A stretch of 64,000 nt of DNA from Bacteroidota bacterium (GCA_004295015.1 SHNE01000017.1:1-64000), one strand, 5' to 3'. Numbered from the stretch's first letter, positions 1 through 64,000 are shown. Made by a program: numbers and translations. The notes: generated by a model not told the origin, from the sequence alone.

Positions 1-480
1 AACCCATTACGATAATTAATAGCCATGTAAAGAATTTTTTCATAATTTTTTAGTTTAGGTTAGACATAGGTTTATTTTCCTGAGATGACAAGACAAAGGG
101 TTGTGTTACTTGTTTCATAAAAAAAAATAGTCAACTCAATTGGGCGGGTAAGCCCTACTGTAATTCTGACATATATCCAGCATTCAGGTCATCTATTTTC
201 AGGAAACGCCTGTAACCAAAATTATGAGAAGAGAAAAACATGTGCATCATTTTCTTTATAATGATGTTGGCTTACCCGATCAATTGAAAGTAAATATTTA
301 ATGGTTTGATAAGAGCTATCAAATTTGCAGAAGATTTCGATGTAGGTGTACTACATTATCATGTGGTTAACATAAATTAACCAGGAGATGAAAAGTATTA
401 TTCAAATGATTAATTTCTGATGCTCTTGAATTGTTTTTAACGGACGGGACGCTGGCTACAATAATGTATGTGATCAAAAA
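1..480. other. stretch without a supportable gene
   Basis: No reading frame here has convincing length or family resemblance. Two very short plus-strand frames can be read, about 25 codons from 223 and about 28 codons near 293-380. Neither resembles a family I recognise, and each is closed by stops. The region is AT-rich and lies beyond the terminator of the next gene, so it is probably intergenic or decayed sequence. Any gene entering from outside the window would already have ended. Confidence 0.5.
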
Positions 481-481
481 A

Positions 482-509
482 AAAGCTTTGTCTGTTGAGA
501 CAAAGCTTT
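482..509 (-). terminator. intrinsic terminator of the thioredoxin genes
   Basis: A perfect 12-bp inverted repeat (AAAGCTTTGTCT / AGACAAAGCTTT) with a 4-nt loop. On the minus strand it is followed by a run of T, seen as the A-run at 476-484. It lies about 50 nt past the stop of the minus-strand gene ending at 561, as expected for a rho-independent terminator. Confidence 0.85.
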
Positions 510-560
510 GCTTACCTGTAAGGCGCAACCAAATTAGTTGCCGATTATAATTTAGTTAAT

Positions 561-1160
561 TTATTGCTTCCATTTTATAGTACAACCAATCGCTTTGGTC
601 TCAGGTTGCAATACAGGTTTTCCTGCCAGCAAAGCATCGACAGCTTCCTCTACAAAATGAGAACTGGCTTTTTCAGGGTCATCTGTATTATTATCAATTG
701 CACCAATGTATTTAACAATTCTTCCTTTTTCTTCATTTTGGAGTACGAAGACATGTGGTGTTCGGGCTGCACCATAAGCAGTGGCAATTTCCTGTGTGGA
801 ATCATAAATGTATGGGAATGTAAAACCCTTTTCTCTCGATCGTACAATCATCTTCTCATAGGAATCATCAGGTTGCCGAACAGGATCATTCGGGTTGATG
901 GCAATAACCGGAAATCCTAAGGCTGAGTATTTTTTATCAAGGGCAATGATCCTGTCTTCATAGGCTACTGAGAAGGGGCAATGGTTGCAGGTAAAAATTA
1001 GTATGAAGCCTTTGGCTTTGGGATAATCTTTCATGGAGACCGGTTTCCCATCGACATTTTTCAGGGAGAAGTCTTTTGCTTCATCATTAATTTTGTATCC
1101 TCCGGCATAACTGAGGCTCGTAAGGAATAATAGAGAAAAGAGGATGCTTGGCTTTTTCAT
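561..1160 (-). CDS. exported thioredoxin-family protein (AhpC/TSA-like)
   Basis: A 199-residue protein that begins with a signal peptide (about residues 1-19, MKKPSILFSLLFLTSLSYAG) and continues as one thioredoxin/peroxiredoxin-like domain. The redox motif is TCNHCPF, with C58 and C61 forming a CxxC pair after a hydrophobic strand. A TP pair in AARTPHVFV fits the cis-proline of the fold. The opening NDEAKDFSLKNVDGKPVSM is typical of AhpC/TSA-like redoxins. It probably acts as a periplasmic thiol-disulfide oxidoreductase, but its substrate cannot be told from sequence. It lies 33 bp downstream of a second thioredoxin-fold gene on the same strand, so the two are probably co-transcribed and end at the hairpin at 482-509. 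The ATG gives a good signal peptide, so the start is likely right. Confidence 0.85.
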   Translation of the reverse strand: MKKPSILFSLLFLTSLSYAGGYKINDEAKDFSLKNVDGKPVSMKDYPKAKGFILIFTCNHCPFSVAYEDRIIALDKKYSALGFPVIAINPNDPVRQPDDSYEKMIVRSREKGFTFPYIYDSTQEIATAYGAARTPHVFVLQNEEKGRIVKYIGAIDNNTDDPEKASSHFVEEAVDALLAGKPVLQPETKAIGCTIKWKQ

Positions 1161-1193
1161 TTTTTACTGATTTAAATGGTTGAATTGGATGAG

Positions 1194-1697
1194 TTAGTCT
1201 TTCAATTGATTTTTCGAAAATTTTTCTAGAATCATTTCAATTTCCTGGAATAATTCCTGTTCTGACAGAGCACCTTCTTTAAAAAATACCTTTTCACCGT
1301 TCTGATACATTACTGTAGCAGGAATGGCCCCACTCCAGCCCGGATCTACCTTATTAATCCATTCATTGGGGTCTGTATCGGTAATGTGATATACGATCGA
1401 TTTAAAATTTTTTTGTTTGATGAATGGAATTGTAACATCATTTACCTTTGAGTTAAAGTCTAGGTTCACAAGAATCACCTTTACATTTTGTCCTTTGTAT
1501 GTAGAATTTGCTTTTTCAAAATAGGGCAGCTCTTCAATACATGGTTTGCACCAGGTTGCCCAGAAATTATAAATGATGAGACTATCACCTGAAGTTAAAG
1601 ATTCCTTTTGCAATTCATCAAAACTGATAAACCGGATTTCCTGTGAATGCATCAGATTGGGAAGTAGTACTAATAGGAAGAAGAGTTTGGATTTCAT
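1194..1697 (-). CDS. TlpA/ResA-like exported thioredoxin
   Basis: A protein of 167 residues from the ATG at 1697. A longer frame opens at 1760, but the inner ATG begins a clean signal peptide (MKSKLFFLLVLLPNLMHSQ) and is preferred. The mature part has the TlpA-type active site FWATWCKPC, with C50 and C53, and a later IPATVM segment with the cis-proline. Known TlpA/ResA proteins are periplasmic reductants of disulfides, for example on cytochrome c apoproteins or other exported proteins. No cytochrome biogenesis gene is adjacent, so the target is open. The gene is upstream of, and probably co-transcribed with, the second thioredoxin-family gene at 561-1160. Confidence 0.85.
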   Translation of the reverse strand: MKSKLFFLLVLLPNLMHSQEIRFISFDELQKESLTSGDSLIIYNFWATWCKPCIEELPYFEKANSTYKGQNVKVILVNLDFNSKVNDVTIPFIKQKNFKSIVYHITDTDPNEWINKVDPGWSGAIPATVMYQNGEKVFFKEGALSEQELFQEIEMILEKFSKNQLKD

Positions 1698-1871
1698 TGA
1701 AATTGAAACGTTCGGGTGGTTGAATTGTTTTAAAAAATTTCTGTTTATAAGCAGAGTCAAGTTTGCGTCTTCTTAAGAGCAGCATATTGTTTCAGATCAG
1801 CCTCTTACATACGGAGATTTTTGATCCCAAAAGTCCTGAGCTTCAAATATATCCGATAATGGACTATGAAA

Positions 1872-1901
1872 TTGCTTAGCAACGATTAATCATTATATTT
1901 G
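1872..1901 (+). promoter_or_regulatory. Bacteroidota-type promoter for the peptide transporter
   Basis: TTG at 1872-1874, a 19-nt spacer, then TATATTTG at 1894-1901. This matches the known Bacteroidota consensus of a -33 TTG/TTTG and a -7 TAnnTTTG element with a spacer of about 19 nt. It lies 90 nt upstream of the transporter start at 1992. Confidence 0.6.
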
Positions 1902-1991
1902 AACATTGTGATTCTCAGCCTGACCGCATTTGGTAGTATTTCAGTGCTCTAAATTCAATGAAAGTATTTAATTAATAATCTAGAAATATAT

Positions 1992-3476
1992 ATGAGAGAT
2001 CAGTTGACATTGGATCAGATTCAATCCTTTCAAGGAAAATACCCAAAGCAATTATGGTATTTGTTTTTAATAGAAATGTGGGAGCGATTTTGCTTCTATG
2101 GAATGAGAGGGATGCTTACCGTTTTCATGGTAAGTCAGTTGATGATGAAAGAGGACGTGGCAAATTTACAATATGGTGCAACACAAGCTTTCGTATATGC
2201 CTTTACGTTTATTGGTGGTTTATTTGCCGATAAGATTTTAGGTTTTAGAAAATCTTTGGTATGGGGAGGATTACTCATGATAACCGGCTCCTGTATTCTG
2301 GCATTTGATCCCGGAACATTTTTCTTTGTTGGATTGAGTTTCACCATAATTGGAACAGGTTTTTTTAAGCCGAATATTTCGACAATGGTCGGTTCATTGT
2401 ATAAAGATGGTGACGTAAGACGTGATGCCGGATTCTCTTTGTTCTATTCCGGCATTAACATAGGAGCTTTGTTGGGTGGTTACATTTGTATTACAGTAGC
2501 AAAAAATTATTCATGGAATCTTGCATTCGGTTTCGCTGCAATTGTCATGACCATCAGTTTAATTACTTTTTTACTCACAAAAAAATACTTCGGACCAATA
2601 GGATTGTCTCCGCTCCGTGAAACAAAAACTCCTGCCAAAAGAAAATGGTATGAATGGAGCGTGTATTTGGGTTCCTTAATCGTGATTCCATTTATAATGA
2701 TCATGGTTGCAAAAACAGAATACACCGATTATTTCATGTACACGATTGGGCCTTGTACATTATTGTATCTTATTTATGAGATGACAAAATGCAATGCCAT
2801 TCAGGTTAAAAAATTGATGGCTGCACTTGTCTTTATCTTTTTCTCTATCTTGTTTTGGGCATTCTTTGAGCAGAGTGGTGGCTCACTGAGTCTATTCGCG
2901 GCCAACAATCTTGAACACGATTTGCTCGGAATGAAACTGGATCCGAATGGCGTAAACAACTCTTCTAATTCGCTCTTCGTAATTATTTTCGCACCTCTCA
3001 TCGGATTGCTGTGGATTTGGTTAAGCAAAAGGAAACTGGAACCTAATACTGTGGTAAAATTCGGCTTGGGATTCTTGTTCCTTTCGTTGGCCTTTTATGT
3101 TTTTTATTCAACTCGTTTCTTTGCCAATGCAGAAGGAATGACTTCTTTGGATGTATTTACCTTAGCCTACCTTGTTATCACTTTTGGTGAATTATGTTTG
3201 TCGCCTATTGGGCTTTCAATCATGACTAAATTGTCGCCACTCAAATTGCAAGGTGTAATGATGGGTATGTGGTTTCTTGCAAGTGCCTACGGACAGTACG
3301 TTGCCGGAATTCTTGGGGCAGGAATGACCAGTCCGATCGAAAATGCATCATTAACAGATAAATTACTCTCTTATACAGAAGGCTATAAAGAGCTTGCTCT
3401 CTATGCTTTAATTGCAGGACTTGTGTTACTGATCATTTCTCCAAAAGTGAAGAAACTGATGCAGGAAGTACATTGA
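1992..3476 (+). CDS. POT/PTR2-family proton-dependent oligopeptide transporter
   Basis: A 494-residue polytopic inner-membrane protein of the major facilitator superfamily. The POT signature ExxERFxYY is present as E28, E31, R32, F33, F35, Y36 (the first Tyr replaced by Phe), and the second signature appears as FYSGINIGALLGGY. The length and hydrophobic pattern fit about 14 membrane helices, usual for bacterial POT carriers. Members import di- and tripeptides with protons. A FGELCLSPIGLSIMTKL segment near residue 400 matches the conserved helix-10 region of the family. A good Bacteroidota promoter lies upstream. The gene is followed after about 40 bp by the acetyltransferase gene, which could be cotranscribed. 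Substrate range cannot be assigned from sequence. Confidence 0.92.
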   Translation: MRDQLTLDQIQSFQGKYPKQLWYLFLIEMWERFCFYGMRGMLTVFMVSQLMMKEDVANLQYGATQAFVYAFTFIGGLFADKILGFRKSLVWGGLLMITGSCILAFDPGTFFFVGLSFTIIGTGFFKPNISTMVGSLYKDGDVRRDAGFSLFYSGINIGALLGGYICITVAKNYSWNLAFGFAAIVMTISLITFLLTKKYFGPIGLSPLRETKTPAKRKWYEWSVYLGSLIVIPFIMIMVAKTEYTDYFMYTIGPCTLLYLIYEMTKCNAIQVKKLMAALVFIFFSILFWAFFEQSGGSLSLFAANNLEHDLLGMKLDPNGVNNSSNSLFVIIFAPLIGLLWIWLSKRKLEPNTVVKFGLGFLFLSLAFYVFYSTRFFANAEGMTSLDVFTLAYLVITFGELCLSPIGLSIMTKLSPLKLQGVMMGMWFLASAYGQYVAGILGAGMTSPIENASLTDKLLSYTEGYKELALYALIAGLVLLIISPKVKKLMQEVH

Positions 3477-3519
3477 TAAATGTTAAGTGAATTGTGCGTA
3501 TTTGTTAATTGAGTGGATA

Positions 3520-3969
3520 ATGTTCAGACTTCTCCGGACTTCTTCTGATAATCCTGACTTCCGCGGTTTAGTTCTTCAGCTTGACGCTGAACTGAGAATT
3601 CGTGACGGAGATGATCATGATTTTTATGCACAGTATAATAAACTGGAAGCTATAAAGCATGTAGTTTTAGCCTTCGAAAATAATACCCCTGTAGGCTGCG
3701 GTGCCTTAAAGAAGTTTTCCGAAGACACTATTGAAGTCAAAAGAATGTTTGTCCCTTTGGAATACCGCTCAAAAGGAATTGCATCAATGTTATTGAAAGA
3801 CCTAGAGAACTGGGCCGCGGAGATGGCTTATTCGAAATGTATTTTAGAGACAGGGGAAAAGCAACCGGAGGCTATAGCACTTTACAAAAAGAACCATTAT
3901 AGAATCATTCCAAACTATGGTCAGTATGCAGGTGTAAAAACCAGTATTTGTTTTATGAAAGAAATATAG
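3520..3969 (+). CDS. GNAT-family N-acetyltransferase
   Basis: A 149-residue single-domain protein from the ATG at 3520. The frame also opens at a GTG at 3487, but the ATG begins the conserved fold (MFRLLRTSSDNPDFRGLV). The acetyl-CoA pyrophosphate-binding loop is seen as VKRMFVPLEYRSKGIASMLL, with the RxxGxA pattern at the start of the central helix, and the C-terminal part ALYKKNHYRIIPNYGQY is typical of the family. The acceptor is unknown; such small GNATs modify amino acids, peptides, antibiotics or protein N-termini. It lies directly behind the peptide transporter and just ahead of a T9SS client on the same strand, and this order alone does not suggest a shared role. Confidence 0.85.
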   Translation: MFRLLRTSSDNPDFRGLVLQLDAELRIRDGDDHDFYAQYNKLEAIKHVVLAFENNTPVGCGALKKFSEDTIEVKRMFVPLEYRSKGIASMLLKDLENWAAEMAYSKCILETGEKQPEAIALYKKNHYRIIPNYGQYAGVKTSICFMKEI

Positions 3970-4041
3970 TTTTTATAGTTTATCTGCCGGCTTTATTGGG
4001 AAGTGATAAGTTGTTTGATAATCCTGATAAAAATTTATTCG

Positions 4042-4935
4042 ATGAAAATTATCCACATCTGTTTTTTATGTTTTTTCTCATCTGCACTTTTTTCGCAGAG
4101 CAGTATATATCATGCCTTTCCTGAAAGCAATGCTGTATGGAGAGTAAATTGGGGTGAACAAGCTTGTTTTATCAGTGGATTAGCACAGGCGGAGTACCAA
4201 TACGTTCAGTCAGGCGATACGCTAATAAATTCTGTTCACTATCATCAGATACATAGAGAAATGGGATTAGCCTTTGCTTGTGGCCCTTATTATCCGTCAG
4301 GGATTGGTTACATGGGAGGCCTAAGACAAGATACTTCCTTGAAAAAAGTTTTCTTCCTGCCTGTAGATAGCCTTTCTGAAAAAGTACTCTACGATTTTAG
4401 TTTGTCTGTTGGAGATACCTTGCCGAATTTAATTTCGAAGGTATACGGAAATATTTATCCCACTGTAAATTCAATTGACTCCATGTTAATTGGTGCTGAT
4501 TACAGAAAAGTCTTTAATACTACGGCGGGAACTATCCTTGAGGGTATAGGTAATCTGGCAGGTCTATTGGAGATTTCTCAACTTGATCTTACTCCGGAGC
4601 TTTTATGTTTTACACAGGATTCAACAGATATATACAAGGTGCATAGTTCGGTTGACTGCGAATTGATTACTGCATTGAAGAGTATAGTTCCTTTGCAAAT
4701 TCCGGTCAGTTTTTATCCAAATCCTTTTAGAACGCAAGCCAGAATAAATGTCAGAGCTGATTATATCAATTCTGATTTGATTCTCTTTAACCTATTTGGT
4801 GAAAAAGTCAGAATCGTAAAATTAAGCGGGCAGGATCTAATACTGGATAGGGGAGACCTTGCAAATGGATTGTACTTTTTCAGAATAAGCAATGTTGAAA
4901 ACAATGCCTGTTCAGGAAAAATACTTCTGAACTGA
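4042..4935 (+). CDS. secreted protein with T9SS type A sorting domain
   Basis: A 297-residue protein from the ATG at 4042, chosen because it opens a signal peptide (MKIIHICFLCFFSSALFSQS). A GTG at 4003 would add 13 residues that break the signal. The last 80 or so residues form a T9SS C-terminal domain: a FYPNPF motif, then a strand-rich segment with LILFNLFGEKV and a final GLYFFRI. Such domains direct export across the outer membrane and are cleaved by the sortase. The central part (about 150 residues) has two cysteines in AFACGPYY and QACFISG contexts and no domain I recognise. It ends 28 bp from the convergent secA gene with no clear hairpin between them. Confidence 0.8.
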   Translation: MKIIHICFLCFFSSALFSQSSIYHAFPESNAVWRVNWGEQACFISGLAQAEYQYVQSGDTLINSVHYHQIHREMGLAFACGPYYPSGIGYMGGLRQDTSLKKVFFLPVDSLSEKVLYDFSLSVGDTLPNLISKVYGNIYPTVNSIDSMLIGADYRKVFNTTAGTILEGIGNLAGLLEISQLDLTPELLCFTQDSTDIYKVHSSVDCELITALKSIVPLQIPVSFYPNPFRTQARINVRADYINSDLILFNLFGEKVRIVKLSGQDLILDRGDLANGLYFFRISNVENNACSGKILLN

Positions 4936-4963
4936 AGAGCTTAATGGTATTTTATAGACCTGA

Positions 4964-7900
4964 TCAGGCGCCTGCTCCGTGACAGTTTTTGTATTTCTTT
5001 CCACTACCACAAGGACAAGGATCATTACGTCCAATTTTTTGCTCTACTCGTACAGGCTGCACTCTTGCAGGTTGTGGTGGGCCTGAAGGTAAACCGGTAT
5101 TGCTTTGACCTGAATTAGCATCAGCTTTGCTGGCACTAATATTTCTCAGATCCTGACGGGATGGTGCCTGTGCTTCTCTCACCTGATTCGGATCCTGCTG
5201 CTGAATGATACCTTTGAACAGGAATGAAATAATTTCTTTATTCACACGGTCCATCATTTGTCTGAATAAATCAAATGATTCAAATTTGTAGATCAGCAAA
5301 GGATCTTTTTGTTCATAGACAGCTCCCTGAACACTTTGTTTCAAGTCATCCATCTCACGCAAGTGTTCCTTCCATGCATCATCAATAAATGCAGCAGTTA
5401 TCAAACGCTCAAAAGCGGCGACCATTTCTTTACCACCACTTTCAAATGCCTTTTTCAAATTGGCGATTACCTGGATGCTTTTAATACCGTCAGTAAATGG
5501 AACAACAATATTGGTGATATTTCCACTTTGTTTCTCATAAACATCTTTGAAGAAAGGGAATGTTCTTTCGATCAGTAGCTGAGATTTGTGCTTATAGTAT
5601 CTTCTTGCTTCCTGAAATATTTTTTCACTGATTACTTCAGGTTTATCGTTCATGAATTCCTTTTCGGAAACCGGACATTCAATAGAGAGTACACGTAATA
5701 ACTCGATACGGAAATTTTCATATTCTCCTTCGCCTTGATACTGACGGGTTATTGATTCTGCAGTTTCATACATCATATTACTGATGTCGATGTTCAGGCG
5801 TTCTCCGAAAATAGCATGACGGCGCTTGCGGTAGATAACCTCACGTTGTGAGTTCATCACATCATCGTATTCAATTAGTTTTTTGCGGGTACCAAAATTG
5901 TTTTCTTCAACTTTTCTTTGTGCACGTTCGATGGAAGAAGTAATCATGCTGTGTTGAATCACTTCTCCTTCTTCAATACCCATGCGATCCATGAGTTTTA
6001 CAATCCTGTCAGATCCAAACAAGCGCATCAGGTCATCTTCCAGAGAAACATAAAACTGTGATGATCCGGGGTCGCCCTGTCGCCCGGCACGACCACGCAA
6101 CTGCCTGTCCACCCGACGTGAATCATGTTTTTCTGTACCGACAATGGCAAGACCACCTGCTTCCAATACACCTGGTCCAAGTTTAATATCCGTACCCCGG
6201 CCTGCCATATTGGTGGCAATTGTCACGGTACCTGCTAATCCTGCCTCGGCTACAATTTGTGCTTCGCGCTGGTGCAGTTTCGCATTGAGTACATTGTGTT
6301 TGATATTTCTCAGTTTCAACATTCGACTCAGCAACTCAGAGGTCTCAACGGATGTTGTTCCTACCAGTACGGGTCTGCCTGCCTTTACCAAGAGCTCTAT
6401 TTCTTCGATGACAGCATTGTACTTTTCTCTCTTGGTCTTATAAACTTTATCTTCAAAGTCTTTTCTTACAATTGGTCTGTTGGTAGGAATAACTACCACA
6501 TCCAATTTGTAAATAGTCCAAAGTTCTTGTGCCTCTGTTTCAGCAGTACCGGTCATTCCACTTAATTTGTGGAACATTCGGAAATAGTTTTGAAGTGTGA
6601 TGGTGGCGTAGGTTTGAGTGGCTGCCTCAATCTTTACATTTTCCTTAGCCTCGATGGCCTGGTGCAAACCATCTGAATAGCGACGTCCGTCAAGTACACG
6701 TCCTGTTTGTTCATCTACTATTTTAACTTTTCCGTCTGCAAGAATATATTCTACGTCACGTTCGAAAAGAGTATAAGCCTTTAATAATTGATTAACTGTA
6801 TGAATACGTTCTGATTTGATGGCATAGTCCCGCATCAAATCGTCTTTCTGCGTAATCTTTTCCTCGTCTGACAGTCCGCTCTTTTCAATTTCTGCAACAA
6901 TACTTCCTACATCCGGGAGAATGAAGAAGTTTTTATCTTCTGTTGACGATGACATCAACTCAATTCCTTTTTCAGAAAGCTCTATGTTGTTATTTTTCTC
7001 ATCAATTACAAAGTAGAGAGGCTCATCCGCTTTGTGCATTTCCTTCTGCTGATCCTGAAGATGGTAATTCTCGGATTTTTGCATGATGGCTTTCACCCCC
7101 GGTTCTCCGAGAAGTTTGATTAGCGCTTTTGTTTTCGGAAGTCCACGGTAGGCACGGAACAAATTCAATCCGGCTTGATCTTCTTTTTTCTCAGCCAGTA
7201 ATTTTCGTGCGTCAGAAACGAGTGTAGTCACATAATCACGCTGTGTTTTTACCAGTAATTCAATTTTCGGTTTATAGATTTCGAATTCATGATGGTCACC
7301 GCGTGGAGTAGGGCCGGAGATGATCAATGGAGTTCTTGCATCATCTACTAATACAGAGTCCACCTCATCAACAATGGCATAGTGATGTCCTCTTTGAACC
7401 ATGTCATCCGGATTCCTGGCCATGTTATCACGGAGGTAATCAAATCCGAATTCATTATTGGTTCCGTATGAAATGTCACATGCGTAGGCTGCTCGTCTTG
7501 CCGGTGAATTCGGTTCATGCTTATCAATGCAATCAACTGTTAGACCCAGAAATTCAAATATTGGCGCATTCCATTCGGCATCTCTTTTCGCTAAATAATC
7601 GTTTACCGTTACAACGTGGACACCCAATCCCGGAAGGGCGTTTAGATAAATTGGTAATGTAGCCACAAGAGTTTTTCCTTCCCCGGTTGCCATCTCGGCA
7701 ATTTTTCCCTGATGTAGAACGACTCCTCCGATTAACTGAACATCATAATGAACCATGTTCCAGGTGATCAAATTCCCGGCGGCAAGCCATGAGTTTTTGT
7801 AAGTCACTTCATCTCCTGAAATACTTACATGATCTTTTTGAGTGGCGAATAATCTATCGAGTTCTGTTGCTGTTGCAACCATATTCTCGTTCTTGCTGAA

Positions 7901-8275
7901 GCGGCGGGCTGTTTCACGAACCACGGCAAAAGCTTCAGGTAAAAGTTGCTCTAATACCTCTTCAATTTTTTTATTGCGGTCTTTTTTTAACTCATCGACT
8001 TGTCTGTACAAATCCTCTTTCACCTGAATATCCATATCAGGATCGGATTCAGCTTTTACTTCCAGCTCAGTAATCTCATCATTAATTTCTTTCAGATAAT
8101 CTTTAATCCGCGCTTTGAATTCAACCGTTTTGTGACGCAACTGATCATTGCTGATTGATGAGATTTTTGCATACTCAGCGTTTATGACTCCTACCAGGGG
8201 ATTCAATTCTTTCAGATCACGGTCAGCTTTGCTTCCGAAAATCTTGGTAATGGTTTTGTTAATGATTCCAAGCAT
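4964..8275 (-). CDS. secA: preprotein translocase ATPase SecA
   Basis: A 1103-residue motor that drives unfolded preproteins through SecYEG. Walker A (ATGEGKT, residues 196-202) and the DEVD box (303-306) form the first nucleotide-binding domain. [15 protein letters not shown] and the [11 protein letters not shown] motif are in the second. The C-terminal tail ends in the zinc-binding motif C1087-P-C1089 ... C1098-H1099, used for SecB and lipid contact. It is about 200 residues longer than E. coli SecA (901), mostly through an insert before the preprotein-crosslinking region and a Pro/Gln-rich linker before the zinc tail. SecA proteins of Bacteroidota are often this long. Every T9SS client in this window must first cross the inner membrane through this system. 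A minus-strand TACTTTTG element lies 28 nt upstream of the start. Confidence 0.98.
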
Positions 8276-8303
8276 AGTAAAATTCCAAAGGAATGGAGGG
8301 TCA

Positions 8304-8311
8304 CAAAAGTA
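8304..8311 (-). promoter_or_regulatory. -7 promoter element of secA
   Basis: On the minus strand this reads TACTTTTG, an exact TAnnTTTG match. The ATG is about 28 nt further on, giving a predicted leader of roughly 20 nt. I see no good -33 TTG at the expected distance. Confidence 0.45.
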
Positions 8312-8462
8312 CTGTTTATTTGGCTAATTCCGAAGTCGGTTTTGAACACTATATGTCCTGTTCCTTCGTCCGGGAATGTTGTCAAAAATCTGAATTCAAG
8401 GGAATTAGGATAAATGTTCGATGCAGCAACAACAAATCAGACTTTAATAAATATCAATAAAA

Positions 8463-8494
8463 AAAGGGAGCGCTAAAAGTATCAGGCTCCCTTT
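8463..8494 (-). terminator. intrinsic terminator of the T9SS propeller gene
   Basis: The 9-bp inverted repeat AAAGGGAGC / GCTCCCTTT with a 14-nt loop lies 18 nt past the stop of the minus-strand gene ending at 8512. It is flanked by an A-run that reads as a T-run on the minus strand. Confidence 0.8.
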
Positions 8495-8511
8495 ATAAAA
8501 TTTCTTAGTTT

Positions 8512-10095
8512 CTATTGTTTGATAAAAGTTTTGGTAGCCAGACCCTTATCGGTTTCAATGTTTAAAAGATACATTCCTGATAATAGTTTATCAACCGGCA
8601 ATTGTGCCTCAAGCAAAGTTGAAAAATCCTGACTAATGAGTATGCGACCAGTGAGGTCAGTGATGCTAAGCTTTGCATTTGATTCTCCCTGAACAGACTT
8701 TACTTTCAGATAAGTGCTTGCCGGGTTTGGATAAATTTCAAAACGGAGGCTTTTAGGACCTTCGCCAATTCCAACGGAATAACAAATAAGTGAAAATTGG
8801 TCTTCATAATAGATATCATTGAAGGTCAAAACCAGTTCATCAATAATTCCAACACTTTCAAGGAAACCGGATGCAGTACTCAAGGTAGTGGTAGTCCTAA
8901 CGTAGGTAATTGGCGCCTCGTAACAACCGCTTGCTCCATTGCCATCAGTTTTCACAAGAATGGCATCCCCTAGAGGGTCAAATGCAATCGAGTATCCGCA
9001 AAGTGCATATCCATCGAATGTTTCCAATAGTTTGTAAGCCTCACTTGTGAAACTTATATCGCCATAACTCTGTGTCCAAAGGATTCCTCCGGTTGAGTCA
9101 AGCTTCATCAAGATCATTTGGTTTATCACATCAGGGGCAATTCCGATATTCGTATATCCGGCAACCATAATCTCGCCATTAGCTCTTTGCAGGATGGAAC
9201 TTGCTCTGTCATAACCGGCCGTACCATAATTAAAAGTCCAAACCACATCACCGGTTGCATTGAGTTTAATAATGCTCATATCTGCATCACCTGCAGTATT
9301 CAAAGTGGCAACACCACAAGCTAGATAGCCCCCATCAGATGTTGCTTTAACGTCATAAAGGAATTCCGAAGAAGCAGTTCCAATGGCTTTGGACCAAAGA
9401 ATTATTCCTGTTGTGTCTATTTTGCTAATGTAGTTATCAAAACCTGTTCCACCTGCTCCGTTGAATGTACCGCCAACAGCAATATAATTTCCGTCCGCAG
9501 ACATGTCTCCTGAATAAAAATAATTTGAAGAGTAGCTGTCGCTCGTGTTCGTCCAAACCTGATTTCCGAAGTCATCAATCTTCATGGCTAAAGCAGATTT
9601 TGTTACACTTGTATAACTCATTGTGCTTCCCAGAACAATATACCCGCCGTCTCCAGATCTGATTACCGACTGAGCTTCATCGTAATCAGTACTTCCGAAT
9701 GTCTTAGACCAGTAAACAAATCCACCGTCATCAATTTTCATAACAACTATGTCAGAGTATGCCGTATCAAGAGGAGAGCTGTAAGTGTTTCCGACTATGA
9801 TGTAGCCGCCATCATCAGTTGTGGTGATGCCTGTGATGAAATCGTCTTTAGTTCCTGCAAGGCGAGTAGATGAAACAAGGTCTCCGGCCATGTTTGTCCG
9901 GATAATCATCGCATCCGTACTATCAATTAAGTCCGGTCCTGTGCCGCCAACGATACAATAACCTCCGTCATTTGTCCGAACCATCGCCTGTCCATAATCA
10001 ACGGCGAATTCACCATAGCTCTTTTGGAACATGATCTGAGCCGAAGCAATCATTGAAATAAAAAGTATGGAGGTGAAGAGTACTAGTTTTTTCAT
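8512..10095 (-). CDS. T9SS-secreted seven-repeat beta-propeller-like protein
   Basis: A 527-residue protein with a signal peptide (residues 1-19) and a T9SS type A C-terminal domain (about 440-527: FEIYPNPAS, LSITDLTGRIL, GMYLLNIET). Between them are seven repeats of about 52 residues, each with a core like TxDGGYIVxGxT. The cores lie near residues 43, 95, 149, 201, 255, 305 and 361, the last two being degenerate. Each core is followed by a strand such as IVVMKIDDGG and a VxWSKTFG step. Seven such units suggest a seven-bladed propeller. Proteins of this kind are common in Bacteroidota as secreted or surface proteins of unknown ligand. It has its own -7 element at 10116-10123 and its own terminator. 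A diverged relative is at 42572-45196. Confidence 0.82.
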   Translation of the reverse strand: MKKLVLFTSILFISMIASAQIMFQKSYGEFAVDYGQAMVRTNDGGYCIVGGTGPDLIDSTDAMIIRTNMAGDLVSSTRLAGTKDDFITGITTTDDGGYIIVGNTYSSPLDTAYSDIVVMKIDDGGFVYWSKTFGSTDYDEAQSVIRSGDGGYIVLGSTMSYTSVTKSALAMKIDDFGNQVWTNTSDSYSSNYFYSGDMSADGNYIAVGGTFNGAGGTGFDNYISKIDTTGIILWSKAIGTASSEFLYDVKATSDGGYLACGVATLNTAGDADMSIIKLNATGDVVWTFNYGTAGYDRASSILQRANGEIMVAGYTNIGIAPDVINQMILMKLDSTGGILWTQSYGDISFTSEAYKLLETFDGYALCGYSIAFDPLGDAILVKTDGNGASGCYEAPITYVRTTTTLSTASGFLESVGIIDELVLTFNDIYYEDQFSLICYSVGIGEGPKSLRFEIYPNPASTYLKVKSVQGESNAKLSITDLTGRILISQDFSTLLEAQLPVDKLLSGMYLLNIETDKGLATKTFIKQ

Positions 10096-10115
10096 GGATT
10101 TTTTTTTTAGGAATT

Positions 10116-10123
10116 CAAAGGTA
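10116..10123 (-). promoter_or_regulatory. -7 promoter element of the propeller gene
   Basis: Minus-strand TACCTTTG, an exact TAnnTTTG match, about 20 nt before the ATG at 10095. No clear -33 element is seen. The predicted leader is about 15 nt. Confidence 0.45.
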
Positions 10124-10150
10124 AAATAATCTCTATGAAATCGTAAATAA

Positions 10151-10174
10151 AAAAAGGGCCGATTGGCCCTTTTT
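10151..10174 (-). terminator. intrinsic terminator after the DUF2795 gene
   Basis: The perfect 10-bp inverted repeat AAAAAGGGCC / GGCCCTTTTT with a 4-nt GATT loop. The A/T ends give a T-run on either strand. It lies between the minus-strand gene ending at 10250 and the promoter of the next minus-strand gene, so it insulates the two. Confidence 0.85.
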
Positions 10175-10249
10175 AGAAGTATTTTACTGAAAATTTGATT
10201 CTCCTTGAAGTATTAAGAGGAAAAAAGAAACAATTCTTTTTAAATTCTT

Positions 10250-10471
10250 TTAATATTCGTCTTCATTGAAGAAAAAATCATCCTTCGTTGGATAGTCAGG
10301 CCAGATTTCTTCGATTGACTCATACGCTTCTCCTTCATCTTCGAGTTCCTGAAGGTTTTCGATAACTTCAAGAGGTGCACCGGAACGAATCCCATAGTCG
10401 ATTAACTCGTCTTTTGTGGCAGGCCAGGGAGCGTCTTCAAGGTGCTGTGCGAGTTCTAGTGTCCAATACAT
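10250..10471 (-). CDS. DUF2795 family small acidic protein
   Basis: A 73-residue, strongly acidic protein opening MYWTLELAQHLEDAPWPATK and containing DELIDYGIRSGAPLEVIENL. This is the pattern I know from the DUF2795 proteins widespread in Bacteroidota: a short helical domain rich in Leu and Glu followed by an acidic tail (here FFFNEDEY). It has no signal peptide or membrane segment, so it is cytoplasmic. Function is unknown. Its own -7 promoter element at 10514-10521 and its own terminator at 10151-10174 suggest a monocistronic, possibly well-expressed gene. Confidence 0.85.
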   Translation of the reverse strand: MYWTLELAQHLEDAPWPATKDELIDYGIRSGAPLEVIENLQELEDEGEAYESIEEIWPDYPTKDDFFFNEDEY

Positions 10472-10513
10472 AGTTTATAATGATATAAAATGGAATACAA
10501 TTTTTAAGGGTGG

Positions 10514-10521
10514 CAAAAGTA
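10514..10521 (-). promoter_or_regulatory. -7 promoter element of the DUF2795 gene
   Basis: Minus-strand TACTTTTG, matching TAnnTTTG, 42 nt before the ATG at 10471. No clear -33 partner. Confidence 0.4.
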
Positions 10522-10618
10522 TAAAAATTTTTTTCAGATATACTAATATTTGATAATTTCTTCAAAATAGCCAAAACCAGCCACCAGAATGAATTTCGGA
10601 GTCTTCAAATGATAAGAA

Positions 10619-11167
10619 TCAGAGTTTTGGAATCCAGGGGCTTTCTTCAGCCTGGCATTTTTTGGCAATCCAGCGGGATAAAACGAAAAGGTAATCCGAC
10701 AAGCGGTTAGTGTATTTTAAGATCAGGGGTTCTACCTCACTTTGTGCATTCAGGTCAACGATCATTCTCTCAGCCCTGCGGCAAACACATCGGGCAATGT
10801 GACAATAGGAGATGAGCGTATGTCCGCCGGGTAAAACGAATGATTTCATCTCGGGAAGATTTTTTTCCATTTCATCAATGGCTTCCTCTAAGGTGATCAC
10901 GTCTGCTTCAAATAATTTGGGAAGATTCATTCTTGATTTTTCAGGATCTGCCGCAAGATGTGAGCCAATGGTGAAAAGCCGATCCTGGATTTCCAGTAAT
11001 AATTTCTTTTGTTCTGAATATTCCGGTTGATCACGTAAAAGTCCAATCCAGCTGTTAAGTTCATCAACTGTTCCATAGGCATCGATACGAATGTTGCTTT
11101 TGGAGACCCGAGTGCCTCCAATCAAAGATGTTTTTCCTTCGTCACCTTTTTTAGTATAAATTTTCAT
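10619..11167 (-). CDS. cob(I)yrinic acid a,c-diamide adenosyltransferase, PduO type
   Basis: A 182-residue cytoplasmic enzyme from the ATG at 11167. The frame extends 16 codons further, but MKIYTKKGDEGKTSLIGG is the family start. Known members transfer the adenosyl group of ATP to cob(I)alamin to make adenosylcobalamin. The signature blocks are all present: TKKGDEGKTSL (ATP-binding N-terminus), ARCVCRRAERMIV (central helix) and NRLSDYLFVLSRW near the C-terminus. The length is normal for the family. It supplies coenzyme to B12 enzymes such as methylmalonyl-CoA mutase or class II ribonucleotide reductase, neither of which is in this window. It lies 53 bp behind the ABC ATPase gene and is probably co-transcribed with it. 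Confidence 0.93.
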   Translation of the reverse strand: MKIYTKKGDEGKTSLIGGTRVSKSNIRIDAYGTVDELNSWIGLLRDQPEYSEQKKLLLEIQDRLFTIGSHLAADPEKSRMNLPKLFEADVITLEEAIDEMEKNLPEMKSFVLPGGHTLISYCHIARCVCRRAERMIVDLNAQSEVEPLILKYTNRLSDYLFVLSRWIAKKCQAEESPWIPKL

Positions 11168-11220
11168 AAACGTATGCGGTTTTTTCTGCTGAGAATAAAC
11201 AATCTGTTGCCACAATTAAA

Positions 11221-11937
11221 TCATTCTGACACGGAAGAAAGCACTTGTCGGATCGAATCATTTTTCTTGTCGGATTCCACTAAGCCATCTTTGAGGCGAA
11301 CAATACGATGAGCATGACGGGCTATATCTTCTTCATGTGTCACCAAAATAATGGTATTCCCTTGTTTGTGAATTTCATCGAACAAATACATAATTTCATC
11401 CGAGGTTTTTGAATCCAGATTTCCCGTCGGTTCATCGGCCAGAATTATTGAAGGATTGTTTACCAATGCTCTTGCCACAGCCACACGTTGTCTTTGTCCG
11501 CCGCTCAATTCATTTGGTTTGTGTTTCATTCTGTCGGCAAGTCCGACATTCTCCAATGCTTTACTTGCAAGTCTGTTCCGTTCTTCTTTTGCATAACCTG
11601 CATATACCAGTGGTAAAGCTACATTATCTAATGCCGTACTTCTCGGAATTAAATTGAAGGTTTGAAAAATGAAACCAATTTCTTTATTCCGTATTTCGGC
11701 CAGTTCATTTTCTGACATCTTGCTCACTTCCTTTTTATTTAGGATATAACTCCCTTCAGTCGGTGTGTCAAGACAGCCGATCACATTCATTAGCGTGGAT
11801 TTTCCGGAACCTGATGGCCCCATCAAGGCAATATATTCTCCTTTTTCTATCGAGAGAGTGATAGACTGAAGTGCTTTTACTACTTCAGTTCCTAAAGTAT
11901 AATGCCGGGAGATATTCATCAATTCGAGTAAGGCCAT
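11221..11937 (-). CDS. ABC transporter ATP-binding protein, LolD/MacB type
   Basis: A 238-residue ATPase. Walker A is [10 protein letters not shown] (near residue 40), followed by the Q-loop region [10 protein letters not shown], the signature [15 protein letters not shown] and Walker [14 protein letters not shown]. The PTGNLDS sequence after Walker B and the [21 protein letters not shown] stretch are typical of the LolD/MacB/FtsE branch, which powers lipoprotein release or mechanotransmission rather than solute uptake. No matching FtsX/MacB-type permease is encoded nearby, so its partner must be elsewhere. It lies between a methyltransferase and the cobalamin adenosyltransferase on the same strand with gaps of about 55 bp. 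Confidence 0.9.
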
Positions 11938-11995
11938 TTTCTGGGTTTATTCTGTAAATGTAGACGATTAATTCTTGCCTCTTGGTTAAGCTGCG

Positions 11996-12781
11996 TTAAA
12001 ATTTTAAAATGAAATGTTGCTTTGGTATTCCCTTCCTGAAAAAAACTATTCCAAGTTGAAAGAGATCCAAACTAAGGGTCACTTCGGGATTGTTTTTTAT
12101 TTGAGTCCACGCATCAGACATTTCCCGACTCCAGTGTATATCATCAAATATAAACACGGAGCTTTCTGAATGTTGTTTCAGGCAGCTTTCAAAGTATTTT
12201 AATGTTGCTTCTTTTTTATGATTCCCATCGAAATACACAAAGTCGAGATGGCCGGTTTTATCAAGGGCAAGTGGAAGACCTTGATTAAATTCTCCACAAA
12301 TTAATTCAATGTTTTTTATTCCGAGTAACTCAAAATTGTGTCTTGCGATTGCAGCCGTTTCAGAACAACCTTCAACAGTTATAACTTGTGTTTGTCTGTT
12401 TGGCAAAGCCATATATGCACTTGTTAACCCGAGTGAAGTACCCAGCTCCAAAAGACTCTTGGGCTTGAAATGTGTGACCAGTCTTGAAATCAACTGAGCA
12501 TTTTTTTTACGCTGTAAAAAATTTTTGGCAATACCCGACACTTTAAGCTTTCTGGTTGATTTGGCAGATCCTCCGGTACCAAAATCTGTAACGGAAATGG
12601 TTCTATTGTCTAAAAGCAACCTTGACCGCAGGGCCTCAATATCTTCATAGAAATAGTAGGGCGTTTCGTCCAAAATAACCTTGTTCAGTAAATCAAAAAC
12701 GAATGGAGAATGAATTCCGTGTGGACTAAGACCTAAAAGCCTGTACCGCAAATACCTGGAAACTGAATGTAGCATATCCAT
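11996..12781 (-). CDS. class I SAM-dependent methyltransferase
   Basis: A 261-residue protein with a Rossmann-type methyltransferase domain in its C-terminal two thirds. Motif I is SLLELGTSLGLTSAYMA (near residue 110), followed by an acidic strand end in VITVEGCSETA and a DFVYFDGNHKKEATL segment. The FDGNHKK stretch resembles O-methyltransferases of the catechol/caffeoyl type. The first 90 residues contain GIHSPFVFDLLNKVI, which I recall from Bacteroidota homologues, and no other known domain. The substrate is unknown. It is the first gene of a minus-strand group divergent from enolase, 88 bp away. An in-frame ATG at residue 3 is an equally possible start. Confidence 0.8.
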   Translation of the reverse strand: MDMLHSVSRYLRYRLLGLSPHGIHSPFVFDLLNKVILDETPYYFYEDIEALRSRLLLDNRTISVTDFGTGGSAKSTRKLKVSGIAKNFLQRKKNAQLISRLVTHFKPKSLLELGTSLGLTSAYMALPNRQTQVITVEGCSETAAIARHNFELLGIKNIELICGEFNQGLPLALDKTGHLDFVYFDGNHKKEATLKYFESCLKQHSESSVFIFDDIHWSREMSDAWTQIKNNPEVTLSLDLFQLGIVFFRKGIPKQHFILKF

Positions 12782-12794
12782 GCTGCGAAGATAA

Positions 12795-14162
<1,368 letters not shown>

Positions 14163-14196
14163 TAAACAATGAATCTATTCGCCTGTTATTTGAACA

Positions 14197-14457
14197 ATGG
14201 ATCAAGACACGTTAGATAAACTTGCAACCGGAGAATATTCTATTTCTCCCAGAAGCGGAAGATTAAGGAAGAGAATAAAAAAGAAAAAGAAAGAATCTTT
14301 TTTTTCTTCCAGAAATTTAAAAACGCTTGGGACTAAAATTGTGTGGGGGCTGTTAATTTTGGCATTCCTTGTAAGTTTAATTTTGGTATTCCCTGAATTA
14401 AACATGGTCTCAACTAATAAGAAGAATAATCAGGATAAGTATAGTCCTGCTAAGTAA
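14197..14457 (+). CDS. small basic single-pass membrane protein, unknown
   Basis: An 86-residue protein. Residues 1-20 are hydrophilic, 21-33 are very basic (GRLRKRIKKKKKE), one hydrophobic helix spans about 48-66, and a short polar tail follows. By the positive-inside rule the N-terminus should be cytoplasmic. It begins 34 bp after enolase. In many bacteria that position holds ftsB/divIC, but this protein has the basic region before the helix and no coiled coil after it, so I do not call it FtsB. The basic patch could contact membrane lipids or nucleic acid; this is inference. It is probably real given its position and intact frame, but I know no family for it. Confidence 0.6.
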   Translation: MDQDTLDKLATGEYSISPRSGRLRKRIKKKKKESFFSSRNLKTLGTKIVWGLLILAFLVSLILVFPELNMVSTNKKNNQDKYSPAK

Positions 14458-14506
14458 TTAATATTTTATTCATATCCTGAAACGGATAGATCTTAATACA
14501 GCAACA

Positions 14507-15826
14507 GTGAAAACCGACCGACTAAAAGAAAAATTTGCACAGATTGCCCTGCCTATGGCTGCAGATCTGAAAGAGTTCCTGAAAGAAAATGGATCTACGG
14601 TAATTGGCCAATACTCTATTGAACAGGTGTATAGTGGAATGAAGGGTATGATTGGAATGGTTACCGAGACAAGCAAGCTGGATCCTGAAGAAGGTATTCG
14701 CTTTCGAGGATACAGCATTCCGGAATTGCGTGAGAAATTACCTAAGGCTGTCGGTGATGGTGAACCTTTGCCTGAAGGGATTTTTTATCTCATGCTAATT
14801 GGTGAGTTACCAACAGAAGATGATGTACATTATGTGAGCAATGCATGGGCCAGAAGAAGCAATGTTCCAAAGTATGTCTTTGATATGCTTGACTCGCTTC
14901 CTGTGAACATGCATCCTATGACTCAGTTCAGTATGGCTGTGATGGCTTTACAAAAGGAATCGGTATTTGCCGATGCGTATAAAAAGGGGATGAATAAGAA
15001 GGAGTACTGGGATCCGATGTACGAAGATATTATGAATCTCATTGCTCGCCTTCCAAGAATTGCCGCTTACATTTACCGGAGGATCTATAAAAACAATGTA
15101 CACATTGAGCCGGATTCAAAACTGGATTGGGCAGCAAACTTTGCTCATATGTTAGGTTATGATGACTACGACATGAAGCGTCTGATGCGTCTCTATCTGA
15201 CAATTCATGTAGATCATGAAGGAGGAAATGTTTCAGCTCATACCACGCATCTTGTTGGTTCAGCTTTGAGTGATGCTTATCTCTCTTTTGCAGCCGGAAT
15301 GAATGGATTGGCCGGACCTTTACATGGCTTGGCGAATCAGGAAGTGGTTAGATGGATCGGAGATCTTCGGGATTATTATGATGGAGATTTGCCAACTAAG
15401 GAACAGATCAACGATTATGTAATGAAAACCATCAGTGAAGGAAAGGTTGTTCCCGGATATGGACACGCTGTGCTGCGTAAGACTGATCCTCGCTTCATGG
15501 CTCAAATGGAGTTTGCTAAAAAGTATATGCCGGATGATGTAAATTGTCGGATTGTTCATATGCTTTACGAAGTAGTTCCACCAATTTTATCAGGGATCAA
15601 AAAAATTAAAAATCCTTGGCCAAATGTCGATGCACATAGTGGTGCTCTGTTGATACACTATGGAATGAAGGAGCACGAATTTTATACTGTATTGTTTGGC
15701 GTAAGCAGGGCGCTGGGTGTACTTTCTTCTTTATTATGGGATAGAGCATTTGGCCATCCTATCGAACGTCCGGGGTCAGTTACCACCGAATGGATGAAGC
15801 TTCAAGGTCAGAAGGCACATGCTTAA
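14507..15826 (+). CDS. gltA: citrate synthase, eukaryotic-type
   Basis: A 439-residue TCA-cycle enzyme condensing oxaloacetate and acetyl-CoA. It follows the eukaryotic/mitochondrial-type pattern seen in many Bacteroidota: LDPEEGIRFRGYSIPELR, AGPLHGLANQEVVRW (first active-site His), VVPGYGHAVLRKTDPRFMAQ (second His and substrate Arg) and NVDAHSGALL (catalytic Asp). It starts with GTG at 14507; there is no in-frame ATG between the upstream stop and this codon, and the N-terminus KTDRLKEKFAQIALPMA aligns with the family from here. It is third in the eno - small membrane protein - gltA run and ends at a strong bidirectional hairpin. Confidence 0.97.
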   Translation: MKTDRLKEKFAQIALPMAADLKEFLKENGSTVIGQYSIEQVYSGMKGMIGMVTETSKLDPEEGIRFRGYSIPELREKLPKAVGDGEPLPEGIFYLMLIGELPTEDDVHYVSNAWARRSNVPKYVFDMLDSLPVNMHPMTQFSMAVMALQKESVFADAYKKGMNKKEYWDPMYEDIMNLIARLPRIAAYIYRRIYKNNVHIEPDSKLDWAANFAHMLGYDDYDMKRLMRLYLTIHVDHEGGNVSAHTTHLVGSALSDAYLSFAAGMNGLAGPLHGLANQEVVRWIGDLRDYYDGDLPTKEQINDYVMKTISEGKVVPGYGHAVLRKTDPRFMAQMEFAKKYMPDDVNCRIVHMLYEVVPPILSGIKKIKNPWPNVDAHSGALLIHYGMKEHEFYTVLFGVSRALGVLSSLLWDRAFGHPIERPGSVTTEWMKLQGQKAHA

Positions 15827-15834
15827 AGGATCTT

Positions 15835-15873
15835 AAACAAAAAGGGATGAATTATTTTCATCCCTTTTTGTTT
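15835..15873. terminator. bidirectional terminator between gltA and Nudix gene
   Basis: A perfect 16-bp inverted repeat (AAACAAAAAGGGATGA / TCATCCCTTTTTGTTT) with a 7-nt loop, between the convergent ends at 15826 and 15872. A/T-rich arms give a U-run on both strands, so it can stop transcription from both sides. Confidence 0.9.
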
Positions 15874-16507
15874 ACCAGCCGATTTCATAGAGTAATGATT
15901 TGAGCTCGCTTAATATCATTGCAGTGGCTCCCCAAACAATTTCACCTTCTACATTATAATAGGGAGTTCTGATCGATTGTCCATTCCTGAGACGAATTTC
16001 TTTTTCTTTGACCCTTTCCTCATCCATTAAAAATTCCAGATCCAGAGGAATTACTTTTACCACTTCTTTTTCTTCCGGGATAAATACCGGCACCGATGTA
16101 AGTACTCCTACATACGGTGATACAAGGAAATTACTTGGCGGAATGTAAAGTTGGGTTAGCCTTCCGATAATTTCAATGGAAGAGGAAGAAATCCCGATTT
16201 CCTCCTGCGTTTCTCGAAGAGCGGTTTCACTTAGATTTTTATCTCCCTCCTCGAATTTTCCGCCGGGGAAAGAAATTTGTCCGCTATGTATGCCTGAATC
16301 TCCCGGTCTGAGGATTAATGGTAATTTAATTCGACCTTCGTTTTCATAGAGGAGAATGAGTACACTGCTCGGCTTTGCATGTGCGGGAGTTTGATACCTG
16401 CTAAGATTAATCTGGCGCTCAATATGCGCCATACGAACCTGAGCCTCTAAACCGGGAAGTGGTAATCCAAGTCTGTGCTTTAGTGTTCTTCTTAATTCGT
16501 GAATCAT
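15872..16507 (-). CDS. Nudix hydrolase, CoA pyrophosphatase-like
   Basis: A 211-residue protein with a Nudix domain. The Nudix box reads GGKFEEGDKNLSETALRETQ then EEIGI (about residues 83-107), with the REtqEE core that binds Mg2+. The preceding HSGQISFPGGKFE and the following LTQLYIPPSNFLVSPYVG match the NudL/CoaSE branch, whose known activity is cleavage of coenzyme A to 4-phosphopantetheine and 3',5'-ADP. The first 45 residues are helical and specific to this subgroup. It starts 11 bp after the stop of the ABC exporter gene and is probably the second gene of that operon. Substrate specificity is inference. Confidence 0.85.
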   Translation of the reverse strand: MIHELRRTLKHRLGLPLPGLEAQVRMAHIERQINLSRYQTPAHAKPSSVLILLYENEGRIKLPLILRPGDSGIHSGQISFPGGKFEEGDKNLSETALRETQEEIGISSSSIEIIGRLTQLYIPPSNFLVSPYVGVLTSVPVFIPEEKEVVKVIPLDLEFLMDEERVKEKEIRLRNGQSIRTPYYNVEGEIVWGATAMILSELKSLLYEIGW

Positions 16508-16518
16508 TCTGAAAAATA

Positions 16519-18318
16519 TTAAGCAAGAGAACCCCGGACTGTCCCATTTGCTTCCTGAGGTGATATACGTTTTCTCTCACCTATTTGTTGTCGCCACATT
16601 GCATAATATAATCCCTTGCTGTCCAACAAATCGTGATGGGAGCCTGACTCAACAATTCGACCATGTTCGAGTACAAATATCTTGTCGGCATGCATAATAG
16701 TGCTAAGCCTGTGTGCAATCATAAAAGTGATGTGCTTTTTGCGCCCCGACAATTCTCGGATTGTTCCGGTTATCTCTTCTTCAGTGATTGAGTCTAGTGC
16801 AGAGGTGGCCTCGTCAAATACGATAAGATTGGGATTTCTGAGAAGCGCTCTTGCAATGGATAAGCGTTGCTTTTCTCCTCCTGAAACTTTTACACCTCCT
16901 TCTCCAATAACAGAATCCAGGCCCTTATCTGCTCGCTTCAATAATGTTTGACAGGCCGCTTTTTGCAACACATCCATGCATTCTTCGTCGCTTGCATCAG
17001 GGTTTACAAAGAGTAGGTTTTCTCTTATCGTTCCACTGAAAAGCTGAGTATCCTGAGTAACAAAACCTATCTGGCTTCTCAGTTCATCCTTCTCAATGTC
17101 CAATGAGGAGAAACCATTATAATAAATGGCCCCACGATCGGGGTTGTAAAGGCCCACCAATAGTTTTACAAGAGTCGTTTTTCCGGCTCCTGAAGGGCCA
17201 ACGAATGCAATACTATCTCCTATTTTTGCTTTGAAAGAAATTTCTTCAACAGCATTTTGCGAGGAGCTGGGGTGTCTAAACGTAACGTTTTCAAATTCTA
17301 ATTCATTGATGTCGCCAACTTTGACAGGTTTGTCGGGATTTGCTTCAGCTTTAATATCCAGAATTTCCTGAAAAGTATGCAATGAGGCTTGTGCTTCTCG
17401 GTAAATAGCAATCACATTGCCCATTTCCTGTAAAGGGCCAAAAATGAAAAAGCTATAAAATGTAAGTGTCAATAATTTTCCCGGAGAAATCTGATCTTTG
17501 AAAACAAGGTAATACAGTACAAATACAAATAAAGTACGAAGAAAATTCACCGTAGTGCCCTGGACAAAACTGAGGCTTCTGATAAATCGTACCTTCTTCA
17601 ATTCTAATTTTAAAATTTTTCCTGTGGTCGAATTCAGGCGATTGATTTCCTGTTTTGCCAGTCCTAAGCTTTTTACCAGTTCAATATTGCGTAATGATTC
17701 TGTTGTAGCACCGGCAAGTGAAGTAGTTTCTTTCAGGATTACCTTTGAAATTTTTTTTATGTTTTTGCTGAGCAAATTACTTACAATGGCGAGCAGGGGA
17801 ACGGTAAGCAGAAATACAGGTGCTATCAGCCAGTGGATAGTAAAGGCATACCACAACACGAAAATTATTCCAACCAATGTCTGGAACACCACACTAATGA
17901 AAGCCTGAATAAATTTCTCGGAATCACTTCGTACTTTTTGCAATTTTCCAAGCGTCTCTCCGCTCCTTTGGTCTTCGAATACCTGATAAGGCAATTCCAG
18001 AGAATGTCCAATACCGTCGGTGTACATTTGTGCTCCTGTTCTTTGAACAATGACACTTGTGAAGTAATCCTGGAAATTTTTTGCAATTCGAGAAACCATC
18101 GAAACACCCATGGATGCCAGCAAAAAAAGTGAAATGTCTCCAATAAAATTACGGGTTGAATCGTTTTGGTAGTCACTTACGTGAACACCAAACCTATCCA
18201 TCATAAGTCCTGCTATTAAAGGATCCATAAGTGAAAAGCACTGATTTACAGCAGCAAGAATTAAGGCAAGGATCACAATTCCCTTGTAATTCTTAACATA
18301 AGACAGTAGTAATTTCAT
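16519..18318 (-). CDS. ABC exporter, fused permease and ATPase (MsbA-like)
   Basis: A 599-residue half-transporter. The first 320 or so residues form a six-helix exporter membrane domain, with QRTGAQMYTDGIGHSLELPY as the coupling region. The ATPase follows: Walker A VGPSGAGKTTLV, Q-loop IGFVTQDTQLFSGTIREN, signature VSGGEKQRLSIARALL, Walker B LIVFDEATSALDS and a switch His in MIAHRLSTI. It works as a homodimer in the inner membrane. Lipid A flipping (MsbA) or export of a lipid or drug are all possible; sequence alone does not decide. A TTG-N17-TATCTTTG promoter on the minus strand lies just upstream, and the Nudix gene follows it. Confidence 0.93.
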   Translation of the reverse strand: MKLLLSYVKNYKGIVILALILAAVNQCFSLMDPLIAGLMMDRFGVHVSDYQNDSTRNFIGDISLFLLASMGVSMVSRIAKNFQDYFTSVIVQRTGAQMYTDGIGHSLELPYQVFEDQRSGETLGKLQKVRSDSEKFIQAFISVVFQTLVGIIFVLWYAFTIHWLIAPVFLLTVPLLAIVSNLLSKNIKKISKVILKETTSLAGATTESLRNIELVKSLGLAKQEINRLNSTTGKILKLELKKVRFIRSLSFVQGTTVNFLRTLFVFVLYYLVFKDQISPGKLLTLTFYSFFIFGPLQEMGNVIAIYREAQASLHTFQEILDIKAEANPDKPVKVGDINELEFENVTFRHPSSSQNAVEEISFKAKIGDSIAFVGPSGAGKTTLVKLLVGLYNPDRGAIYYNGFSSLDIEKDELRSQIGFVTQDTQLFSGTIRENLLFVNPDASDEECMDVLQKAACQTLLKRADKGLDSVIGEGGVKVSGGEKQRLSIARALLRNPNLIVFDEATSALDSITEEEITGTIRELSGRKKHITFMIAHRLSTIMHADKIFVLEHGRIVESGSHHDLLDSKGLYYAMWRQQIGERKRISPQEANGTVRGSLA

Positions 18319-18343
18319 AAAATGGTGCGGTCCGTTTCAACTG

Positions 18344-18371
18344 CAAAGATACTATTTAATAGAAGTGTCAA
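18344..18371 (-). promoter_or_regulatory. promoter of the ABC exporter operon
   Basis: On the minus strand, TTG (18371-18369), a 17-nt spacer and TATCTTTG (18351-18344). The -7 element is an exact match and the spacer is at the short end of the allowed range. A second TTG at 18376-18374 would give a 22-nt spacer. The ATG lies about 26 nt downstream. Confidence 0.6.
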
Positions 18372-18544
18372 CACAAGACCCTAATGAGTTCTATATTAAC
18401 TTATAGTTGAACGCACAAGTCATTGAACCGGAAAATGAAATTTTCGGAATTAATTAGGATTTTTATGCATAAGCTTGTTGAAAATTATTTCAGTCTTCAT
18501 ACATATTACAAGATTCACCAAGTACTTTTATAAAAAAAAATAAT

Positions 18545-19099
18545 ATGAATAAATTAGCCTTTCTATTCGTCTTCGTTCTAGGCCTGAGTATTAGCAGTTT
18601 TGCCCAGCATATGGTCACCATGAAATCGGGGGAAAAAATGAACGGCAATGTGAAAACATTGCGTGACGGTGTGGTAGAATTTTTATACAAAGGAAATGTG
18701 ATGAAGCTGAATGTATCAGATATTTATTCTATCAATTTTGTTGAATCGCAAACTGCTAAAGAAGTATCCGGAATTGAGTCATCTTCTTCCTTACCGAAAG
18801 AAGTTGGTGAAAAGCAGATTAGCGCCGGGTCATACATGGTTCGATATAAAGTTGCTGATAGAGTTATTTCAAAAGCCCCACGAATTGATAATCTTACTCA
18901 GGACAAAGGAACAGTAGTTGTAAATATAAGCATTGATAAGTATGGGCATGTGTTAAAAGCATCTCCGGGCGCTGCGGGGTCAACTACCGATAGTGAATAC
19001 CTGAAAACTAAAGCTAAGCAGGCAGCAGAGAGTGCCATATTTAACAATGCTCCGACTGCTCCATTGGAACAAAAAGGCTATATGATAATTGTGTTTTGA
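18545..19099 (+). CDS. secreted protein with TonB C-terminal-like domain
   Basis: A 184-residue protein with a signal peptide (1-20, ending SSFAQ). Residues 23-65 form a small strand-rich unit (KSGEKMNGNVKTLRDGVVEF then MKLNVSDIYSINF) that resembles short repeats in other Bacteroidota exported proteins. Residues 95-184 resemble a TonB C-terminal domain: GTVVVNISIDKYGHVLKASP, then a helix with KTKAKQAAESAIF and a final strand. Unlike true TonB it lacks a retained N-terminal membrane anchor and a Pro-rich linker, so it cannot transmit force from ExbBD in the usual way. It is divergent from the ABC exporter and convergent with the DUF922 gene. Function unknown. Confidence 0.7.
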   Translation: MNKLAFLFVFVLGLSISSFAQHMVTMKSGEKMNGNVKTLRDGVVEFLYKGNVMKLNVSDIYSINFVESQTAKEVSGIESSSSLPKEVGEKQISAGSYMVRYKVADRVISKAPRIDNLTQDKGTVVVNISIDKYGHVLKASPGAAGSTTDSEYLKTKAKQAAESAIFNNAPTAPLEQKGYMIIVF

Positions 19100-19127
19100 A
19101 TTGTAAGGGTAAATTCAGAGCAGTTCA

Positions 19128-20222
19128 TTATTGTGTAGCAAATTCTTCGTACGATTTTAATTGTTCCAGGATGGACGTCTCCCATCTTTTCTGTTCTTTT
19201 TCGATCAAACCGTGTCTGGTTTCATCATCATAAAGTGATTGGGCTGATTGATAATCCTGCCAGGCCTGCTCAAATGCTGTTCTGATTTGACTTCCCGGAT
19301 CAAGAATGCCAAGCGACATGCCAGAGATCTGCTTTCTTAATTTACGAATGTAAAGTTCACAAATATCGAAGTGCAATTGTTCGTGATTTAATAAGCCCTC
19401 TTGTTGGTTTTGTTCGACCACCCAGCTGGCTTTCTTGGTGAAGCAAGGATACAGGAATAATGACATTTTCATTATGCCTGATTTGTACTCTATTTTTGAT
19501 TTATAGGAGAACATGCAATTGCTTTGAGCGGAGAAGTTAGATGCAGGGTCGGGTTTTCCCTGGAAGTCAGTCCATTTTAGTTTGTAATCGCTTTTCCAAC
19601 GAATTGTGTCAGAGTTTTCATAATCAGTATATGAACCATCATAAACAAAAATGGCTTCGGTCTTACTGCAAAAAGTTTGTTGTTCAGAGTTCGAATTGGC
19701 ATATTCATCAAATCCTTTTAGTAAGGCTTCTAAGGATTGTTGTACAAGCTTTTCAGCCAGGCCAGGAGTAATGCCCTGCGAAATAAAACTTGGACTTCCA
19801 TTTGTTCCATACACTTCAAATTCTTTTCCTTCTATAGTTCTTATAACGGATAATTTGATTTGTAGAGTTAGGGTATGTTTTGCGGCTGTTCCAACGTCAG
19901 TAAAATGCAATTTGTCAATACTTATTCTTACAGGTACAAGGCTTGTGTCCTGTTCCAGTATTTTATCACAATAAGCTTGTATTGAGTTCTCTGTACTTTG
20001 ACTAAACCTTACTTCGGTCAGTTTACCGCCAGTGGTAAAAATTTTTCCGTTGTCAGAAGAGTGCTTCCGGCGGTCTATCACAGATTCAAGTCGATAGTGT
20101 TTGGGGGATATTTTAATCGTAGGATTCTCCAGCTTTATAATTTGTTCGTGTTGGCCCTGAGCGACCTTGCTACTCCATGCGAACACTATTACCGGGATAA
20201 GTATATTAAAGATAGATTTCAT
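19128..20222 (-). CDS. exported DUF922 (putative Zn-dependent protease) protein
   Basis: A 364-residue protein with a signal peptide (about 1-23). The C-terminal half matches what I know of DUF922: LKWTDFQGKPD opens it, and NHEQLHFDICELYIRKLR carries an HExxH zinc motif (H280, E281, H284) with an Asp two residues later. The family is annotated as secreted Zn-dependent proteases, but to my knowledge activity is mostly predicted. The N-terminal half (24-190) is strand-rich with no domain I recognise. The gene is alone on its strand, convergent with the TonB-CTD-like gene (28-bp gap) and divergent from rmuC. Likely periplasmic or surface-exposed. Confidence 0.78.
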   Translation of the reverse strand: MKSIFNILIPVIVFAWSSKVAQGQHEQIIKLENPTIKISPKHYRLESVIDRRKHSSDNGKIFTTGGKLTEVRFSQSTENSIQAYCDKILEQDTSLVPVRISIDKLHFTDVGTAAKHTLTLQIKLSVIRTIEGKEFEVYGTNGSPSFISQGITPGLAEKLVQQSLEALLKGFDEYANSNSEQQTFCSKTEAIFVYDGSYTDYENSDTIRWKSDYKLKWTDFQGKPDPASNFSAQSNCMFSYKSKIEYKSGIMKMSLFLYPCFTKKASWVVEQNQQEGLLNHEQLHFDICELYIRKLRKQISGMSLGILDPGSQIRTAFEQAWQDYQSAQSLYDDETRHGLIEKEQKRWETSILEQLKSYEEFATQ

Positions 20223-20346
20223 ACATTCAACACTTAATTATTGATCGATTAACCACATCATTTTCTTGTTTTCTCAGGTATTTTAAAGATGATATTAGCG
20301 TCAATTGAACCATGATTTATTTGTAATTTTACGAAATACTCAGAAC

Positions 20347-21687
20347 ATGACACAATTCCTTTTTTTAATCATTGGATTGGCTTGCGGAGCGCTTCTTGTA
20401 TACCTTTTGCTCAAGGCCAATTCACATCGCTCGGAACGAGAACTCATGAACCAAGTATCTCAGCTTGAGTCAGAACGGGCAGTTCTGTCGGAACGGGCTG
20501 AACAAGCCAGCTATACAGCACAAGAAGCCCAGACTAAACTTGAGAACGGGAGGAATGAGATTTTAAAAACCAGTAACTTACTTGTTCAACAGCAATCCGT
20601 AAACGAATTTCTGCAAAAAAAATTGGAGGAACAGAAGTCCGAATTGGAGCAGATTCAGAATAAATTTTCCAAAGAATTTGAAAATCTTGCCAATAAAATT
20701 TTGGATGAGAAAAGCCAGAAGTTTACGGATCAAAACAAAATGAATCTGGATGTGATTCTGAATCCATTAAAAGAACGTATAAAGGAATTCGAATTAAAGA
20801 TTGATACTTCCTATAAGGCTGAAGCTGCCGAGAGAAATTCTTTGAAAGGAGAAATAAAAAACCTTGTTGAGTTGAATAAACAGATTAGCGAGGAAGCCAA
20901 TAATCTCGCTAAAGCACTTAAGGGTGATACCAAGAAACAAGGAAATTGGGGTGAAGTAATTCTCGAAAGAATTCTGGAGCGTTCAGGTTTGGTAAAGGGG
21001 CAGGAGTACAATACTCAAGTCAGCTCAACGAATGACGAAGGAAAGAGAATTCAGCCGGATGTGGTTGTATTCCTTCCGGATGAAAAGCACCTGATTATTG
21101 ATTCAAAAGTTTCGCTGGTCGCTTACGAGGCTATGGTCAATGCAGACTCGGAGGAGGAAAGGGAGAAATATCTTAAAGATCACTTGTTTTCTGTACGTTC
21201 TCATATTAAAATCCTAAGCGAAAAAAATTACCAAAGTGCCGGTGATTTCAGCTCTCCTGATTTTGTAATGCTTTTCATGCCTATTGAGTCTTCGTTCGGG
21301 ATGGCTATTCAAGGTGATAATGAATTGTATAATTATGCATTGGATCGTAAAATTGTAATTGTTAGCCCTACTACCTTGTTAGCCACATTACTTACTATAT
21401 CTTCAGTATGGAAGCAGGAAAGGCAAACAAAAAATGCACTTGAAATTGCCAGACAGAGTGGTGCATTGTATGATAAGTTTAAAGGCTTTTTGGATGATCT
21501 TATTGAAGTAGGGAAGAAGATGGATTCTGCTAAGTCTGGTTATGCTGATGCTATGAATAAATTATCTACAGGATCCGGTAATATCATAAAGCGCATAGAG
21601 GATATTAAAAAGCTGGGTGCAAAAGCAACCAAAGAATTGCCAACGGCTATTGTAGAACGTTCAGAAGAAAATATAGGCAATCAATGA
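20347..21687 (+). CDS. rmuC: DNA recombination protein RmuC
   Basis: A 446-residue protein from the ATG at 20347; a TTG-started extension from 20305 adds nothing conserved. It has an N-terminal membrane helix (about residues 2-22), a long coiled coil (25-180, rich in Glu/Gln/Lys) and a C-terminal nuclease-like domain with KKQGNWGEVILERILERSGL, RIQPDVVVFLPDEKHLIIDS, KVSLVAYE and SPDFVMLFMPIESSF, all RmuC hallmarks. RmuC limits DNA inversions and is predicted to cut or bind DNA structures near the membrane. It overlaps the next gene by four bases (ATGA), so the two are translationally coupled. Confidence 0.93.
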   Translation: MTQFLFLIIGLACGALLVYLLLKANSHRSERELMNQVSQLESERAVLSERAEQASYTAQEAQTKLENGRNEILKTSNLLVQQQSVNEFLQKKLEEQKSELEQIQNKFSKEFENLANKILDEKSQKFTDQNKMNLDVILNPLKERIKEFELKIDTSYKAEAAERNSLKGEIKNLVELNKQISEEANNLAKALKGDTKKQGNWGEVILERILERSGLVKGQEYNTQVSSTNDEGKRIQPDVVVFLPDEKHLIIDSKVSLVAYEAMVNADSEEEREKYLKDHLFSVRSHIKILSEKNYQSAGDFSSPDFVMLFMPIESSFGMAIQGDNELYNYALDRKIVIVSPTTLLATLLTISSVWKQERQTKNALEIARQSGALYDKFKGFLDDLIEVGKKMDSAKSGYADAMNKLSTGSGNIIKRIEDIKKLGAKATKELPTAIVERSEENIGNQ

Positions 21688-22943
21688 GAAAAAATATTTA
21701 CCGGATTTTCTTCTTTTCATTTGTATTGGTAAGCTGCACCGGGAGCCGTGATATCAGCACCCAAAATCTCGCCTCACTTTATCGATCCCCTGAAGTTTTT
21801 TTTCATCCTGAGTTTTCACTCTTTCATTTTAATGACTCACTTTCCAGATTGTATCTTAAAGTGAACCCGGAGGAGTTTCTTTTTGTGCGCCGGGATGATA
21901 ATCACTATAAGGCTAATCTTAAGGTAACAATCCTTAAAACCTATTCTTATGAGGCTAACTATCCATTAGATACTTTTTATTGTTCATTTGAATTTGATAT
22001 GGCAGAGAAAGGGACAGCTAAAACCCTCTCTTGTGATTTTAATCATCAAGGTGTTGGCTCATTTCTCTTGCGTGTATTTCTCAATGATGAGAATAAAAAT
22101 TATAGCGAAGATTTTTTTGTTCCAATGGAGAACGAAGGAAAGCAAGCCAGACAGTTCTTTCATTTAAAAAATTTGTCGGGCGACTTGCTCTTTAAAAATT
22201 ATTTAGAGGAAAACGAAGCCGTCAGAATCAGCTACCGTGATTCTTTAATAAAAAAACTTTGGTGTCGATACTATAACCGGGAATTCCCGTTGGCTGCGCC
22301 ACCATTTGGCTTTGATAGTCGCCAGGGATTTAATTACCAAAGTGATAGTGCCTTCCTGGTTGATCTTAGTGATACCTCAGGATTGGTTTTTCCTAAAGAA
22401 GGTTTTTATCACTTTCAGATTGATACGAATATAAGAGAAGGATTTACCCTTTACAGATATGGAAGTACTTTTCCGAATGTTACAAGCCCGATACAAATGT
22501 TGGAATCAGTTCGTTATCTTACTTCGAAAAGAGAATACGAAGAGATGAAAGCGAATCCTGTAACAAGAAATGCAGTTGATGCTTTTTGGATTAGCCGTGG
22601 AGGAAACCCTGAAAAAACAAGGATGCTGATTCGAAAGTATTATACCCGGGTACAAGAAGCTAATTCACTTTTTACATCCTTTGTGGAAGGATGGAGAACT
22701 GACAGAGGCATGATTTACATTATTTTTGGCCCCCCAAATACAGTCTATCGAAGTTCAGCTACGGAGACATGGATTTACGGAACGCCTAACAGTACACTTG
22801 CACTAAATTTTATGTTTACGCGTGTCAATAACCCCTTTTCGGATAATGATTTAGTATTATCACGTTCACCTATCTATGAAAGTAATTGGTATCGTGCTGT
22901 AGAAACATGGCGTCAGGGGCGAGCCTATAATAGTATTTACTAA
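21684..22943 (+). CDS. GWxTD domain lipoprotein
   Basis: A 419-residue protein. The N-terminus ends in a lipobox (LVSC, Cys about residue 18), so it is a predicted lipoprotein. The C-terminal third has the GWxTD domain known from Bacteroidota and relatives: YYTRVQEANSLFTSFVEGWR then TDRGMIYIIFGPPNTVYR and ETWIYG. The central portion is strand-rich and resembles no domain I can name. The function of GWxTD proteins is unknown as far as I know. The start codon overlaps the rmuC stop by 4 bp, and a TrmH-type methyltransferase follows after 21 bp, suggesting one operon. Confidence 0.88.
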   Translation: MRKNIYRIFFFSFVLVSCTGSRDISTQNLASLYRSPEVFFHPEFSLFHFNDSLSRLYLKVNPEEFLFVRRDDNHYKANLKVTILKTYSYEANYPLDTFYCSFEFDMAEKGTAKTLSCDFNHQGVGSFLLRVFLNDENKNYSEDFFVPMENEGKQARQFFHLKNLSGDLLFKNYLEENEAVRISYRDSLIKKLWCRYYNREFPLAAPPFGFDSRQGFNYQSDSAFLVDLSDTSGLVFPKEGFYHFQIDTNIREGFTLYRYGSTFPNVTSPIQMLESVRYLTSKREYEEMKANPVTRNAVDAFWISRGGNPEKTRMLIRKYYTRVQEANSLFTSFVEGWRTDRGMIYIIFGPPNTVYRSSATETWIYGTPNSTLALNFMFTRVNNPFSDNDLVLSRSPIYESNWYRAVETWRQGRAYNSIY

Positions 22944-22964
22944 TAATAATATTGTTTCCACATT

Positions 22965-23741
22965 ATGAGACCTGGTTTTAAATCAAATCAAAGAAGAGAA
23001 TCAAGAGAAGAGGGACAAATGATTTACGGGCTACGTCCGGTCATGGAAGCCCTGGAGGCAGGTAAGGAGATTGAGAAAATTTATCTCGGACGCACTGCAA
23101 GAGGTGAGCTCATGCAGGAATTAAAAACCATGCTAAAGGAAAGGGAAATTGTTTGGCAAGAAGTTCCTAATGAAAGACTGGACAAATTTACCCGAAATAA
23201 TCATCAGGAAGTAGTTTGTTTTATTTCCCCTGTGCATTATTTTTCATTGAGTCAACTTGTACCCTCGATTTTTGAAAAGGGTGAAACCCCACTTTTGCTG
23301 ATTCTTGATAGGGTAACAGATGTCCGGAATTTTGGAGCAATAGCCCGCACGGCTGAGTGTGCCGGTATACATGCTATTGTCATTCCAAATAAAGGTGCAG
23401 CTCAGGTCACTGCAGATGCAATCAGAACGTCCGCCGGTGCTTTGAGTCGTATCCCGGTTTGCCGGGAAGTTGCCTTGCGTAATACAATTAAGTACTTACA
23501 GGAATCCGGAATCAAAGTTGTTGCTGCAACCGAAAAAGGCAGGGATTACCATTTTCAGGCTGATTTTACGGGGCCATTGGCTATCGTAATGGGTTCTGAA
23601 GAAGATGGAGTTTCAGATGATATTATCCGTACATGTGATGAAATTTTACGTATTCCATTGCTGGGTTCCGTTTCTTCCTTAAATGTCTCAGTAGCCTGTG
23701 GTGTTATGATTTATGAGGCAGTAAGACAGCGTATGCAATAA
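22965..23741 (+). CDS. rlmB: TrmH/SpoU-family 23S rRNA (guanosine-2'-O-)-methyltransferase, RlmB-like
   Basis: A 258-residue enzyme. An N-terminal L30e-like RNA-binding domain begins at MIYGLRPVMEALEAGKEIEK (after about 18 polar residues) and continues through IVWQEVPNERLDKFT. The C-terminal SPOUT domain has LLILDRVTDVRNFGAIARTA (motif 1), IVMGSEEDGVSDDII (motif 2) and IPLLGSVSSLNVSVACGVMI (motif 3, the trefoil-knot SAM site). RlmB methylates G2251 of 23S rRNA (E. coli numbering); other TrmH-family targets cannot be excluded. It lies between the GWxTD gene and the glycosyltransferase gene with very short gaps. Confidence 0.93.
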   Translation: MRPGFKSNQRRESREEGQMIYGLRPVMEALEAGKEIEKIYLGRTARGELMQELKTMLKEREIVWQEVPNERLDKFTRNNHQEVVCFISPVHYFSLSQLVPSIFEKGETPLLLILDRVTDVRNFGAIARTAECAGIHAIVIPNKGAAQVTADAIRTSAGALSRIPVCREVALRNTIKYLQESGIKVVAATEKGRDYHFQADFTGPLAIVMGSEEDGVSDDIIRTCDEILRIPLLGSVSSLNVSVACGVMIYEAVRQRMQ

Positions 23742-23749
23742 TAATTAAG

Positions 23750-25690
23750 GTGGATAAAATTTCTGCGAATTCAACATTCCGAATTAGCTTAAAGCAAGAG
23801 CATGTCCTGCTTGCTCTAATTCTTTTTGTTGGAGCTTGTCTAAGAATTGTAGCAGCATATTCTCTGTCTCTCTCTAATGATGAGTTAAGTGCACTGACAC
23901 GAGCGCGATATGATTCGTTTTCTTCGATGATAGAAAATGGGGTGTTCATCGATTTTCATCCTGCCGGAATTCAATCGCTGATTTATTATTGGATAAAAAT
24001 CGTTGGAGATCATCCATTTGTTTTTCGTTTGCCATTCCTTTTTTCCGGTGTCCTCACTGTTTACTTGATTTATGCACTGGGAAAAAAATGGTTTGGTTCT
24101 TTTACCGCATTGTTTTCGGCCGCATTGTTTTCGACTTTTCAATTCAGCATTCTATACTCTGTCTTTGCCAGACCTTATAGTCCGGGCTTGTTATTCGGAT
24201 TGATCGCAGTTTATGCCTGGACAATTTTGTTTTTTCCCGAGAAGATTACAAATCTGAAGAGACCTAATCTATTCTGGTGGGTAATCTTCACTTCGTCCAT
24301 GATTGGTTGCACTCACACACATTATTTTTCTTTTGTCTTCGCCGGAGGTTTGGGTCTTACAGGTTTATTCTTTATAAGAAAAGATTTGGCAAAGCAGTAT
24401 TTCGTTAGTGGGGCAATCATTCTAATCGCTTTTTTACCTGAATGGGAAATTTTTCAAAAGCAATTAGGTACAGGAGATATTGGAGGTTGGTTGGCTTCCC
24501 CGGGAGTGTGGTATCTTCCTCAGTTCATTCTGCACATTTTTAATGATTCAAAATCCTTGACTGCAGGAATTCTGGTTTTAGCTGTTCCCGGAGTAGTCAG
24601 CCTTATACGATCGGGGAAATGGAATAAATTTCATACTATTGGATTAACATGGTTTTTGTTTTCATTTTTAACAGCCTATCTATATTCCATTTTTCGACAT
24701 CCTGTAATACAATTTTCTACATTGTATTTTTCCTTTCCATTCCTGTTATTTATTCTTGGAAGTGGTATTGAGTTCATCGTTTCAACTCTGAATAGAAGCT
24801 ACACTGTTGTACTATTGACTTTGATCATTGGATGTGCACATACTGTGTTTTCTAAAGAACTATTTAGTCGGTCTCAATTTGGAGTTTTTAAAGACATTGC
24901 TATCGATATTCAGAAATGGGAGCAGGAGTTTGGCAAGGGCAAAGTAAAGACTGTAATAAATGTTATTAACCCGGAATACATAAATTATTATTTCAGAAAA
25001 TTGAATTATGAACCGGATGTGATTCAATGGAAAATTGAGGATCGAAAGCAGTTACAACATTTTTCCATGCTTCTTGATTCTCTTAGTGCGCCATATTTTT
25101 GTTTTGCCTGGTCGAATTCAGGTCACCCTTATGAAATGATCAGAATGCTAAGAGAAAAGTATCCGGTGCTCTTAAAGAAGAATGCTTATTACAATTCAGC
25201 CACATACTTGTTTTCTGAAGCAGGAGTTTCCATATGCGAAGATCCGTCAACAAGAATATTTTATAATGTAAAGTCCGGTTCATGGGAAGATAGAGGTGCT
25301 GAAGATAAAGACTCAGTTTATTTTACTCTAGACTCCTTGCACACATTTGGACCGGGATACAAAAAGCCATTGAGTGATTTTGGATCGACCGGGTATTTGT
25401 TATTAACATCCCGAATTGATTTTAAAACAGATTTACAGCAAATGGATGCAAGCGTCGTTATATCTTTTGATTCAAGCTCAGTACCGAAAGAATATCACTC
25501 CTTGAGTCTGGAAGAGTGTAATTTACAACCCGGAAGATGGCAGCGGGCTTATTTCACTCGTGTTATTCCAAACAAAGTAAATCCTGAATTGATTCTCAAT
25601 TCTTATCTGTATAATAGAGGTGGTCATTTTATCGAGTTTAAAAACTTTGAAATAACCATTGAGAATTGGGATGATCCTTATAGTAATTAA
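23750..25690 (+). CDS. membrane glycosyltransferase, GT39/ArnT-like
   Basis: A 646-residue protein from a GTG at 23750, 8 bp after rlmB. Roughly 10-12 membrane helices fill residues 20-375; the remaining 270 are soluble. The first periplasmic loop has SLSNDELSALTRARYDSF then FIDFHPAGIQSLIYYWIK, the acidic-plus-aromatic pattern of GT-C enzymes (PMT/ArnT-like) that use polyprenyl-phosphate sugars. Such enzymes glycosylate lipids or exported proteins on the periplasmic face. The soluble tail contains ECNLQPGRWQRAYFTRVIP and looks strand-rich, without a domain I recognise. It ends 11 bp from the convergent UbiD gene with no hairpin between. Confidence 0.82.
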   Translation: MDKISANSTFRISLKQEHVLLALILFVGACLRIVAAYSLSLSNDELSALTRARYDSFSSMIENGVFIDFHPAGIQSLIYYWIKIVGDHPFVFRLPFLFSGVLTVYLIYALGKKWFGSFTALFSAALFSTFQFSILYSVFARPYSPGLLFGLIAVYAWTILFFPEKITNLKRPNLFWWVIFTSSMIGCTHTHYFSFVFAGGLGLTGLFFIRKDLAKQYFVSGAIILIAFLPEWEIFQKQLGTGDIGGWLASPGVWYLPQFILHIFNDSKSLTAGILVLAVPGVVSLIRSGKWNKFHTIGLTWFLFSFLTAYLYSIFRHPVIQFSTLYFSFPFLLFILGSGIEFIVSTLNRSYTVVLLTLIIGCAHTVFSKELFSRSQFGVFKDIAIDIQKWEQEFGKGKVKTVINVINPEYINYYFRKLNYEPDVIQWKIEDRKQLQHFSMLLDSLSAPYFCFAWSNSGHPYEMIRMLREKYPVLLKKNAYYNSATYLFSEAGVSICEDPSTRIFYNVKSGSWEDRGAEDKDSVYFTLDSLHTFGPGYKKPLSDFGSTGYLLLTSRIDFKTDLQQMDASVVISFDSSSVPKEYHSLSLEECNLQPGRWQRAYFTRVIPNKVNPELILNSYLYNRGGHFIEFKNFEITIENWDDPYSN

Positions 25691-25701
25691 TGATTGCCGG
25701 A

Positions 25702-27618
25702 TTATTCTTCTACTACAGCACCACCTTTATAAAGTTGTTTACGGTATTTTAAAGAGGGAGAAGGAATGAATGGACCGAGTCCCAGTCTATCCCATATTTC
25801 ATCAATACGTTTTATGGTTTTTTCATCAGATGCTAAGATGTTTGGCCAGTCCCGGTCAAAACCATCCAATTCCTTCGTCTTTCTGGTACCATCAAAAGTC
25901 AAATGTGAAAGGGATGGATCTGTAAGGTTACTGATTAAAAAATGATCACGTTTAGGATCTGAATTATTGGTAAATCTCCAAACTGAGTCAGCGATATCAT
26001 TAACATCTAAAGTGTGTTCAAGAAATATTACAACTTTTATTGGAGAAAGGAAATCATGCTTAAAGATATTTTCGCTTAAAGCTTTCACATGATTTTTTCT
26101 GTTTTTATTTATTGAAATAAAAATTAAGGAAATTCCTGAATCAAGAAGACTGTCATTGATTTCGTGGATCTCAGGGAAATTTGCCATAAGTATTTTACGC
26201 TCTTCAGGGCTGAATCTTTTTATGGTCTGTGACTGAACTGGCTTAAACCTCGATGCTAATTCTTCACTTGTCTTTTTTGTCCCATCAATCCCGATTTTTC
26301 CTCCAAATGCCATTACACTGCAGCTGTGATCAAGAACATCGACAGGGCCTTGCGTGATGTATATGTCGTGCCCCGGATCAAAATTAGTGCTGATATATTT
26401 TGCAACTTCCTGCTGATTATGAATATCAACATCTTCATCAACGACGACCATAATCTTGGTAAACATCATTTGTCCTGCGCCCCACATGCTATGCATGACT
26501 TTTGATGCCTGTCCCGGATACTCTTTCTTTATTTTTACGATCACGAGATTGTGGAACACTCCTTCAACAGGCAAAACCATGTCAATAATTTCAGGAACCA
26601 TTGTCATCTTAATAGGAGCGAGAAAAATTCTTTCGGTTGCCTTTCCGATCCATGCATCTTCCTGTGGCGGAATTCCTACGATTGTAGCCGGGTAAATAGC
26701 ATCTTTTTTATGTGTAATACAGGTAATATGAAACCGAGGATAAAAATCAGCAAGTGAATAATAACCGGTATGATCTCCGAATGGTCCTTCCAGAATATAA
26801 TCTTCCTCAGGATCAAGGTATCCTTCAATAATAATGTCTGCATCAGCAGGCACTTGTACATCCTGTGTTAAGCATTTAACCAGTTCTACTTTCTTCTTAC
26901 GCAGAAATCCTGCAAGTATATATTCATCAACTCCATCAGGGAGCGGAGCGGTTGCACAATAGCTATATGCAGGATCTCCACCAAGAGATATTGCCACAGG
27001 CATTTTCAAGCCCAGCTTTTTATACTCTGCAAAATGTCTGGCACTTACCTTATGCCTATGCCAATGCATGGCTGTTAAGGTTGGTTCATAAACCTGCATA
27101 CGATACAATCCTACATTTCTGATTCCGGTAAGAGGGTCTTTTGTATGGATTACAGGGAGAGTGAGAAAGGGACCCCCGTCTTCCGGCCAACATTTTAGTA
27201 CAGGAAATTTAGTAATATCCGGATCTTTCATCACAACCTCCTGGCATTCTCCTTTGCCGGATATCACCTTAGGCATCCAGGAGGCGATTGAACTGAGTTT
27301 TGGGAGCATTTTTAATTTATCCATCCATCCATCTTTCGGAGAGCTCAGATCTTTGAAAATCTCTTCTATGTCTTTTGCAATGTCATCGAGTTTTTCTACG
27401 CCCAATGCCATTGCCATTCTCTTTTCAGTACCCATTGAATTAATGAGCAGTGGAAATGCTGTCCCTGTATTCTCAAATAACAAAGCAGGTCCATATACTT
27501 TGGAAATCCGATCTGTGATTTCAGTAATTTCAAGCTCTGGGTTTACGTATTCTTTAATCCGAATGAGTTCACCGGCATCTTCAAGGTGTTTTATCCAGTC
27601 TTTTGTATTTCGGTACAT
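25702..27618 (-). CDS. UbiD-family decarboxylase
   Basis: A 638-residue enzyme of the prenylated-FMN-dependent UbiD family. It opens DWIKHLEDAGELIRIKEYVN, has MGVEKLDD-type and YCATAPLPDGVDEYILAGFL segments, and carries the EGPFGDHTGYYSLADFYP loop near residue 280, the family's conserved active-site region. It is longer than E. coli UbiD (about 500). Long forms in Bacteroidota are often annotated as menaquinone biosynthesis decarboxylases, but I cannot verify the substrate. The prenyl-FMN synthase UbiX is not encoded here. PlsC is directly upstream on the same strand, 53 bp away. Confidence 0.88.
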   Translation of the reverse strand: MYRNTKDWIKHLEDAGELIRIKEYVNPELEITEITDRISKVYGPALLFENTGTAFPLLINSMGTEKRMAMALGVEKLDDIAKDIEEIFKDLSSPKDGWMDKLKMLPKLSSIASWMPKVISGKGECQEVVMKDPDITKFPVLKCWPEDGGPFLTLPVIHTKDPLTGIRNVGLYRMQVYEPTLTAMHWHRHKVSARHFAEYKKLGLKMPVAISLGGDPAYSYCATAPLPDGVDEYILAGFLRKKKVELVKCLTQDVQVPADADIIIEGYLDPEEDYILEGPFGDHTGYYSLADFYPRFHITCITHKKDAIYPATIVGIPPQEDAWIGKATERIFLAPIKMTMVPEIIDMVLPVEGVFHNLVIVKIKKEYPGQASKVMHSMWGAGQMMFTKIMVVVDEDVDIHNQQEVAKYISTNFDPGHDIYITQGPVDVLDHSCSVMAFGGKIGIDGTKKTSEELASRFKPVQSQTIKRFSPEERKILMANFPEIHEINDSLLDSGISLIFISINKNRKNHVKALSENIFKHDFLSPIKVVIFLEHTLDVNDIADSVWRFTNNSDPKRDHFLISNLTDPSLSHLTFDGTRKTKELDGFDRDWPNILASDEKTIKRIDEIWDRLGLGPFIPSPSLKYRKQLYKGGAVVEE

Positions 27619-27671
27619 GTGTTGAAATTAGTTGTGCAGTTTAACAAGATGAATACAATAAAGTTTGCAAA

Positions 27672-28430
27672 TTACTTATTACGGAGATTAGCTGATGCAA
27701 GTAGTTCTTTCTCCATTAGTTTAATAACTATTTCTTTTAGATGAGGAATGTCATCTTCTGTCATTCCTTTAGTATCAATAGGAGCAGACCATACACATTC
27801 AATAATTCCCGGTTTAAGTTCAATTGGTCGCTTGGGTGAAAGTAATTTTCCGCTGTTTAGAATGGTTAATACGGCTAATGGTACTTGCGCAGATATTGCG
27901 AGTCGGAATGCACCATCGTGGAAATTTAAAAGCAGGTTTTCAGTTTTATTGCGTGTCCCTTCGGGACAAATGAATACAGAAATTCCTTGCTGCAGAGAGC
28001 GGTGCATATTCTCCATGCTCTTTGATCTGGCGGCTTTGTTTTTTCTGTCGACACTTATATATAATTGCCTGATGATATAGCCAAGTACAGGGATTTTCAT
28101 TAATTCCGCTTTAGCAAGAAAGCGAAAAGTATGATTACAGGCTAGTGCATATGCAGGAATATCCAACATCGATCTGTGATTGGCTGCGAAAACGTAGACC
28201 TTATCATTTTCGAGCAGAGATTTATTTTTTACTCGTAGTCGAATGCCAAAAGATATAAATAAGATTCTTGCCCATGCCCTGGAAACTATCCGATGCGCAA
28301 TATGTGCTGCTTTGTCTTTAGGAGTTGTGGAGAAAATGATAAAATATAAGATACCGGAAAAAAGGAGCGTTATGCTGAAAACAAGCACCGCCCAGATTCC
28401 TAACAAAGCACGAAGAATTCTGACAAACAT
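27672..28430 (-). CDS. plsC: 1-acyl-sn-glycerol-3-phosphate acyltransferase
   Basis: A 252-residue inner-membrane enzyme of phospholipid synthesis, adding the second acyl chain to make phosphatidic acid. The catalytic NHRSMLD (NHx4D form) lies near residue 75 and FICPEGTRNK (glycerophosphate-binding EGTR) near residue 150. An N-terminal hydrophobic helix (about 5-32) anchors it. I prefer the ATG at 28430 (MFVRILRALLGIW) over the TTG at 28451. A minus-strand TATGTTTG element at 28456-28449 is well placed for this start and would overlap the longer one. Confidence 0.92.
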   Translation of the reverse strand: MFVRILRALLGIWAVLVFSITLLFSGILYFIIFSTTPKDKAAHIAHRIVSRAWARILFISFGIRLRVKNKSLLENDKVYVFAANHRSMLDIPAYALACNHTFRFLAKAELMKIPVLGYIIRQLYISVDRKNKAARSKSMENMHRSLQQGISVFICPEGTRNKTENLLLNFHDGAFRLAISAQVPLAVLTILNSGKLLSPKRPIELKPGIIECVWSAPIDTKGMTEDDIPHLKEIVIKLMEKELLASANLRNK

Positions 28431-28448
28431 TTCAAGTAATTTGGGTGA

Positions 28449-28456
28449 CAAACATA
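28449..28456 (-). promoter_or_regulatory. -7 promoter element of plsC
   Basis: Minus-strand TATGTTTG, an exact TAnnTTTG match, ending 18 nt before the ATG at 28430. No clear -33 TTG. It overlaps the alternative TTG start, favouring the inner ATG. Confidence 0.4.
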
Positions 28457-28697
28457 ATTAAAAGCCTCCTAAGCTGTATTGAATATTTTCCCGCCTATTT
28501 CATCTTTGATGGCCATTGAATTCGTATTTAAATTGTATTCGATTGGAATGCAATAGTCTCTGAATGTGTATTAGGTTTTATGGCCATTTTCCCGGTTGTG
28601 ATTTTGTGACAATCGTGTCATTTAATAGCACCGTTCATGAACTTGACAAGCTTTTTCAACCATTTTTCAGCTTGCTTTAAGCTTAGACTTTTTTTTT

Positions 28698-28722
28698 GTT
28701 TCTTTAACAAATATAAAGAAAC
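28698..28722 (+). promoter_or_regulatory. hairpin next to the start codon of the S8 protease gene
   Basis: Inverted repeat GTTTCTTT (28698-28705) / AAAGAAAC (28715-28722) with a 9-nt loop, ending 3 nt before the ATG at 28726. In an mRNA it would fold over the ribosome-landing region. It could instead be an operator half-site pair or chance in AT-rich DNA. Confidence 0.3.
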
Positions 28723-28725
28723 AAC

Positions 28726-31700
28726 ATGCGAAACACTCTGCGTACTTTTATGCCCATCTTCCTTGCCCTTACTGTTTTATATTATCCGAAGGCTATTGCT
28801 GTCACAGTCAATCCTGATCAGATTATGTTTCAGTCTGGTCCTTTTACAACGGAAGAAAATTTTTCTCAAGTGTCTGATTTGACCATACCCACCGAAGATA
28901 TTGTTGACGGACATTATTATCGGGTATTTCACTTTAATGTTATTCCATCCCTGGAACAAAAGCAGGAACTTCTTAGTGCCGGCGTTCGAATTTTGAATTA
29001 CATTCCATACAATGCTTTTGTCGTTTCTATTAAATCCGGAAGCAATCTTTCTTCACTCAGCAATTTTAATATTCGATCAATTGTTCGACTAGACCGGGAC
29101 CGGAAAAGTAGTCGTGCGGTCAGAGAAAATAATATTCCTTCTTATGCCAAGCCGAAACAAGGCTATGTGGATCTTATAGTGCAGTATTTTAGTGACATGA
29201 ACCGGTCAACAGTTTTGAATTATTTTGCTAAGTATGAATTTGAAATTTTAAAAATGTTAAATGTCGGATCCCAATGTCGCATCAGAATTCCTAACGATAG
29301 AATTGGAGACCTGCTTGATATTCCATTTGTAAAGTATGTCGAAGAAATGGAAGCGCCATCTGAACCCGAAGATACCCGGGGCAGATCATTACACAGAAGT
29401 AATCTGATCAATTCTGAATCATCCACTGGTATGCATTACGACGGTGCCGGCGTTAGTATTTCCCTTGCAGACGATGGTGAAGTGGGTCCTCATATTGATT
29501 TTCAAGGCAGAATCACGCAACTGATTTCTACGGGAGCCGGTGGTTCACATGGCGATATGACTGCCGGAATTTTAGGGGGGTCAGGAAATCTCAATCCATC
29601 AAATCAGGGAATGGCTTCCGGCGCACACATCTATATTCATGATGTGAATGACGGCGTGAATCCTTATGATCACATTTACAATGCAATTAATTATTACAAC
29701 CTATATGGTGCAGTAATTACTTCAACAAGTTATAGCCAGGGCTGTAATGATTATAATACCATTTCCAGTACCGGAGATATGATTGCTCATCAGAATCCAT
29801 ATTTCAATTTTGTGTATTCCGCAGGAAATCGTGGACAAGATGATTGTGGTTACGGAACGAATGCTGCATGGGGAACAATTACAGGTGGTTTTAAGCAGGG
29901 GAAAAATGCAATAGCCTGTGGAAATCTTGATGCGTACGGAATACTTGACGTTACAAGTAGCAGAGGTCCGGCGGAAGATGGACGTGTAAAACCTGATATA
30001 TGCTCGAATGGAAAGAACCAAAATTCGACAAGAGATAATAATAGGTATCAGGTTGGCGGTGGAACCAGTGCTGCTTGTCCGGGAATTGCAGGAATCATTG
30101 CCCAGCTCGTACAAGCTTATCGCGAAATGCATAACGGTGATGAAGCACCTTCTGCATTGCTAAAAGGCGTCCTCTTAAATTCTGCTGAAGACATTGGAAA
30201 CCCGGGACCGGATTTTACTTATGGATGGGGTAGGGTAAATGCGTTCCGTGCATTAACAACATTGCAAGATTCTCGTTATCTACTCGACTCAGTAACTCAA
30301 TCAACGACAAGAACACATAGCATTCAGGTACCGGCTAATAGTAAAAAATTGAAATGCATGCTCTATTGGTTGGATATTGAAGGAGATCCTTTGGCTTCAA
30401 TTGCCTTGGTAAATGATCTCGATCTTATTGTGAAGAATCCTTCTAATACTTCCTATGAACCATGGATTCTGGACCCAACACCTGTTATAGCTAATCTTAC
30501 CACCAATGCTGTCAGAGGTGCAGATCATCTGAATAACATGGAACAAGTTACGATTGACAATCCTGCGCCGGGTACTTATAGTGTTGAAGTTACCGGTGGA
30601 ATAATCACATCAGCAAGTCAACAGTATTATATTATTTGGGAATTGGAATCTGAAGATGTTAAATTAACATATCCGAACGGTGCAGAGGGATTTGTTCCGG
30701 GAGAAACAGAGGCTTTGCGATGGGATGCATCAGAAGGAACCGATTTGTTTAACCTTGAATATTCCGATGACAATGGAATTTCATGGAATAATATCATGAC
30801 AGCTATACCCGCAAATGTTCGTCAATATGATTGGGTGGTACCAACAATTATTTCTGATCAGGTTCTGGTACGATTGTCCAGAGGATCTTTTACAGATCAA
30901 AGTGATCAACCTTTATCAATTCAACGACTCCCATCTGCACTCACTATTGATTTTGTTTGCTCGAATGTTACTCAGTTTAGCTGGACAAGTGCTCCCGGAG
31001 CAAGCGGCTATGAAGTGAGTGTATTGGGTTCAATGTATATGGACTCCGTTGGAACCACAACTGCTAACACCTTGCAAGTTGCACTTTCAGATACGGTTGA
31101 TACATGGTTTAGTGTTCGTTCCCTTGGTAATCATGGTGGAAAGGGGAGGAGGGCCGTTGCCGTGCAAAGACCGGCCGGACTACTGAACTGTTCGATAGCA
31201 GATGATCTGAATTTGCTAAATGTGCAAAATCCACCTGCAGGTTTTTTGTTTCCTTGCCAAGATTTGTCTTCACTGCCATTATCTGTCACTATTAAAAACG
31301 ACGGGATAAATTTGGCTCATAGTTTTAATTTGTCTTACTCCATCAACGGGGCAACTCCTGTTATTGAAACATTTACGGATACTCTTTTTCAGGGTTCCAC
31401 AAGAATTTTCACATTCTCCAATCTTGTTGATTTGAGTGCATCAGGAATCTATCAGATCGTCTTTGGTCTTTCTTATACGCCGGATGCTAACAGTTCTAAC
31501 AACACAATAAATCATCAAGTCGAAGTGTTCCATTCTGCTGTGACACCTTATGTTGAAGATTTTCAAACAAGCGTTTTCCCTCCTGCAGGATGGGAAATTA
31601 ACTCTTCAGGTTCCGGCATTACATGGGCAGAAAAATCAGGGATAGTTGGTTCAGATGGAAACCTGACCACAGCAGCCTGGTTCGACAATTACAGTTATAA

Positions 31701-32343
31701 TAATCTGGGAGCACGGGATTATTTAAAATCTGTTTTAGCTGATTTTAGTGGTATTGCAAATCCCCGTCTAACATTCGATGTGGCTTTTGCTAATTATACC
31801 GGTCGTTCTGATGGTTTAGGAATAGATATCTCGAGCGACTGTGGAATAAATTTCATTCCTTCTGCCTATTTAAAAGCAGGTGCAACATTGGCTACAGTTC
31901 CTTCTTCAACCAGTGATTGGGAGCCTACACAGGCAACACATTGGAGAAATGATACTCTGTCACTTTCCGCATTCGCTGATTCTTTGGTGATGATTCGTTT
32001 TGTTAATATCAATGACTACGGAAATAACCTCTACATCGATAATATTAATCTTGAAAGCGTATTGAATCCTGGAGTTTCCGAGCAATTGCGTCCGGTTACA
32101 TTATCTTTGTTCCCTAATCCTTCCTCAGGAATTTTTAATTTGGAAGTAAGAAACCTTCCTTCGAAGGAACTTTCCGTCGAGGTCTTTGATTTGAATGGCC
32201 GAAAACTTATTGCTGAGACTTTCTCAAATACGAATGATACGTTTAAGACAAGTATTGACCTTGACAAGCAACCTGCAGCAGTTTATTTCCTCAGAATTTA
32301 TAATGAAGATAAAACTTATAGGCTTCGGCTGAAAAAAATGTAA
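28726..32343 (+). CDS. subtilisin-like (S8) protease with T9SS sorting domain
   Basis: A 1205-residue secreted protease. Order: signal peptide (about 1-25), propeptide-like region (30-200), S8 catalytic domain, Ig/FN3-like strand-rich domains, a MAM/jelly-roll-like region (about 940-1110, VAFANYTGRSDGLGIDISSD) and a T9SS type A C-terminal domain (about 1125-1205, LFPNPSSGIFNLEV, VEVFDLNGRKL, AVYFLRIYN). The triad is complete: D249 in SLADDGE, H275 in GSHGDMTAGI, S448 in GGTSAACPG. It is predicted to leave through Sec and then T9SS and to act on the surface or outside the cell. It is monocistronic, ending at a strong terminator. Confidence 0.92.
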   Translation: MRNTLRTFMPIFLALTVLYYPKAIAVTVNPDQIMFQSGPFTTEENFSQVSDLTIPTEDIVDGHYYRVFHFNVIPSLEQKQELLSAGVRILNYIPYNAFVVSIKSGSNLSSLSNFNIRSIVRLDRDRKSSRAVRENNIPSYAKPKQGYVDLIVQYFSDMNRSTVLNYFAKYEFEILKMLNVGSQCRIRIPNDRIGDLLDIPFVKYVEEMEAPSEPEDTRGRSLHRSNLINSESSTGMHYDGAGVSISLADDGEVGPHIDFQGRITQLISTGAGGSHGDMTAGILGGSGNLNPSNQGMASGAHIYIHDVNDGVNPYDHIYNAINYYNLYGAVITSTSYSQGCNDYNTISSTGDMIAHQNPYFNFVYSAGNRGQDDCGYGTNAAWGTITGGFKQGKNAIACGNLDAYGILDVTSSRGPAEDGRVKPDICSNGKNQNSTRDNNRYQVGGGTSAACPGIAGIIAQLVQAYREMHNGDEAPSALLKGVLLNSAEDIGNPGPDFTYGWGRVNAFRALTTLQDSRYLLDSVTQSTTRTHSIQVPANSKKLKCMLYWLDIEGDPLASIALVNDLDLIVKNPSNTSYEPWILDPTPVIANLTTNAVRGADHLNNMEQVTIDNPAPGTYSVEVTGGIITSASQQYYIIWELESEDVKLTYPNGAEGFVPGETEALRWDASEGTDLFNLEYSDDNGISWNNIMTAIPANVRQYDWVVPTIISDQVLVRLSRGSFTDQSDQPLSIQRLPSALTIDFVCSNVTQFSWTSAPGASGYEVSVLGSMYMDSVGTTTANTLQVALSDTVDTWFSVRSLGNHGGKGRRAVAVQRPAGLLNCSIADDLNLLNVQNPPAGFLFPCQDLSSLPLSVTIKNDGINLAHSFNLSYSINGATPVIETFTDTLFQGSTRIFTFSNLVDLSASGIYQIVFGLSYTPDANSSNNTINHQVEVFHSAVTPYVEDFQTSVFPPAGWEINSSGSGITWAEKSGIVGSDGNLTTAAWFDNYSYNNLGARDYLKSVLADFSGIANPRLTFDVAFANYTGRSDGLGIDISSDCGINFIPSAYLKAGATLATVPSSTSDWEPTQATHWRNDTLSLSAFADSLVMIRFVNINDYGNNLYIDNINLESVLNPGVSEQLRPVTLSLFPNPSSGIFNLEVRNLPSKELSVEVFDLNGRKLIAETFSNTNDTFKTSIDLDKQPAAVYFLRIYNEDKTYRLRLKKM

Positions 32344-32370
32344 AGGACAATTAGATTATGTTTTATAAAA

Positions 32371-32409
32371 AAAAATCCGGGGAAATAAGGCTGCTCTCCC
32401 CGGATTTTT
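32371..32409. terminator. bidirectional terminator after the S8 protease gene
   Basis: A perfect 13-bp inverted repeat AAAAATCCGGGGA / TCCCCGGATTTTT with a 13-nt loop, between convergent stops at 32343 and 32429. The A and T runs at both ends suit termination in both directions. Confidence 0.9.
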
Positions 32410-32428
32410 TTATAAATTTATTTTTTCT

Positions 32429-32935
32429 TTATTTCGATTTTACCTTATCCCACTTTTTAATTTGCCAGTTCACTTTTGCAGTACAAATATGGTTTTGATT
32501 TTCGTCAAAAGTTTCCAGTTCTATTTCTATTAAAATGGCATCTTGAGTTTTCAAGGGTATAAAAACATCTTTTTCAAGTCTGTCTTTCGAAATGGTGCAA
32601 GCAACGCTAACATTTGTTTTCCCCTGGTAGTGGTAATACATGTGAAGATCTTTCATTATTAACCTGTACTCGTCCGATCTGATACAGTGTGTTAAGGTCA
32701 TTCCTGCAGTAAACTCGGATAAAGTTGCCAGTGCACATGCATGCAGCCCACGCAAGTGATTTTGATTAATTCTCCAGTATGGCATTCTTGCTTTAAGTCC
32801 GTTTTCATTGACTTCAACAATTTTAATACCATGCGGACGATTATAAGGAATTGCACGGTTCGTTGCCATGTAAAGCAACAATCTCCCAAAAGAAGAGTTT
32901 CGTGCTTTATCTAAAAGCATAAATAGTTTTCTCAT
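32429..32935 (-). CDS. DUF4442 hotdog-fold (thioesterase-like) protein
   Basis: A 168-residue cytoplasmic protein matching DUF4442, a hotdog-fold family related to PaaI-type acyl-CoA thioesterases. Typical features are KARMPYWRINQNHLRGLHAC followed by ALATLSEFTAGMTLTHC, which form the central helix and adjoining loop, then LIMKDLHMYYHYQGKTNVSV. Whether it hydrolyses acyl-CoA is unproven. Upstream on the same strand is the NMO/FabK-like gene, 53 bp away, and the beta-oxidation block lies just beyond, which is at least consistent with an acyl-CoA-related role. Confidence 0.82.
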   Translation of the reverse strand: MRKLFMLLDKARNSSFGRLLLYMATNRAIPYNRPHGIKIVEVNENGLKARMPYWRINQNHLRGLHACALATLSEFTAGMTLTHCIRSDEYRLIMKDLHMYYHYQGKTNVSVACTISKDRLEKDVFIPLKTQDAILIEIELETFDENQNHICTAKVNWQIKKWDKVKSK

Positions 32936-32988
32936 AGAGGGGAATTAAAGGACTGAAATAAAGGCCTTATAAATAATTCTTTTGAAGC

Positions 32989-34002
32989 CTATCTTATGAT
33001 TGTTTTTTCTAGCTCTGCGAAGGCTTTTTCAAATTCTGATACCATTTGGTTTACAATCTCTTTGACCGGTTTAATATCGTGAATCATTTCCACAGATTGA
33101 CCGGCACACCACAAACTTTCGTAGCTACCCGGTTTCACTGCACCTTCCAGCCAGTTGAACCCTCTTCGTTGGATCAACATTTTAAAATATTTTTTAGTCC
33201 GTGGATTCTTGCTTAAAATTCTTTCAAACCAGTTTTGTTTTGTGCCAATTTTTTTTGCAAATTCTGTATTGATAACACTGCAAGGAGTACCGCTGATGCG
33301 TTCTGTCAATACGATATCATCCATTCTGTAATTTACAACTGCATCTTTGTATTCTTGAGATACACTTGCTTCTGTGCTGGCGATAAAGCGGGTTCCGCAA
33401 TAAGCTGCGGAGGCACCTGATGCCAAAACACTTAGCATTGCTCTCCCATGTGCAATACCTCCTGCAGCAAGAACCGGTGTACCGGGGAATTCCTGTTTTA
33501 GTGCTTCTGTTAAAATGATCAATGGATAAGGACCTGCATGTCCTCCGGCTCCCTGACCTACTGCCACAAAGCCATCGCATCCGGCTTCTTGGCATTTTCG
33601 GGCATGTTCAAGGTTAGTTACGTCACAAAAAACTTTTCCACCATATGTATGAACCGCATCAATGGTTGATTTGGGACTGCCCAATGAAGTGATCACCACA
33701 GGAACTTTATTTGAAATACAAATTTCAAGGTGTTTTTCAAACCATGGATTGGCACGTTGTACAATGAGGTTCATTCCGTAAGTCCCTTGCTTTCCAGCTC
33801 TTTCTTCCAGTAGTTTATTCAATCTTTTGAGGACGTCATCCAATTCTCCGGGGCTCCTGTAGTTTAGTGAAGGAAAACAGCCTAAAATCCCTGCCTCGAT
33901 AGCTTCAATCACCATAGCCTCATTACTGACGAGGAAGAGTGGAGCCATGACTATGGGATACCGTAAATTCAATAGTTTCGTAAAATCGTTTTGAATGATC
34001 AT
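32989..34002 (-). CDS. nitronate monooxygenase / FabK-like flavoprotein
   Basis: A 337-residue TIM-barrel flavoenzyme from the ATG at 34002; a 37-codon extension to 34113 has no conserved sequence and is rejected. It opens with LLNLRYPIVMAPLFLVSNEA, and has CDGFVAVGQGAGGHAGP and TPVLAAGGIAHGRAMLSVLA, the FMN-phosphate-binding loops, then GTRFIASTEA. Members are nitronate monooxygenases (2-nitropropane dioxygenase) or FabK enoyl-ACP reductases. The catalytic His region QGAGGHAG is present in both, so sequence alone does not settle it. Lying next to a thioesterase-like gene and fatty-acid genes tilts slightly toward lipid chemistry. Confidence 0.85.
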   Translation of the reverse strand: MIIQNDFTKLLNLRYPIVMAPLFLVSNEAMVIEAIEAGILGCFPSLNYRSPGELDDVLKRLNKLLEERAGKQGTYGMNLIVQRANPWFEKHLEICISNKVPVVITSLGSPKSTIDAVHTYGGKVFCDVTNLEHARKCQEAGCDGFVAVGQGAGGHAGPYPLIILTEALKQEFPGTPVLAAGGIAHGRAMLSVLASGASAAYCGTRFIASTEASVSQEYKDAVVNYRMDDIVLTERISGTPCSVINTEFAKKIGTKQNWFERILSKNPRTKKYFKMLIQRRGFNWLEGAVKPGSYESLWCAGQSVEMIHDIKPVKEIVNQMVSEFEKAFAELEKTIIR

Positions 34003-34198
34003 ATGTTGTTTAAATACTCCTGTTTTCCTTGCATTTCGTTCAATACAAAGGAAAGAAACCTTCCAATTGTTAATATCCCATGAAAAAATATTTTTACACG
34101 GGTTCGCAGGCATCTTCTAATCAGGTAATTTGGCACAATATCATACAGTTTTCCTGCTAAATTATGGTTATAATACTCCAATAGCCATGGAACAAGCG

Positions 34199-34206
34199 TA
34201 TATTTG
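34199..34206 (+). promoter_or_regulatory. -7 promoter element of the beta-oxidation block
   Basis: TATATTTG, an exact TAnnTTTG match, 17 nt before the ATG of the acyl-CoA ligase at 34224. No clear -33 TTG. I see no other -7 match between this point and the thiolase gene, consistent with one long transcript. Confidence 0.45.
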
Positions 34207-34223
34207 CAGAGCTAAAAAAAGAA

Positions 34224-35984
34224 ATGGTCACAAGAATTTTTGACATCCCCTCTCACTATCACAATAAGTTTCCTAAGGATAATGCATTGGCCGCAAAGGT
34301 TAATGGTAAGTGGGAGTTGTATTCAACCGCTGATTTTATTAGAATAGGAAACAGCTTAAGCTGTGGTTTGATGAAACTTGGTATGAAGAAAGATGATAAA
34401 GTAGGAATCATCTCTAACAACAGACCAGAATGGAATTTCACGGATCTTGCCATGCTTCAGTTAGGAATAGTGAATGTTCCCATTTACACTACTCTCAGTG
34501 AATCAGAAATTGCGTTTATCCTCAATGACTGTGGAGCAACATTATTGTTCGTGAGTGATGCAAGTCTCTACAAGAAGATCAATAGAGTCAAAGCAAATGT
34601 GCCTTCTTTGAAGGAGGTTTTTACATTTGACGTGGTTGAGGGTGCAACAAATTGGAAAGAACTATTGGTTGACCCGTCAAAAGAGGAGCTCGAAAGATTG
34701 GAATCAATCCGCAACAGCATTAAGGAGAGTGATCTGGCTACACTGCTTTATACGTCCGGCACCACCGGCACCCCTAAAGGTGTGATGCTTGCTCACAGCA
34801 ACATTGTAAGCAATGTGTTGGCTTCCGAGAAGCTTTGTCCGGTCAACCATCAACATAAGGCGCTTAGTTTTCTTCCTTTGTGCCATAGTTATGAACGAAT
34901 GTTGACCTATTTGTATATGTATATTGGTGTATCCATTTACTATGCAGAGACCATGGATACGATAGGTGACAATTTGAAAGAGATTAAACCGGAATTATTC
35001 TCGACAGTACCGCGTTTACTCGAAAAGACATACGATAAAATTACAAAGAAGGGTACCGAGCTTAGCGGAATAAAAAAGGCGCTCTTCTTTTGGGCATTGA
35101 ACCTTGGTCTGAAGTATGAAATGCATGGAAAGAATGGCGCTTGGTATGAGTTTCAGCTGAAGATTGCCAATAAGCTGATATTCTCAAAATGGCGGGAAGC
35201 ACTTGGTGGAAATATCCGTGTTATAGTGAGTGGTGGAGCGGCTTTGCAACCACGGTTGGCCAGAGTGTTTTGGGCAGCAGGAATTCATGTACTTGAAGGC
35301 TATGGTTTAACAGAAACATCTCCGGTAATTTCTGTGAATAATCTGGAGAAGGATGGTGCAATGTTTGGTACTGTAGGCACTGTTATTAAAGATGTAAGCG
35401 TGAAGATCGCTCCTGATGGTGAAATTCTGTGTAAAGGTCCTAACGTTATGCAGGGATATTATAAGAGGCCTGATCTCACGAAAGAAGCCATTGATGAGGA
35501 TGGTTGGTTTCATACAGGGGATATCGGTGTGATGATAGACAACCGGTATTTAAAAATTACGGACCGGAAAAAGGAAATTTTTAAGACTTCAGGGGGGAAA
35601 TTTATTGCACCTCAAGCCCTGGAAAACAAATTCAAAGAGTCTCCTTTCATCGAACAACTGATGGTGATCGGTGAAAATAAAAATTTTGCAGCTGCGCTCG
35701 TGGTGCCATCCTTTGCACACTTGCGCTCCTGGTGTGAACATAAAGGAATTACTGATGGGTCCAATGAAGAACTTATTAAAAATCCTGAAGTAATAGCCCG
35801 TATCGATAAAGAAGTCAAAGAGTTTAATGCAGGGTTTGGAAAAACGGAGCAAATAAAAAGAATTAAATTGTTGCCGAAGGAATGGACTGTGGATTCCGGC
35901 GACCTCACGGCAACTTTAAAACTTAAGAGAAAGATAATCGCCGAGAGGAATGCAAAACTTATTGATGAGATATATTCTTCTTAA
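34224..35984 (+). CDS. long-chain acyl-CoA ligase (AMP-forming)
   Basis: A 586-residue enzyme that activates fatty acids to acyl-CoA through acyl-AMP. The P-loop motif LLYTSGTTGTPKGVMLAHSN lies near residues 172-192, followed by EGYGLTETSPV (adenine pocket), DGWFHTGDIG (ribose-binding Asp) and the C-terminal lid GDLTATLKLKRKII with the catalytic Lys region. The length and the FSTVPRLLEKTYDKI segment fit long-chain (FadD15-like) ligases that are membrane-associated rather than soluble. It is the first gene of the fatty-acid block and would feed the dehydrogenase, hydratase and thiolase downstream. The gap to the next gene is 71 bp with no terminator. Confidence 0.93.
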   Translation: MVTRIFDIPSHYHNKFPKDNALAAKVNGKWELYSTADFIRIGNSLSCGLMKLGMKKDDKVGIISNNRPEWNFTDLAMLQLGIVNVPIYTTLSESEIAFILNDCGATLLFVSDASLYKKINRVKANVPSLKEVFTFDVVEGATNWKELLVDPSKEELERLESIRNSIKESDLATLLYTSGTTGTPKGVMLAHSNIVSNVLASEKLCPVNHQHKALSFLPLCHSYERMLTYLYMYIGVSIYYAETMDTIGDNLKEIKPELFSTVPRLLEKTYDKITKKGTELSGIKKALFFWALNLGLKYEMHGKNGAWYEFQLKIANKLIFSKWREALGGNIRVIVSGGAALQPRLARVFWAAGIHVLEGYGLTETSPVISVNNLEKDGAMFGTVGTVIKDVSVKIAPDGEILCKGPNVMQGYYKRPDLTKEAIDEDGWFHTGDIGVMIDNRYLKITDRKKEIFKTSGGKFIAPQALENKFKESPFIEQLMVIGENKNFAAALVVPSFAHLRSWCEHKGITDGSNEELIKNPEVIARIDKEVKEFNAGFGKTEQIKRIKLLPKEWTVDSGDLTATLKLKRKIIAERNAKLIDEIYSS

Positions 35985-36055
35985 AACTCCTTTATCTCAG
36001 GAGGTGCGAAGAATTTGAACAAGGAAATTGAGTGCAATCGAAATAAAATTCAGGG

Positions 36056-38464
36056 ATGTCAACGAATAGAATTATCAAGAGAGTAGCCGTATTAGGTAGC
36101 GGGATTATGGGAAGTCGCATTGCCTGCCATTTTGCTAATATTGGCATGGAGGTTTTACTGCTTGATATATCTCCCAAAGAACTAACTGATGAAGAGAAGC
36201 AAAAGGGGTTTACACTTGAGCTTCCTTTGGTTCGCAACAGAATTGTTAATGACGCACTACAAAACACCCTGAAAGCTTCTCCTTCGCCACTTTACAAAAA
36301 ATCTTTTGTTTCTCGCATCAGGACAGGGAATTTCACGGATAATATGAAAGATATTGCTTCGTGTGATTGGATACTTGAGGCAGTCATCGAGAATATTGAT
36401 ATTAAAAAATCAGTCTTTGCGGAAGTAGAAAAGTATCGGAAACCGGGAACCATTATATCGTCAAACACCTCCGGCATTCCGATTCATCTCATGTCGGAGG
36501 GAAGAAGTGAAGACTTCAAGAAGCACTTCTGCGGAACACATTTTTTTAATCCGCCCAGGTATTTACGATTACTCGAAATTATTCCCGGTCCTGCTACCGA
36601 TAAAAATGTCCTGGATTTTTTGGCACATTATAGAGATGTTTACCTTGGAAAAACTACGGTGCTTTGCAAAGATACTCCGGCATTTATTGCAAACAGAATC
36701 GGAGTGTTTTCAATCATGTCATTGTTCCATCTCGTTGAGAAGATGGGTTTGAGCGTTGATGAAGTGGATAAATTAACAGGCCCGGTCTTAGGTCGTCCGA
36801 AATCAGCAACATTCAGAACGTGTGATGTAGTTGGTATTGATACATTGGTGAAGGTTGCAAATGATGTGTATGATCGTTGCCCTAATGATGAATCAAAGAA
36901 CTCATTTAAGTTGCCTGGCTATATTAAAAAAATAGTTGATAACAAGTGGTTCGGTGATAAATCGAAACAGGGGTTTTATAAAAAAGTTAAATCTGAAAGT
37001 GGAAAAAGTGAAATTCTTTCCCTCGATTTGACATCAATGGAATATGGTCCAAAAACTAAATCGAAGTTTGCAACTCTTGACCTGACAAAGAGCATCGAAA
37101 ATGTAAAGGATCGTTTAAAAATTCTTTTATCCGGAACTGATAAAGCCGGTGAATTTTACCGCGAATCCTTTTCATCATTATTTCAATATGTAAGTAACAG
37201 AATTCCTGAAATTGCGGAGAATCCTTTGCAGATTGATGAGGCAGTGAGTGCAGGATTCGGATGGGAAACAGGTCCTTTCGAAACATGGGATATTCTCGGT
37301 GTAGAAAATGCTATTGCGATCATGAAATCCCTTGGTTACACTCCTGCCAAATGGGTTGAGGAGATGCTAAAGAAAGGAAACAAGAACTTCTTTGTCATTA
37401 AAGAAGGCATACGTCACTTTTATAATCCGCAAACCGGTCTTTACGAAAAAACTCTTGCCGCCGGATCAGTACTCTTTTTGGACAACCTCCGTGAAAAAAC
37501 AATTTGGAAGAATGCAGGCGGCTCCTTGATTGATCTCGGTGATGGAGTCTTGAATTTGGAATTTCATACAAAGATGAATACGATAGGAGGGGAGATTATA
37601 CAAGGTGTGAATAAAGCCATCGAAATTGCCGAAAAAGATTTTAAAGGATTGGTTATTGCAAATGAAGGTCAGAATTTCTCTGCCGGTGCAAATCTTGCCA
37701 TGATATTTATGTTTGCAACCGAACAGGAGTTCGATGAAATTGATATGGCAGTACGTGCATTTCAGAATATGAACATGCGTGTTCGCTATTCATCGGTTCC
37801 GGTTGTCGTTTCTCCACATGCACTTTCTCTTGGTGGAGGTTGCGAAATGACCTTGCATGCAGATAAAGTTGTTGCCTCTGCCGAAACATATATTGGTTTG
37901 GTTGAATTTGGTGTAGGTTTAATTCCAGGAGGAGGTGGAAGTAAAGAGATGACATTAAGGGCATGTGATGCATTCAGAGATGGGAATCTTGATGAACAGA
38001 CCTTGAAAGAATATTACCTGAATATTGCCATGGCTAAAGTATCGACATCCGGTCATGAAGCATATGATTTAAGAATTCTCCTGGAAGGAAGGGATGAAAT
38101 TGTCGTAAATCCAAATCGTGTAATAACAGAAGCGAAAAGGGCTGTTCTGGAATTAGCGCACGATGGGTACACCATGCCAACACATCGTAAAGATATAAAG
38201 GTTTTAGGACGCAATGCACTTGGTATGTTTTTTGCGGGAGCAAATGCCATGGTTTCCGGCCATTTTATTTCCCCGCATGACCAATTGATTTCCCAAAAAC
38301 TTGCTTACGTGATGTGCGGAGGTGATTTGTCAGCAAATACATTAGTCTCTGAACAATATTTATTGGATTTGGAGAGAGAGGCTTTTTTATCACTCTGCGG
38401 GGAAAGAAAAACACTCGAAAGAATTCAGAGTATACTTATATCAGGAAAACCACTACGAAACTAA
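36056..38464 (+). CDS. bifunctional 3-hydroxyacyl-CoA dehydrogenase / enoyl-CoA hydratase
   Basis: An 802-residue fused beta-oxidation enzyme. The N-terminal half is the NAD-dependent 3-hydroxyacyl-CoA dehydrogenase: Rossmann GSGIMGSRIACHFANIGMEV (about residues 13-33), then SSNTSGIPI, HFCGTHFFNPPRYLRLLEII and KDTPAFIANRIG. The C-terminal third (from about 500) is a crotonase domain with GLVIANEGQNFSAGANLAM and LSLGGGCEMTLHAD (oxyanion hole) and a GLIPGGGGSKEM active-site loop. This order is the reverse of E. coli FadB and typical of the single-chain Bacteroidota form. It converts trans-2-enoyl-CoA to 3-ketoacyl-CoA for the thiolase at 39214. Confidence 0.95.
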   Translation: MSTNRIIKRVAVLGSGIMGSRIACHFANIGMEVLLLDISPKELTDEEKQKGFTLELPLVRNRIVNDALQNTLKASPSPLYKKSFVSRIRTGNFTDNMKDIASCDWILEAVIENIDIKKSVFAEVEKYRKPGTIISSNTSGIPIHLMSEGRSEDFKKHFCGTHFFNPPRYLRLLEIIPGPATDKNVLDFLAHYRDVYLGKTTVLCKDTPAFIANRIGVFSIMSLFHLVEKMGLSVDEVDKLTGPVLGRPKSATFRTCDVVGIDTLVKVANDVYDRCPNDESKNSFKLPGYIKKIVDNKWFGDKSKQGFYKKVKSESGKSEILSLDLTSMEYGPKTKSKFATLDLTKSIENVKDRLKILLSGTDKAGEFYRESFSSLFQYVSNRIPEIAENPLQIDEAVSAGFGWETGPFETWDILGVENAIAIMKSLGYTPAKWVEEMLKKGNKNFFVIKEGIRHFYNPQTGLYEKTLAAGSVLFLDNLREKTIWKNAGGSLIDLGDGVLNLEFHTKMNTIGGEIIQGVNKAIEIAEKDFKGLVIANEGQNFSAGANLAMIFMFATEQEFDEIDMAVRAFQNMNMRVRYSSVPVVVSPHALSLGGGCEMTLHADKVVASAETYIGLVEFGVGLIPGGGGSKEMTLRACDAFRDGNLDEQTLKEYYLNIAMAKVSTSGHEAYDLRILLEGRDEIVVNPNRVITEAKRAVLELAHDGYTMPTHRKDIKVLGRNALGMFFAGANAMVSGHFISPHDQLISQKLAYVMCGGDLSANTLVSEQYLLDLEREAFLSLCGERKTLERIQSILISGKPLRN

Positions 38465-38474
38465 ACATAAGCTC

Positions 38475-39161
38475 ATGCTACCCTTGCGCGTACAATTTAA
38501 AATAGCTCTTCTAAAGAAATGCTTTCTTCTTGCCATTCTGTGTGTGGCAACACTTCTTCCTGTTTCCGGCTTCTCTCAGGCTAAAGAGGAGAAGCCCAAG
38601 TATGCCCCAGGTAGAGAAAAACACCGAAATAAAACTGATGAAATTGGCCGTAAGCAAGGCACCTGGATGTTTTACAACAACTTTGGCGAAAAAATATCCG
38701 AAATCGATTTCGTGAATGATCAGAAAGAAGGTATCGAAAGAAAATTTTATGGCTATAATAAAGTTCGGGAAGAAACGGAGTTTCTGGCTGCCGTAAAAGA
38801 TGGCCAATACACCAGATATTATTTTTCCGGTCAGGTTGCAAAGGAAGGATTTTATAAGGAAGGAAAAAAGGACGGTAAATGGACGCGTTATTTCGAAGAC
38901 GGTTCTATACGCCAGGAAGGAAATTACAAGATGAACAAACGTGATGGTGTATGGAAAACCTATAACAGAAAGGGAACAGTCGTTAGTCAATCTACCTACC
39001 ATAATGGTGTGGATGCTGCCGTAATTGAGGCGGCTTCACAAAAGAAAAAGGAAGAAGAGAAAAAAGCGGCTGAGAAAAGGGCAGCAGAGGATAAGAAAAA
39101 AGGTATACCCGTAAAGAAAGGTTTAAAATCGGATTCTACAGTTACACCGGTGAAGAAGTAA
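38475..39161 (+). CDS. exported MORN-repeat (YwqK-like) protein
   Basis: A 228-residue protein with an N-terminal signal or membrane segment (about 13-35, ending PVSGFSQA). The middle contains four or five MORN-like repeats of about 22 residues, seen as RKQGTWMFYNNFGEK, KDGQYTRYYFSGQV, KDGKWTRYFEDGSI and RDGVWKTYNRKGTV. The tail (about 180-228) is charged and alanine/lysine-rich, like a coiled coil ending in a basic stretch. The family is often labelled YwqK antitoxin, but this exported form has no toxin beside it. It begins 11 bp after the hydroxyacyl-CoA dehydrogenase gene and 53 bp before the thiolase gene, so it is probably in the beta-oxidation operon. Role unknown. Confidence 0.8.
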   Translation: MLPLRVQFKIALLKKCFLLAILCVATLLPVSGFSQAKEEKPKYAPGREKHRNKTDEIGRKQGTWMFYNNFGEKISEIDFVNDQKEGIERKFYGYNKVREETEFLAAVKDGQYTRYYFSGQVAKEGFYKEGKKDGKWTRYFEDGSIRQEGNYKMNKRDGVWKTYNRKGTVVSQSTYHNGVDAAVIEAASQKKKEEEKKAAEKRAAEDKKKGIPVKKGLKSDSTVTPVKK

Positions 39162-39213
39162 ATTTTCTCTTCTTATTTCCCCGGGGTATTTATAATTTAT
39201 CATCAGATAAAAC

Positions 39214-40392
39214 ATGAACGCATACATCATAGCAGCACACAGATCAGCAGTTGGTAAAGCGCCTAAAGGAAAGTTTAGGAATTTCAGACCTGATGATTTA
39301 GCCAGCAGCATTATCCAACATATTATGGCATCCCTTCCTCAGCTCGATAAGGATGAGATTGATGATGTAATAGTTGGAAATGCAACACCTGAAGCTGAAC
39401 AGGGTTTGAATATTGGTCGGATGATTTCGCTAATGGGCCTTGACACCGTGAAAGTACCCGGTATGACAGTGAATAGGTATTGCGCGTCCGGCCTGGAAAC
39501 AATTGCCATTGCCTCTGCTAAAATTCATGCAGGTATGGCTGATTGCATCATAGCTGGTGGTGTGGAATGTATGTCACCTATACCTTTTGGTGGATGGAAG
39601 ATCGTTCCTAATTTCAAAGTCGTGCAATCCAACCCGGATTATTACTGGGGAATGGGGCTTACTGCAGAAGCTGTGGCAAAAGATTATAAAGTTTCCAGAG
39701 AAGACCAGGATAAATTTGGATATGAATCAAATTTAAAAGCAGTTAAAGCTATTGCAGATGGAAAATTTGCAGATGAGATTGTACCGGTGAAGGTTACTGA
39801 GGTTTTTCTTGATGAGAACGAAAAAAAGAAAACAAAGGAATTTATTGTCGATACCGATGAGGGTCCACGTAGCGATACAACGATCGAACGAATGGCGAAA
39901 CTCAAGCCGGTATTTGATTCGCGTGGTACTGTCACCGCAGGAAATTCCTCTCAAACCAGCGACGGGGCTGCCTTCGTCCTCATTGTAAGCGAACGCATGT
40001 TAAAGAAGTTAAATGTTCAGCCAATTGCCAGACTTGTTGACTATGCAGTAGCCGGGGTTGAACCGAGAGTGATGGGAATTGGTCCGATTGAAGCGATTCC
40101 AAAAGTACTCAAACACGCCGGAATGAAGCAGGATGATATCCAGCTCATAGAATTGAATGAAGCTTTCGCATCTCAGTCTCTCGCCGTGATGCGAACTCTC
40201 AATTTAAATCAGGAAATTGTAAATGTAAATGGTGGCGCAATTGCACTGGGTCATCCTCTTGGATGCAGCGGTGCAAAATTATCAGTTCAGTTATTTTCTG
40301 AATTGCGTCGCAGGAAGCAAAAGTTCGGTATGGTCACAATGTGCGTTGGCACCGGCCAGGGAGCTGCAGGTATATTTGAACTATTGAATTAA
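39214..40392 (+). CDS. acetyl-CoA C-acyltransferase (thiolase)
   Basis: A 392-residue thiolase that cleaves 3-ketoacyl-CoA to acetyl-CoA and a shortened acyl-CoA. The nucleophile C90 is in [12 protein letters not shown], the His is H347 in [11 protein letters not shown], and the acid/base C377 is in [10 protein letters not shown]; all are in expected positions for the length. Its neighbours (ligase, hydratase/dehydrogenase, acyl-CoA dehydrogenase) indicate a degradative 3-ketoacyl-CoA thiolase (FadA-type) rather than a biosynthetic acetoacetyl-CoA thiolase, although the folds do not distinguish them. The next gene follows after 218 bp. Confidence 0.95.
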
Positions 40393-40610
40393 ACGACTCT
40401 TCCCAATAAACGGCCAAACTTTTGATTTAAGCGAAGCTTGATTGGTGCTTTTTACAAAGCTTTTTCTTCATTTTTACTTATCTTTCATCATTCAAAGAAG
40501 TTGTTTTCCAATGGTATGCAAATAATTCAGTTGAAACTGCAACCATTCATAGGATTTCCGCTAAAAACATAATTCACCGATATTAATTATTAGGTTAAAA
40601 TTCATTTCCA

Positions 40611-42407
40611 ATGGCTCAAGAAATATCCACTACAGAAACAATTAAAGGAGGCGAATTCCTTATTCGTGAAACTAAAGCGGAGGATGTATTTATCCCTGAA
40701 GAATGGAATGAGGAGCAACTGATGATCGCGCAAACTTGCAGAGATTTTCTTGAACAGGAAGTCTATCCCAATCTTGATCGAATTGATGCACAGGAGGAAG
40801 GATTGATGCAAAGCATTCTGGACAAGGCAGGTGAACTTGGACTCTTGGGTATTTCAATTCCTGAAGTTTATGGTGGATTTGGGAAGGATTTTGTCACCGG
40901 AATGCTGGCAACAGAAAATCTGGGTGCCGGTCATTCTTTCTCAGTAGCCTACGCAGCACATACAGGTATTGGAACTCTTCCCATCTTATACTACGGAAAC
41001 AATGCTCAGAAGGACAAGTATGTTCCAAAACTTTCTACCGGTGAGTGGAAGTCCGCTTATTGCCTTACTGAACCCGGTTCTGGCTCTGATGCCAACGCTG
41101 CTAAAACAAAAGCAGTACTGTCGGCTGATGGGAAGAATTATATACTTAACGGGCAGAAAATGTGGATTACAAACGGAGGTTTTGCCGATGTATACATAGT
41201 CTTTGCGAAGATCGACAGCGATGAGAATCTGAGCGCATTTATTGTAGAAAGATCCTTCCCCGGAATTTCATTGAACCCGGAAGAACATAAAATGGGAATT
41301 AAAGGAAGCAGTACCCGTCAGGTGTTTTTTAACGATTGTATAGTGCCTGTTGAAAATCTTTTGAGTGAAAGAGGCAATGGTTTTAAAATTGCCGTGAATA
41401 TTCTAAACTTGGGTCGAATTAAGTTAGCAGGAGCAGCAATTGGTGGTTCTAAGAGAATTTCAACTCAATCTATCGCTTATGCCAATGAACGACAACAATT
41501 CGGCAGACCAATATCTAAATATGGTGCGATCAGATATAAACTTGCTGAACAAGCCATCCGAATTTATGCCTGTGAAGCTGCTATTTTTCGTTGCAGCAGA
41601 AACATGGAGGATGCCATCTCAACATTAATTGCTTCGGGAATGGAGGAGGGGAAAGCTAAATTAAAGGGGGTAGAACAATTTGCTGTTGAAGCTGCAATTC
41701 TAAAAGTTGACGGAAGTGAAGTACTCGATTATGTGGCAGACGAAGGTGTTCAAATATACGGAGGGATGGGTTACAGTGCAGAGGCTCCAATGGACAGAGC
41801 ATATCGTGATGCCAGAATAAACAGGATTTTTGAAGGTACGAATGAAATCAACCGTATGCTCGCTGTTGACATGATGTTGAAGAAAGCGATGAAGGGTGAT
41901 TTGGATCTGATGGGCCCGGCAACCAAGGTTGCCTCTGAACTCATGCAGATTCCTGATATGTCTAATGTTTCAGAAGGATTTTTTGACGCAGATAAAAAGG
42001 CGATAGCAGACTTTAAAAAAGCAGTGCTTTTGGTGGCAGGTTCGGCCGTTCAGAAGCTGATGATGGAACTTGCGAAAGAACAGGAAGTTCTCATGAATAT
42101 AGCTGATATGTTAATCGATTTATATGTTAGCGAATCTGTTCAACTAAGAGTAGAAAAGCTGGCCGGCATCAAAGGAAATGAAGCTTGTAAGGAGCAAATT
42201 GAAATGATGCGGGTTTATCTTTATGATGCAGCTGATAGGATCAATAAGGCCGGAAAAGATGCTATCACCTCTTTTGCAGAAGGGGATGAACAAAGGATGT
42301 TATTGATGGGTCTTAAGCGCTTTACCAAGATGCCTTCAATGAATGTAAAGGAATCAAGAAGGACCATTGCAGCAAAGCTTATTAAAGAGAACAAGTACTG
42401 TTATTGA
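40611..42407 (+). CDS. acyl-CoA dehydrogenase
   Basis: A 598-residue FAD enzyme performing the first oxidation of beta-oxidation. The FAD/substrate loop YCLTEPGSGSDANAAKTKA is near residue 145-165, followed by YILNGQKMWITNGGFADVYI, and the catalytic Glu is in RINRIFEGTNEINRML. About 180 residues follow that site, making it a VLCAD-like long form rather than a 380-residue short-chain type. Electrons would go to ETF, not encoded here. The 218-bp gap before it contains a near-match (TATCTTTC around 40479) to a -7 element, so it may have its own promoter. Confidence 0.94.
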   Translation: MAQEISTTETIKGGEFLIRETKAEDVFIPEEWNEEQLMIAQTCRDFLEQEVYPNLDRIDAQEEGLMQSILDKAGELGLLGISIPEVYGGFGKDFVTGMLATENLGAGHSFSVAYAAHTGIGTLPILYYGNNAQKDKYVPKLSTGEWKSAYCLTEPGSGSDANAAKTKAVLSADGKNYILNGQKMWITNGGFADVYIVFAKIDSDENLSAFIVERSFPGISLNPEEHKMGIKGSSTRQVFFNDCIVPVENLLSERGNGFKIAVNILNLGRIKLAGAAIGGSKRISTQSIAYANERQQFGRPISKYGAIRYKLAEQAIRIYACEAAIFRCSRNMEDAISTLIASGMEEGKAKLKGVEQFAVEAAILKVDGSEVLDYVADEGVQIYGGMGYSAEAPMDRAYRDARINRIFEGTNEINRMLAVDMMLKKAMKGDLDLMGPATKVASELMQIPDMSNVSEGFFDADKKAIADFKKAVLLVAGSAVQKLMMELAKEQEVLMNIADMLIDLYVSESVQLRVEKLAGIKGNEACKEQIEMMRVYLYDAADRINKAGKDAITSFAEGDEQRMLLMGLKRFTKMPSMNVKESRRTIAAKLIKENKYCY

Positions 42408-42559
42408 GCAATTACAGTCACTCTTCCCTAATTCTTAATCCGACTGACTTTTATTTAAATTCATCGAAAATTGATTTTTTTTCGTTAGGTAAGGTGATTA
42501 TTTTCGGGACTTCCTTCAATTCTTAACTAATTATTAATGAAGGATTAGACTGAGTTCAT

Positions 42560-42567
42560 TACCTTTG
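42560..42567 (+). promoter_or_regulatory. -7 promoter element abutting a start codon
   Basis: TACCTTTG, an exact TAnnTTTG match, ends only 4 nt before the ATG at 42572. With the usual 5-8 nt from this element to the transcription start, the mRNA would begin at or within the ATG. No clear -33 element. Confidence 0.45.
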
Positions 42568-42571
42568 TACT

Positions 42572-45196
42572 ATGTGTGAATTTAGTCGTGTGAAATTTTA
42601 CTTTTTCATACCTTATATTCGATTTGTTTTACTGACCATTTTCTTCATAAGTGCTAAGAGTACGCTGTATTCTCAGCCTTGTTTTGAACATGCTTTTGGC
42701 GGTTACCTTAACGAAGAAGCGAGTTTAGTACGGCCTACTTTCGATCACGGTTATGTGATAATTGGAACTCGTGATGATACCACTCATCATACAAGAGCTT
42801 ATTATGTTTTAAAACTTGACAGTTTGGGTATTCCCCAATGGGAAAAATCTTATGGTGACGCCTTCAATCAGAATGGATCTTCCATCGTTCAAACTTATGA
42901 TAGTGGTTATGCATTCGTCGGCTCACATGCTTCTGCCTTATATAATGCCGTTGCAGAGGTTGTAAGAATCAGTCCAACAGGAAGCCTTGTTGCCTCGAAG
43001 ACTTACCCGCCTTTTGATGGTTGGGCAACCGAGGGAATAGGAATTGTAGCAACGCCGGACTCCGGCCTCGCTATTTCGACATATACTGATGGGTTTATTT
43101 CACAAAATTTCTATACCCTCTCGAAACTGAAACAGGATCTCAGTATCAATTGGACAAATTTTGTTTCATTCGATGGTTCCATAATGAATGAACATGATGC
43201 TGTTCAGAGTCCGACCGGAAATTTATTTACCCTTGGTCATTATGCAAATTTTTACTACAGCTCTCCTCCAATATTAAATGTAACGGAGGTAAGAAAGATC
43301 AGTCCGGGTGGCTCTTTGTTGCTTGATACTTTGTATGCCTGGAATTCCGTTTCGAACTCAATCTCACCAACCAGTGACGGTGGTGTGATAATTTGTGGTG
43401 ATCGCGACACACTAGGTGATAAGAATATATCAATTACTTTATTGGATAGCACAGGGAACCTAAGATGGCAAAAAATTCTTGGTAGTTCACGAAATGAATC
43501 CGGAAGGCATGCTCGCCAAACAAAGGATGGTGGATTTGTTATACTTGGCAGTGTCCCGCATCTCTATTTTCCATTGCTCAATGATATAATTCTTGTGAAA
43601 GTAAATGCTCAGGGAGACAGCTTATGGACAAGAACTTTTGGAGCGACATTTGATGATGTAGCCGTTCATATGCAGGAAACCTATGATGGTGGGTTTATTA
43701 TTTTAGGTAGAACCAATAGTTTTGATTCAGCTCATATCTATCTGATCAAAACGGATAGCATGGGAGTCATTTCAACGCCATATAAAATTTCCGGTCCCGG
43801 AAATTATTTTTGTAAAGGTGATTCGGTGGTATTGAAGCTTAATCCGCTCCCGGCTCCGGGATCAACTGTTCAATGGTCAAGTTCTGAAACCGGTGACAGT
43901 ATACTCGTTGGGAAAAGCGGAAATTACACAGCTTCAATCACAGACAGCCTGGGTAATTCAACAACAACTCCAAATTATTTTTTATTCTTTGCTACTATAG
44001 CTGACGCCAGACTCAGTACATCAGACACTATGGGAGTATGCACCGGCGCCAAACTTGAAAATCTGGCAGCGGCTGGCTTGTCATTTTCATATACCTGGTA
44101 TCTGGATGACACCTTGCTGGCAGATATTAAAACTAATTTTCTGCGGCCGACCCGTTCAGGAAAGTATTCGTTGAGGGTTGATAATTATTGTGGAACCGAT
44201 GCAGACACAGTTGTCATCGATTCCTTGTACTCTTTACCACCTGCCCCGGTAATGAATTTTTCCGGGAACAAATTTATTTGTGTTGGAGATAGTTTGAATT
44301 TATTTGTACCCGATAGTAATCTATCTTACCAATGGTGGTACTCGCCGGCAGGTCCCGCTCAGCCGGTGGCGGGTGCAACTGATACTTCTTTCATGGCTTT
44401 GAGAGAAGGATACTATTTTGTTCAGGCGACAGATTTTCATTCATGTGAAAGTTCATCAATTCCTCTGAATATATACTTTGACAAGTACCCTGCCTACGTA
44501 AACACATCCGGACCTGTGAGCTTTTGTCAAGGTGGTCACGTAATTTTGTCAGCGCCATCCGGGACAGATTTTTTATGGAATACAGGAGATACAGTAAACT
44601 CATTGTTTATTAACACAGCTGGCGATTTCTGGTATTCTATGACTTCCATGTTTGGTTGCCCGAAATTTTCTGATACTGTGAGAACAGAGGTTTATTTGAA
44701 ACCATACATTAACCTTGGTCCAGATACAACAATCTGTAACTACAATAATTTTCTTGTGGACGCCGGACCCGGATACAACACCTATTTGTGGCAAGATGGA
44801 AGCACTAACCAGACTTTTTTAGCCGGGACATCTTCTCCCGGACTTGATTCGGCAATCTATTTTGTCGACGTTACAGATGTTAACGCATGCGCCAACAGAG
44901 ACTCGATAATGGTACGTTTCGATGTTTGTCAGACAGTAAATGAATATTTGCTGAATGGAGAAAATATTATTGTAAAATCAACTGGTTCTTTTGAAGGTGG
45001 TATTACAGCATACAATTCTACCTCTGATAATGTTGAATTAGAAATCCTCAACCTTTCAGGTCAGTTACTGATCAGCAAAATACTTGGTCCAGGTCTCACT
45101 TACTTAGCAGGCACCGGATTCCCACCGGGATTATATTTTTATTTAGTCCGGGATCAAAAACAGCTTTTAAAAGCAGGAAAAGTACTCCTTCAATAG
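42572..45196 (+). CDS. secreted seven-repeat protein with Ig-like and T9SS-type C-terminal domains
   Basis: An 874-residue protein with a signal peptide (about 10-34). Residues 45-400 hold seven repeats of about 52 residues with cores at about 58, 110, 163, 215, 269, 319 and 372, such as TSDGGVIICGDRD and TYDGGFIILGRTN, suggesting a seven-bladed propeller. Residues 405-790 are several Ig-like segments with paired cysteines and GPDTTICNYNNF, a pattern seen in large Bacteroidota surface proteins. The last 75 residues (LEILNLSGQLL, FPPGLYFYLVRD, AGKVLL) resemble a T9SS sorting domain but lack a clear YPNP start. It shares architecture with the 8512-10095 product. Likely cell-surface or released; ligand unknown. 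Confidence 0.8.
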   Translation: MCEFSRVKFYFFIPYIRFVLLTIFFISAKSTLYSQPCFEHAFGGYLNEEASLVRPTFDHGYVIIGTRDDTTHHTRAYYVLKLDSLGIPQWEKSYGDAFNQNGSSIVQTYDSGYAFVGSHASALYNAVAEVVRISPTGSLVASKTYPPFDGWATEGIGIVATPDSGLAISTYTDGFISQNFYTLSKLKQDLSINWTNFVSFDGSIMNEHDAVQSPTGNLFTLGHYANFYYSSPPILNVTEVRKISPGGSLLLDTLYAWNSVSNSISPTSDGGVIICGDRDTLGDKNISITLLDSTGNLRWQKILGSSRNESGRHARQTKDGGFVILGSVPHLYFPLLNDIILVKVNAQGDSLWTRTFGATFDDVAVHMQETYDGGFIILGRTNSFDSAHIYLIKTDSMGVISTPYKISGPGNYFCKGDSVVLKLNPLPAPGSTVQWSSSETGDSILVGKSGNYTASITDSLGNSTTTPNYFLFFATIADARLSTSDTMGVCTGAKLENLAAAGLSFSYTWYLDDTLLADIKTNFLRPTRSGKYSLRVDNYCGTDADTVVIDSLYSLPPAPVMNFSGNKFICVGDSLNLFVPDSNLSYQWWYSPAGPAQPVAGATDTSFMALREGYYFVQATDFHSCESSSIPLNIYFDKYPAYVNTSGPVSFCQGGHVILSAPSGTDFLWNTGDTVNSLFINTAGDFWYSMTSMFGCPKFSDTVRTEVYLKPYINLGPDTTICNYNNFLVDAGPGYNTYLWQDGSTNQTFLAGTSSPGLDSAIYFVDVTDVNACANRDSIMVRFDVCQTVNEYLLNGENIIVKSTGSFEGGITAYNSTSDNVELEILNLSGQLLISKILGPGLTYLAGTGFPPGLYFYLVRDQKQLLKAGKVLLQ

Positions 45197-45238
45197 CCTT
45201 GATTTTCAGATGTTTCATCTGTTTTTCATGTTTTTTCG

Positions 45239-45246
45239 TATCTTTG
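45239..45246 (+). promoter_or_regulatory. -7 promoter element of the metal cassette
   Basis: TATCTTTG, an exact TAnnTTTG match, 8 nt before the preferred ATG at 45255 and inside the longer frame that opens at 45210. This supports the inner start and predicts a near-leaderless mRNA. The -33 position has CTG instead of TTG. Confidence 0.5.
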
Positions 45247-45254
45247 CATTATTC

Positions 45255-45668
45255 ATGACAGCATTCAAGCGAATTCTTGCAATAGTTTTGGCCACCGTGG
45301 TTTTCGTATCATCCGGTGGTGTAGTGCTTGCTGTTCACATTTGTTCTAAAAATTCCAGCAAAGAAGTTTCCTTCTTCAGTAACGAAACCTGTTGCTCAAA
45401 GAAAACGTCTTGTTCGAATTCTGATTTTCAAAAGATTCTTAAGAAAAATTGCTGCAATCTTAAGATCACTTATCACAAGGTTGATATCTCCTCAATAAAT
45501 TCTGAGGTTGCACCACTTCCGATTCATGTAATTGATGTTAGCCATTTCAACTTCGAAAATGCTTTTGTTCAGCAGGTAATTTTAAAAAGTGTTTTAACCA
45601 ATAAAGCTCCTCCATTTTTTACTGGAGGCAAATCCTTTCTTGCTATTTCTGAGAACTATTTGATTTGA
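45255..45668 (+). CDS. HYC_CC_PP-type cysteine-rich exported protein
   Basis: A 137-residue protein from the ATG at 45255, which opens a clear signal peptide (MTAFKRILAIVLATVVFVSS). Its landmarks are an HxC (H28, C30), a CC pair (C46-C47), C53, a second CC pair (C66-C67) and a PP pair (P119-P120). These fit the Bacteroidota family named HYC_CC_PP from its motifs, here with Ile in place of Tyr. Function is undefined. The position directly before a TonB-dependent receptor and a secreted heavy-metal-associated protein suggests metal binding, probably Cu(I) or another thiophilic ion; this is inference. The cysteines fall after the predicted cleavage site, so they would lie in the periplasm or outer envelope. 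Confidence 0.8.
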   Translation: MTAFKRILAIVLATVVFVSSGGVVLAVHICSKNSSKEVSFFSNETCCSKKTSCSNSDFQKILKKNCCNLKITYHKVDISSINSEVAPLPIHVIDVSHFNFENAFVQQVILKSVLTNKAPPFFTGGKSFLAISENYLI

Positions 45669-45748
45669 TTTTTGTGATGATGTTTAGGCGAAAAGCCTGA
45701 GACCTCTTAGTGGGTTTAATGTACATTCAATCACAAAATTTGTATCAA

Positions 45749-48103
45749 ATGAAATATTATCAATTTATTGGAACTTTATTTCCTGCTTCCACAGGTGGCA
45801 TTGCAGATGAATCATCTCATTACCGGGGGAAGGCTGAATGTAAATGGAATTTTCTTTCACGGAATTTTTTTAGATTCAGAACTTTAATTTCTTCTTTCTT
45901 CCTGTTGTGTGCCCTTGGCAATCCTCTAATTGCCAACTCGCAAGAATTGTTGAAAGGAAAAGTTGTGGATAGAGACAATGTCTCCAAAACCGAGAATGAA
46001 CTTCCCGGAGCGAATGTTTATTGGATTGACGGATCATTCCCGACAGTTACCGATGAACATGGAAATTTCAGTATAAGCTTACCTGATGCCTTGCCGGCTA
46101 AATTAATAGTCAGCTTTGTCGGATTTCAAACTGATACCATACTTGTCGAAAAGCAAAAGAAAATTAAGGTCATTTTGAAAAGCAGTGTAGAATTGCAAGG
46201 AGTCGATATTACGGCAAGACGTGAAGCCGTTGGAATATCCACAATCAATCCTATAAATATTGAAAAGATTACTCAAAAGGAACTATTAAAGGCAGCCTGC
46301 TGCAACTTGTCCGAGGCATTCGAGACAAGTCCGACAGTAAATGTTGCTTACAAGGATGCAGTAACGGGAGCGAAGGAAATTCAAATGCTTGGTCTTTCAG
46401 GTGTGTATTCTCAATTGATGACTGAAAATATTAGTTCTATGCGCGGAATAAGCGGAATTTATGGACTGGCATTCATACCAGGTCCTTGGATGGAATCTAT
46501 ACAAGTGACTAAGGGCAGTGGTTCAGTAGTCAATGGATACGAGTCGACTACCGGTCAGATCAACATTGAATTGCTTAAACCGGATGTAGATGAAACGCCT
46601 CGTTTTTATTTGAACCTTTTCAGAGAGCTTAACGGAAACTCTGAGATTAACACACATTTCAAAAGAACTATAAATGATAAGTTGAGCAGTATATTAATGC
46701 TGCACGGAAATTATATGGGAAGAGAGATGGATCACAATGGGGATCATTTCAAAGACGTTCCGACCGGTCAGCAGTTTAATCTGTATAACCGCTGGCAATA
46801 CCATAGTGGAAATAAATTAGAGTCTCAGTTTGGCTTAAAACTCCTCACGGACAGGCGAGAAGGAGGGCAATTGAAAGATGCTGTGGCAACAGGTCCTTCG
46901 GGACAAATTTACTCGACACAGGTCGAGAACAAACGGGCGGAGGCGTTTTTGAAAGTTGGAGTGATATATCCCGATAAGCCATTTAAAAGCATAGGAAATA
47001 TTGTCAATGTTTCAATTCATGATTTGAAATCAAACTTTGGTCTGAAATCGTATGATGCCACGCAGAAAAGTTTTTTTATCCAGAGTATTTACCAGAATAC
47101 CTTCGCTCAGACAAACCACCAGTATAAATTCGGACTAAACTACCGATATGATATCACTGAGCAGAAGTATAACAATCAGCCTTTACAAATTATTGAAAAT
47201 ATTCCCGGAGTATTTGCAGAATACACATACAATTATATTGATAAATTAACAGCTATCGCCGGAGTGAGGGAAGATTATCATAACAATTATGGTTGGATAT
47301 TTACTCCAAGATTTCATGCCAAGTATAACCTTACCGATAATTTTCTTGTGAGACTGAGCGCAGGAAAAAGTTTTAGAGTGGCCTCCTTGTATTCAGATAA
47401 TATCAGCGTGATGGCTTCGTCAAAAGCACTTAAAATTACAGAAGACATTCTTCCTGAGAGAGCATGGAATTATGGTTTTAACAGCACAATTAAATTTACC
47501 TTTTTTGACCGGGAAGCCTCTCTGAGTGGTGATATTTATCGAACCGATTTTATAGATCAATTGATAGTGGATGCTTATTCTGATTCTTCATCAATTTTAT
47601 TTTATAATTTGAGTGGTAAATCTTATTCCAATAGCATTCAGTTTACGTTCAACTACGAGTTATTGCCTCGTCTCGATGTTCGGCTTGCTTATAAGCTTGA
47701 TGATGTAAAGTCGACCTACCTCGGAATATTGCAGGATAAACCCCTGGTGTCAAGAAATAAGGCTCTTGGAAATATTGCATACACAACAGCAAATGAACAC
47801 TGGAAATTTGATTATACACTTATTTGGGACGGACAGAAGAAGCTCCCCGTAACATGGGAGCATGCCGATCATGGACAGCTCAGTTCTTACTCTCCTGATT
47901 TTTATATCATGCATGCTCAGGTGACTAAAGTATTCAGGAAATTTGAGTTGTACGGGGGCTGTGAGAATCTTCTTGATTTCACCCAACACCAACCTGTAAT
48001 TAACTCTGATAATCCGTTTAGCAACGAGTTTGATGCTTCACGGATATGGGGACCTGTAGATGGTCGCAGAGTTTTTGCAGGGTTTCGCTATAAATTTCAA
48101 TAA
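45749..48103 (+). CDS. TonB-dependent outer-membrane receptor, metal-cassette type
   Basis: About 784 residues from the ATG at 45749; ATG 45719 and GTG 45710 are alternatives, and all leave an unusual stretch of about 40 residues before the hydrophobic signal (LISSFFLLCALGNPLIANSQ). A carboxypeptidase-like (CarboxypepD_reg) domain follows (LLKGKVVDRDN, PGANVYWIDGSFPTVTDEHG), then a plug with ELLKAACCNLSEAF (C184-C185) and LSGVYSQLMTENIS, and a 22-strand-type barrel ending GFRYKFQ. The plug's Cys-Cys pair recurs in relatives beside HMA proteins. It would import a scarce ligand with TonB energy. It lies between the HYC_CC_PP gene and the HMA gene, with 18 bp to the latter. Confidence 0.88.
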   Translation: MKYYQFIGTLFPASTGGIADESSHYRGKAECKWNFLSRNFFRFRTLISSFFLLCALGNPLIANSQELLKGKVVDRDNVSKTENELPGANVYWIDGSFPTVTDEHGNFSISLPDALPAKLIVSFVGFQTDTILVEKQKKIKVILKSSVELQGVDITARREAVGISTINPINIEKITQKELLKAACCNLSEAFETSPTVNVAYKDAVTGAKEIQMLGLSGVYSQLMTENISSMRGISGIYGLAFIPGPWMESIQVTKGSGSVVNGYESTTGQINIELLKPDVDETPRFYLNLFRELNGNSEINTHFKRTINDKLSSILMLHGNYMGREMDHNGDHFKDVPTGQQFNLYNRWQYHSGNKLESQFGLKLLTDRREGGQLKDAVATGPSGQIYSTQVENKRAEAFLKVGVIYPDKPFKSIGNIVNVSIHDLKSNFGLKSYDATQKSFFIQSIYQNTFAQTNHQYKFGLNYRYDITEQKYNNQPLQIIENIPGVFAEYTYNYIDKLTAIAGVREDYHNNYGWIFTPRFHAKYNLTDNFLVRLSAGKSFRVASLYSDNISVMASSKALKITEDILPERAWNYGFNSTIKFTFFDREASLSGDIYRTDFIDQLIVDAYSDSSSILFYNLSGKSYSNSIQFTFNYELLPRLDVRLAYKLDDVKSTYLGILQDKPLVSRNKALGNIAYTTANEHWKFDYTLIWDGQKKLPVTWEHADHGQLSSYSPDFYIMHAQVTKVFRKFELYGGCENLLDFTQHQPVINSDNPFSNEFDASRIWGPVDGRRVFAGFRYKFQ

Positions 48104-48121
48104 CTAAAAAAATAATCCGAC

Positions 48122-48466
48122 ATGAAAAATATCAGAATTTCAATTATTGTACTTCTTGCATTTCTTTTTTCTTCTTTGGAGGGAATTGCACAAGTGGATA
48201 CCGTCAAAATTGCAACTTCGTCCCTTTGTAGTACATGCAAGAAAAAGATTGAGCATGATTTGTCTTTTGAAAAAGGAGTGAAGAAATCTGAAGTGGATAT
48301 CGATACAAAAGTCGTAACGGTAATCTATGACTCAAAAAAGACAAATCCTGATAAAATTAGGATGGCGATCACAAAATCAGGCTATGATGCAGACTCCTTA
48401 AAGGCTGATCCAAAGGCATTCAATCGACTTCCTGATTGCTGCAAGGATCCTGATGCACATCATTAA
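48122..48466 (+). CDS. exported heavy-metal-associated (HMA) domain protein
   Basis: A 114-residue protein with a signal peptide (1-23, ending EGIAQ) and one HMA domain (25-90). The metal site is C36 and C39 in SSLCSTCKKKIE, with the ferredoxin-like pattern VKKSEVDIDTKVVTVIYD and ITKSGYDAD. Normal HMA domains begin MxCxxC; here Leu replaces the Met before the first Cys. The tail carries an extra CC pair (C106-C107) and ends HH. In the periplasm it could bind Cu(I) or another soft metal and pass it on. It starts 18 bp behind the TonB-dependent receptor, so they are co-transcribed. Metal identity is inference. Confidence 0.88.
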   Translation: MKNIRISIIVLLAFLFSSLEGIAQVDTVKIATSSLCSTCKKKIEHDLSFEKGVKKSEVDIDTKVVTVIYDSKKTNPDKIRMAITKSGYDADSLKADPKAFNRLPDCCKDPDAHH

Positions 48467-48517
48467 TTCATAAGCTTGCCAGCACGAGAAAAATGCTGTA
48501 CAGTGTATGCTGCTAAT

Positions 48518-50173
48518 TTACTTTTCGATGGAATAGACTAATTCTCCATTGATATAAGTTGCCAGTACCTTTACGTCTGGAATTTTCTTTTCGGAAATTT
48601 CCATGATATCTTTGTCAAGCACTACGAAATCAGCGAATTTTCCATCCTCCAGGCTGCCCTTATTTTCATCTTCAAAATTTGCATAGGCAGCCCAAATTGT
48701 CATTCCACGGAGTGCATCTTTTTTGCTCAATTCATTTTCTTTTTGAAAACCATTTTCAGGGTAACCGCTCAAATCCTTTCGCTGAATTGCAGCATAAAAA
48801 GTATATAGCGGATTGATATTTTCTACCGGGAAATCAGTACCTAAAGCAATAATACCTTCTGCACCTTGTAAAAGATCATTGTATGCATAGGCATATTTTA
48901 TTCTATCGGCACCTAATCTTTCTTCGGCCCAATACATGTCACTTGTTGCATGCGTAGGTTGCACTGAAGGTATAATTGAATTGTCACCGAACATTCTCAT
49001 CACTTTAGGATTCACTACCTGACAATGTTCAATTCTCCAACGACGGTTGTTCTCTCCACTTACATAATTTTTATAAATGTTTAGAACCGTTTCAACCGCA
49101 GAATCTCCAATAGCATGCGTACAAAATTGGAAACCATTTTGCTTCGCTTCAGAGGCAAGTAGATCAAGGTATTTTTCGTTTTTTAACATATACCCGAAAT
49201 GGTGTGGCTGATCTTTATATGATTCTTTTAGACACGCACCCCTTGAACCTAATGCTCCATCAGCATAAACCTTGATGGCTCTTACCGTTAATCTGTCGGA
49301 AATTATTGGGCCGGTTTTAAAAAATTGCTCACGAGTTTCAGCAGCATCAGACATCATTGCATAAATTCTCATTTTAAGTTTACCGGTTGCTTGTAGCTTT
49401 TCTAAAACTGCAATTGAATCTTTACCAAGCCCGGCATCATCAACTGTTGTTAATCCCACCGCGAAACAATTATGTTGAGCTTTCAATAAAGCGGCTTCAA
49501 CCAGATCCGGACTGAATTCAGGAATTTTTGAAGTGACCAAGGTAACTGCATTGTCCAGAATCAGGCCTGTTAATTTTCCATCTTTTTGCAAGATTTCTCC
49601 GCCGTCAATTTTTGTCTCAGTAGTTATTCCGGCCAGATCGAGTGCTACCTGATTGCATAATGCTGCATGACCATCAATCCGGAAAACAAATACAGGTATT
49701 TCCGGAAATAAACTGTCCAATTTTTCTTTACTCGGATACTCTTTAATCTTCCAGTCATTCTGATCCCAGCCTCTTGCTAAAATCCATTCGAATTGATTTG
49801 TCTTTGAAAATTCAATGATTGAATCAATTATTTCTTCAAATGATTGCGTGCCTGTCAGATCACACTTTAACAAATCGGTTGCATAGCCAAAAAAATGGCA
49901 GTGAGCATCAATGAAACCCGGATACACAAATTTTCCCTTGAGGTTTATAATATTTTCTGATGTGTAATCGTCTAAAATTTCATCAGAGTTCCCCATTGAA
50001 ACTATTTTCCCGTTTTTTACTGCAAAAGCTTGTGTAATAGTGAAAGCATTGTTAACAGTATAAACGGTGGCATTATGTACAATAAGATCGACATTTCTCT
50101 TTGAGTGGCAGCCGTTAATAAGAATTAACATAGTTGATATCAAAAAGAATTGTAAATGGCGCAAATAGTTCAT
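48518..50173 (-). CDS. amidohydrolase-family lipoprotein (YtcJ-like)
   Basis: A 551-residue protein with a lipobox at the N-terminus (ILINGC, Cys about residue 22), so a predicted lipoprotein. The amidohydrolase-3 (YtcJ-like) fold is shown by DLIVHNATVYTVNNAFT, the metal motif GFIDAHCHFFGYATD (HxH), CTHAIGDSAVETVLNIYK, RRWRIEHCQVV and LGTDFPVENINPLYTFYAA with the late metal Asp. Known relatives hydrolyse amide or similar bonds in cyclic or N-acyl compounds; the substrate here is unknown. Export of such an enzyme suggests use of an external organic nitrogen compound, which is inference. It is alone on its strand, convergent with the HMA gene and divergent from the DinB-type gene. Confidence 0.88.
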   Translation of the reverse strand: MNYLRHLQFFLISTMLILINGCHSKRNVDLIVHNATVYTVNNAFTITQAFAVKNGKIVSMGNSDEILDDYTSENIINLKGKFVYPGFIDAHCHFFGYATDLLKCDLTGTQSFEEIIDSIIEFSKTNQFEWILARGWDQNDWKIKEYPSKEKLDSLFPEIPVFVFRIDGHAALCNQVALDLAGITTETKIDGGEILQKDGKLTGLILDNAVTLVTSKIPEFSPDLVEAALLKAQHNCFAVGLTTVDDAGLGKDSIAVLEKLQATGKLKMRIYAMMSDAAETREQFFKTGPIISDRLTVRAIKVYADGALGSRGACLKESYKDQPHHFGYMLKNEKYLDLLASEAKQNGFQFCTHAIGDSAVETVLNIYKNYVSGENNRRWRIEHCQVVNPKVMRMFGDNSIIPSVQPTHATSDMYWAEERLGADRIKYAYAYNDLLQGAEGIIALGTDFPVENINPLYTFYAAIQRKDLSGYPENGFQKENELSKKDALRGMTIWAAYANFEDENKGSLEDGKFADFVVLDKDIMEISEKKIPDVKVLATYINGELVYSIEK

Positions 50174-50242
50174 AGAGTATGGTTAAATTTGAAGCTGAAA
50201 GTAAACTATTCCTGAAAAAGAAAAAAATCTGATTTGACTATT

Positions 50243-50785
50243 ATGCAAACTGAGCCGGATTTATTGCGTTTTCCAATTGGAAAATTTAAAATTCCTGAAT
50301 CATATTCAAGAGGAAATTTTGAAGCCTGGATACAGCAACTGATGGTGTTGCCAAAGCAATTGAATAAGGAGGTTATCGATCTGAATCAGGAACAGTTAGA
50401 TACGCCTTACCGGCCTGAAGGATGGACAATCAGGCAAGTTGTGCATCATCTCGCAGATAGTCATTTGAACAGCTATTGCCGGTTTAAATTAGCGCTAACG
50501 GAGGATACACCTACGATTCGCCCTTACTATGAAGATCGTTGGGCTGAACTTGAAGATGGGAAGCACGCTCCGGTTGAAATTTCTTTGCAATTACTTGATG
50601 CACTCCATAAGCGATGGGTTTATTTGCTGGAACGTATGAGTGAAAAGGATTGGGAAAAAAGATTTTTTCATCCCGAATCAAAGAAGGAGTTTGAATTAAA
50701 AACAATATTAGCCTTGTACGCCTGGCATTCAGAACATCATCTTCAACATATAGTTCAGCTTAAAAAAAGATTGGGTTGGGAATAG
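50243..50785 (+). CDS. YfiT-type DinB-superfamily protein (putative bacillithiol transferase)
   Basis: A 180-residue cytoplasmic protein from the ATG at 50243 (MQTEPDLLRFPIGKF); a TTG three codons earlier is less likely. The four-helix DinB fold is indicated by QLDTPYRPEGWTIRQVVHHL then ADSHLNSYCRFKLAL, and by ALYAWHSEHHLQHIVQLKKR. The histidines in these two blocks form the Zn/Ni site of YfiT/BstA proteins. Family members are annotated as putative metal-dependent hydrolases or bacillithiol transferases; the latter is a guess here. It is followed after 35 bp by an exported YciI-like gene. Confidence 0.88.
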   Translation: MQTEPDLLRFPIGKFKIPESYSRGNFEAWIQQLMVLPKQLNKEVIDLNQEQLDTPYRPEGWTIRQVVHHLADSHLNSYCRFKLALTEDTPTIRPYYEDRWAELEDGKHAPVEISLQLLDALHKRWVYLLERMSEKDWEKRFFHPESKKEFELKTILALYAWHSEHHLQHIVQLKKRLGWE

Positions 50786-50820
50786 TTTTAATGGAGCACA
50801 ATATTTTTTAATCTTATTTA

Positions 50821-51249
50821 ATGGCAATGAATAAATGTAGTTTTATTTTTACCGGATTGAAATATATATTTCTCTTTGTTTTTGGGTTTCTTTCTCTTCA
50901 GCCATTTACCACAGCAGCACAGGAGAAAACAGTAATGGATGAAATGGAGATGAAGTCCTACTTTTTTGTACTCCTAACGAAAGGGGAGAAGAGAGATCAG
51001 GATTCAGCAACCGCAGCTCAAATTCAAAAAGGCCACCTGGAAAATATTGGTCGTTTGGCGAATGAGGGTAAAATTGACATAGCCGGTCCTTTTTTAGATG
51101 ATAGCGACTGGCGAGGTATTTTCATATTTAATGTGGAATCAGAAGCTGAAGTAAAAGCCCTGCTGGATACTGATCCGGCAGTCAAGGCAGGCAGATTGGA
51201 TTATATTATTCATCCCTGGTATAGTCGCAAAGGTTCAGTTTTACGTTAG
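50821..51249 (+). CDS. exported YciI-like protein
   Basis: A 142-residue protein with an N-terminal hydrophobic segment (about 12-37, ending FTTAAQ) that looks like a signal peptide. The rest is a YciI-like (YCII-related) alpha/beta domain: SYFFVLLTKGEKRD, AAQIQKGHLENIGRLANEGK, IDIAGPFLDDSDWRGIFIFN and ALLDTDPAVKAGRLDY. Typical YciI proteins are cytoplasmic and small, with an active-site His-Asp pair; an exported form is less usual but known in Bacteroidota. The conserved His in QKGHLENI is present. Its chemistry is unknown. It follows the DinB-type gene by 35 bp and may be co-transcribed. Confidence 0.82.
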   Translation: MAMNKCSFIFTGLKYIFLFVFGFLSLQPFTTAAQEKTVMDEMEMKSYFFVLLTKGEKRDQDSATAAQIQKGHLENIGRLANEGKIDIAGPFLDDSDWRGIFIFNVESEAEVKALLDTDPAVKAGRLDYIIHPWYSRKGSVLR

Positions 51250-51255
51250 TATTCT

Positions 51256-51263
51256 TATCTTTG
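51256..51263 (+). promoter_or_regulatory. -7 promoter element of the S41 protease gene
   Basis: TATCTTTG, an exact TAnnTTTG match, 107 nt before the S41 protease ATG at 51371, giving a leader of about 100 nt, longer than others in this window. No clear -33 element. Confidence 0.45.
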
Positions 51264-51370
51264 TGGCAGCTATTGAATGTTGAAGAATTTAATTCTCGAA
51301 TAAAATTCATCTTGCTTTTTCACGTTCATGCAAACTATATTATTCAAAATCAATAAGGATTATTATCAAT

Positions 51371-53128
51371 ATGAGCAAAATCAGAAACTGGTGGAAACGC
51401 CGAAAAAAAGCAATCGTTATTGTCGCAGTAGTTATTTCTTCTGTTACATCTTTTGCATTTGTTGAAGATTATTATTTTGAAGTCAGCAAGAACCTGGACA
51501 TTTATACGACTCTATTCAGAGATGTCAACATGTATTATGTCGATAGCGTCCAGCCGGGAGCTCTAATGAAAAAGGGCATTGATGCCATGCTTGGTTCATT
51601 GGATCCCTATACAGTTTTTATTCCTGAAAGTGACATTGAAGATTACCGAATGACCCACGTTTCTGCCGAGTATGGCGGAATTGGTGCACTTGTTCACCAA
51701 CGTGAAGGGCGAATAGAAATCAGCGAGATCTACGATGGTTTTCCTGCACAGAAATTCGGATTGAAGGTAGGCGATCAAATTCTTTCAGTGAATGGAAACT
51801 CAACTGAGAATCGAAAAGTGGAGGATGTTACAAATTTCATGAAGGGTCAGAAGAACACTTCTGTTGTACTTCGGATAAAACGGGAGGGAGTAGCAGAACC
51901 GATTGAAAAAACGATAGTCCGTGATGAAATAAAATTTAAAAATGTTCCATATTACGGGATGGCGAATAATACCACCGGTTACATCAAGCTTACCCAATTC
52001 CTTGAGCACTCAGCAGAGGAAGTACGATCTGCATTACAGGAATTAAAAAAGAATCCGGATATGAAGTCCCTGGTTCTCGATCTCCGAGGGAATGGCGGAG
52101 GATTATTGAAGGATGCCGTGGATATCGTTAATCTTTTTGTTGATGAAGGGCAAAAAATTGTGTCTCAGAAAGGAAAAATCAGAGAGATGAACATGGAATA
52201 TTTTGCTACACGCACTGCTGTTGATTCAAAAATTCCACTCGTTATCTTAATTGACAGGGGCTCAGCTTCCGCTTCTGAGATCGTGTCCGGTGCAATTCAG
52301 GAGCTGGATCGCGGCGTTATCATTGGACAAAGAACATTCGGTAAAGGATTGGTACAGCAGACTTATAATCTTTCGTATAATACTCTAATGAAAGTTACGA
52401 TTGCCAAATACTATACACCTAGTGGCAGATGTATCCAAGCACTGGATTACAGTCATAGAGCCTCTGATGGAAGCGTGGCTAAAGTACCGGACTCGCTCAT
52501 TACTGAGTTTAAAACGGCAGCCAAAAGAGTTGTCTATGATGGCAGTGGTATTTTTCCGGATATTTACACAGATCCGGGTGCATTTAGCAATTTGGCACAA
52601 GCCCTCTTTAGAAATTATCACATATTTGATTTTGCAAATAAATTTGCACGTGAAACTGATTCAATACCTCCTGCACGCGACTTTTCGCTAAGCGAAAAAC
52701 AATACCAGGATTTCATTTCTTACCTGGATGGAAAAACATACGATTATACAGATAGAAGTGAAATTAAATTAGAAGAGTTTAAGGCAGCAGCTCAAAAAGA
52801 TAAACGCTTTGCTTCCCTCAATACAGAATTCGATGCAATAAAAAAGAAACTGGAAGAAGACAAGAAGAAAGACCTCCTTAGCCGTCATGATGAACTTAAA
52901 GAAATACTTGAAGGTGAAATTTCTGCAAGATATTATTTCCAGAAAGGAAGACTTGAAACAAGTTTTAAGAATGATGTTGAACTGAAGAAAGCCATCGAAT
53001 TATTTAATAATGAGGCTTTGTATGCAAGCATTCTTAAAGGTGAAGGGGAGTATAAAGTGATTGGAAAACCGGGGAGTGTTTCCCAGCTTAAGGCATTGGA
53101 AGAACGAGATAATGATGGATTAAACTGA
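51371..53128 (+). CDS. S41-family C-terminal processing protease
   Basis: A 585-residue protease (CTP/Prc type) with an N-terminal signal anchor (about 12-32). A PDZ domain (about 88-170; YGGIGALVHQREGRIEISEI, GLKVGDQILSVNG) precedes the catalytic core: GYIKLTQFLEHSAEEVRSAL, LDLRGNGGGLLKDAVDIVN, and the Ser-Lys dyad S302 in SASASEIVSGA and K325 in TFGKGLVQQ. It recognises C-terminal residues of periplasmic proteins. The remaining 190 residues are helical and charged and specific to this form. Bacteroidota encode several such proteases, used in envelope protein turnover. It is monocistronic by position. Confidence 0.93.
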   Translation: MSKIRNWWKRRKKAIVIVAVVISSVTSFAFVEDYYFEVSKNLDIYTTLFRDVNMYYVDSVQPGALMKKGIDAMLGSLDPYTVFIPESDIEDYRMTHVSAEYGGIGALVHQREGRIEISEIYDGFPAQKFGLKVGDQILSVNGNSTENRKVEDVTNFMKGQKNTSVVLRIKREGVAEPIEKTIVRDEIKFKNVPYYGMANNTTGYIKLTQFLEHSAEEVRSALQELKKNPDMKSLVLDLRGNGGGLLKDAVDIVNLFVDEGQKIVSQKGKIREMNMEYFATRTAVDSKIPLVILIDRGSASASEIVSGAIQELDRGVIIGQRTFGKGLVQQTYNLSYNTLMKVTIAKYYTPSGRCIQALDYSHRASDGSVAKVPDSLITEFKTAAKRVVYDGSGIFPDIYTDPGAFSNLAQALFRNYHIFDFANKFARETDSIPPARDFSLSEKQYQDFISYLDGKTYDYTDRSEIKLEEFKAAAQKDKRFASLNTEFDAIKKKLEEDKKKDLLSRHDELKEILEGEISARYYFQKGRLETSFKNDVELKKAIELFNNEALYASILKGEGEYKVIGKPGSVSQLKALEERDNDGLN

Positions 53129-53150
53129 TCGGATCAGAATCCACCTTAGC

Positions 53151-53459
53151 TTATATCAACTGTTCTATTTTATAATATTCTCTCACAGCTGATTCACACA
53201 GCGGAACAAACTTCCTGTATAGTTCCTGAAACCTGGGTGAAGAAACCCAAAGGGTATTCTTTGGGTTGATATCTGTGAAACTTTTAAGGTGAATTTCCAT
53301 CACCAGCGTATATGCTCTTCCGGAAATATCAGTGAGTAATCTGATTTCAGGAGTATGCATATTGGATTTTTTGGCTTCATCCAGAATTTCTTTCCAAATC
53401 TGAATGGATTCTTTTGCGGTGCCGAATCGAAGTTGAAATACATTGCGCTCGATAATCAT
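53151..53459 (-). CDS. small hypothetical, possible dimeric alpha/beta-barrel fold
   Basis: A 102-residue cytoplasmic protein with no signal or membrane segment. It opens MIIERNVFQLRFGTAKESIQ, continues with IWKEILDEAKKS and RLLTDISGRAYTLVMEIHLK, and then has a helix with SPRFQELYRKFVPLCES. The strand-helix-strand-strand pattern and sizes resemble NIPSNAP-like or other dimeric alpha/beta-barrel proteins, but I do not recognise a family with confidence. It is convergent with the S41 protease gene (22-bp gap) and divergent from yebC. Good coding pattern and sensible start make it probably real. Confidence 0.65.
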   Translation of the reverse strand: MIIERNVFQLRFGTAKESIQIWKEILDEAKKSNMHTPEIRLLTDISGRAYTLVMEIHLKSFTDINPKNTLWVSSPRFQELYRKFVPLCESAVREYYKIEQLI

Positions 53460-53608
53460 GTTCCTAGTTATTAAAGGGTTATCAATGAATTTGCGACATT
53501 AAATCTATGAAATTTCCTGGCAAGTTTTATCAATTTGAACAATGAATACTGTTTTTGAAATCCCGGCTTGCATTATTGCCGGTTTAGACTAATTTGGCAA
53601 AATTGAAA

Positions 53609-53640
53609 TTTGTTAATATTTGTGGAATCTATTAGGTTTG
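53609..53640 (+). promoter_or_regulatory. consensus promoter of yebC
   Basis: TTTG (53609-53612), a 20-nt spacer and TAGGTTTG (53633-53640). Both boxes match the Bacteroidota consensus exactly and the spacing is ideal. The ATG of yebC lies 22 nt downstream. Confidence 0.7.
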
Positions 53641-53662
53641 TAGCTTATTAATTGAATTTTTT

Positions 53663-54373
53663 ATGGGAAGAGCGTTTGAAAAGCGTAAGCATAAAATGTT
53701 TGCGCGGTATGATAAGATGGCTAAGGCCTTTACGAAAATCGGTAAGGAGATTGCCATTGCCGTAAAAACGAGTGGGCCGGATCCAGACAATAATTCCCGC
53801 TTGCGAACTGCAGTATTAAATGCCAAAGGGCTAAATATGCCGAAGGATCGTATAGATAATGCGATAAAAAAAGCAAGTTCTAAGGAAGAAGGAAATTTTG
53901 AAGAGGCGATCTATGAAGGATATGGACCACACGGAGTAGCTATCGTTGTTGAAACGGCTACAGATAATCCCACCAGAACTGTTGCTAATATTCGAATGTA
54001 TTTTAACAGAGGGAATGGTACACTCGGCAAGACAGGTTCTCTCGATTTTTTATTTCAACGCAAAGGTGTTTTTCGTATAAAAAATGACGGGAAAGTCAAC
54101 ACCGACGACCTTGAACTCGAATTGATTGATTTTGGTCTCGATAGTCTTGAAATAGATGCTGAAGAAATTATTGTTTATACAGCCTTTGAGGATTTCGGAA
54201 AAATGTCGAAAGCACTTGATGAAAAAGGAATAGCAGTGACAAAATCTGCACTTGAAAGACTTCCTGTCACAACAGTTGAGCTGAATGAAGAACAGCAAGA
54301 TGAAATTTTACAACTGATTGATAAGTTTGAAGAGGATGATGATGTTCAGGCTGTTTACCACAATTTGCAATAA
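53663..54373 (+). CDS. YebC/PmpR-family protein
   Basis: A 236-residue cytoplasmic protein of the YebC/TACO1 family. It opens MGRAFEKRKHKMFARYDKMA then AKAFTKIGKEIAIAVKTSGP, near the family pattern AGHSKWANIKHRKxxxDxxRxKxFxK but with a diverged first ten residues. RTAVLNAKGLNMPKDRIDNA and EGYGPHGVAIVVETATDNPT and GNGTLGKTGSLDFLF are the strongly conserved blocks. Members are DNA-binding regulators in some species and ribosome-associated factors easing translation of proline stretches in others; which applies here is unknown. It has an ideal promoter and its own terminator, so is monocistronic. Confidence 0.92.
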   Translation: MGRAFEKRKHKMFARYDKMAKAFTKIGKEIAIAVKTSGPDPDNNSRLRTAVLNAKGLNMPKDRIDNAIKKASSKEEGNFEEAIYEGYGPHGVAIVVETATDNPTRTVANIRMYFNRGNGTLGKTGSLDFLFQRKGVFRIKNDGKVNTDDLELELIDFGLDSLEIDAEEIIVYTAFEDFGKMSKALDEKGIAVTKSALERLPVTTVELNEEQQDEILQLIDKFEEDDDVQAVYHNLQ

Positions 54374-54390
54374 TTAAATTGATAAACAAA

Positions 54391-54420
54391 AAAAACCGGA
54401 TTCTTTCGAGTCCGGTTTTT
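54391..54420. terminator. terminator between yebC and porU2
   Basis: A 10-bp inverted repeat AAAAACCGGA / TCCGGTTTTT, with a loop that can pair further (TTC...GAG), lies between convergent stops at 54373 and 54435. The T-run continues past 54420, suiting yebC, and the A-run suits the opposite strand. Confidence 0.85.
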
Positions 54421-54434
54421 TTTTGTAATAATTT

Positions 54435-57400
54435 TTATCGCATGAGGTACATTTTACCCCATCCTTTTTTGAAATATTTATCTGCATCAGTTTCGCGATG
54501 TTCAATGGATTCTCCCCTTATATCAGTTATAACACGATATAAATACAAGCCATTGGCCAGCTGATCACCGTATTCATCTTTTCCATCCCATGCATAGTCT
54601 GTGATATTTCTTCCTATGTGAATGTTGCCCAATTCATTCTGCATAATTTCACGCACAATCTTTCCGCTGATAGTCATGATTTGTATCTTCATGTATGTGG
54701 GAACTTCATTTCCTGTGAGAGTGAACACAAAGCGGGTAGAGGTGGAGAAAGGATTTGGATAATTCAGGACTTCAGTAATCGTTGAGCGATTAACAACCTC
54801 GAATGAAATTTTGTAATTGTATTTACCGCTTTCATTTTTAGAGGCATCCGTTGCTTCAACTTCGAATACATAAATTCCATCCTGTTGTAATTCCGGGTTC
54901 CAATCTATGCGACAACTGTTTTTTGGAAGCACTGCAGCACTGAATCGCATGGTTGGTGCATAGACTGCCGAATTAAAGTACACCCTTTGATAGGTATTTG
55001 AATTTGGTCCTTTTACATATACTTTAAAGTTAGAAGTATCATTCAAAGCAAGAAATTTATTCTCGTCGTGTAATTGAATATTAATGTTTGGTTTTCCACT
55101 AACGATATCTCCATCCAGAATATGAACTCCGTCAAATGTAACATCAAGTATAGGGTTGATTATATCTCTGGTCACGTCAAATTTAACCTCAGCTAAATTG
55201 TTGAAATGGTACTTTTCTGCCTGATGCGTAAGTCCCTGAGGATTTGCCTCTACCCATAAACTATTGCTGCCTGCTAATCCCAATGTAGTATCGATGACCA
55301 GGTTTGCAATTAAAAATTGTCCGGTCCTCAAAGAATCCAGTTTTACCGGAGGGAAAGTGTGTTTCAGCCGGTTCTTGTCATATAAATAAAAATTCATAGT
55401 TAAGCTGTCCATTGGCAGGTTGCCAATATTATCTATGGCGATATGCATACGAATTGTATCACCTTCGTTGATAGGGTTTTTGTAAAAATAAAATGAACGA
55501 TTCGGATTCAAAGCACATTCCGGAACTTCATCATAATATACGCGCCAATATTTCATTTGAGCAGGTGTACGCATATCATCGTCACGGGAATAACTTTCAA
55601 GCTTGAGGTATTTATAATCATTTGCTGAAATCCATGCAAGACTTGTGTCTTTTCCTGTAAGGCTATACAAAATTTCTCTGGATAAGGTATCCCACTTGTT
55701 TGTTAAATTATTTAGTCCTAAAATATTGAGATGGACAATATCTGTGGTTGGGTTTTCGGAAGGAACCTGATTCCAATGCAAGGATTCCCATCTTGTTGAA
55801 GGGCCAATAATTTCAGATGTGACGGTTCCACGATTCCATTTGCTGCTTAGTTGTGCAGTCAGTGTGATAACATCAACAGGATCATTTCCGAATTGCTCCA
55901 ACTTGGTGGAAACGTCGCCTTTTTTCATAAACAAAGCGAAGGGGCCATTATCCTGCAGAGAACTCATTGTAAATCCAAGTCCGTTGAATGCGTTAACAAA
56001 ACCTGGATCTGCAGTTGAATACTGTGTGTTAAACCAACTATAGGCGATAATGTAATTCCCATTCGGAATTTGATTAATAAAATTTTGGATAGCCTGAATT
56101 TGTGCCGGAGTGTTAAACCTGAAGATAAAATAATTTTCAGGCCTGGTTCGGTTACATCCCGGAATATAACCTGAAGCGGTATTCGTTCCGCAAGTCCCAC
56201 TAGTGAGAATAAACTCATTCGCCTGCCCAAAGTAATTGTTACATGTGTTCCATGGTTCCAATGAAATCGAATCCAGTACAGCTATCATGACCGCAGGATA
56301 GGTTTCACAGCCATCATATTCAATTACGGCATCGTTCAGATAGTAGCCTACAGCATTTACAGGAAGATCAACTCCTGTAGTATCATACGGGTTTCCTTTG
56401 GTTTGAGCCCGGAGCGATTTATTATTCAACACAAAATTGAATTTCCGATTGGTCGTATCATATTGAACATTCTCGTACTGATTGCTTTTAAACTGATAGA
56501 AATGTGATTGTGCAAAGCCGGACTTTCCGGATATGTACATAAAGGAGCTTTCCTGCCAGGTAAATTTAACCGGATCATCATAGATGGAATCGTTGGCTAC
56601 TCTCCAGAAATAAACAGTACTGTCGATAAGAGTAAGGTTGGGTGGTGTCCATGAAATTACACCACCACTGTCAGTCATTAATGTAAATCGATAGAGCGGA
56701 CTCCTTTGCATTCCTATTGTCGAGTCAACAATGGTCATGTCGACTGTATCAATCTCGAATTTATAAGTGCGGGCATCTGCAAGCGGATTGGCTGTGCTTG
56801 CCTTTAAGGTCACCGTGTTATAAGGATGTATGGCATACTTCGGAGGATAAACAGGAATAATATCATTCGATGAAATAAACAAAGAAGCAGTCGCGGTATT
56901 GTTTGAATAATTTTGATATTCATTCACAGAATCCGGAATATCTACTTCAACTTTAAATCGATTAATTCCTGCAGCATTAAATCCTCCTGTCGTTACGTTT
57001 AATACCAACTCGTCGTTGTAATAGCATCGACCTCGTTTTATGGAATAGACAGAATCGGTTCCATCAGGGAAAGTCCTTGTAACATGTACGTAAAAAGAAT
57101 CCTGAACAGCCTTACCTATGTTTCGGGTGGATATGTGAACTGAAAAGGTATCGAGATCAGTAGCTATTTCGGCAGGTGTAAATCGAATATTCGGTTCCGT
57201 GATAACATATTCAGGTTTACTGAATGAGTTAAGTTTTAATGAAGGGTCTCCCAAAAGAGACATTTCATTACAAACCAATTGAATATTTGAAGAGCCGGGT
57301 ATTTGAATTGTTTCGATGGCCTTTTTCATAAGATAACCAATGGAACGGCCATAATTGTGATAGGAAGCATTTTCAAAAAAAGCATTGGAGTAGGCGAACA

Positions 57401-59510
57401 AGTCCGGTGGGATACCTTGACCGACACTGGCAATGAATGCAATCGCTGCCTTTTGAGGTTCTAATACGAATTTCTCACTCACACTCCTTTGAGAAGTATG
57501 TATGTCTCCTGCGAAACATGAATTAGCTATGATAACGGGATACCTTCCGTGATTTCCGTATTCAGATGGTTCGTCTGTACTTTGGTCAAATCCTGATCCT
57601 GAAGCATGACCGAAAAAGGTCATCAAAGAAACTCCGGCATCAATTTTTTTCTGAAGTGAATCAGACTGATTAATAACGATTGGATTGGTACTTGATTTAA
57701 GGTACGTTGTAACATTCCCTCCATAGAGGCTATCTTCTAAGACGTTTTCGAATATCTTTAGGTAATTGGCTAATTGCTCCTGTTGATAAGGATTGTCTCC
57801 ACCACCGAAATGTAAAATTTCTTTCATCCAGTCTTGAGGTGTTCCGTTCTGGGCAGCTTCATATTCTTCAACCTTGTGTAGGTAGTTTGATACATCCGTT
57901 CCACTTTCAGCACTCAATCTTCCTATTGGAATGACAGGTTCAAATAAAGAACCGTTTATTCCTGATACTAATAACAAATCGGAAGTAGGAACACCGTATG
58001 AGGGAACCAAACACGCTGCAAATAATGCAGGGTTTTGTCTGAAGTCTGCCGGGCTTATCGATTTTCCAAGGAGAAATATATGCTGTGGAGCTGCTACGCT
58101 TGTCCAACTATCCAGGAGAAACCTGCTGAAGTTTTTTATTGATAAAGGATGCTTTTGTATACCATAGGCAAATTGATCATACAGCTCATCAATGTCACAC
58201 AGAACGGCTTTCCCTCCTGTGGTTATATCACGGTGAGCTTTATATGCCTGAGCCTGACTCCAAATCGCTTTGTTGGAAATAATAATAAAGGCTGAATCCC
58301 GAATGTTAGAGCTTTGTAAATAGTTATTAAAATACCCGAAATTATTTGAAACGTAGTTTATACCTGTAACCGTATTGAGCGAAATAATTTGGTTTGATGA
58401 GCTCAGGTAACACTTTTTTGGTTCAGGGTTTCCGTCATTGTCTACCAGGGCTTGATAAATTGTTCCGTTGCCTGTCACATTTATCCGTTTATGATTAGTC
58501 AGATCATAGAGAATAGGGTTGGAGCTTCCAGCATTGAAATTACTGATATCCATACGTGTTTTACCCTGCGGATCATCTTGTACATACATGGTAAATGCTG
58601 AGGCATTTTCCAGATTATATGTATGTGGATATTTTATTGAAAGCCAGTAAAAGGAACTATAATCGGATGTGCCAACCGGAGTTGTAACATTGTATACAAA
58701 GTTTGTATTCGCCGAAGTAAATGTTGCCGGCGAAATAGAAAAAGTATATTTTTTTAATTCCTGTACAAAATTTACGTCTGAAAAATTTGTTCCGGGAAAT
58801 GAAAGGCTAATATTGTGTGGATTGTTGTTTACCCCACCAATCGCTGTGCGAATTTCCATGTTCGGACCGTTAACAAAAATGTTCGCCGTATTGGCTGTGA
58901 TTGTCAATGGGTAATTCCCGCCGGAATAATTTCCAAAAACCCCGCTCCAGCCTTCACTTTCCACGTATTCGATGGATTGGTCGTTTCTTCCACGGTTGTA
59001 CCCGGTGGTTTGTTCAATGTAAGTTTCTTTCGTGAAATATCCTGCCGGGGCAAAAGAGGAGAAATTAGTATTGTTTTGGATTGTCAGACGTTTACCATTC
59101 TGACTATTACTCCACGTAATAAAGTATATCGCAGTATCTGTAGAGAGACTGTAATTCGGATTTGCATGCTTAGAAGAGTCAGCATAAAGACTTTTATCAA
59201 AGGATCCATCGTTCTTGTTGCCATAGAATTCAATGAAATCATTTGTATCAAACGTTCCGTCAGATTCACCTTCGAGATAAATATATTGTTCCTGTCCATC
59301 ACGATAGATTTGAATTTTTCTTGGATCCAGAGAGCCTACCGGAATTCCCGCAAAAAGCAAACTCTGTCGATTGATACGATAAATTCCTTCCTGCCATACT
59401 TTTACCTTAAAATACTGCTGGTTGTAATTGATCCAACTGTTACCATAATCCTGCGCGATGGCGAGAAAAGGTAAAATCAGAATAAGAAAAAGGGTGTAGA
59501 GTTTTTTCAT
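54435..59510 (-). CDS. type IX secretion system sortase, PorU2-like (C25 family)
   Basis: A 1691-residue exported protein (signal peptide 1-19, ending AIAQ). The gingipain-type C25 domain spans about residues 400-790, with catalytic H635 in FFGHASGSGF and C665 in NSCFAGDIHTS. T9SS sortases cut the C-terminal sorting domain from clients and attach them to the surface. At 1691 residues it is much longer than classical PorU (about 1150) and matches the long PorU2 type I know from Bacteroidota. The extra 700 residues after the protease domain are CARDB/Ig-like strand-rich segments. The C-terminus has NYPNPFSTSTRFVFTL and a FlgD-like DGKDEYGDQLANGLYLYRV segment. It is 45 bp behind the PorV/PorQ gene, the usual partner. 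Confidence 0.88.
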   Translation of the reverse strand: MKKLYTLFLILILPFLAIAQDYGNSWINYNQQYFKVKVWQEGIYRINRQSLLFAGIPVGSLDPRKIQIYRDGQEQYIYLEGESDGTFDTNDFIEFYGNKNDGSFDKSLYADSSKHANPNYSLSTDTAIYFITWSNSQNGKRLTIQNNTNFSSFAPAGYFTKETYIEQTTGYNRGRNDQSIEYVESEGWSGVFGNYSGGNYPLTITANTANIFVNGPNMEIRTAIGGVNNNPHNISLSFPGTNFSDVNFVQELKKYTFSISPATFTSANTNFVYNVTTPVGTSDYSSFYWLSIKYPHTYNLENASAFTMYVQDDPQGKTRMDISNFNAGSSNPILYDLTNHKRINVTGNGTIYQALVDNDGNPEPKKCYLSSSNQIISLNTVTGINYVSNNFGYFNNYLQSSNIRDSAFIIISNKAIWSQAQAYKAHRDITTGGKAVLCDIDELYDQFAYGIQKHPLSIKNFSRFLLDSWTSVAAPQHIFLLGKSISPADFRQNPALFAACLVPSYGVPTSDLLLVSGINGSLFEPVIPIGRLSAESGTDVSNYLHKVEEYEAAQNGTPQDWMKEILHFGGGDNPYQQEQLANYLKIFENVLEDSLYGGNVTTYLKSSTNPIVINQSDSLQKKIDAGVSLMTFFGHASGSGFDQSTDEPSEYGNHGRYPVIIANSCFAGDIHTSQRSVSEKFVLEPQKAAIAFIASVGQGIPPDLFAYSNAFFENASYHNYGRSIGYLMKKAIETIQIPGSSNIQLVCNEMSLLGDPSLKLNSFSKPEYVITEPNIRFTPAEIATDLDTFSVHISTRNIGKAVQDSFYVHVTRTFPDGTDSVYSIKRGRCYYNDELVLNVTTGGFNAAGINRFKVEVDIPDSVNEYQNYSNNTATASLFISSNDIIPVYPPKYAIHPYNTVTLKASTANPLADARTYKFEIDTVDMTIVDSTIGMQRSPLYRFTLMTDSGGVISWTPPNLTLIDSTVYFWRVANDSIYDDPVKFTWQESSFMYISGKSGFAQSHFYQFKSNQYENVQYDTTNRKFNFVLNNKSLRAQTKGNPYDTTGVDLPVNAVGYYLNDAVIEYDGCETYPAVMIAVLDSISLEPWNTCNNYFGQANEFILTSGTCGTNTASGYIPGCNRTRPENYFIFRFNTPAQIQAIQNFINQIPNGNYIIAYSWFNTQYSTADPGFVNAFNGLGFTMSSLQDNGPFALFMKKGDVSTKLEQFGNDPVDVITLTAQLSSKWNRGTVTSEIIGPSTRWESLHWNQVPSENPTTDIVHLNILGLNNLTNKWDTLSREILYSLTGKDTSLAWISANDYKYLKLESYSRDDDMRTPAQMKYWRVYYDEVPECALNPNRSFYFYKNPINEGDTIRMHIAIDNIGNLPMDSLTMNFYLYDKNRLKHTFPPVKLDSLRTGQFLIANLVIDTTLGLAGSNSLWVEANPQGLTHQAEKYHFNNLAEVKFDVTRDIINPILDVTFDGVHILDGDIVSGKPNINIQLHDENKFLALNDTSNFKVYVKGPNSNTYQRVYFNSAVYAPTMRFSAAVLPKNSCRIDWNPELQQDGIYVFEVEATDASKNESGKYNYKISFEVVNRSTITEVLNYPNPFSTSTRFVFTLTGNEVPTYMKIQIMTISGKIVREIMQNELGNIHIGRNITDYAWDGKDEYGDQLANGLYLYRVITDIRGESIEHRETDADKYFKKGWGKMYLMR

Positions 59511-59555
59511 TGATCAGGCATTGATACTATCAACTGAGATTTATGTCGAATGAGA

Positions 59556-60626
59556 TTATTTTCTTTTGTTAATATCGAGTTTTAATGAAAAGACATTTGA
59601 ATATGGGGTTTCGTTGCTGCCAATATTAGCAAGTGCATATTCAATAGTCAATCGGCCAAGTTTAACTCCGAGTCCCATATTGGGTTGAACAATAGTGGAT
59701 GTTCCTCCATTTTGTTCCTTGACTTTCTGAATGTTCAGAATTCCTCCTCTGAGAAAAATGAAATCAGCATATCCGATTTCAATTCCGATATGAGGATCCA
59801 GACTTACAGGGTCACCGCTTACTAATACATTCCGTTTTCCGTCGAAGGTCATATCAAAATTTACCTCAACAAGAGCCGTTACTTTCTTTGTAATATGGCT
59901 CTTGTGTCCGACTCCAAAAATCAATTTAGGTAATGTGATTTCTGTTGTATTTTTTGGAATTTCATTATTAGTCTTTGTGAATGTAGGTTCAAGTAATTCT
60001 GTATTATAACTCCATGCGTTGAAGGTTGAAGTGACATCCTTGGCCATCAATCCTAATTGCCATTTCCCGGTCTGATACTGGGTTCCTAAATCGAATCCGA
60101 ATCCCCAGGCTTTTCCGAATTCTCCTGCTTTGCGATATATTACTTTAACATTTCCACCATATCTAAGTCCCGGCACCTTTGAAACTTTCGCGTAGGAGAG
60201 GAGGAAAGCATAGTCTGCTATGGAGAATGATTTAATTTTGGAATAGTCAATTACTCCGGAGGCATCGATCAGGTCGAGAGTATTAGGTATATCGTCTGTT
60301 GCAAAACGAACTATGGAGAAACCCAGACTACGACTTGTGTCAATTTTTGTGACAAGGGAGGCGTAATCAAATTTTGAAATTCCGGCAAAAAGCTCTGTGT
60401 GCATCACGGCAATCTGCATATCACTTTCCAACCGGGTGAGTCCTGCGGGATTCCAGGCAGTTGAGGTAGCATCACTGACGCTGGCAGCGACAGCGCCGCT
60501 CATTCCCATTGCACGTCCTCCGACACCTATCGATAAAAATTCATTGCTGTATTTAGGTGCCTGAGAAAGGGCTGAAAAGCCTGTCAGAATGGTGATGCAG
60601 AGGAGGAAAGTATTTTTAAAGTTCAT
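59556..60626 (-). CDS. PorV/PorQ-family outer-membrane protein of the T9SS
   Basis: A 356-residue protein with a signal peptide (1-20) and a FadL-like beta-barrel pattern. It opens the mature part with YSNEFLSIGVGGRAMGMSGA and continues VAASVSDATSTAWNPAGLTR, the hallmark of PorV/PorQ proteins. In the T9SS, PorV holds substrates by their C-terminal domain and delivers them to the sortase. The adjacent PorU2-like gene suggests that role here. The two belong to one minus-strand operon in the order porV-porU2. The difference between PorV and PorQ cannot be fixed from sequence alone, but pairing with a PorU-type gene favours PorV. Confidence 0.88.
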   Translation of the reverse strand: MNFKNTFLLCITILTGFSALSQAPKYSNEFLSIGVGGRAMGMSGAVAASVSDATSTAWNPAGLTRLESDMQIAVMHTELFAGISKFDYASLVTKIDTSRSLGFSIVRFATDDIPNTLDLIDASGVIDYSKIKSFSIADYAFLLSYAKVSKVPGLRYGGNVKVIYRKAGEFGKAWGFGFDLGTQYQTGKWQLGLMAKDVTSTFNAWSYNTELLEPTFTKTNNEIPKNTTEITLPKLIFGVGHKSHITKKVTALVEVNFDMTFDGKRNVLVSGDPVSLDPHIGIEIGYADFIFLRGGILNIQKVKEQNGGTSTIVQPNMGLGVKLGRLTIEYALANIGSNETPYSNVFSLKLDINKRK

Positions 60627-60869
60627 CGTTCGATTTATGATTTAGAGAGAAGCTCTATCAACGTAAATTGGTAGCACTTATTTTGAGTCCGATCTTTTTG
60701 TAAAGTTAACAATTACAATCTGATAGGGTTTGGCGCTTGTCGTTTTTTTTTCAGTTTTTTATTCATAGTTATACAGTCCCCCTATATAAAGGATACGCAG
60801 TTCCGGGGCTAAAAAACAGCTTGAATATCTCATTAATCTTACACTTTTTAAGATTCAATTCATTTGAGG

Positions 60870-60899
60870 TTTGCAAGTTGAAAGGAAAAAGTACTTTTG
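60870..60899 (+). promoter_or_regulatory. consensus promoter of pssA
   Basis: TTTG (60870-60873), an 18-nt spacer and TACTTTTG (60892-60899). Both boxes are exact matches at good spacing. It lies inside the longer reading frame opening at 60737, so the true start must be downstream, at 60917 (or 60908). Confidence 0.7.
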
Positions 60900-60916
60900 G
60901 ACAAATTATGTACACG

Positions 60917-61645
60917 ATGAAGAAACACCTGCCTAATTTATTCACCTGTCTGAATCTCTTTACAGGTTGTATAGCTGTGGTAATGATTTTCCGGGATCAT
61001 TTCAATTGGGCAGCATATTTAATTTTCATAGCTGCTTTTTTTGACTTGTTAGATGGAATGACCGCAAGAAAATTGAACTTATTTTCATCTTTTGGAAAAG
61101 AACTTGATTCTCTCGCCGATATGATAAGCTTCGGATTCGTGCCCGGTGCAATTATGTTTAAGTTATTCCAGCGATCGGATTATATATCATGGCCGCTTCC
61201 CGATAATTTGTTGCGTATTGTTCAGTTTGTTCCTTTTGTACTGACAGTTTTTTCAGCTTTGCGACTTGCAAAATTTAATTTAGATAGCAGGCAAACATCT
61301 TCGTTTATTGGTCTGCCAACTCCTGCAAACACTTTGCTCGTTGTATCATTCCCCATGATACTGTTGCACTGTGATAGTTCTATTGGACTGCTTTTTGTTA
61401 ACCCTGTCTTCCTTCTTTGCATCACAGCTTTATTGTCCTTTCTCCTGATTTCAGAAATTCCTCTCTTTGCATTGAAATTTAAAAACCTCTCATTCAGGGA
61501 AAATTTTTATCAATATGTCCTGTTGTTTTCTTCAGCAATACTCTTACCCATTTTAACTTGGCTGGCCATTCCGGTTATTTTTGCACTTTATTTTGCACTG
61601 TCCTTTTTAAAATCAATGGCAGCGCCCGGCTCTAAGTTGCAATGA
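60917..61645 (+). CDS. pssA: CDP-diacylglycerol--serine O-phosphatidyltransferase
   Basis: A 242-residue inner-membrane enzyme making phosphatidylserine, the precursor of phosphatidylethanolamine. The start is placed at ATG 60917 (MKKHLPNLFTCLNLFTGCIA) because a consensus promoter ends at 60899; the ATG at 60908 would leave almost no leader, and the 60-codon extension from 60737 has no conserved content. The CDP-alcohol phosphotransferase motif DG(x2)AR(x8)G(x3)D(x3)D is complete in DGMTARKLNLFSSFG and KELDSLAD. The hydrophobic pattern fits about 7-8 helices. The partner decarboxylase gene (psd) is not in the window. purS follows on the same strand after 139 bp with its own -7 element. Confidence 0.93.
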   Translation: MKKHLPNLFTCLNLFTGCIAVVMIFRDHFNWAAYLIFIAAFFDLLDGMTARKLNLFSSFGKELDSLADMISFGFVPGAIMFKLFQRSDYISWPLPDNLLRIVQFVPFVLTVFSALRLAKFNLDSRQTSSFIGLPTPANTLLVVSFPMILLHCDSSIGLLFVNPVFLLCITALLSFLLISEIPLFALKFKNLSFRENFYQYVLLFSSAILLPILTWLAIPVIFALYFALSFLKSMAAPGSKLQ

Positions 61646-61716
61646 CAGAATTTCACTTACCCATTGGCAAAGTGAAATTGAATTATTCTCATGATCCATT
61701 GAGAATTTAAAATCAT

Positions 61717-61724
61717 TAACTTTG
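61717..61724 (+). promoter_or_regulatory. -7 promoter element of purS
   Basis: TAACTTTG, an exact TAnnTTTG match, 60 nt before the purS ATG at 61785. A TTG at 61699-61701 is closer than the normal spacing, so the -33 element is unclear. Confidence 0.4.
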
Positions 61725-61784
61725 CCATATGCGGATTTATACCTGAGGTATATTTGAACAAAAGAATCAAAAAAAGGAGAAAAA

Positions 61785-62039
61785 ATGAAAAAGTACACAG
61801 CAGAAATTGATGTTATGCCACTTAAGGCATTATTGGATCCACAAGGAAAGGCTGTGGGTCATGGCCTAAAAAATATGGGGATAAATGCTGTGGAGAATAT
61901 CCGGATCGGGAAACACATCAGCATGGAAATTGAAGCCTCCAGTAAGGATGATGCCTCAAAAAAAGTTGAAGAAGCTTGTAAAAAACTGCTATCAAATCCG
62001 GTAATGGAGAGTTATCACTTCACGATCAATGAAAATTAA
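61785..62039 (+). CDS. purS: phosphoribosylformylglycinamidine synthase subunit PurS
   Basis: An 84-residue protein opening MKKYTAEIDVMPLKALLDPQ and continuing GKAVGHGLKNMGINAVENIR, the PurS pattern. PurS is the small bridging subunit joining PurQ (glutaminase) and PurL (synthetase) in step four of purine synthesis. The alpha/beta fold forms dimers. Length is normal for the family. purQ and purL are not next to it here, which is unusual compared with Gram-positive operons where they are adjacent; in Bacteroidota, purS is often separate or absent because a fused large PurL is used. The downstream LptB gene is convergent, so purS stands alone. Confidence 0.93.
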   Translation: MKKYTAEIDVMPLKALLDPQGKAVGHGLKNMGINAVENIRIGKHISMEIEASSKDDASKKVEEACKKLLSNPVMESYHFTINEN

Positions 62040-62054
62040 CAGGCAGTTAATTGA

Positions 62055-62783
62055 TCAGCGACGAAGTTCAAAGTTTTGGCCTAAGTAGACTTTTCGTACC
62101 TGTTCATCTGCTGCTAACTCCTCTGCCGTACCGGCTTTCAATATCCGGCCTTCAAACAGGAGGTAAGCCCGATCAGTAATTGTTAGCGTTTCGTGTACAT
62201 TATGATCGGTGATCAAAACACCTATGTTTCGCTCCTTTAAAAGAGAAACAATTCCCTGAATATCTTCAACAGCAATTGGATCTACGCCCGCAAATGGCTC
62301 GTCCAGGAGAATAAATTTAGGATCCACAGCAAGGGCACGGGCAATTTCTGTCCTCCTTCTTTCTCCACCGGATAATAAATCTCCTCTGCTTTTGCGTATG
62401 CGTTGCAATCCAAATTCATCCAGCAGTGATTCGAGTTTTTTATGTTGATCAGTTTTACTCAGCCTGGTCATTTCCAGCACCGCCTTAATGTTGTCTTCAA
62501 CGCTTAATTTTCTGAAGACAGACGCCTCTTGTGCCAGATACCCAATACCCAGCTGCGCCCGCTTATACATTGGTACCTGAGTGATTTCTTTATCATCAAG
62601 ATAAATAGCTCCTTCATTAGGTTTGATCAGACCGACAATCATATAAAAGGAAGTAGTTTTGCCTGCGCCATTAGGACCTAAGAGGCCGACAATTTCTCCT
62701 TGTTTAACCTGGATAGAAACATGATCCACCACGGTTCGGTGCTTATAACGCTTGACAAGATTTTCTGAGCGGAGAACGATCAT
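62055..62783 (-). CDS. lptB: LPS export ABC transporter ATPase LptB
   Basis: A 242-residue ATPase powering LptFG extraction of lipopolysaccharide from the inner membrane. Walker A is [18 protein letters not shown] (about 34-51), the signature is [16 protein letters not shown], and Walker B is [18 protein letters not shown]. The phrases [11 protein letters not shown] and [14 protein letters not shown] are diagnostic of LptB among ABC ATPases. The [17 protein letters not shown] stretch holds the switch His. The partners LptF, LptG, LptC and LptA are not in this window. It is followed upstream by a DUF5686 gene on the same strand with a gap of 166 bp. Confidence 0.94.
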
Positions 62784-62949
62784 GGTGAAAAGAGTGTGTG
62801 TTGGCGATGTTTTGTGTTTGAGTAAAATTGATCAAATAGATCTGTATATATGTTTGATAATCAGTTTTGTAAATCTTATATCAAAAGAATAAATCCGGCA
62901 TCATATTTTCTTCGTCACAAAGATGCGGAATCCTATCGCTGCAAGCAAA

Positions 62950-64000
62950 TCAGAAGGTGATGGAGATGGTTCCCAAAATGGCCACTTTTGCAATATCTGG
63001 GCGATCAAGATACGATAGCCGCCAAATATTATCGATACGAAGAATTTTAAAAATATTCTCAATACCAATTCCTGCTTCAAGATAAGGTTTATTTGAGAGG
63101 TCTGAGAATACATCTGGATTAGCCAACAGTGCCCTGTTTTTATTTGAAAGCCGACCACTCACCGCACTGAAACTCGCAACCTCACGCCATTTGAGTTTTC
63201 GAAGTGCCGGTACTCTGTCTAAAAAGATTCCACCAAAATGTTGTTCAGCTTTCACGCTTAGGTACTGATCACTTACAAATTCATAATAGTTCATCAGGTT
63301 GAAGGCCGTTCTATCGTAAACGAACGAATTATTTCCCGGGTGAATATACAGTAATGGGTAGGGTAAAGTCTGAAAGATTTTTCCTGCTTCTGCCCTGATA
63401 CTAAAAAGTCCAAAATTTCCAAGGTAGAGGTAATCTTCTACTCTGATTAAAAGCTTGTCGTACTCAAATGCCGAATGAAGCACATCCTTAATTCCACGGG
63501 AATATAAGATGTTAAGAATCGGATAGCTGCTTCCCAAAGAAATACGATCTACTTTTCCACTTACGAATCGCTCCTTATAAGCAAAACGTATATGGAATGA
63601 CAATTCAGAGTTGTTCAGAAAGTTTGAAGAGTCAGTCCGTATATCATTTCTGAAATAGGTATAATCCAATTTACCGCGAGGACTGTATTCACTGTGTGTT
63701 AGAGTTATGCGATTCGAAAAACCTTCGACCCACTCATGTTCGAAATAGAGTTTTTCTTGTTCAACATCATTCAGTTTGTTGCTGGGAGATCGTCTTAGCA
63801 GGGTGGCAAAAATATTGTCATCGACAAATGCATTTGCACTTTTTCCAAGTTGTTCAATATCATTTTTATATTCAAACCCAAAAAACTGTCGTGGTCTCTT
63901 ACTTGTGAAAAATCGTGCTGTGCCACCATACTTTAGCTTGTTATCCCTGAGCCCATATGCTCCGTAAGCACTTAACACGAGTCGTGTACTGAAATTATTG
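62950..64000 (-). CDS. DUF5686-family outer-membrane protein (partial, C-terminal part)
   Basis: At least 350 residues; the frame stays open to the window edge, so the N-terminus (normally a signal peptide and a CarboxypepD_reg domain) is missing. A GTG at 63978 is not the true start, since the upstream codons encode STRLVLSAYGAYGL continuously. The visible part is a beta-barrel-like repeat of strands: LTHSEYSPRGKLDYTYFRND, SSYPILNILYSRGIKDVL, VKAEQHFGGIFLDRVPALRK then LKWREVASFSAV, and a final AILGTISITF ending in Phe, as outer-membrane proteins often do. This matches DUF5686 proteins of Bacteroidota. Function is unknown; an outer-membrane role is likely. Confidence 0.85.
   Translation of the reverse strand, partial: NNFSTRLVLSAYGAYGLRDNKLKYGGTARFFTSKRPRQFFGFEYKNDIEQLGKSANAFVDDNIFATLLRRSPSNKLNDVEQEKLYFEHEWVEGFSNRITLTHSEYSPRGKLDYTYFRNDIRTDSSNFLNNSELSFHIRFAYKERFVSGKVDRISLGSSYPILNILYSRGIKDVLHSAFEYDKLLIRVEDYLYLGNFGLFSIRAEAGKIFQTLPYPLLYIHPGNNSFVYDRTAFNLMNYYEFVSDQYLSVKAEQHFGGIFLDRVPALRKLKWREVASFSAVSGRLSNKNRALLANPDVFSDLSNKPYLEAGIGIENIFKILRIDNIWRLSYLDRPDIAKVAILGTISITF

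Follow-up and report, generated by a model that had tools for sequence, protein, structure and literature searches.

What does a small exported protein of the HYC_CC_PP family do at the head of an operon for a TonB-dependent receptor (TBDR) and a secreted HMA protein? The question is raised by positions 45,239–48,466 of a 64,000-nucleotide stretch of DNA from a Bacteroidota bacterium (GCA_004295015.1; hereafter the window). A reading made from the sequence alone had seen three adjacent genes with paired cysteines there, and had taken the HYC_CC_PP product as a relay protein working with the receptor. HYC_CC_PP was named in none of the papers found by a literature search, the papers searched reported arrest, metal binding or regulation for no HYC_CC_PP protein, and expression data for an HYC operon under copper were not found. 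We compared some 180 related loci overall. For the first set, the surroundings of about 100 HYC genes were fetched, and 98 distinct HYC genes were counted in them. The second set, of 80 loci, was drawn by receptor profile alone and is independent of HYC.

The three genes lie in tandem on the plus strand in the order HYC_CC_PP, TBDR, secreted HMA, and the open reading frames, their order and the cysteines first described were verified in the sequence. The HYC frame (45,255–45,668, ATG at 45,255; 137 aa plus stop) encodes, in order, a signal peptide, C30, C66-C67, a variable spacer, a Pro-Pro (PP) pair and a C-terminal tail; the codons for P119-P120 (45,609–45,614) are followed by 17 codons and the stop. 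It was assigned to the family by model NF047658 with 28.3 bits, marginally above the curated cut-off of 28; scores among relatives reach 156 bits, and the same genome carries two clearer members on another contig. The receptor (45,749–48,103, 784 aa) exceeded the Pfam cut-offs for its CarboxypepD_reg-like, plug and barrel domains (PF13715, PF07715, PF00593). Its AlphaFold2 model had a mean pLDDT of 82, with Cir, BtuB, FpvA and OprC among the Foldseek matches. The longest frame opens at GTG 45,710; the start at ATG 45,749 is needed for the C184-C185 numbering used from the outset, and also suits the RNA structure described below. After a gap of 18 bp, as had been stated, the HMA gene follows (48,122–48,466, 114 aa; HMA PF00403, 4e-12), with a CxxC at C36-C39 and a C-terminal CC at C106-C107. 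The gene upstream of the operon (42,572–45,196, plus strand) encodes a protein of 874 aa that combines an Ig_7 domain with a sorting tail for type IX secretion, and nothing was found to tie it to the HYC operon.

HYC_CC_PP was present in 74 of 247 genomes sampled from the phylum Bacteroidota. The gene after HYC shared its strand in 97 of 98 cases, with a median gap of 93 bp, and the gene before it in 66 of 98. HYC headed TBDR operons at 40 of the 98 loci and CusA/TolC efflux operons at another 40; at the remainder, multicopper oxidase or HMA genes mostly lay downstream. An HMA gene was nearly always included in the HYC-headed TBDR operons. In the second set, HYC was upstream of the receptor in 65/72 loci, and an HMA gene was adjacent in 41/70 and missing in 29/70. 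The HYC-TBDR-HMA cassette is therefore real, and HMA is its less constant member; the three families are kept together across Bacteroidota, so the relay reading could not be refuted on the ground that they are not conserved together. In a tree of the HYC proteins, which is poorly resolved because they are short, TBDR-type and efflux-type leaders were interleaved, and the supported branches require at least four changes of type. At two loci (L089 6106–8808 and L123 6285–8867, both minus strand), HYC stands ahead of a longer receptor type of 860–900 aa, which is without the AACC plug motif described next and has another CC (GCCLYR / ECCLYE).

The receptor's cysteine pair (C184-C185, codons at 46,298–46,303) lies in the plug, within KAACCNLSE. 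A CC was found at this place in 37 of the 39 TBDRs beside HYC genes, the other two being a different receptor type, and 14 diverse members identified from synteny all had the CC of the AACCNL motif, whose first A is S in a few receptors. The CC was also invariant in a second, 33-member alignment, which is no test of the pair because CC was part of its search pattern. The conservation of the plug cysteines, on which the relay reading had also depended, thus held; in that reading, the pair could be a gate that responds to metal or redox state. In the receptor model, the pair is placed between the first two plug helices, a region usually on the periplasmic side of the plug, and this position would suit a hand-over of copper to the HMA protein. 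Both the CxxC and the C-terminal CC occurred in all 37 HMA neighbours listed. The HMA cysteines in the sequence-only reading were thus correct and conserved, while the terminal HH given with them was not generally conserved.

The HYC protein itself is conserved in a different way. Across 40 relatives (the window protein and 39 from the second set), only C30, C66 and C67 were invariant and P120 was near-invariant; the remaining residues were hypervariable. Of the two pairs originally noted in this protein, C66-C67 thus stood, C46-C47 was present but not invariant, and C30, the 'HYC' cysteine, had not been listed. A PP 10 to 24 residues from the C-terminus occurred in 87/98 HYC proteins and in 2/525 products of other small genes at the same loci, a comparison that is partly built in, as the NF047658 model itself contains PP. 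In the window protein, 17 residues follow PP (family median 15), and the tails of 11/98 HYC proteins have none. Neither of the arrest motifs RAPP and RGPP was found in any of the 87 PP-bearing proteins.

The distance from C66-C67 to the C-terminus was nearly fixed (median 73 residues, 72 to 74 in most), and the C-terminal half is hypervariable in sequence and fixed in length. The CC-to-PP and PP-to-end distances were anticorrelated (−0.47 and −0.53 in the two locus sets). The two lengths compensate, so that the HYC stop codon looks like a fixed reference point. A small folded domain could also account for a constant length from CC to the end. AlphaFold2 was confident only over residues 1–20, the signal peptide, which is assigned from the sequence and this model; it gave a low-confidence hint of a small beta hairpin around C30 and C66-C67, and a fold search with this low-confidence model returned no matches.

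The region around the stop codon was predicted to form an RNA stem with the start of the next gene. In the window (45,657–45,756), the 5′ arm (45,657–45,683) contains the HYC stop codon and the 3′ arm (45,723–45,756) the receptor ATG, with two short inner hairpins predicted between them. The fold had an energy of −29.3 kcal/mol (z −4.67), and none of 200 shuffles folded as well. We then applied a swap test, in which the HYC stop region of each locus was paired with its own or with other loci's next-start regions. Over 90 loci, own pairs averaged −13.56 kcal/mol and swapped pairs −8.83 (z −17.7), compared with −9.58 and −8.93 for ordinary gene pairs. The window's arms paired at −21.3 kcal/mol, and no swapped pair in their row or column did as well. 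The independently drawn receptor set gave z −10.6, reached in 0 of 20,000 permutations. When the test was slid along the sequence, the difference between own and swapped pairs was −4.0 at +5 from the HYC stop, −1.3 at −10 and at most 0.6 elsewhere; the signal is localised to the HYC stop codon.

Kinship works against such a contrast, since kin share similar arms; that arm sequences differ while pairing is kept amounts to covariation without an alignment. The permutation was used in place of alignment-based covariation because the gaps align poorly. In an alignment of 13 related loci, 5 of 10 predicted pairs had changed on both sides with the pair kept, each in one sequence only. The stem was weak at the genome's two other HYC loci and at loci whose first downstream gene is HMA or HMBD-like. 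Rfam gave no relevant match at the leader. An intrinsic terminator was also considered and rejected on reading the folds: the 3′ arm ends in the start codon and no U-run follows it.

The 5′ end of the operon is also distinctive. The sequence-only reading had given the first gene its own promoter element, and a Bacteroidota-type −7 element TAnnTTTG (TATCTTTG) does lie at 45,239–45,246, 8 nt before the HYC ATG. The 150 nt before the ATG contained this element in 61/98 HYC genes, as against 16% of 1172 control genes; its median distance to the HYC ATG was 7 nt (commonest 4, most often 4 to 8). In Bacteroides promoters, a TAnnTTTG so near the ATG leaves almost no 5′ untranslated region. HYC transcripts are therefore predicted to be leaderless or nearly so, taking the transcription start from the promoter element. 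At the other end of the frame, the stop codon was TGA in 58/98 HYC genes (59%) and in 18% of controls, and in the second set in 32/67 HYC genes and 9/80 receptors; slow termination, or the sequence of the stem, may lie behind this enrichment.

By comparison of gene order, motifs, spacing, stem and promoter position, HYC_CC_PP is probably a cis-acting, co-translational metal sensor of the CutF/CruR kind, encoded by the first cistron and controlling a copper importer and a periplasmic chaperone. Copper as the metal, ribosome arrest, the sign of regulation, and copper transport and transfer are the parts of this model that we infer. Translation of the near-leaderless mRNA would begin at its first codons, and the signal peptide would direct export of the nascent chain. 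With a ribosome at the HYC stop codon, C66-C67 would lie about 73 residues up the chain, beyond the ribosome tunnel plus translocon, so that the invariant cysteines could sense metal in the periplasm, most likely Cu(I). A bound metal, acting with PP and the C-terminal tail, would alter the dwell time of the ribosome at the end of the frame. This end forms the 5′ arm of the stem, and the 3′ arm overlies the next gene's start region. A ribosome held at the end of the frame would keep the stem open and the receptor would be translated; otherwise the stem would shut. The genes controlled in the window would be the TBDR, probably a copper importer, and the HMA protein, which would probably receive copper on the periplasmic side, handed over by the plug CC. 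As one leader family serves both probable import and probable export operons, HYC leaders may differ in sign. The role of a relay partner for the receptor, by contrast, fits poorly: the family stands equally often before efflux genes, and its few invariant residues (three), lack of a confident fold, C-terminal half of fixed length and stop-anchored stem are better explained by a cis-acting leader.

Within the leader model, arrest might occur at PP and not at the stop. The stalled ribosome would then stand some 30 nt short of the stem, leaving it closed and the receptor off until metal frees the stall, whereupon completion of HYC would open the stem. Consecutive prolines stall ribosomes, and PP is the commonest C-terminal feature of the family; proline-dependent stalling has also been discussed for CutF (PMC9973294). 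However, the R-A/G-P-P context is absent, 11 of the 98 tails lack PP altogether, and the cysteines keep their distance to the stop, not to PP. The footprint geometry points the same way: a ribosome at the HYC stop covers the first part of the 5′ arm, whereas one at PP, at least 45 nt upstream, leaves that arm uncovered. We thus favour sensing at the stop codon or close to it, PP then being about 15 residues further along the tunnel, and regard arrest at PP as a possible but doubtful variant.

The identity of the metal was judged from neighbouring gene families, which suggest that it is probably copper, as had first been proposed. HYC genes also head CusA/TolC and multicopper-oxidase operons. 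The window genome's two other HYC genes lie in an island with CusA (TIGR00914) and CopA-type and CueO-type multicopper oxidases, and at one locus (L056) a P-type ATPase with HMA and HMBD domains stands between HYC and TBDR-HMA in one gene string. It seems unlikely that a different soft metal (mercury, silver or zinc), or a non-copper metal chelate, is what the receptor-HMA pair handles. The HMA protein did score about equally against MerP and CopZ models, below the cut-off of each, and the CusA/CzcA families include Zn/Co/Cd pumps; the CopA- and CueO-type oxidases and the HMBD-type ATPase found with the HYC family nevertheless argue against it.

The copper island of the window's genome (contig C21) also holds a DUF6660 protein (Pfam 4.6e-14) with Cys/His residues and a C-terminal 'WQPPKIS', directly ahead of a CusA-like gene (L034 739–1056 and L207 4289–8635, both minus strand); we consider it a second, different leader-like family. 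A small Cys-rich frame at L034 2108–2515 (plus strand), whose tail reads HPPPPEADIRIFIQSFQI, is the first gene of a copper gene cluster, in a layout resembling that of HYC leaders. It had no NCBIfam match and no significant Pfam match.

Alternatively, HYC could be an ordinary secreted copper-binding buffer or chaperone that acts in trans, with the RNA stem a separate coupling device. The signal peptide, the three invariant cysteines and the low-confidence hairpin would suit such a protein. Its conservation is confined to three columns, however, with a hypervariable spacer of fixed length and PP fixed near the C-terminus; it is the immediate same-strand upstream neighbour of several unrelated systems; and the stem begins at its stop codon, while a confident fold is absent. 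We therefore find a trans-acting role improbable. Plain translational coupling, with receptor output proportional to HYC and metal control at the promoter, would suit the position of the stem and the element directly ahead of HYC, but it leaves the invariant cysteines, the fixed CC-to-stop distance and PP unexplained and is the least probable account.

The proposed leader shares much with two described ones, CruR and CutF, whose copper responses are opposite in sign (PMC9426467, PMC9973294). Like CutF, the DUF2946-type leader of Rhodobacter capsulatus cutFOG (PMC9973294), HYC is a small Sec-exported first-gene protein with a Cys metal site and a C-terminal PP, is found at copper operons, and has a stem-loop, here predicted, over the start region of the next gene. 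It differs in having C30 plus CC where CutF has CxxxC, in a PP about 15 residues before the end, in a stem whose 5′ arm begins at the stop codon itself, and in its leaderless promoter layout. The CutF-like features (Sec signal, Cys site, PP within 15 aa of the C-terminus, length <150 aa, same-strand neighbour) were all present in many HYC relatives, the window's PP falling two residues beyond that limit, and the predicted stem would likewise occlude the downstream start region. Pfam DUF2946, however, matched neither the window HYC nor any of the 40 relatives.

CruR, the DUF2946 leader of Bordetella pertussis cruR-bfrG(crtA)-bp2921 (PMC9426467, PMC12914433), likewise has a fixed Cys-to-PP spacing and heads a three-gene operon with a copper TonB-dependent transporter. 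Its RAPP, however, lies three residues from the end and it acts by Rho-dependent termination over a 162-bp gap, whereas HYC has no RAPP and a stop-to-start stem; the third gene there is PepSY_TM and here HMA. Copper-related RAPP/RGPP leaders were not found in Bacteroidota (PMC12992588), which fits a different motif there. The CrtA logo is without conserved Cys, unlike the invariant plug CC of the receptor here. The receptor shares its fold class with OprC-type copper transporters (OprC 6z91 was among its Foldseek matches), but has about 13% identity to OprC, a CarboxypepD_reg-like N-terminal domain and the AACC plug motif. The HMA protein has the HMA domain and CxxC of MerP and CopZ and is secreted as MerP is, but it bears the extra conserved C-terminal CC.

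A survey that left the generality of the CutF mechanism open had already listed CutF-like proteins, some of them from Bacteroidota, ahead of RND efflux and TonB genes (PMC9973294). Our analysis links HYC_CC_PP to this mechanism class, and adds a stop-anchored stem with statistics, a leaderless layout and a receptor-HMA pair with conserved cysteine pairs. More tentatively, HYC_CC_PP may represent a phylum-wide leader class, without detectable DUF2946 similarity, that reads periplasmic copper with the ribosome at its own stop codon, signals through the stop-start stem and controls import operons as well as export operons, presumably in opposite directions. A described copper-import pathway of Bacteroidota was not found in our literature search, and the receptor with its invariant plug CC and the periplasmic HMA protein are likely to constitute one. 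For the widespread HYC_CC_PP family, the model offers a testable function; if it is true, the stop-to-start stem would couple translation to metal sensing by simple physical means.
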